From a virus, in IMG/VR virus record IMGVR_UViG_3300043410_000107, positions 1-24,440 of that record: a stretch of 24,440 nucleotides of DNA. The stretch is one strand, 5' to 3'. The notes beneath the pieces are model-generated. The model did no database searches and was not told where the DNA came from. It was given only the letters and a program-made list of their open reading frames with translations. This document shows positions 1 to 24,440 of the stretch, piece after piece (positions within the stretch are counted from its first letter, which is position 1; each line of letters opens with the position of its first letter). A program made the position numbers and the translations under genes.

Positions 1-2257
1 CAAAGTCGTGCCATAGTTCTTCTGCAATGTTTGGAGACAGGTAGCGAGAAGCACCCTCTACGAACTTGTCCTGGAACTGCTTGAACTCTTTTGCATCCTT
101 TTTCTTACCAATGATCTTACGGACCTTATCCGCCTCTGCCATTGTCATGCCACCAAGTTCAGTACATGCGAGCATAACCTGTTCCTGATAAAGGATACAT
201 CCGTATGTCTCTTCAGTAAATGCTTTCATCTTGGTGTGCTTGTAATCAAGGTTTTGCTTACCGTGCTTACGAGCGATGTAGTCCTTACCAATGGTGTTCA
301 TAGCACCTGGACGAACTAGAGCGTTCGAAGCAGCAAGCTCTGCAAAGCTTTTGATACCCATCTTCACGAGTAGGTTGGTATAAGGTGTGGCTTCACACTG
401 GAAGACACCCTTTGTGAGACCGTCAGACAGCATGGCGTAAACCTTTTTGTCTTCCATGTCAATCTTGTGTAGGTCAATGTTGTCACCAGTACGTTCCTCA
501 ATAATCTTGAGAGTGTCCTGAATAACCGATAGTGTCTTAAGACCCAGAGCATCAATCTTGATTAGACCAATACGCTCTGCTTCTTCCATGTCTACTGCTA
601 CAACTGGGATTCGCTCCTTGTTTCCTGGCGAGGTGCGAGTCTCCAAGGGAGCAAACTTAAAAATAGGAAGCTTAGAAGTAACCACGCCAGCAGCGTGAAT
701 ACCAGTCCCACGAATACGCCCACGAAGTTTTTCACCATACTGCTCAATTTCTGGATACTTTTCACGGAACCACTCCGTCTGTTTTGATGTACAATAGTCA
801 TCCCAATCATCTACTACTTTCAGCACTTTGTTTACGTCAGTTAGTGGAACCATCAATACACGTGCAATGTCACGAACAATACCCTTACCCTTGAACTCAA
901 GGAACGTAGCAATGGATGCAACGTGACGGTACTGGCGTACCAAATAGTCTTTAACCTCTTCACGACGGCTGTCTTGGATATCTGTATCGATATCTGGGAA
1001 GTCGTTACGCTCTGGGTTAATAAATCGGAAGAACAGAAGACCGTGCTGAATTGGGTCAATGTCTGTGATTCCAAGAGCATAGCAAAGAAGCGAGCCAGCA
1101 GCAGAACCACGTCCTGGTCCTACCATGATTCCCTCTTTCTTAGCCCAGTTAATCATGTTACGAACAACTAGGAAGTAAGGACCAAAGTTCTTGTCTGCAA
1201 TTACTGCAAGCTCTTCCTCAAGTCGCTCTACGTAGCCCTCCGCCTTGTCTAGACCCATTTCACGGAGTCCATCCATAGCAAGGTTTGCTAGTTCCTGGTT
1301 TGGGTTCTGATACTGTGCAGGAAGTAGGTCAAGGTGGTCTTGGATTTCATAGTCCTCAACCTTGTTCACAATCTCAAGAGTATTGTCATACATGTCCTGT
1401 CGATCAATACCCTGAGCTTCCATGGCACGGTGCATCTCTTCGTCAGAGAGCAAGTGAATCTCAAAGTCACGGAATGTCATTTGGCGGTCTGCACCATAAA
1501 GGTAGTCTAGACGGTCCATAAGGTTGTCCATCTTTGCAGACTTCTCGTATGAAACATCCTTAACAGTCTTGTTGGCATATGAGTTGAGGATAAGCTTGAG
1601 TTCCTGGATTTCACGTTGCTCTGGGTCAGAGTGGTGGCAGTCAGGAGTGACCACAGGCTTGAGACCAAACTCGTCTGCAAGCTCCAGAATAAGCTTGTTA
1701 ACTTCTGCAGGGTTGTGTGGCATTACCTCAATGTAGTAATCGTCTCCAAACGTATCCTTAGCCCATTGGAGGTGCATTTTGGCAGCAGCTAGATTGTCTG
1801 CTTCAATAGCCTTAGCAAGGTATCCCGAAAGACAGCCAGATGTAATTACAAGTCCATCCTTGTACTGCTCTAGAATAGCCCAGTCCATACGAGGCTTCTT
1901 GAAGAATCCCTCAGTCCAAGCAAGTTCATTAAGCTTGTTAAGGTTTTCCAGACCCTTTGCATTCTTGGCAAGAATAATCAAGTGGTTGTAGTTAAGGTCT
2001 AGGGGGTCGTTCTTATCTTTCTTGTCTTCGTGGTCGAAGCGATCTTTGGTAATGTACCCCTCAATTCCAAGGATAGGTTTGATACCTGCAGCCTTGGCAG
2101 TTCGATACATCTCACGGTGTCCTGATAGTGAACCGTGGTCTGTGATGGCGATGGCTGGCATACCAATTGCTACAGCCCTGTCCACATATTCCTGTGGTGT
2201 CGCAATTCCATCGAAAAGCGAGAAGTGTGTGTGAACGTGAAGTCCAGCGTAACTCAT
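1..2257 (-). CDS. dnaE: DNA polymerase III alpha subunit (DnaE-type), 3' end cut by window
   Basis: This is the replicative C-family DNA polymerase of the phage. The frame is open from ATG at 2257 to the window edge (752 residues read by hand, no stop), so the C-terminal part lies outside. An N-terminal PHP domain starts with LHVHTHFSLFDG and continues with ITDHGS; all nine metal-ligand positions known from mycobacterial DnaE1 appear present: H7, H9, D16, H41, E66, H92, C142, D206, H208. The polymerase part has GPGRGSAAGS (about 380-389), FPDIDTDI with the catalytic pair D424 and D426, and IKIDALG with the third aspartate D569. The start is supported by an AAGGA Shine-Dalgarno sequence a few bases upstream. 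It lies downstream of the ssDNA-binding protein gene in the replication module. The intact PHP site suggests built-in 3'-5' proofreading; no separate exonuclease gene is seen in the window. The identification is secure. Confidence 0.96.
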   Translation of the reverse strand, partial: MSYAGLHVHTHFSLFDGIATPQEYVDRAVAIGMPAIAITDHGSLSGHREMYRTAKAAGIKPILGIEGYITKDRFDHEDKKDKNDPLDLNYNHLIILAKNAKGLENLNKLNELAWTEGFFKKPRMDWAILEQYKDGLVITSGCLSGYLAKAIEADNLAAAKMHLQWAKDTFGDDYYIEVMPHNPAEVNKLILELADEFGLKPVVTPDCHHSDPEQREIQELKLILNSYANKTVKDVSYEKSAKMDNLMDRLDYLYGADRQMTFRDFEIHLLSDEEMHRAMEAQGIDRQDMYDNTLEIVNKVEDYEIQDHLDLLPAQYQNPNQELANLAMDGLREMGLDKAEGYVERLEEELAVIADKNFGPYFLVVRNMINWAKKEGIMVGPGRGSAAGSLLCYALGITDIDPIQHGLLFFRFINPERNDFPDIDTDIQDSRREEVKDYLVRQYRHVASIATFLEFKGKGIVRDIARVLMVPLTDVNKVLKVVDDWDDYCTSKQTEWFREKYPEIEQYGEKLRGRIRGTGIHAAGVVTSKLPIFKFAPLETRTSPGNKERIPVVAVDMEEAERIGLIKIDALGLKTLSVIQDTLKIIEERTGDNIDLHKIDMEDKKVYAMLSDGLTKGVFQCEATPYTNLLVKMGIKSFAELAASNALVRPGAMNTIGKDYIARKHGKQNLDYKHTKMKAFTEETYGCILYQEQVMLACTELGGMTMAEADKVRKIIGKKKDAKEFKQFQDKFVEGASRYLSPNIAEELWHDF

Positions 2258-2291
2258 TATATCCTTACGTTAGTTTTTGAAAAGTTTAAAG

Positions 2292-2314
2292 TGGGCAGTT
2301 TTAGGAGATGCCCA
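2292..2314 (-). terminator. Hairpin between ssDNA-binding protein and polymerase genes, weak terminator or attenuator
   Basis: In the 68-base gap the minus strand carries a perfect 6-bp stem, TGGGCA and TGCCCA, around an 11-nt loop. What follows, CTTTAAACTTTTC, is T-rich but not a true T-tract. It could moderate read-through into the polymerase gene or protect the 3' end of the upstream message. No promoter-like element is visible in the gap apart from one that overlaps the polymerase start codon. Confidence 0.3.
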
Positions 2315-2325
2315 GCTCGCAGGTT

Positions 2326-2979
2326 TTACCAGTCTGAATTACTGGATGTGATTGACGGAGTGTCGAATCCGAAGTAGAAGTTCTCCTGCTCTGCATAAGC
2401 AACTTCACGAACGACCTTTTCAAGATCGAATGCTTCGATTTCTCCCCAGGCGTAAGGCTCTGAGTCTGGCTTGGTAGGAAGCAAGGTGTAGCTGGTTTCA
2501 GTTCCCTGACCGTTACGCTTAATCTTCCACTCAAGGTTCGATACCGAACCAGTCTCAAGTGCGTACTCACGAATTGTGTTGAACGCTGACTGCTTGCTGA
2601 TACCCTGTGACCATACGGCTACGTAAGGGTCTTCAGTTCCGTCATCGATGATAACGTTGCAATAGAAGCGGAGACGTGAACGCCATCCAGACTTAGGCTC
2701 CTTGCGAGCCATCTCACAGCCGTAGCAACGACCCTCAGAATCAATTGTACAAGCAGCCTTACGCTTGTAATCCTTTGGATTGGTGTGCTCTGCGATTACT
2801 ACAGAAAGACCACGGTCTTCTGAGTAGTTAGCTGAATCCTGGTCCAGCTCTTCAATAAAACGGATCTTGGCAGACTGTCCATCTGCAAGCTTGACCCATC
2901 GGACCTTCTGTCCAGTTCCTTCATATTTTGGCTTGTCAACAATAGCGTTGATGTCTTTAAGCCCTCTGATGATACTCAT
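2326..2979 (-). CDS. Single-stranded DNA-binding protein, T4 gp32-like zinc motif
   Basis: This 217-aa protein probably coats single-stranded DNA at the phage replication fork. It contains a putative zinc site H65-x11-C77-x7-C85-x2-C88, close in spacing to the His-Cys-Cys-Cys site of T4 gp32 (H-x12-C-x9-C-x2-C). Around it are basic and aromatic stretches suited to an OB-fold (KVRWVKL near 25-31, WRSRLRFYCNV after the zinc site). The C-terminus is rich in aromatic, Ser and Asp residues and ends in SNSDW, which may be a partner-binding tail. ATG at 2979 is preceded by a strong AAGGAGA Shine-Dalgarno sequence. It sits between primase and polymerase genes, the usual place for an SSB in a replication module. 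There is no classical bacterial SSB signature. The functional call rests on the zinc motif and the neighbours. Confidence 0.78.
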   Translation of the reverse strand: MSIIRGLKDINAIVDKPKYEGTGQKVRWVKLADGQSAKIRFIEELDQDSANYSEDRGLSVVIAEHTNPKDYKRKAACTIDSEGRCYGCEMARKEPKSGWRSRLRFYCNVIIDDGTEDPYVAVWSQGISKQSAFNTIREYALETGSVSNLEWKIKRNGQGTETSYTLLPTKPDSEPYAWGEIEAFDLEKVVREVAYAEQENFYFGFDTPSITSSNSDW

Positions 2980-3007
2980 ATATATTTCTCCTTAATTGGT
3001 TGGATTA

Positions 3008-3952
3008 TTATTGTAGCATAGCCATAATGGTTTTGTCAAATGTTTCGTCCAAATTCTTGATATCTTCATCTAACATGTCGCCAATATCTTTATACTTTTT
3101 ATCTAATGTAATAACGCTAACACGATTGCCAAGCTTTTCAATTAGCTTTTCTTTCATGTTACCGCCAGCCTCATCGTTATCAGCAATAACAATAATGTTA
3201 TTGAAATACTTCTGAAGCAGGTCTGTTTGAATCTTGGACACGTTTGCACCCAATGTTGCTACAGCAGGAAAACCACACTGGTCAAGACGGATGGCATCGA
3301 ATGATGATTCAACGACATACACTTTCCCAGCAGTCTTTACCCTGTGTAGATTGAACAATACCTTTGACTTTGGTAGTCCAGGAGTGTTCTTGAACTCTTT
3401 ACCCTCAACGGATCGACCAACAAACCCAATGTCAACTCCGTCTGGTGAGGCTACAGGAATGGTGACCATGTCCTGCTTTTCAGAGTATCCAAGGCTAAAA
3501 CGCTTTACAGAGTCTTCTGTAATTAATCTGCCCTGGAAGTATCGCATAGCACGAGGAGACTCAAGTGCTTGGTTGTTGAGACGCTTAATCACAAGCTCGT
3601 CAAATGGAACGTAGTCTTGTTTAACTACAAGTGCCTTGTTGATTTGCTGCTCTAGATTAGACTCAGTCTCTTTAGACTTAATGAAACGTACCGCTTCGAA
3701 ATAGGTGCGACCAGAACTGTGCATCACAAGCTCTGTTAGGTCACATACATGCTGGCAGGAAAAGCAGTAGAAGAAACCAGAACGCTTGTCTACCTCACCT
3801 GCAGGTGTACGGTAGTTATTGTGGAAAGGACAAAAAATCAAGTAGTCTGAATCTACTTCTGATTCGACGTTGATTCCTGATCCTGCGATAACTCGTTTGA
3901 TTTGCTCTTCTGTGTAGGAACTAGTGCGGTTCCGTCTATTCCTTGTATCCAT
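3008..3952 (-). CDS. DnaG-like DNA primase (CHC2 zinc finger plus Toprim)
   Basis: This 314-aa protein should make RNA primers for the polymerase. It has a CHC2-type zinc finger, C41-x2-H44-x18-C63-x2-C66 (CPFH and CFSC), and a Toprim fold with VESSFDA (catalytic E215) and IADNDEAG (D258 and D260). Bacterial DnaG is about 600 aa; this one stops soon after the Toprim core and lacks the C-terminal helicase-binding domain, so contact with the helicase must be made differently. ATG at 3952 is the only start that keeps the zinc finger: no ATG or GTG lies between it and C41, and an AAGG stretch lies just upstream. It begins 100 nt inside the preceding 114-aa gene, in another frame. The helicase gene is one gene upstream and the ssDNA-binding protein gene directly downstream. 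Confidence 0.93.
   Translation of the reverse strand: MDTRNRRNRTSSYTEEQIKRVIAGSGINVESEVDSDYLIFCPFHNNYRTPAGEVDKRSGFFYCFSCQHVCDLTELVMHSSGRTYFEAVRFIKSKETESNLEQQINKALVVKQDYVPFDELVIKRLNNQALESPRAMRYFQGRLITEDSVKRFSLGYSEKQDMVTIPVASPDGVDIGFVGRSVEGKEFKNTPGLPKSKVLFNLHRVKTAGKVYVVESSFDAIRLDQCGFPAVATLGANVSKIQTDLLQKYFNNIIVIADNDEAGGNMKEKLIEKLGNRVSVITLDKKYKDIGDMLDEDIKNLDETFDKTIMAMLQ
3010..3018 (-). promoter_or_regulatory. Extended -10 promoter element TGCTACAAT before ssDNA-binding protein gene
   Basis: TGC followed by TACAAT on the minus strand overlaps the last codons and stop of the primase gene. Transcription would start near 3003 and give a leader of about 24 nt carrying the AAGGAGA Shine-Dalgarno sequence of the ssDNA-binding protein gene. 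No convincing -35 was sought beyond the coding sequence. It is one of a set of similar elements in gaps of this window. Confidence 0.4.
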
Positions 3953-4197
3953 TCTGCCTTTTTTCTTCCAATGTATGTTCCATATACTGATAATATAAAT
4001 TCAAAGTAATCTTTATCGTGGTTATAGTATATCGTAAAGTTTGGGTCTATGTCAAGTCTTGGTGCGTAACCATTGAGTCGCATCTCTGTATTGAGAAGCT
4101 TTGTGTACTCCTGGCGAAGTCTCCCAATGGAGATATCATCTTTGATGATACCGTCCAGAGAGAACCTCTTTATTGACTTGTGGTGACTGTGATCCAT
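3853..4197 (-). CDS. Conserved-looking small protein between helicase and primase, function unknown
   Basis: This 114-aa protein has no recognised domain. Residues 1-80 look folded, with alternating charged and hydrophobic stretches (RLDIDPNFTIYYN, YFEFILSVYG) and then GRKKAEW. The last 33 residues are polar and low in complexity (PTQKSKSNELSQDQ) and lie in the 100-nt overlap with the primase gene. That suggests the tail is shaped by the primase frame. ATG at 4197 has no good Shine-Dalgarno sequence (only AGG about 13 nt away), but a TATAAT ends 7 nt before it, so a leaderless message is possible. The gene starts 14 nt after the helicase stop. Position suggests a replication accessory role, for instance a helicase-primase adaptor, but the sequence does not show that. 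Confidence 0.75.
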   Translation of the reverse strand: MDHSHHKSIKRFSLDGIIKDDISIGRLRQEYTKLLNTEMRLNGYAPRLDIDPNFTIYYNHDKDYFEFILSVYGTYIGRKKAEWIQGIDGTALVPTQKSKSNELSQDQESTSNQK

Positions 4198-4204
4198 ACA
4201 TACT

Positions 4205-4210
4205 ATTATA
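4205..4210 (-). promoter_or_regulatory. TATAAT -10 element placed for a leaderless start of the 114-aa gene
   Basis: TATAAT fills half of the 14-base gap after the helicase gene and ends 7 nt before the ATG at 4197. The expected transcription start would fall on or next to the A of the start codon. The bases before it are AGG, so it lacks the TGn extension seen at other sites in this window. Confidence 0.4.
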
Positions 4211-4211
4211 C

Positions 4212-5432
4212 CTAATTTTCTTCAAAGTCCTTGTACTTATAGTATCCCTTGTCGAAGTCAGCCTGGACGATAAACTCACCCATAAATCCGTTACGGTTCT
4301 TACGGAACACGCACTCAATAATGTCAGAGTTAGTGGCACGACCTAGAGCAAGTACCCAGTCAGCATCGTAAGCAATCTGACGTGACCATGCAGTCTGACC
4401 AAGTGTAGGAACGGTGTCAAGCTTGTTAACGTCGTCTGGTGTTGCTGACGAGATAGCAATGATTGGCATTTCTTCACTAATAGCCATGAGCTTTAGTTCA
4501 CGAGAGAGGTTCTTCATACGAACAGTCTCGTTGTCTGACTTCTGGTTTGGAGACATAAGCTGCAAGTAGTCAACAATAATAAGGTCTGGCTTATACTGGT
4601 CAATCTTACCTCTAATAACGCTTGGCGTTACTTCTCCACCACCATCATTTGAGATAATGTGGAACTCTGGCTTACCAACAAGCTCCTTACCGTGCCAACG
4701 ACGAAGGTCGTCTGTCTCTACAAGACCAGCAGAAAGCTTACGATGTGACCAAAGACCCTCACCCATGATTGTAAATACACGGTTACGAACTTCTGTCTCA
4801 CTCATTTCAAGAGAGATGATTAGTGGTGACTTCCCTTGCTTCCAAGCCTGTACAGCGAAGTACAGAGCCATCCACGACTTACCGATACCTGGATATGCCA
4901 GGAACACGCCTAGCTGACCTGGAGTAATACCAGCAGGTAGGTAGTTGTCAAAGCCAGCAAGACCAGTCTTGATACCAACAGACCCAATCTCATTCTGTCG
5001 CTTTACATTCTCGTAGTATGCAACTGCATCCTCAATATCAATAACGTCAATGTCACGAATGACAGAGGTATTCTTCTTGAGTGCGGATGTCTGTGTAATT
5101 AGTTCCTCAAGAGCCTTTACACCCTGACCAGATTGAACCTCACTTGCTGTGTTGCGAAGAATGTCCTTGAGGCTGTCATTAAGGAACTCTGCCTGTAGCT
5201 CTTCAAGGTGATACTTGGTAGCACCAATTCCGTCAACAGGAGAGAAGTCACGGAACTTATCTACAACAAGTGATACAGGTGGCACTGTGCCATTCATCTC
5301 AGAATAGTTACGAATGAATTGCCAGATATCGTTATGTGTGCGTAGGATGTTATCTACGTTTGCCTGTAATAGTACGTGTACCTGCTTATCTTGCAGTACC
5401 GCAGAAATTAGCTTTGACTCTGTATTACTCAT
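4212..5432 (-). CDS. DnaB-like replicative DNA helicase
   Basis: This 406-aa protein is a RecA-fold replicative helicase of the DnaB/gp4 superfamily. The N-terminal ~150 residues are helical, as in the DnaB N-terminal domain. The ATPase core follows the linker around GIKTGLAGFDNYL: Walker A AYPGIGKS (K185, S186), the SLEMS segment with the catalytic Glu (E209), Walker B LIIVDYLQLMSP (D288), and near the C-terminus FRKNRNGFMGEF, equivalent to the KxRxG arginine-finger region of DnaB. The first Gly of Walker A is replaced by Ala, which is tolerated in some phage helicases. ATG at 5432 lies within the last codons of the upstream 102-aa gene (8-nt overlap), which implies translational coupling. 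It unwinds DNA ahead of the DnaE polymerase encoded downstream. Confidence 0.95.
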   Translation of the reverse strand: MSNTESKLISAVLQDKQVHVLLQANVDNILRTHNDIWQFIRNYSEMNGTVPPVSLVVDKFRDFSPVDGIGATKYHLEELQAEFLNDSLKDILRNTASEVQSGQGVKALEELITQTSALKKNTSVIRDIDVIDIEDAVAYYENVKRQNEIGSVGIKTGLAGFDNYLPAGITPGQLGVFLAYPGIGKSWMALYFAVQAWKQGKSPLIISLEMSETEVRNRVFTIMGEGLWSHRKLSAGLVETDDLRRWHGKELVGKPEFHIISNDGGGEVTPSVIRGKIDQYKPDLIIVDYLQLMSPNQKSDNETVRMKNLSRELKLMAISEEMPIIAISSATPDDVNKLDTVPTLGQTAWSRQIAYDADWVLALGRATNSDIIECVFRKNRNGFMGEFIVQADFDKGYYKYKDFEEN

Positions 5433-5733
5433 TTAACCACTCCTTAGCCATCGCTCGGCGTTCGGCTCTCTCCTTAAGATCTTGCTCATATTGTTCTCTG
5501 GCTTCAATAACCTTGTCAGCATAGTTGGCAAAGTATTTCCAGGTTGGTGTTTGTGCTACTGAAAAGTAGTACTCTAGTAGGTCGTAGCACTCTGGCAGTC
5601 CATACGACTCTATAAGGGCATCTGCAGCCCACTGCTCAACATTTAGATTGAGCGTAACTCTTTGCTCATAATGCTTTGTGTGCAGTTTAGCATATCGACT
5701 GAGCAAAGCCATACGGTCTTTGCGTTCAGCCAT
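5425..5733 (-). CDS. Small helical protein directly before the helicase gene, possible helicase partner
   Basis: This 102-aa protein is not recognised. It looks all-helical, and its C-terminal third (ADKVIEAREQYEQDLKERAE and onward) is strongly charged and likely a coiled coil. The middle contains several aromatics (YDLLEYYFSV, WKYFANYADKV). It overlaps the helicase start by 8 nt and its own ATG is joined to the upstream stop as TAATG, so the three genes are probably translated together. A role as helicase loader or adaptor would fit the position, since such proteins are small, helical and encoded next to the helicase, but no diagnostic motif supports it. Confidence 0.78.
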   Translation of the reverse strand: MAERKDRMALLSRYAKLHTKHYEQRVTLNLNVEQWAADALIESYGLPECYDLLEYYFSVAQTPTWKYFANYADKVIEAREQYEQDLKERAERRAMAKEWLNE

Positions 5734-5942
5734 TACTTACCGTCAGCCTCTGACTGGGCTTCGGCTACCTTCTCAGCAAGCTTCGCTTCTACAAAGCTAT
5801 AAACACGCTCAAAGGCTTCATTGATAGTTTCTCCCTCACGACGTGAGTCGCCAACCTGCAAATCAATACGCAGTGATTGGAAGTTGCCAAGGTTAAGTGT
5901 ATAACCAAGACCAACCTGAACTGTAGTGTTTTCGTTTTCCAT
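5733..5942 (-). CDS. Small acidic protein, function unknown
   Basis: This 69-aa protein has a beta-rich N-terminal half (TVQVGLGYTLNLGNFQSLRI, a strand-turn-strand pattern) and a helical, charged C-terminal half (EAFERVYSFVEAKLAEKVAE). ATG at 5942 has a clear AAGGAGAG Shine-Dalgarno sequence. It ends in a TAATG junction with the next gene. I do not recognise a family with known function; its place between a regulator and the helicase group suggests an early or replication-related role. Confidence 0.75.
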   Translation of the reverse strand: MENENTTVQVGLGYTLNLGNFQSLRIDLQVGDSRREGETINEAFERVYSFVEAKLAEKVAEAQSEADGK

Positions 5943-5958
5943 TGTCTCTCCTTATGGA

Positions 5959-6486
5959 CTAGATTGATTCTGACCAGATGGGAATGAATCGCCCATCTTC
6001 AGTCTTCGTATATGTAAGTATACCATCTCCCATACGCCTTGTCAACTCCTGTCTTGTTGGAGTCATATCGTTGGTGATGAGCTTGTCCTTACGTGGTCTA
6101 CCAAAGTGGTAGGATGCTAGTATATCACGAATCTCGTGTACCTGCAACTCTGAATAATAACTTCTAATTTGAAAGCCTGTCTTGCCACCCTTGCTGCTTC
6201 CAGTGGGATATGGGATGACACCACGCTTCATCAGGTCAGGCATGTACTTCTTGTGCCTATTCACAAGAGTTGCAGTCTCACCAACCGTGTATGCCTTAAG
6301 TCGATTTCTCTTGAAATCATTAATTAAACAACTTTCAATTCTGTCTTCAATTATATTGTACACAGACATTATTCCATTTGATCTGTTGATGTGGTGTACA
6401 CGAACCAGGTCGCCATTTAAAAACCATACCTTTTTATTTCCTGGTATAACAGGTGCAGAGTTGTATGCTTCTCTATCTAGTGCCAT
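5959..6486 (-). CDS. Helix-turn-helix DNA-binding protein
   Basis: This 175-aa protein probably binds DNA and may regulate phage genes. Residues about 66-112 (YTVGETATLVNRHKKYMPDL, then RGVIPYPTG and GFQIRSYY) match the pattern of a MerR/excisionase-like winged helix-turn-helix: helix, turn, recognition helix, and a wing carrying Gly/Lys. Residues about 18-62 (VWFLNGDLVRVHHINRSNG and onward) look like a small beta-barrel. A second basic stretch, GRPRKDK, follows at about 129-135. It starts only 2 nt after the last tail gene and has no clear Shine-Dalgarno sequence, so translation probably depends on coupling. It marks the change from tail genes to replication genes. It could act as a regulator or a replication-origin binder; the sequence does not decide. 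Confidence 0.7.
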   Translation of the reverse strand: MALDREAYNSAPVIPGNKKVWFLNGDLVRVHHINRSNGIMSVYNIIEDRIESCLINDFKRNRLKAYTVGETATLVNRHKKYMPDLMKRGVIPYPTGSSKGGKTGFQIRSYYSELQVHEIRDILASYHFGRPRKDKLITNDMTPTRQELTRRMGDGILTYTKTEDGRFIPIWSESI

Positions 6487-6488
6487 GA

Positions 6489-6917
6489 TTATGCAGGTTT
6501 ACCGATAGCAATAATGTTAACTCGTACAGTTCCAACTTCTCCTGTTTTTTCAACACGAAGAGTTACCGTCACAGAGTTTTGATTGATCGCCCTTATTGTT
6601 ACAGACATTGGCATTGCGGATATAGCTGTTGCAGTAACTACTGGGGTGTGGGCAAACGTTGGGAAATTAATTGTTAGATTCTTTTCCTTACCTGCATCCA
6701 GCTTTCCAGAAAAGTCTGGAACGGCAACCTGGTCCGTAACGAACATTGTGTTGCTTGCTGTAAGCTGCTGCTTTGATGTCCCACCAGCCCAGATGCTATT
6801 AGATGTAACAGACGCAACTCCTCTGTAGTCAGCAATCTCATTGATAGCGTTAATAAGACTGGACAGGTACGAAGTGTCTAGTGGCTGTCCAACCTGTGGT
6901 GTCGATAATGTAGTCAT
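6489..6917 (-). CDS. Minor tail protein with H-type lectin-like C-terminus
   Basis: This 142-aa protein is likely a small virion protein at the tail tip. Residues about 1-35 include a helix (SSLINAINEIADYRG) that could trimerise. The rest is beta-rich: NLTINFPTFAHTPVVTATAI, then SVTIRAINQNSVTVTLR, and the end VRVNIIAIG. The F-x(4-5)-P-x-V opening and the final strand ending in AIG resemble H-type lectin and related receptor-binding folds of phage fibres. That match is from pattern memory. ATG at 6917 is preceded by AGGAGA. It is the last gene of the tail group; the next gene begins 2 nt after its stop. Confidence 0.68.
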   Translation of the reverse strand: MTTLSTPQVGQPLDTSYLSSLINAINEIADYRGVASVTSNSIWAGGTSKQQLTASNTMFVTDQVAVPDFSGKLDAGKEKNLTINFPTFAHTPVVTATAISAMPMSVTIRAINQNSVTVTLRVEKTGEVGTVRVNIIAIGKPA

Positions 6918-6933
6918 ATTTTCTCCTAAATAA

Positions 6934-6942
6934 AGTATACCA
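6934..6942 (-). promoter_or_regulatory. Extended -10 promoter element TGGTATACT before the 142-aa tail gene
   Basis: TGG plus TATACT lies in the 27-base gap after the 49-aa gene. The transcription start would fall near 6927 and leave a leader of about 10 nt that still contains the AGGAGA Shine-Dalgarno sequence. A promoter here could also serve the downstream helix-turn-helix and replication genes independently of the tail operon. Confidence 0.38.
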
Positions 6943-6944
6943 GA

Positions 6945-7094
6945 CTATGCCTGTTTTGGTATCAGGAATATTGGAGACCAGTCTGAGACCTCCGAAAGCG
7001 ATTCTGACACTATCCTAAACCTAACACAGTAATAGTTATTGCCATAGTCTTCTAGGTCAGCCAGGGTAAAACCTATCTTTTTGGTATCTGCCAT
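6945..7094 (-). CDS. 49-aa protein, probable small tail component
   Basis: A short frame of 49 codons begins ATG GCA GAT ACC at 7094 and ends with TAG at 6945-6947. Its start overlaps the stop of the upstream 463-aa gene as TAATG, with AGGTG upstream, so it is well placed for coupled translation. The peptide begins MADTKKIGFTLADLEDYG and then has a beta-rich stretch YYCVRFRIVSESLSEVSDW ending near SPIFLI. The pattern VRFRIVSE...SDWSP recalls a segment found at the start of longer virion proteins in related phages, so this may be a trimmed remnant or a genuine miniature protein. It fills what would otherwise be a 177-base gap. Confidence 0.7.
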   Translation of the reverse strand: MADTKKIGFTLADLEDYGNNYYCVRFRIVSESLSEVSDWSPIFLIPKQA

Positions 7095-8485
7095 TATGCC
7101 ACACCTACTGGAATTCTTATTTGAATATAACTGTTCTCGTTTTGATTCTTTGTAATCGCAATGTCTGTATAGGCAGTACCCTCCAGAATTGACACGTTTC
7201 TTGATACTGATGAATATGCGACTAGACCATATAATGGGTTTAGTCTTGCGTCAAAGATATTATCAAATCTCATTGCATCAAGCGATACATAGTAGTTTCC
7301 AGATGCCGAAACAACCGTACCATTGGTGTCTGTTCCACTTGTGTTGCTTGCAGTATACGCAAATGAGACTGTGTCTGCTGTAGTTGCAGTTATTGTATAT
7401 GTTCCGTCTGCTATGCTGGTTACTCCAGCAACTGTAACTGGGAACCCAACCTCAAATCCGTGATCATACTGTGTTGTTATAGTAGCGACATTGTCTACAA
7501 TTGAATAGCTTGCTGTTGTAAACTCTTCGAATACCGATGCAAAAATCTTGGCAATTTTTACCTGAGACCAGGAGAATAGTTCAGTCTTCTTAATTTCATC
7601 TAGCCTGTTCTGTGCAACAAAGTATGCGTTGGTTGACAGGTTTACATTTGTTTCTACAACCTGGAAGTTTGCATACTGACCGCCAGCAGCCTCTGTTTCG
7701 TCTGACGAAAACTGTACAAGAATTCGAACGTACTTTGGGGTGCTCTGTGTAGTCTGTGTTCTGTCTACCATATTTACCGAGTAAGCCAACTTGATGAGGT
7801 CTTCTGATGAGTTTGCACCAAGCTGCAATGCTGAGTCTACATAGTGAATATGTGTTGATCCAGATTCTGGTACTAGGAACCCACTTCCATCTACAGATAG
7901 ATATGATGTATTCCCACGCATCATGTATGTGTCAGTGAACATTCGTGGCTGCTCATTTGAAATTAATCTGTCATCCTCTAAGAACAAAGAGTCGTCAGCA
8001 GCGACTGAAAAAATTGGAATAGACTGGTCAATTGATCCGTCGTTCCCTCTGTCATTTATATTGATCACTCCTGGATTATTTTTTGAAAGAGGCAGGGTTG
8101 AGTAGTCTGGAATTGATAGGGTTCTTGTTGGCTCGTGAACTTCCCATCTTTCTGAATTTGTAAAGTCGAACATCTGTCTGCTTCCAGACTGGGCTACTGG
8201 ATTTGACGATGATGGATACAGTCCAGCCTCTGTGATTGAGTATCTGTTTTGTGTAGGTAGCTCCGATGCAAAGACAATGTACGGCTCGCCAGTCATTTCG
8301 TCTTGAACAATCGATACTGACGACACTGCAGTTCTTACTGTTTCAAAAATCATTGATTCCTGCGATGATGCTGGTAGGGTTGCTCCTGGAACATGCCCAC
8401 AACCAACAGCGATATAAGCACCATATGCTGGTGCTTGTCCAGCCATAAACTTGGTAATAATGTCTTTGCCTTTGTCTGTAATCAT
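7094..8485 (-). CDS. Tail-tip / baseplate structural protein with inserted Ig-like domain
   Basis: This 463-aa protein is probably a peripheral tail-tip or fibre-base component. The N-terminus MITDKGKDIITKFMAGQAP followed by IAVGCG is typical of tail-fibre-like proteins that begin with a short helix and a conserved Gly-Cys-Gly turn. The middle is beta-rich and ordinary. Residues about 322-397 form a separate cassette (HGFEVGFPVTVAGV, then GTYTITATTADTVSFAYT), which looks like a mobile beta-sandwich domain common in phage virion proteins. The C-terminus NENSYIQIRIPVGVA resumes the parent fold. There is no Shine-Dalgarno sequence; instead TATAAT ends 6 nt before ATG at 8485, so the message may be leaderless. 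Genes on both sides are tail genes. Confidence 0.82.
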   Translation of the reverse strand: MITDKGKDIITKFMAGQAPAYGAYIAVGCGHVPGATLPASSQESMIFETVRTAVSSVSIVQDEMTGEPYIVFASELPTQNRYSITEAGLYPSSSNPVAQSGSRQMFDFTNSERWEVHEPTRTLSIPDYSTLPLSKNNPGVININDRGNDGSIDQSIPIFSVAADDSLFLEDDRLISNEQPRMFTDTYMMRGNTSYLSVDGSGFLVPESGSTHIHYVDSALQLGANSSEDLIKLAYSVNMVDRTQTTQSTPKYVRILVQFSSDETEAAGGQYANFQVVETNVNLSTNAYFVAQNRLDEIKKTELFSWSQVKIAKIFASVFEEFTTASYSIVDNVATITTQYDHGFEVGFPVTVAGVTSIADGTYTITATTADTVSFAYTASNTSGTDTNGTVVSASGNYYVSLDAMRFDNIFDARLNPLYGLVAYSSVSRNVSILEGTAYTDIAITKNQNENSYIQIRIPVGVA

Positions 8486-8491
8486 AAATTA

Positions 8492-8500
8492 ATTATATCA
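8492..8500 (-). promoter_or_regulatory. Extended -10 promoter TGATATAAT, leaderless spacing
   Basis: TGA plus TATAAT lies in the 28-base gap before the 463-aa gene. The hexamer ends exactly 6 nt before ATG, which puts the expected +1 on the A of the start codon. No Shine-Dalgarno-like sequence is present. The hexamer at the -35 position with a 17-bp spacer is CCTATA, unlike TTGACA, so activity would rely on the extended -10. Confidence 0.5.
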
Positions 8501-8513
8501 CGAACTGGCTAGA

Positions 8514-8966
8514 CTATAGGCTAAAGTCTTTTACTTGTGGGTTTATAGACTCTATTTGGATAAAGTACTCGTCTGGTAGGTTCTCTAAGATAACCTGTAT
8601 AGATGACAAGTCATATCCATTATCACGTATTGCCTCTATGATCGGAATATAGGCATAAAGGTCAATGTCTGCCAAAGCAACCTTTAGATAGATGTCGTCA
8701 ACGTCAAGGTGTTTTGGAACAACTAGTCTTGACCCAGTATCCTTTAGGAATCTTGGCTCAGAAATAAGAGGGCTGTCAATGGTATCGTGCCTTGACAAAA
8801 ACAGAATCTCTCTGCTATTGATCTGTGCAATTGACCTATTGATCGTAAAGAAGGACGTTGCATTGTTTGGTACTGGTACTATAATATCTGGTCTTGCAAC
8901 CTTTATACCCTTTTTATTTGATTCGTATACGGATATTGGAAGAAATGAATTTACGGAATCAACCAT
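8514..8966 (-). CDS. Small tail-tip protein, function unknown
   Basis: This 150-aa protein is not recognised. It has a beta-rich first half (FLPISVYESNKKGIKVA, then FFTINRSIAQINS) and a more helical second half (YAYIPIIEAIRDNGYDL, VILENLPDEYFIQIESI). It overlaps the end of the 1707-aa tail-tip gene by 8 nt, with a strong GAGGTGGA Shine-Dalgarno sequence inside that gene, so the two are translated together. This arrangement suggests it attaches to or helps assemble the tail tip. It contains no cysteine and no signal peptide or membrane segment. Confidence 0.75.
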   Translation of the reverse strand: MVDSVNSFLPISVYESNKKGIKVARPDIIVPVPNNATSFFTINRSIAQINSREILFLSRHDTIDSPLISEPRFLKDTGSRLVVPKHLDVDDIYLKVALADIDLYAYIPIIEAIRDNGYDLSSIQVILENLPDEYFIQIESINPQVKDFSL

Positions 8967-11900
8967 TTGTATCCACCTCGCTTACATAGATTGTTGTTTG
9001 TGGTCCAGAATTTGAGGACGAGTAATCGATATCATATACAACAAAAATGCTATCTGGATTTACAAAATACCCTTCAGCGTCTTTGTGGTGAATCTTGACA
9101 ATGTCTCCCAACTGAATGTGTGGCATACCAAACAGCGTTAGACCAACAGACTTTCTTGGAGTAGACGTTTTCTTAATCATCCAGTCCATTACTAGCTCTG
9201 CGTCATCTTGGGTTTGGATATATGTTGCATCAATGACGAATTCCTTTTTCCCATATGTCGTTCTGCTGTTCTTAATGTTTTGATAAACTTTCTTTGATAG
9301 TGCAGGGTCGAACGGTACGTCATCAACGTTGGATTCTGTAATCATTTCATAGTTAGAGTAGTCACTCGCTTTTGTCAGATGGTCATCCATTGTATAGTTT
9401 CTATCTGCTTGGTTGGTGAATGTAATTCCAAGAATGTTCAGTGGGTTTTGGTTGTCACCAAATACCAGGGCAGAGTCCATAGTGTTAAACACCATAAATT
9501 CAGCACCGTATGGCGTTGCCACGTATCCACTTACAGCATACCCCTTAATCGGATTGAATGTTGGAGCAAGCATTGATCTAAATGCTGGATATGCTTTGTC
9601 AAAGTTAACATTGTAGTGCTTTGCTTCACGCATGATTGTTCCAAATTCTTCATAGAACATGTCTATTGCTGGTGGTGCAATTGGGCTAATACCCTTAAAG
9701 TATGTAGTTGACACAACCTTTGGCATGGAATACTTTGAGAATGCTGCGTCAGAGTCTGTTTCCATGTTAAAGTTCATTGAGTCTGTATATGGTGCGTAGC
9801 TTGAGTTTCGGTAGTTTACACTATCGTCTGCTCCAAGAGCATAAAGATTTTCAAACATCACCCTTGAGCTTCCTCTAACGAATAGGGATACGGTATTGGT
9901 TCTTCTTGCTTTTGGAATTGGGTCACCGTCAACGACTGAACCTATAAGAATGTTGTTAAGATAGATGTAGAACTTTAGGCTGTTTCCAATTTCTTCATAT
10001 TCTATCGCAAGGTCGTAAACAGACGGATTGTCCTGACCTGTCATTCTTTGCTGACCAGTAAACATTCCGTTATCTGTAATTACATTTGTCATGCCTGTCC
10101 AAAGCTTAATTGGAATAGCCTTTGCTCTAATAGAGAACGTCCCCTTTTTATCTCCAGTAACAACTACACCATTGTTTGGAACTGTTTTTGTTCCGTTATA
10201 CTTTAAAACAACATATGAATCTGTTCTTGCAATGATATCGCCAGTAGTGTTCCATCCAGTACCAGTAATTGATGCATTTTCACCAACTGCAGCAACGTTT
10301 GGCACGTAGTATTTGAGATACTTTTTGTCTTTGTCATGAACCTTGATGCTGGTAACTGCACCAGTTATACTTGTTCCAGATGCATAGGCTGTTTGCTTAT
10401 ATGTCTTGTATAGTGCAATATTGAATATAGATTCAGACAGGTCATTTGTATTTGCGTTATCAGCGTTAAATACTGCCATGTTTTCATCTGTTAAAGCCAT
10501 TAGCTCTAGAAAGTATCCTGTTCCACGGTTTTTGTCAAACATTACAGAAATACCGCCAGAAGACCCCTTGAGCTTTGATTTTGTGAAGACTGTTTCTGCA
10601 CCAGCAACTGTTGATAGTGTTGGGTCAGCAGAGTCTGTACCAATAATTCTCATTCTTGTGCCGTAGTGCTTGTGCTTTGCATTCTTTATCGATGCCTTGC
10701 TTGGAGCAGTGTAGACACATGAAAGGTAGTCTGTTGGTGCAATGCCAGATCCAGAGAACTCTGGTCCTGAAAATACAAGTGCTGATGACTGCAACGTTGA
10801 GGTTGCAAGTGTAGACTCTGGAGAAGTTTCTGATCCAGTAGCACTGCTCATGTAGTTTTTAATTACACTTGTTCTTGAAGACTTTGCTGCTTTTGTTTTA
10901 TTCTTTGTAACACAGAATCCATATGCCGAATTAATTAGTGAACTGTCATAGATATTTTTTCCAGACACTGTAAATGTGGCATCTGAGCTACTAGACGTTG
11001 CATTCTTAGACATTACTAGTGCTCTGGTACTTGGGTTCCAGCTAGACACTGTTGTAGAGCTTGGAATGCCAGTTCCAGAAATTGACTGACCAACAATAAT
11101 ATAGTTTTTTGCATATGATGGAACAGTGATTGTTTTCTTTCCATTTGTTCTTTTTGCACCAGTAATCTTTTTTTCTGTTATATACTGATCTCCAAATAGC
11201 AAAGATGACTTCATCTCAATCCCAGTTACGTTAGTCTTTGTCCAGTGTGAACCGTCAATACCTGCCTTGTGCAGAACTGCCCTAGTTCCAAACTGAGCAC
11301 GTCCATGTCTTGATACTGGTCCATCCTTAAGTATAGTATTTCCCTCTGAATCCTTTATATACTTTGGCTCTGAGAATATGCGAACCTTTCCTGTTGGGAA
11401 TATTTTTCCGTTATATGGTAGTTCACTAAAATAATCCTCGTAGTCTTTTGGACTCCTAATCCACACATTTCCAGTACCAGCGACACTATACTCAACAGCA
11501 TCATACTTGATTATCTCTGAGTTTGCGTGGAAGTAACCATTATATCTTGGCAGCCAGTATACAGCTTCTCCAAGATCAATAACGTTGTTGACCACTTCAC
11601 CATTAACTACTGTTGGTGCTGATGCACTGAGGTTAGACTTTAGTGGTATAGCTGCCAAGACTTCGCCAGACTGAGTTCCACCCTTGTTAGATCCAGATGG
11701 TCTTACACTGTCAGATGGACCTGGCTCCCAAAGAAGTACTGAAGAGTATACCCACGTCTGCTCATTTGGAAGAACAAGTCTTTGTTGTGCAGCACCATTC
11801 TCACTTGTTTTGGGTGCAGGTGACACGCTAGAGACCTGCTTCTGAATATATCTTTCGGAGAACTTAATCCTTCCGTCGTTAAAAATTGTATTCTCATTCT

Positions 11901-14082
11901 TAGTTATTTCAACAATGTTTGGCTGGGTACTCTCATCTCCAACCACATCAGAATCTCCGACAAGGATTGCGTCGAATTCAGTAGCCCTGTCGTTAGAGCC
12001 TATAGATGGCATCATATAGCTTTTTGACATAAATACAAGGTTATTATATTCGTCAAAGAATACTGCGGTTTGTGTAGATACTGCAAGGTCTTGAATAACA
12101 TCTGCAACACTAGAGCCAGGGGACACGAAGAAGTGTCTAATTATTGGATCTGGGTCATTTGGAGATCTCTTATATATATAGTTTGTGAAACCAATACTAT
12201 CTAGAACGGTTGCCAAAATGTAGCTTAGTGATGCATCAGAGATTAATAGTCTTGGTGACTTGATATCTTCAAAGTAGTAGTATGCATCTCTTAGTGTTAA
12301 TGTTGCTGTCTTGTCTGAAAAAGATATGTCTGGCATTTGTTCAGCGTATAGGGTCTTGAGTGGAACATATGAGTCATAGTACACGTCGCCTATTAGAACG
12401 TCTCTCACTAGCTCATAGAACTTGAACTGAGCACCCTTCTTGATGTACTTTGAGATTACGCTTCCGTTTGGGTTTACTGTTCCACCACTTAGTATCAATG
12501 GGTTGTCAGAGTTGAACTCCCCCTCAAAATCTGCTAGGGTTATGCTTCCTGTAGATGCCAATAGCTGACCAACAGGTAGTCCGCTTCCTCCAAGGTCTGA
12601 TGCAGTTTTGCTTATGGAGAACTGCTTTGTAACATCTGACATGTTTACTGCCAGTCTTGGAGAAATCTCTAGGAGGTCGAAGGTTACACCGTTTCTACTC
12701 ATTGTATCAACAACGACTCTGAGTCCCTTGATGAGCATAAACTGCTCATACATATTTCCAGATATGACTGTTGGAGAGACTATATCTGTTATAAGTGGTG
12801 TACTTGCTTCTAGTGCCTGGTTTCCAATCTCCCAGCTACCGTTGCTATACTGAAGCTCAACGTATCCATCTCTTGGGATAACTGGCATTATACTGTTATC
12901 GTCCGATGAGAATTCCTTAATTGTGTTCCAGCTATTTGATGTATCTAGGTATTGGATCTTCCAAGATATCGGAACTGCACGATTAAAGATTGTATCTTCT
13001 TCATCGTATAGTGGGTCTGGGACTGTCTTACCATTATATGTAATGTTTCCAAGACCAACAGTACCAACATGCGTTTGCATCTTAAGAACTATTCTGTTTG
13101 CTGGAATCTGCTCTTTGTAAACAATAAACGGTGCTGCGTCGTCAATGTAGTACCCTTCATCACCAGCACTAGAAATTGACAGACCTCGTGTAGCAACCTG
13201 GTACTTTGTATTCACATATGCATCTGATGTAATAGTTGTTGGGGTAACTGTGGATAGTCCACCGTATTCAGCATCCCAGTCTGGATCAATATCTGTTTCA
13301 ACAACAACATTTGTTCCACCATCTATATTAATGTCAATTACATCGTATTGTCCATTGTAGACAGCCAGGTTATCTTCCATACCACTTATGGTAATTGAGT
13401 TCCCAAGACCAATGTTATTTGTTGGTATTGTTACCCTAAGTTTGAATGATCTGGTCAGAATTGACGTGACGTATGGGTTTGATTCTGCATCATAGTCTGA
13501 GTCTGGATCTTCTGTAGTCCAGTCTTCTTCTGCAAGAGCCTCTTCTGTTATCGTGACTATTGGTAGAATTGATGAAATTTTAAATGAGTCTGATGGAATC
13601 TCCTGTTCACGGAAAGATGTCCAATACTTAAACACATCGTTCTTGTCAGATATGTAGTACCTAGGACGATTCATCATGCTTCTGCCAATGCCATGCACAA
13701 AATACCCTGGCAAGAACACAGCCTTGTTAATTCCAGAACGTGGTCTAAACTTACCAAAACAATCCTCTAGAGAATATAGCATTTTGTTTTTAGTCTTTTG
13801 AGAAATAAAGGCTAGTGGCAAATTGTTGTCATCAAGCCCTCCGTCAACAACAGTGTCTGAATCTGTATATCCGTAATGCTGTCTTGATGAAAATGGTGTA
13901 GAAGAGCTTTCAGACGTGAATGAAGAAGAAACACCAACACCATCGTATGGTCTATTCTTGTAGTTACCAATGAGGCTTATGTTTGTGGCATCATTCATGT
14001 TTATTTCTGCATAAACAAATGATTGCGTTTTGATAGCTGTGGCAGACTCTAGGTGGCTAATTAAGTCACTGTCGTTATACAT
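8959..14082 (-). CDS. Giant tail-tip hub-like minor tail protein with lectin-like insert
   Basis: This 1707-aa protein is likely the central tail-tip protein, contacting the cell surface. Residues 1-180 include a conserved-looking start (QSFVYAEINMNDATNISLIG). Residues about 200-275 form a beta cassette (LGNSITISGMEDNLAVYNGQ). Residues about 480-700 resemble a tail-hub fold, with FKFYELVRDVLIGD and a segment FVSPGSSVADVIQDLAVS like the D3-type region of Tal/gp44 hubs. Residues about 1100-1423 look like a concanavalin/LamG-type carbohydrate-binding domain (GYFLELMALTDEN, LKFYIYLNNILIGSVVDG). The C-terminus returns to a hub-like strand set with HIQLGDIVKIHHKDAEG. Start ATG at 14082 abuts the stop of the previous gene, with GAGGT upstream. 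Domain limits are estimates by eye; the general role as a tail protein is firm, the hub assignment moderate. Confidence 0.85.
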   Translation of the reverse strand: MYNDSDLISHLESATAIKTQSFVYAEINMNDATNISLIGNYKNRPYDGVGVSSSFTSESSSTPFSSRQHYGYTDSDTVVDGGLDDNNLPLAFISQKTKNKMLYSLEDCFGKFRPRSGINKAVFLPGYFVHGIGRSMMNRPRYYISDKNDVFKYWTSFREQEIPSDSFKISSILPIVTITEEALAEEDWTTEDPDSDYDAESNPYVTSILTRSFKLRVTIPTNNIGLGNSITISGMEDNLAVYNGQYDVIDINIDGGTNVVVETDIDPDWDAEYGGLSTVTPTTITSDAYVNTKYQVATRGLSISSAGDEGYYIDDAAPFIVYKEQIPANRIVLKMQTHVGTVGLGNITYNGKTVPDPLYDEEDTIFNRAVPISWKIQYLDTSNSWNTIKEFSSDDNSIMPVIPRDGYVELQYSNGSWEIGNQALEASTPLITDIVSPTVISGNMYEQFMLIKGLRVVVDTMSRNGVTFDLLEISPRLAVNMSDVTKQFSISKTASDLGGSGLPVGQLLASTGSITLADFEGEFNSDNPLILSGGTVNPNGSVISKYIKKGAQFKFYELVRDVLIGDVYYDSYVPLKTLYAEQMPDISFSDKTATLTLRDAYYYFEDIKSPRLLISDASLSYILATVLDSIGFTNYIYKRSPNDPDPIIRHFFVSPGSSVADVIQDLAVSTQTAVFFDEYNNLVFMSKSYMMPSIGSNDRATEFDAILVGDSDVVGDESTQPNIVEITKNENTIFNDGRIKFSERYIQKQVSSVSPAPKTSENGAAQQRLVLPNEQTWVYSSVLLWEPGPSDSVRPSGSNKGGTQSGEVLAAIPLKSNLSASAPTVVNGEVVNNVIDLGEAVYWLPRYNGYFHANSEIIKYDAVEYSVAGTGNVWIRSPKDYEDYFSELPYNGKIFPTGKVRIFSEPKYIKDSEGNTILKDGPVSRHGRAQFGTRAVLHKAGIDGSHWTKTNVTGIEMKSSLLFGDQYITEKKITGAKRTNGKKTITVPSYAKNYIIVGQSISGTGIPSSTTVSSWNPSTRALVMSKNATSSSSDATFTVSGKNIYDSSLINSAYGFCVTKNKTKAAKSSRTSVIKNYMSSATGSETSPESTLATSTLQSSALVFSGPEFSGSGIAPTDYLSCVYTAPSKASIKNAKHKHYGTRMRIIGTDSADPTLSTVAGAETVFTKSKLKGSSGGISVMFDKNRGTGYFLELMALTDENMAVFNADNANTNDLSESIFNIALYKTYKQTAYASGTSITGAVTSIKVHDKDKKYLKYYVPNVAAVGENASITGTGWNTTGDIIARTDSYVVLKYNGTKTVPNNGVVVTGDKKGTFSIRAKAIPIKLWTGMTNVITDNGMFTGQQRMTGQDNPSVYDLAIEYEEIGNSLKFYIYLNNILIGSVVDGDPIPKARRTNTVSLFVRGSSRVMFENLYALGADDSVNYRNSSYAPYTDSMNFNMETDSDAAFSKYSMPKVVSTTYFKGISPIAPPAIDMFYEEFGTIMREAKHYNVNFDKAYPAFRSMLAPTFNPIKGYAVSGYVATPYGAEFMVFNTMDSALVFGDNQNPLNILGITFTNQADRNYTMDDHLTKASDYSNYEMITESNVDDVPFDPALSKKVYQNIKNSRTTYGKKEFVIDATYIQTQDDAELVMDWMIKKTSTPRKSVGLTLFGMPHIQLGDIVKIHHKDAEGYFVNPDSIFVVYDIDYSSSNSGPQTTIYVSEVDTNG

Positions 14083-14916
14083 TTAGACCTCTTCCAAAGA
14101 CAACTGGACATTCCAGTAGTCGTATGATCCGCCTCGTTTTTGTACTGTGTGAGCAAAGCTAGAGAAGAACATTTCGATTGGTTTATCATACCCTACCATT
14201 TTATCATAACTGTCTGCTCCGCCATCCACTTTATAATTGTCGTAGGAAAGATATACCCAGAAAGAGCCAATATTATTGTCATACCATTCCTTCATGTCAG
14301 CCCCTGCTGCACCACCATCTGATGTAATCTGAGTAAGACCATAATCGTTATTCAGAACAACTCCTGTAGAGGCGATATTGGGCATTTCTACAAATGCTTT
14401 TGACGGAACCATGTCCCAGTTGCTAGATATCTTTACCTTGTCAGCAATGTGGTATGAACGCATACGTCCATTAATCATACGCTCACGCTTTTCAATACGC
14501 TCTGGGGCTACGTCAATGTACTGCCTGTTGTCGTCTGTAAGAATAATAAAATTGTCAAACTCTGTGCCGTTTGGGGTATACACAACTGGTCCTGCATCGA
14601 ATGTTATTGTTCCATTTGAGGTTGGGGCAGCACTAAGTTTGACAGTAGTTGTTTCACCATTATACGCAACCTCAGATATCTCTACTCCAGAAACTCCCTC
14701 AACTAATCCAAGAGTAGATCCGTCTATTATAAGGTGGTATCCTGGCTTAAGGCTTGACTGACCGTTAAGAACAAATTCGTCTGATCCAGATGTCAGGTTT
14801 GCAGTAACGCCTTCAACTTTTACAAATATGTTTGCCGTTCCAGAATTATCAGCAAACAGAATAGCCTGTGGTCTAGTGTACTTCTGACGATTTTGCATGT
14901 ATGCCAATGTAGCCAT
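14083..14916 (-). CDS. Distal tail / minor tail protein
   Basis: This 277-aa protein is encoded between the tape measure and the tail-tip protein, the position of a distal tail (Dit-like) protein in siphoviruses. It is beta-rich throughout. Residues about 30-105 (FVKVEGVTANLTSGSDEFVL, then GYHLIIDGSTLGLVEG) look like an inserted beta domain, and the C-terminal half (DKVKISSNWDMVPSKAF, GSFWVYLSYDNY, YDYWNVQLSLEEV) looks like the core that binds the tail tube. Its ATG is joined to the tape measure stop as TAATG and has a strong GGAGGAAACAG ribosome site. The label distal tail protein follows from position; no Dit signature is certain. Confidence 0.78.
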   Translation of the reverse strand: MATLAYMQNRQKYTRPQAILFADNSGTANIFVKVEGVTANLTSGSDEFVLNGQSSLKPGYHLIIDGSTLGLVEGVSGVEISEVAYNGETTTVKLSAAPTSNGTITFDAGPVVYTPNGTEFDNFIILTDDNRQYIDVAPERIEKRERMINGRMRSYHIADKVKISSNWDMVPSKAFVEMPNIASTGVVLNNDYGLTQITSDGGAAGADMKEWYDNNIGSFWVYLSYDNYKVDGGADSYDKMVGYDKPIEMFFSSFAHTVQKRGGSYDYWNVQLSLEEV

Positions 14917-17900
14917 TATCTGTTTCCTCCAATTCTGCGTGATTCCATAGCTCGTAGTTTAGCAATTGCAACATTTGCAATGTCATCTGCGTTAGCACCT
15001 GTTGCTGCATTAACAACTACACTATAATTATACACTGAACCAGAGTCTGATGCTGAAGAACCAGAGTTAATCGATGCAAGGTTCTTAGCACCAAAGTCCT
15101 TAACAGATTCTTTATTGATTACAAACTCTCCTGGTGTAAGCATTGCTGGCACAGTGTCCGTATTACCAATGCCAGGAACCTGTCCACCCTCGTTAAGCTT
15201 GATGTGTGGAATGTCAAATGGATCCCATGTTTGTCCACCAACCTTTGTCCAAGCCTGTCCAGGAATAATTTCAAATGCTGGAATCTTGAACTTCCACTTG
15301 TTTAGTGCTTCAATAGCACCATTTACAGCAGTAACAAATGAGTCCTTGATTGTGGTTCCAATACTTCCAAACCACTTTCCGATCTTGTCTGGAAGTTCTT
15401 TCCACCAGGTTGATACGCTGTCAATGGTGTCTTTCCACCACTTCTTAACATCGTCAATCTTTTCTTTCATTGACTTGTCTTCGTTGAACCATGAGAAGAA
15501 CAGTCCAAACTTTTCCTGTACCCAGGCAATTGCACGATTGAATGGCTGAGTGATATGCTCGTCAATCCATAGGGATACCGATGTAAAGAAGTTGTTAATT
15601 GGTGTTGCAATGTTGTCGTTCCACCAAGTTGAAATAGCAGTAACCATGTTGTTCCAAGGAGTAGTGATGTGCTCATAAATCCAGTTTCCAACCATTGTAA
15701 AGAAGTCGTTAATTGGCTTAGAGATGTTTTCATCCCACCATGCCTTTATCTGTGCAACCATGTTATTCCAAGGCACTACAATGTTTTCATTAATCCAGTT
15801 GCCAACATCTGTAAAGAATTGCTGAATTGGTACGATAACAAACTCGTTAAAGATTTCTCCAGTTCCAATAAAGATTGCCTGGATGCTCTTAACCCATGGC
15901 TGGTTCATAAAGTCTGTTGCCCACTTCTCAACATTCTTCATGGAGTCGCTGAACCAGTCGCTCTTTGGTGCTGCTGCTGCAGTGTGTGATAGCCCATCTG
16001 CGGTAGCAGGAGCCACAGCCTTTGGTGATGGCTTCCAAATCCACTTACCAGATTTTTTGTCTTCAACCCATTCACCTTCGCCCTGCTTGTGCTGTGCATC
16101 ATATCCTGGCTTTGGTGTCTTTTCCTGAACCTGGTAGGTTCCGCCACCGCCACCAGAATTCTTCTTTGGAGATAGTTCGTATTCACGAATTGCAATAAGT
16201 TCTTTTAGTTTGTCAAGCTGTGGCTCAAGACCTCCTCTAGTCATGCCACGGAAAGACACATTGTCCAGCTCAGACTTTCTTGCATTCTCAAGTGACTTCT
16301 GTTGATTCGAAACTGCAGTCTCTGCATTCTTAGACTGAATTGCTTGGGCTGCTCTGGCTGCTGCAGCAACGTCACCCTTAGATAGTGCATCTGCAAGATC
16401 CATCTGGCTTTGCTGTTGTGCTGTGATTTCAGCCTGTGCGTCTGCGATGTCTTGTAGAGCCTTCTTACGCTCGTCATACTTCTTGTTAATTCTATCTTCA
16501 CGAATGGCGATTACGTCAAGGGCTTTCTGCTTCTTGTCTTGCTGGTCTTGGAGTCTCTTTAGTTCTGGGTCTTCTCCAGAGCCACCAGAGGATGTCTTTG
16601 TTACAGTCTTGTATAGGTCTCTAGTATCAGTAGCACCAGTCTCTCCATCCATTTCAAGTGATGCGATGTACTTGACACGGTATGTTGCAATTAGCTGTTC
16701 CTTGCTTGCACCAGACCCAAGACTGTCTTGTAGACCATTTGCATTAATCCACTTCCATACAGCATTGTTGTCTCCACCAGCCACCTGGTAGTTAACAAGA
16801 ACGTCCTTTGTGATTAGGTTATCTGTACCAGACAGCTCTTCCCAATTATCAAGAATGTATTGGAACTGTCCTCCAGTCTGCTCATTAATAGACATGAGAT
16901 CTTGTTTTCTAACGTTTGTATTAACTCTTTCAAGCTGATCAAATAATGACTGTGTCTTAATTAGGTTGCTTTCATTTACTAGTGTAATACCGTCGCTCTT
17001 GGCTGAAAGGTCTACTAGGCTTGCTAGTGACTGCACATCAAATCCGCTATTTGACATCATGTTTAGCATTACAGGAATATTCATGTCCTTGTTCATACCG
17101 CCCTGCATAGCTCTTCCTATGAGCTGCATAACGGTAGAGCTTTCTTCAAGACCCTTGGATGTTACCAACAGTTCAAATCCTGCACGAAGAGGTTCGCTGG
17201 CTTGTCCTGCAGATATAAGTGTTGCTGCTGTTGTTGGATCAATATTTCCATAAGCAACCTGAAGAGCAACTGTTACTCCGAATTTTGTATCTTTCAAGCC
17301 CATCTGGTCTACTTGGTTGATTGCTGCATTTGCTGCATCTTGTGCAATTGGATTATCTTTATATGTGATGGCTGACTGCTTTTGCAAAAGTCCATTCTCA
17401 CCAAAAGATCTTCCTGTATCCTGCATAAGGTATCCAAGAACATTGTCAGTTATTTTTGCAGAGTTTGCCTGTAATTCTGCCTGTGCGGTGTTTCTTTCTT
17501 CGATAAGCTTGTTAATATCTTCTTCAATTTTTTTGCGGTCCTTAGCATCCTTTGTTGTAATCAACTGTGCATCTAGCTCTGCAAGTTTTTGGTCATATTG
17601 TGTTGCCAACACATCTTTGAGCTGTTCGTTTTGCTGAAGAAGGTTCATTCCCATCTGTGCAGCATAAGCACCAATTTTGGCATTATTTTCAAGTGCTTTG
17701 TTATAGTCAGCTACTGCTGCCCCAATTTCCCAAACTCCAGTAGCGATATCTATAGCACCTGCAACTGCTACTGCAACACCAACTCCTGTTTCTGCGGCAA
17801 GTGCTCCTCCAGCAAGCTTTGCAGCACCAAGAGCCATCTTTCTAAATACAATTCCTGCAATCTTTTCACCAACTACTGGAAGAAGTCTTGCCCCAACCGA

Positions 17901-20900
17901 CGACATTGCTTTTCCAGCAAGGTTAATTTTTGTCATTTGCCCTGCTAGACTATTTAGTGCAAGTTGTGCAAATTTAGAGGTAGCCTCTTTGCCCAATGCC
18001 TTTTCGCCAACCTCGGACGCTACTGTAGACAGCCCCTTTCCAGTAATGGATAGACCTGTTGCTGTTTGTGCATAGCCAAGAGCACCAAGTGCAGCATTAC
18101 CAGGAGTTACTGGAGACTGGTATCCAGCTTGTGCCTGACCGATGGCTGCCTGGAATGCGTTAACATTCATAGCCTGGATCTCAAGAACAACCTTTAATGG
18201 TTCATTAGACAGCTTTTCACCATTTGGACCAATTAGCTCATTAACCTTCATGTTAACGTCTGCTGTAATTGTGGTATTTCCAACCTCTTGACCAATAGCA
18301 TATGCAAATGATTTTGCCTGTTCTGGTGTCATGATGCCCTGAGCAACATACATTCCCAACTGCGAAGCTAACGTTTGAACAGCTTGGTCTCTGCCCATTT
18401 GGGTCATTACATTTCTAAAGTCATCAAGAGTTTGCTTTCCAATGTCAGACTGCAGCAGCTTCTTTCCTTCTGCTAGAGCAACAGGGTCGCTAATGCCAGC
18501 AACCATCTCGTCATTCTTGTATCGCTGGATATCTGTTGCACCAACAGTTCCAAGCTGCTCGCCCATTGCTGTTAGCTTTTGGTTTGTTGTTCCAAATGAG
18601 TTAGCAAGATTTGCACCAGACTCAACTGCTTTACGCATTTTCTCATTAAATGCATCGATGACATCCTTAAGAGATAGAAGTGCAGTAACAAGAATTGCAG
18701 CCTTTCCAGCAATCTTTTGTGGAAGCATCATAGTAAGCATTGAGCCTGTCATTGCATTTTCAATAGTCTTGTCTAGTGGTGTTCCAGCAGCCATACCAAC
18801 ACCAGCAATAGCTGCACCTGCACCGATCGCACCCATTCCACCACGACGACCACGTCTTGAAGACTGGATAGCCTTCTTTTCTTCCATTTCCTTTATGGTT
18901 GTCTTCTTGCCCTCTTGGTCATAGTACTTACCATCTTTGTAAGTGTTTCCGTGCTCGTCAGCCCAAATGCCGTCCTGAACCTGTGAGAAGCCCTTTGCCT
19001 GTGGAGATCTTGGCTTCTTTGTAACCTTTGGAGCAGCAGCAGGTTTTGCTTTTTCAGAAGACATCTTCTTGACTTCGTCAAGTGCCTTTTTAATCTTTGC
19101 AGGATCTCCGCCAGAAGCACCAAGTCTGTCCGCAAGAATCTTTGCTCTTGGGTCTTTGTTTTTAGCCAACTCGTTAAGCATCTTTTGTGCATCTTGAGCA
19201 GCCTTCATAGCCTTTGGATCATTTGCGTTAACCTCAAAGTGACCCTTCTCAGAGAATGGTGACTTCTTTCCAAGTACCCTTTCAACAATGTTTAGACCTC
19301 TACCACCACTAGCAGAGAATCTGTTTGCATCAAAGCCCTTAATAGGTGAGTATGTGGTTCTTCCAGAGCTTCCACCACTGTTTCTTACAGCAACCTGTGT
19401 GCGTGACTCCATTAGTCTCATTGCACGATCTGCAAGTTGTCCAACAGACTTGTTTTTATTTGCAGCAATGGCTTCCTTGAAGGATTCACGGATAACCTTG
19501 TTCAATTCTTTTTCGTTTAGTGGAGTGTCCTTTAGAGCACCAAGCTTTGTGTCAAGTGTCTTTTCAATGTCTCCAAGAAGCTTCTTAATGTCTTTGTCTG
19601 CTGGCATACCGCCTTCAACGCCACGACCCTTTTGCTGTAGCCAGTCCATTGTTCCAACAAGGTTTGTACCAATAAATCCACCAGTTCGTTGCATGTGGCT
19701 TCTAGCGTCCTTTGCAGAAACCTTTTGCTGTACAGCACCCTTCTTTGAGTCATTCTTGAAAAGTTGATTAATGTCTGAACCAGCAAGACCAACAAGGCTT
19801 GACAGAAGTCTTCCGCTTCCAGCAGATTCAATTGCTTGTCTCTGAGATCTTCCAGTCTTGCTATTTACCTGGTCAAGAGTGATGTCTGATGCCTGTAGGA
19901 TTCCATCCTTGATTAACTTTTGAACTTCTTTGTCAAACTGTCCTAGCAACTCATCTGCTGGCATGTATGCTGTTGGCTCTGTCAAGTGCATTGCCTGACC
20001 AGTTACTGTCTCTGGGAATGGTACGTTCTTTCTCTTCTTTGCACCAGTTGTTCCATCTTCATACCCTGGAATGTTTCCAGCAACCATTCCATTAATTAGA
20101 CCGCTATACTTCTGTGCCATGTCTGCAGGAATGACCGCTTCGCCAGGTGCAAGCATTGCAGGAACAATGTCCCCAGCACCCTTTGGACCAGGAACCATGA
20201 CAACACCTTCTGCATATTTCTTTGGTGCTGCCTTTCCACGCTTTGTTAGTGCTCCGCCACCTGCTGCACCAAATCTTTCTTGTGCTGCTACAGCACGGTT
20301 TAGGGCTGCTGTTAGTGCAACAAGTGATTCTGTTTCAGATGTGTAAATCTGCTGAAGCTTGCTGTGTGTTTGACCTAGAGAGGTTGCTGCTGCTGCAGCG
20401 TTAAGCTGTGCCTCTGTCATGTATCGTGTTTCCATGCCAAGAGTTGCCGAATCCTTGGTTGCACCAGTAAACATTCTTGACAAGAATGCGAAGAACTTCA
20501 TTAGGTTGGCAATACCGTTGGCTACAAGACCGATAGCCATAAGAAGTGTAGGACCAACAACACCAAGTGCTGCTGTTAGACCCATTGCAAAGTTCTTGGA
20601 GCCATCACTCCAGCTATTAAACTGCTGTAAAAGTTTTGTTCCAAAGTCAAGAATGGGGGTTACTGCCTTTAGGAATTGCTCTCCTACAGGTGCTAGGGCT
20701 TGCTGGAACTTCTCCCAAGCAGCCTGGAACTTGAATGTTGTAGAACTCTGAACCTTGTCAAGCTCTCGCTTTGATAGAACTGCAAGCTCTGCTGCTGATG
20801 CATTTGCTAGACCAAGAACCTTCTGTGCCTGTGTTCCTTCTTTTGTAACGTTCTGGAGAAGTGTTGAGATACGTGAGAACTGGAACTTTCCAAACAACTG

Positions 20901-22217
20901 TTCGATTGCCTGAGCACGGTTTAGTGGATCAAGGTCATTCAGAGCATTTCCAAGGTCTATAATCATCTGCTTGACATCGCCAACGTTGCTGTCTACAATA
21001 TCTTTAAGGTTTACTCCCATGCCCTTGAGCATGTCGCTTGCTTTTTGTGTTGGGTTGATGATGGCTGCAAGACCTGACTTAAGTGCGTTAGCACCCTCAG
21101 ATGCGTTAATGCCGCCTTCCTTCATTGCTGTTAGGAAGAATGCTAGGTCTTCTACGTCTCCACCAAGTTGCTGGATGACAGGAGCAGCCTTTGGAATAGC
21201 TTCTGTAAGGTCGGAGATGGATGTAACTGTCTGGTTTTCAACTGCGTTAAGGAAGTCGATCTTTCCAGCCAAGTCTTCTGTTGCAATGCCGAATGCATTT
21301 GTGACTGAGATTGTTGTCTCGTATGCTTGCTGTTGATCGATCTGACCAAGAACTGCTAGGCGTGATGCGTTGGTGACCTGATCAATAAGTGCCTTGCCTT
21401 GGAAACCTGCTGCTGCTGCCTCTGCTGCAAGACTCATAGTGTCTTTAGCTGCTACACCGAATTTTGTAAACTCAGTAGCAAGCTCTTTGATGGACGCAAC
21501 CATCTTGTCAGTTTCTTGTACGCTTGTTGAGAAGTCTCCATATACACGCTGGAACTTGACAACTTCCTTTTCCATGTCCATAAATGTCTTAGCAGCAATA
21601 GTGCCAAGCATTGTTAGTGGAACAGTAAAACCAACCATGAGCTGACGACCAGCCCACTGTGTATTCTTACCGAAGTTAAGAAGTTGTGTTGAGCCAGTAT
21701 CAATAAGTTTGTTCATGACCTGAATGCGTTGTGCATTCATCATCATTTGGGTTTCAAGATTCTTGAGGTCAAGTACTAGGGGTCTAACCTTAATGGCTTG
21801 CATCGCACCATTGACATCTCTACCCATTTTAAGGTAGCTAGTTTGAATTGTCTTTGTACGTTCACGAGCAACCTTGTTAACCATCTCCATTTCGTTTCTA
21901 AAGAAACGACCAAAGAGTTTGGTTGATCCCATTGTATAGCGGAATGTCTCACCCATCGTGAGCTTATTCTTTTCAAGGGCTGTTGTGAATGCATCGGTTG
22001 CTGAAACAACCTCTGTCATGCTTGCTCTATAGCTGCCTGTGGCATTAATTGATGCGACTAGGTTTGTTCGCATCTTGGCAAGTTCGGCGTTAGCAAATCC
22101 ACCGCTTTTTGCCATTGAGGAATGAAAGGCTGAAATTCGTTCCTGCAAAACCTTGATAGCTGCAATTGCTTGCGTAGCATCAACATTTAAATTAATTTTG
22201 CTTTCGAAATCAGCCAT
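14916..22217 (-). CDS. Tail tape measure protein
   Basis: This 2433-aa protein sets tail length and probably enters the cell envelope during DNA injection. At about 0.15 nm per residue it predicts a tail near 365 nm. Residues about 190-320 match the TP901-type core (GRQLMVGFTVPLTMLG, then EAAAAGFQGKALIDQVTNAS). Hydrophobic segments occur near 560, 1140 and 1450-1500 (GVGVAVAVAGAIDIATGV). A Gly-rich VPAMLAPGEAVIP motif sits near 685 and a second VPAMLTPGEFVINKE near 2350, the usual C-terminal signature. Residues about 1880-2020 form a long charged coiled coil; 2122-2235 are six 19-aa Trp-rich repeats. ATG at 22217 has AGAGGT upstream; another ATG 4 nt earlier is out of frame. It follows the chaperones, as expected. 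No peptidase or lysozyme motif was recognised. Confidence 0.97.
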   Translation of the reverse strand: MADFESKINLNVDATQAIAAIKVLQERISAFHSSMAKSGGFANAELAKMRTNLVASINATGSYRASMTEVVSATDAFTTALEKNKLTMGETFRYTMGSTKLFGRFFRNEMEMVNKVARERTKTIQTSYLKMGRDVNGAMQAIKVRPLVLDLKNLETQMMMNAQRIQVMNKLIDTGSTQLLNFGKNTQWAGRQLMVGFTVPLTMLGTIAAKTFMDMEKEVVKFQRVYGDFSTSVQETDKMVASIKELATEFTKFGVAAKDTMSLAAEAAAAGFQGKALIDQVTNASRLAVLGQIDQQQAYETTISVTNAFGIATEDLAGKIDFLNAVENQTVTSISDLTEAIPKAAPVIQQLGGDVEDLAFFLTAMKEGGINASEGANALKSGLAAIINPTQKASDMLKGMGVNLKDIVDSNVGDVKQMIIDLGNALNDLDPLNRAQAIEQLFGKFQFSRISTLLQNVTKEGTQAQKVLGLANASAAELAVLSKRELDKVQSSTTFKFQAAWEKFQQALAPVGEQFLKAVTPILDFGTKLLQQFNSWSDGSKNFAMGLTAALGVVGPTLLMAIGLVANGIANLMKFFAFLSRMFTGATKDSATLGMETRYMTEAQLNAAAAATSLGQTHSKLQQIYTSETESLVALTAALNRAVAAQERFGAAGGGALTKRGKAAPKKYAEGVVMVPGPKGAGDIVPAMLAPGEAVIPADMAQKYSGLINGMVAGNIPGYEDGTTGAKKRKNVPFPETVTGQAMHLTEPTAYMPADELLGQFDKEVQKLIKDGILQASDITLDQVNSKTGRSQRQAIESAGSGRLLSSLVGLAGSDINQLFKNDSKKGAVQQKVSAKDARSHMQRTGGFIGTNLVGTMDWLQQKGRGVEGGMPADKDIKKLLGDIEKTLDTKLGALKDTPLNEKELNKVIRESFKEAIAANKNKSVGQLADRAMRLMESRTQVAVRNSGGSSGRTTYSPIKGFDANRFSASGGRGLNIVERVLGKKSPFSEKGHFEVNANDPKAMKAAQDAQKMLNELAKNKDPRAKILADRLGASGGDPAKIKKALDEVKKMSSEKAKPAAAPKVTKKPRSPQAKGFSQVQDGIWADEHGNTYKDGKYYDQEGKKTTIKEMEEKKAIQSSRRGRRGGMGAIGAGAAIAGVGMAAGTPLDKTIENAMTGSMLTMMLPQKIAGKAAILVTALLSLKDVIDAFNEKMRKAVESGANLANSFGTTNQKLTAMGEQLGTVGATDIQRYKNDEMVAGISDPVALAEGKKLLQSDIGKQTLDDFRNVMTQMGRDQAVQTLASQLGMYVAQGIMTPEQAKSFAYAIGQEVGNTTITADVNMKVNELIGPNGEKLSNEPLKVVLEIQAMNVNAFQAAIGQAQAGYQSPVTPGNAALGALGYAQTATGLSITGKGLSTVASEVGEKALGKEATSKFAQLALNSLAGQMTKINLAGKAMSSVGARLLPVVGEKIAGIVFRKMALGAAKLAGGALAAETGVGVAVAVAGAIDIATGVWEIGAAVADYNKALENNAKIGAYAAQMGMNLLQQNEQLKDVLATQYDQKLAELDAQLITTKDAKDRKKIEEDINKLIEERNTAQAELQANSAKITDNVLGYLMQDTGRSFGENGLLQKQSAITYKDNPIAQDAANAAINQVDQMGLKDTKFGVTVALQVAYGNIDPTTAATLISAGQASEPLRAGFELLVTSKGLEESSTVMQLIGRAMQGGMNKDMNIPVMLNMMSNSGFDVQSLASLVDLSAKSDGITLVNESNLIKTQSLFDQLERVNTNVRKQDLMSINEQTGGQFQYILDNWEELSGTDNLITKDVLVNYQVAGGDNNAVWKWINANGLQDSLGSGASKEQLIATYRVKYIASLEMDGETGATDTRDLYKTVTKTSSGGSGEDPELKRLQDQQDKKQKALDVIAIREDRINKKYDERKKALQDIADAQAEITAQQQSQMDLADALSKGDVAAAARAAQAIQSKNAETAVSNQQKSLENARKSELDNVSFRGMTRGGLEPQLDKLKELIAIREYELSPKKNSGGGGGTYQVQEKTPKPGYDAQHKQGEGEWVEDKKSGKWIWKPSPKAVAPATADGLSHTAAAAPKSDWFSDSMKNVEKWATDFMNQPWVKSIQAIFIGTGEIFNEFVIVPIQQFFTDVGNWINENIVVPWNNMVAQIKAWWDENISKPINDFFTMVGNWIYEHITTPWNNMVTAISTWWNDNIATPINNFFTSVSLWIDEHITQPFNRAIAWVQEKFGLFFSWFNEDKSMKEKIDDVKKWWKDTIDSVSTWWKELPDKIGKWFGSIGTTIKDSFVTAVNGAIEALNKWKFKIPAFEIIPGQAWTKVGGQTWDPFDIPHIKLNEGGQVPGIGNTDTVPAMLTPGEFVINKESVKDFGAKNLASINSGSSASDSGSVYNYSVVVNAATGANADDIANVAIAKLRAMESRRIGGNR
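15513..15854 (-). repeat. Six tandem 57-bp (19-aa) Trp-rich repeats in the tape measure gene
   Basis: Residues 2122-2235 split into six 19-aa units with no gaps, starting at 15854, 15797, 15740, 15683, 15626 and 15569. The consensus is W-x-(N/D)-(E/D)-(N/H)-I-x-x-P-(W/I)-N-(N/D)-(M/F)-(V/F). Odd units and even units are more alike (PINDFFT versus PWNNMVT), so the duplicating unit was probably 38 aa (114 bp). The first unit is the most diverged. DNA identity between copies is partial, so the repeats are old or under selection. Confidence 0.85.
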
Positions 22218-22240
22218 TCATTAGTACCTCTTTAATTGAA

Positions 22241-22549
22241 TTAGGAAATGAATCCCTCACCAAGCTTTACGCCTGATGCTCCTTCTACAATCTTGTAAAC
22301 TGATGGAAGGTCTAGTTTGTCTTCAAGAGTTGCAAGGTCATCTGCAATCTCTGGCTTGTACTGACGCATTGCGATCTGTACACACTCCATTAGAAGTGTC
22401 ATTGACTTGTTGTTGTCTTCTGCCACTGTTGCAATTCCCTCAAACTTCTTCATGAAGTCACGGAGAAGAGAAATCTTTAGTGGTCTTACTTCAATCACTG
22501 TACCGTCGATTAGCTGTACGCTGATTGTTTCATTTGTTTCGGTTGCCAT
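22241..22549 (-). CDS. Short tail assembly chaperone (gpG-like paralog)
   Basis: This 102-aa protein is a tail assembly chaperone that would coat the tape measure before tube polymerisation. It is a clear paralog of the N-terminal half of the gene just upstream: MATxxx...IDGxVxxxxPLK, LLMECVQIAMRQYKPEI against LLECGTIAMMQYRPEI. It ends at GVKLGEGFIS with a stop, and only 23 bases separate it from the tape measure gene, so there is no room for a frameshifted extension. ATG at 22549 has the strongest ribosome site in the window (AAGGAGG) and its own extended -10 element, suggesting high expression of the short form. The chaperone identity follows from the paralogy and from its place directly before the tape measure. 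Confidence 0.86.
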   Translation of the reverse strand: MATETNETISVQLIDGTVIEVRPLKISLLRDFMKKFEGIATVAEDNNKSMTLLMECVQIAMRQYKPEIADDLATLEDKLDLPSVYKIVEGASGVKLGEGFIS

Positions 22550-22575
22550 TTGTCCTCCTTGTTAGGCGTAATTAA

Positions 22576-22584
22576 ATTATAGCA
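22576..22584 (-). promoter_or_regulatory. Extended -10 promoter TGCTATAAT before the short chaperone gene
   Basis: TGC plus TATAAT sits in the 46-base gap between the two chaperone genes. The predicted start near 22569 gives a 20-nt leader containing AAGGAGG. The same nine bases occur in the two preceding gaps. It would let the short chaperone be made at a different level from the long one. Confidence 0.5.
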
Positions 22585-22595
22585 TAAAACATTTT

Positions 22596-23291
22596 CTATG
22601 ATTGGCGTAAATCTGTATACCCAATGCCCATACCAATTCCAAATCCAGCATCTGCTGCCTTACGTCCCTTAAAGCTTGTAATATCGTTTTCGTCTACTGA
22701 ACTAGCACCAAAAACTCTATCCTTCATTGCTTGCCATGGGTCTTTTTCTTTTTGGGAATTGCCACTCTTTTCGTCTAGGTCAATGCCCTGGATTGCAGCC
22801 ATGAACTTCTTATCCTCATAGTCTGACTCTCTTTTTGCATTAAGTATTTCTGTTAGTTCTGGCAATGACAAAGATGACTCAAGATCCTCATAGTCTTTCC
22901 ATATACCCAGCAAAAATACCTCAGACTCAAGTTTTGCCAAATCAAGTGTGTCCCAGAAATTATCTGGTGAGTCTACTTCATCATTCTTTTTTTCTTTTTC
23001 TGCATCTTCTCCAGACTTGTACGAAATTCCTGCTGCAATATTTACTATATCCTGCAATGTTTTTATATCCACAAGATCTTCTAGTTTTTCTTTTGAGTTG
23101 ATCTCTGGTCTATATTGCATCATAGCGATAGTTCCACACTCAAGAAGCATCTCTATCTTATCTAGCTCCTCGTCTGTTTTCGTGAATATTTCCATAAATG
23201 GTCTTAAGTACTTTAGTTTTAATGGAGTTATGTACTGAACATCTCCATCTATGAAATGGATAATCTTTGAGTCGTATATTTTAGTTGCCAT
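22596..23291 (-). CDS. Long tail assembly chaperone (gpGT-like, fused in frame)
   Basis: This 231-aa protein has two parts. Residues 1-102 are paralogous to the short chaperone encoded next. Residues about 108-231 are a T-type extension (FWDTLDLAKLESEVFLLGIW, SLPELTEILNAKRESDYEDKKF, ending AGFGIGMGIGYTD) that recruits the major tail protein. In classical phages this fusion needs a programmed frameshift; here it is continuous. At the junction (residues 100-102) lies an A AAA AAG heptamer whose -1 product would end after one extra codon. The start at 23291 is fixed by alignment with the paralog: both have 16 residues up to IDG. It has no Shine-Dalgarno sequence, and TATAAT ends 6 nt upstream, so the message may be leaderless. 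The linker is very Lys/Glu-rich. Confidence 0.88.
   Translation of the reverse strand: MATKIYDSKIIHFIDGDVQYITPLKLKYLRPFMEIFTKTDEELDKIEMLLECGTIAMMQYRPEINSKEKLEDLVDIKTLQDIVNIAAGISYKSGEDAEKEKKNDEVDSPDNFWDTLDLAKLESEVFLLGIWKDYEDLESSLSLPELTEILNAKRESDYEDKKFMAAIQGIDLDEKSGNSQKEKDPWQAMKDRVFGASSVDENDITSFKGRKAADAGFGIGMGIGYTDLRQS
22981..22992 (-). promoter_or_regulatory. Candidate -1 frameshift site, dnaX-like, in the long chaperone gene
   Basis: The minus strand reads GAA AAA AAG AAT GAT in the zero frame, so the heptamer A AAA AAG (22992-22986) has the X XXY YYZ phase needed for a tandem -1 slip. After the slip the next codons are GAA (22986-22984) and TGA (22983-22981), giving a 103-aa product. A GGAG that could act as a stimulating Shine-Dalgarno sequence lies 16 nt upstream (23012-23009). 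A small hairpin, CCAGA/TCTGG with a 5-nt loop, starts 18 nt downstream. Both spacings are longer than usual, so the stimulators are doubtful while the heptamer and stop are certain. Confidence 0.5.
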
Positions 23292-23297
23292 ATATCT

Positions 23298-23306
23298 ATT
23301 ATAGCA
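23298..23306 (-). promoter_or_regulatory. Extended -10 promoter TGCTATAAT, leaderless spacing, before the long chaperone gene
   Basis: TGC plus TATAAT starts inside the end of the terminator T-tract. The hexamer ends exactly 6 nt before ATG at 23291, so the predicted +1 is the A of the start codon. The gene has no Shine-Dalgarno sequence. The element restarts transcription right after termination. Confidence 0.55.
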
Positions 23307-23339
23307 AAAACGAAACTGCCCCAGCGTTAGCCAGGGCAG
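23306..23339 (-). terminator. Intrinsic terminator after the major tail protein gene
   Basis: The minus strand has a 10-bp stem (CTGCCCTGGC paired with GCTGGGGCAG, two G-T wobbles in the middle) with a TAAC tetraloop, followed by TTTCGTTTTT. It starts 26 bases after the major tail protein stop. The plus strand has no T-tract on its side, so the signal acts on the minus strand only. It would raise the ratio of major tail protein message to chaperone and tape measure message. Confidence 0.88.
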
Positions 23340-23365
23340 CTCCTATTAAATTATTGATTCTGCTA

Positions 23366-24016
23366 TTAAGCAGGAACCCATGTACGGTCTGTGATAGTTC
23401 CGTATGATGCGTTGTCGTTTGGAAGCAGACGGAATGAAACGTCAAACATTGTTGCTTCGTCACGCTTCGCTGATACTGATACGTTCTCAATTGAGAGAGC
23501 ACGGTATGCAACGTAGACACGCTCAGTTGTTGATGAGTCTGCACAATCGCCAGTTCCTGGACCAATTGCAACTAGACCACGCTCAACAGGACACTCACCA
23601 ATGTCACCTGCAGATAGACGAAGTTCTCCGCCTACCAAGTCAGTTGACTGACCAGCGATAGCAAACAGAAGGTTCTCAAGTGTTGCCTCAGCAAACGATG
23701 TGTTGAGGTTCACCTGCATTCCCTGCTTGTAAAGCTTGGCTACGTCAAGAACCTGGTCAACTCTAACCTCACCGAAGTCAGGTTGGAATTGAAGTTCAAG
23801 ACCGTTGCTGGTGTAACCGACGTTGCTGAAACCGCTTCCAGATGTGTCAGTTAGTGTGTCCTTGTAGGATGCTGTAGTATCGAAATCGATAAGGTCTGTC
23901 GCAGCACCTGCGTCAGTGATCTTACCATCGACACCGAGACCGATAGGACCGTCATATGTAAAGAGTGCTGCAGCACCAACGATGATGTTTGCACTCGTAC
24001 CACGTGAATATGCCAT
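23366..24016 (-). CDS. Major tail protein (tail tube)
   Basis: This 216-aa protein forms the tail tube. It is beta-rich with alternating short strands (GLELQFQPDFGEVRVDQVLD, MQVNLNTSFAEATLENLLFA, VYVAYRALSIENVSVSAKRD) and ends in FDVSFRLLPNDNASYG, a pattern typical of tube proteins: a strand-rich core, one helix around LENLLFAIAG, and a final hairpin. Size and position (just before the chaperones and tape measure) agree. ATG at 24016 has GAGGTGA about 10 nt upstream. Its message is bracketed by promoter-like elements upstream and a strong terminator downstream, as suits the most abundant tail protein. Three cysteines are present, but no membrane or signal segment. The identification depends on position and fold pattern. 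Confidence 0.88.
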   Translation of the reverse strand: MAYSRGTSANIIVGAAALFTYDGPIGLGVDGKITDAGAATDLIDFDTTASYKDTLTDTSGSGFSNVGYTSNGLELQFQPDFGEVRVDQVLDVAKLYKQGMQVNLNTSFAEATLENLLFAIAGQSTDLVGGELRLSAGDIGECPVERGLVAIGPGTGDCADSSTTERVYVAYRALSIENVSVSAKRDEATMFDVSFRLLPNDNASYGTITDRTWVPA

Positions 24017-24040
24017 AATTTATGTCACCTCTTTCTATAG

Positions 24041-24046
24041 ATTATA
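24041..24046 (-). promoter_or_regulatory. Second TATAAT element before the major tail protein gene
   Basis: TATAAT on the minus strand is embedded in the 3' arm of an inverted repeat. It predicts a start near 24034 and an 18-nt leader with the GAGGTGA ribosome site. It has TTT in place of the TGn extension, so it is weaker than the element at 24070-24078. Confidence 0.3.
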
Positions 24047-24087
24047 AAAGGGGCGTTTCCTCAATACTTATTATAGCACCCTTTTAT
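24044..24087 (-). repeat. 9-bp inverted repeat enclosing a -10 element
   Basis: ATAAAAGGG and CCCTTTTAT (24079-24087 and 24044-24052) are perfectly complementary and separated by 26 bases that contain TGCTATAAT. In the minus-strand RNA it could form an A-tract/U-tract hairpin and end transcription of the upstream gene; as DNA it could be an operator around the promoter. The loop is long for an efficient terminator. Confidence 0.4.
24070..24078 (-). promoter_or_regulatory. Extended -10 promoter TGCTATAAT before the major tail protein gene
   Basis: TGC plus TATAAT lies in the 67-base gap upstream of the major tail protein gene. A start near 24063 would give a leader of about 46 nt ending in a strong ribosome site. 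It is the first of three identical nonamers in three gaps of this window. Confidence 0.5.
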
Positions 24088-24440
24088 GACTTATGCCAGT
24101 CATAATCAATAATTATCTTGTTACCTGCAAATGTACGAGCAGTTCCAAAGTCAATGATGTCTCTGGTCTCTTCAAGTTGATAGATTTTGATATTGTGAAA
24201 GAATGGGACTAGGAAGTCTGTACCGTCAAATGTGACCTTATTGTATGTCTTTCCATCCTGAACTATTGTTCCATTAACCTTTGAGGCTATCCAGGCATTT
24301 AGGTCTTGTGCTGATTCGTCTCCACTGTCAAGAAGATCCTGTATCTTTTGAGTCATTTCAATCAGGTTGACTACTGCTTGCTGTGTGAGTGCATAGAAGT
24401 AGTATAGGAGCTGTTCGCATTTGATGTGTGGGAATGGTGT
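24084..24440 (-). CDS. Head-tail connector or tail-completion protein, 5' end outside the window
   Basis: The frame ending with TAA at 24084 is open all the way to the window edge: the 28 codons before the ATG at 24356 have no stop and read TPFPHIKCEQLLYYFYALTQ and on. That ATG also lacks a Shine-Dalgarno sequence, so it is most likely an internal methionine and the true start is beyond 24440. The visible 118 residues have a helical first part and then a beta part (FLVPFFHNIKIYQLEETRDI, FGTARTFAGNKIIIDYDW). A position immediately before the major tail protein fits a head-tail joining or tail terminator protein, but no family is recognised with certainty. Confidence 0.78.
   Translation of the reverse strand, partial: TPFPHIKCEQLLYYFYALTQQAVVNLIEMTQKIQDLLDSGDESAQDLNAWIASKVNGTIVQDGKTYNKVTFDGTDFLVPFFHNIKIYQLEETRDIIDFGTARTFAGNKIIIDYDWHKS

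Follow-up and report, generated by a model that had tools for sequence, protein, structure and literature searches.

The window analysed here is the whole 24,440-nucleotide stretch corresponding to positions 1 to 24,440 of IMG/VR record IMGVR_UViG_3300043410_000107. On its minus strand, on which all features given below lie, a major tail protein gene (216 aa; 23366-24016) is followed by a 231-aa gene (22596-23291), a 102-aa gene (22241-22549) and a 2,433-aa tape measure gene (14916-22217). The two smaller genes thus sit between the major tail protein and tape measure genes, as do chaperone genes of the lambda G/GT type. An earlier note on this DNA had described the 231-aa gene as carrying both chaperone parts in one frame, with a short paralogue next door. 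Profile matches bear this description out: both products match phrog_10504 (G-type; E = 1.4e-13 and 8.2e-17), and only the long one has, in its C-terminal part, a further match to phrog_10474 (T-type; E = 3.1e-14). We refer to the long gene, which lacks a Shine-Dalgarno (SD) sequence, as G-T and to the 102-aa gene as free G. Within G-T, the G-type domain comprises residues 1-90 (23022-23291; phrog_10504, residues 1-95) and the T-type domain residues 112-225 (22617-22958; phrog_10474, residues 130-184). The T-type domain is homologous to an ORF that canonical relatives encode in the -1 frame.

The major tail protein matches phrog_2175 ('protein with Ig domain', E = 5.9e-31), and its gene occupies the syntenic position of major tail protein genes annotated in Streptomyces phages; the tape measure gene is likewise placed as annotated tape measure genes are. 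It starts 23 nt after free G, with which it is probably co-transcribed, and -10 elements were found in only 3 of 150 upstream regions of tape measure genes at loci with the fused architecture. tblastn searches with the chaperones matched Streptomyces phages only, in 127 records, many of them annotated as tail assembly chaperone. The two phrog families themselves carry no function annotation; from synteny, the annotated Streptomyces relatives and the frameshift of the relatives, we assign both genes as tail-assembly chaperones of the lambda G/GT type, in a siphovirus-like lineage related to Stanwilliamsviridae. Pfam contained no family above the cut-off and Rfam searches found nothing, and there was no meaningful match in the PDB either by sequence or in fold searches with AlphaFold2 models of both proteins. 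These models have mean pLDDT values of 72 and 75, with most of the fusion's G-type domain at 80-93, and are compatible with a fusion that has two ordered domains and, across the junction, a linker of low confidence (residues 92-110). No relatives of G or of the major tail protein, in hosts or prophages, were found among 84,980 species genomes. Downstream of the tail genes and in the same orientation lie replication-type genes (2326-5432), judged by eye to include a DnaG-like primase (3008-3952), a DnaB-like helicase (4212-5432) and possibly a single-strand binding protein (2326-2979).

To place this gene pair among its relatives, we collected about 400 loci from six viral-contig scans and two protein searches of isolate phages, and applied G and T profiles to them. 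The loci retrieved showed a strict dichotomy. An in-frame G-T fusion together with a free G was present at 269 loci (192 distinct, here meaning distinct DNA; many loci are close kin, and thinning at about 74-82% identity leaves 38-48 fused loci), and a single G with T in the -1 frame, which we call canonical, at 128 loci (58 distinct). The remaining 11 loci are cut by contig ends, except one. Conservation in 192 distinct loci places the fusion and its paralogue beyond chance. The earlier note had raised the question of whether relatives without the duplicate keep a slippery site, and every metagenomic single-copy relative does: the canonical G/T overlap holds a heptamer in 54 of 54 distinct metagenomic loci, which is G GGA AAN or C CCA AAN in 53 of them. 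Among isolates, Wakanda has C CCA AAT in this overlap, and in StarPlatinum, JimJam and Bmoc the -1 overlap is open and contains no perfect X XXY YYZ heptamer. What comes closest in these three phages is C CCG GAA, located where Wakanda has C CCA AAT.

Two candidate traces of a transition between the architectures were considered and rejected. The end of free G in the window reads GAG GGA TTC, which resembles GAG GGA AAC and could be taken for a remnant slippery site. This idea was dropped because 127 of 130 free-G 3' ends contain no heptamer and the sole GGGAAAC among them is isolated. The only candidate for an intermediate with both a frameshift and a second G is the locus not cut by a contig end (L206, positions 1-1032), an apparent arrangement of G, T in another frame, and G. 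Its frame break falls inside the G domain, so it is probably an assembly indel.

An intrinsic terminator (23306-23343; 14-bp stem, 4-nt loop and T tract; hairpin of -24.6 kcal/mol, z = -5.4) follows the major tail protein gene, and its T tract runs into the extended -10 element of G-T, TGCTATAAT (23298-23306), whose hexamer ends 6 nt before the ATG. By the consensus-based calls used here for promoters and terminators, the terminator is in the same position in 104 of 104 fused loci, and in 146 of 151 distinct fused loci the end of a -10 element lies 4-10 nt ahead of the G-T start. Such placement is rare elsewhere, being found at 2 of 170 free G genes, 1 of 48 canonical G genes and none of 150 tape measure genes in fused loci. 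SD matches of 5 or more bases were present at none of 151 G-T genes, at 150 of 170 free G genes and at 35 of 48 canonical G genes. These signals predict that the G-T mRNA is leaderless; that leaderless translation is normal in the host is inferred from the kinship with Streptomyces phages. An exact TATAAT lies upstream of 21 of 134 G-T genes versus 125 of 134 free G genes. In the window itself the G-T element contains a perfect TATAAT, which means that this promoter is not necessarily weak.

Free G in the window has an extended -10 element, TGCTATAAT (22576-22584), with the hexamer 26 nt before the ATG, followed by the SD sequence AAGGAGG (22554-22560). Across distinct loci, the -10 element of free G was in a leadered position, 18-45 nt upstream, in 167 of 170. 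In 187 of 188 pairs the stronger SD was that of free G, and codon adaptation, scored against the major tail protein, was higher for free G in 127 of 127 (0.63 versus 0.48). In Mycobacterium smegmatis, reporters with a leader and a good SD yielded more protein than leaderless ones (PMC7148126). Together with these reporters, the promoter, SD and codon signals make it likely that G-T is scarce and free G abundant. The G:GT ratio of lambda, given in PMC5009743 as about 30:1, is described there as critical for tail assembly; in the window's clade the ratio is most likely set by initiation.

We also weighed whether free G has taken a different job, for example at another part of the tape measure, in which case the two genes would not reproduce a G:GT ratio at all. 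The two G domains do differ consistently, with N-terminal motifs (VRPLKISLLR in free G and ITPLKIKYLR in the fusion) that are each conserved, and the fusion copy evolves faster. However, in the G-domain tree free G clusters with the G of the frameshifting relatives, which have only one (98/92), and it keeps the leader and SD layout and adjoins the tape measure gene, as expected of the ancestral G role. Divergence could also reflect specialised partners within one complex, and the differing motifs suggest such specialisation after the duplication. On balance, we regard a different job for free G as unlikely.

For G-T, the prediction of a leaderless mRNA has to be set against the possibility that the -10-like element is a by-product of the terminator's T tract, in which case G-T would depend on transcription reading through from the major tail protein gene and on initiation without an SD. 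The T tract does provide part of the -10-like sequence. When the same 26 nt were shuffled (200 draws), however, the element appeared in the required position in a mean of 9.3 and a maximum of 19 loci, compared with the observed 146 of 151, and the observed spacing peaks sharply at 6 nt. Canonical relatives share the terminator, which lies between the same two genes in 29 of 31 canonical loci, yet their -10 element is about 30 nt upstream and their G is leadered with an SD, which indicates that the leaderless layout arrived with the fusion. A further gene in the window, encoding 463 aa (7094-8485), has TGATATAAT at 8492-8500, likewise ending 6 nt before the ATG, and is predicted to be a second leaderless gene. 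Considering these observations, we find read-through decidedly unlikely and retain the leaderless reading of G-T. There are four copies of TGNTATAAT in the window (1.0 expected; none of 100 shuffles had as many), one in front of each of the genes for the major tail protein, G-T, free G and the 463-aa protein. At the major tail protein gene, TGCTATAAT lies at 24070-24078, with a longer leader. The presence of TGCTATAAT at the major tail protein gene, G-T and free G suggests that there are several separate promoters inside the tail module.

To reconstruct the order of events, we built a tree from the major tail protein and the N-terminus of the tape measure protein, rooted on the Streptomyces phages, and repeated it with more loci. 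The fused loci formed one clade (100/100), with the canonical loci as a grade around it. This nesting of the fused clade among frameshifters indicates that one duplication with in-frame fusion replaced the frameshift. In a G-domain tree, built on few columns, the fusion G domains formed one clade (97/84) with one partial free-G row among them, and free G and canonical G came together in the second clade noted above; this split points to one ancient duplication. The simplest reading of the two trees is a single duplication with in-frame fusion, after which the slippery site was lost from both copies. The grouping of free G with canonical G is as expected if the fusion copy evolves fast, and it also fits a duplication older than the canonical split. 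In that case, the canonical frameshifters would be secondary reversions that had lost the fusion copy. The G-domain tree is the evidence in favour of this history, and rate acceleration of the fusion G explains that tree as well. The tail-protein tree, with its grade of frameshifters around a single fused clade and the Streptomyces phages (T in the -1 frame) outside, argues against reversion, which would have to occur several times and rebuild the same heptamers on each occasion. We therefore consider reversion very unlikely, and favour a single duplication within the ancestry of the fused clade.

The G/T junction of the window's long gene contains A AAA AAG in zero-frame phase (22986-22992; codons 101-102, in the context GA[A AAA AAG] AAT GAT), the sole X XXY YYZ heptamer of the gene. 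As the earlier note had correctly read, a -1 slip here would decode GAA (22986-22984) and then TGA (22983-22981), giving a 103-aa product ending in KKE. In Escherichia coli dnaX, A AAA AAG followed by a Glu codon and a stop yields a truncated product. By analogy, the note had proposed that the phage moved G-T into the zero frame and makes the short form by a slip, by gene duplication or by both. The zero-frame fusion and the duplicate gene as a source of the short form stand; the slip does not.

Several lines of evidence bear on the slip. We found A AAA AAG at 4 of 176 distinct fused junctions, the window counted, in unrelated places and with 1 (window), 13, 3 and 29 codons to the -1 stop; the window is alone among the 176 in having an immediate -1 stop after the heptamer. 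No X XXY YYZ heptamer of any kind was present at 151 of the 176 junctions, and no conserved alternative slippery site was found among them. The linker between the two conserved domains is hypervariable in sequence and length among relatives; the window's long protein has its closest relatives at about 56% identity, and conservation of the heptamer was assessed beyond that distance. The note had asked whether the heptamer, its stop and the duplicate are conserved together. The fusion and the duplicate are kept throughout the distinct fused loci; the heptamer and the immediate stop are not, and the A-tract, whose lack of conservation the note had named beforehand as a refutation of its reading, is not conserved among relatives. 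When the 35-codon lysine-rich junction was recoded with synonymous codons, A AAA AAG arose in 11.5-13.4% of recodings, and the combination of A AAA AAG and a -1 stop no more than four codons away in 7.7-11.7%. The RNA downstream folds into a weak hairpin (-14.6 kcal/mol, z = -1.7), and 10 of 200 shuffles fold as well. A dnaX-like -1 slip at the heptamer, yielding a 103-aa G form that would be redundant with free G or balance it, has in its favour the correct phase, the position exactly at the domain junction, the stop one codon later and this hairpin. But it is highly improbable given that no relative conserves the heptamer, that the linker is hypervariable, that chance alone gives 8-12% and that in each of the 192 distinct loci a short form is already available from free G. 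The window's A AAA AAG is probably a chance A-run in a lysine-rich linker, and a low basal slip may occur at this single site.

Together, these data lead us to propose the following model. The ancestor would have had one gene that made much G and little G-T, through -1 frameshifting at G GGA AAC or C CCA AAY. A single duplication of the region in the ancestor of the window's clade, as the architecture and the trees suggest, would have allowed the upstream copy to become the in-frame G-T fusion and the downstream copy to keep G alone; the exact path is inferred, and may, for instance, have been a tandem duplication of G-T followed by loss of the second T. Both copies would then have lost their slippery sites, a loss that is evident in the present-day genes. 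G-T would be expressed from its own, usually weaker promoter just behind the major tail protein terminator, as a leaderless mRNA with no SD. Free G, with its strong extended -10 element, leader, strong SD and better-adapted codons, would be transcribed together with the tape measure gene. The initiation signals are evident from sequence conservation, and the model extends them to protein levels. We assign a probability of roughly 0.8 to the explanation as a whole, in which duplication and fusion replaced the frameshift, initiation sets the ratio and A AAA AAG is due to chance. We lean, with less assurance, towards the specific statement that a two-gene system replaced the frameshift once and that the type of initiation, leaderless for G-T and SD-led for G, sets the stoichiometry.

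Tail chaperone frameshifting is among the most conserved recoding events known. A two-gene lineage with frameshifting sisters provides a natural experiment on whether the slip itself or only the G:GT ratio is under selection. Should an entirely different mechanism maintain the ratio, then it is the ratio that selection sees, and if our model is true, leaderless initiation gains a concrete role as a ratio-setting device. There is also a practical consequence, as gene pairs of this sort would be overlooked or misinterpreted by annotators and gene finders that look for a slippery site. We found no description of this lineage, of the mapped switch or of the initiation asymmetry in the open-licence literature.

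The known systems resemble the window in different respects. The heptamer of dnaX is identical and in the same phase, followed by a Glu codon and a stop; in the window, however, the heptamer is unconserved, the hairpin downstream is weak and the short form comes from another gene. Lambda makes gpG and gpGT by a programmed -1 frameshift (Levin 1993; Xu 2004, 2013, as cited in PMC5009743). The window shares with lambda the site between the major tail protein and tape measure genes and the same two forms, G and G-T, and its direct relatives use the classic -1 frameshift, whereas its own clade needs none, with G-T in frame and G made from a separate gene. The closest annotated isolates, the Stanwilliamsviridae phages StarPlatinum, JimJam, Bmoc and Wakanda, have homologous G and T in the same gene order, and their G is 33-36% identical to free G. 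What sets these phages apart is a lone G gene whose T lies in the -1 frame, with neither a fusion nor a second G. In mycobacterial leaderless mRNAs, the -10 element is close enough for transcription to start at the start codon, and there is no SD (PMC4633059, PMC7148126). The -10 element of G-T is equally close to its start codon and is likewise accompanied by no SD; the difference is that leaderless initiation is predicted here, and goes with the minor member of a stoichiometric pair. Finally, the two-gene arrangement is already of a known kind. T4-like phages have a short gene and a separate long fusion gene and use no frameshifting (Vladimirov, Gautam and Davidson 2022, Virology 566:9, as described in PMC10885494 and PMC12846349). 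According to this published description, which is the basis for our comparison, they too have a short copy beside a short/long fusion copy and obtain both forms without a frameshift. As T4-like phages belong to another phage lineage, their arrangement presumably arose independently. In the window's lineage, by contrast, frameshifting sisters persist, the switch maps to one branch, and the clade that made it shows the asymmetry between leaderless and SD-led initiation.
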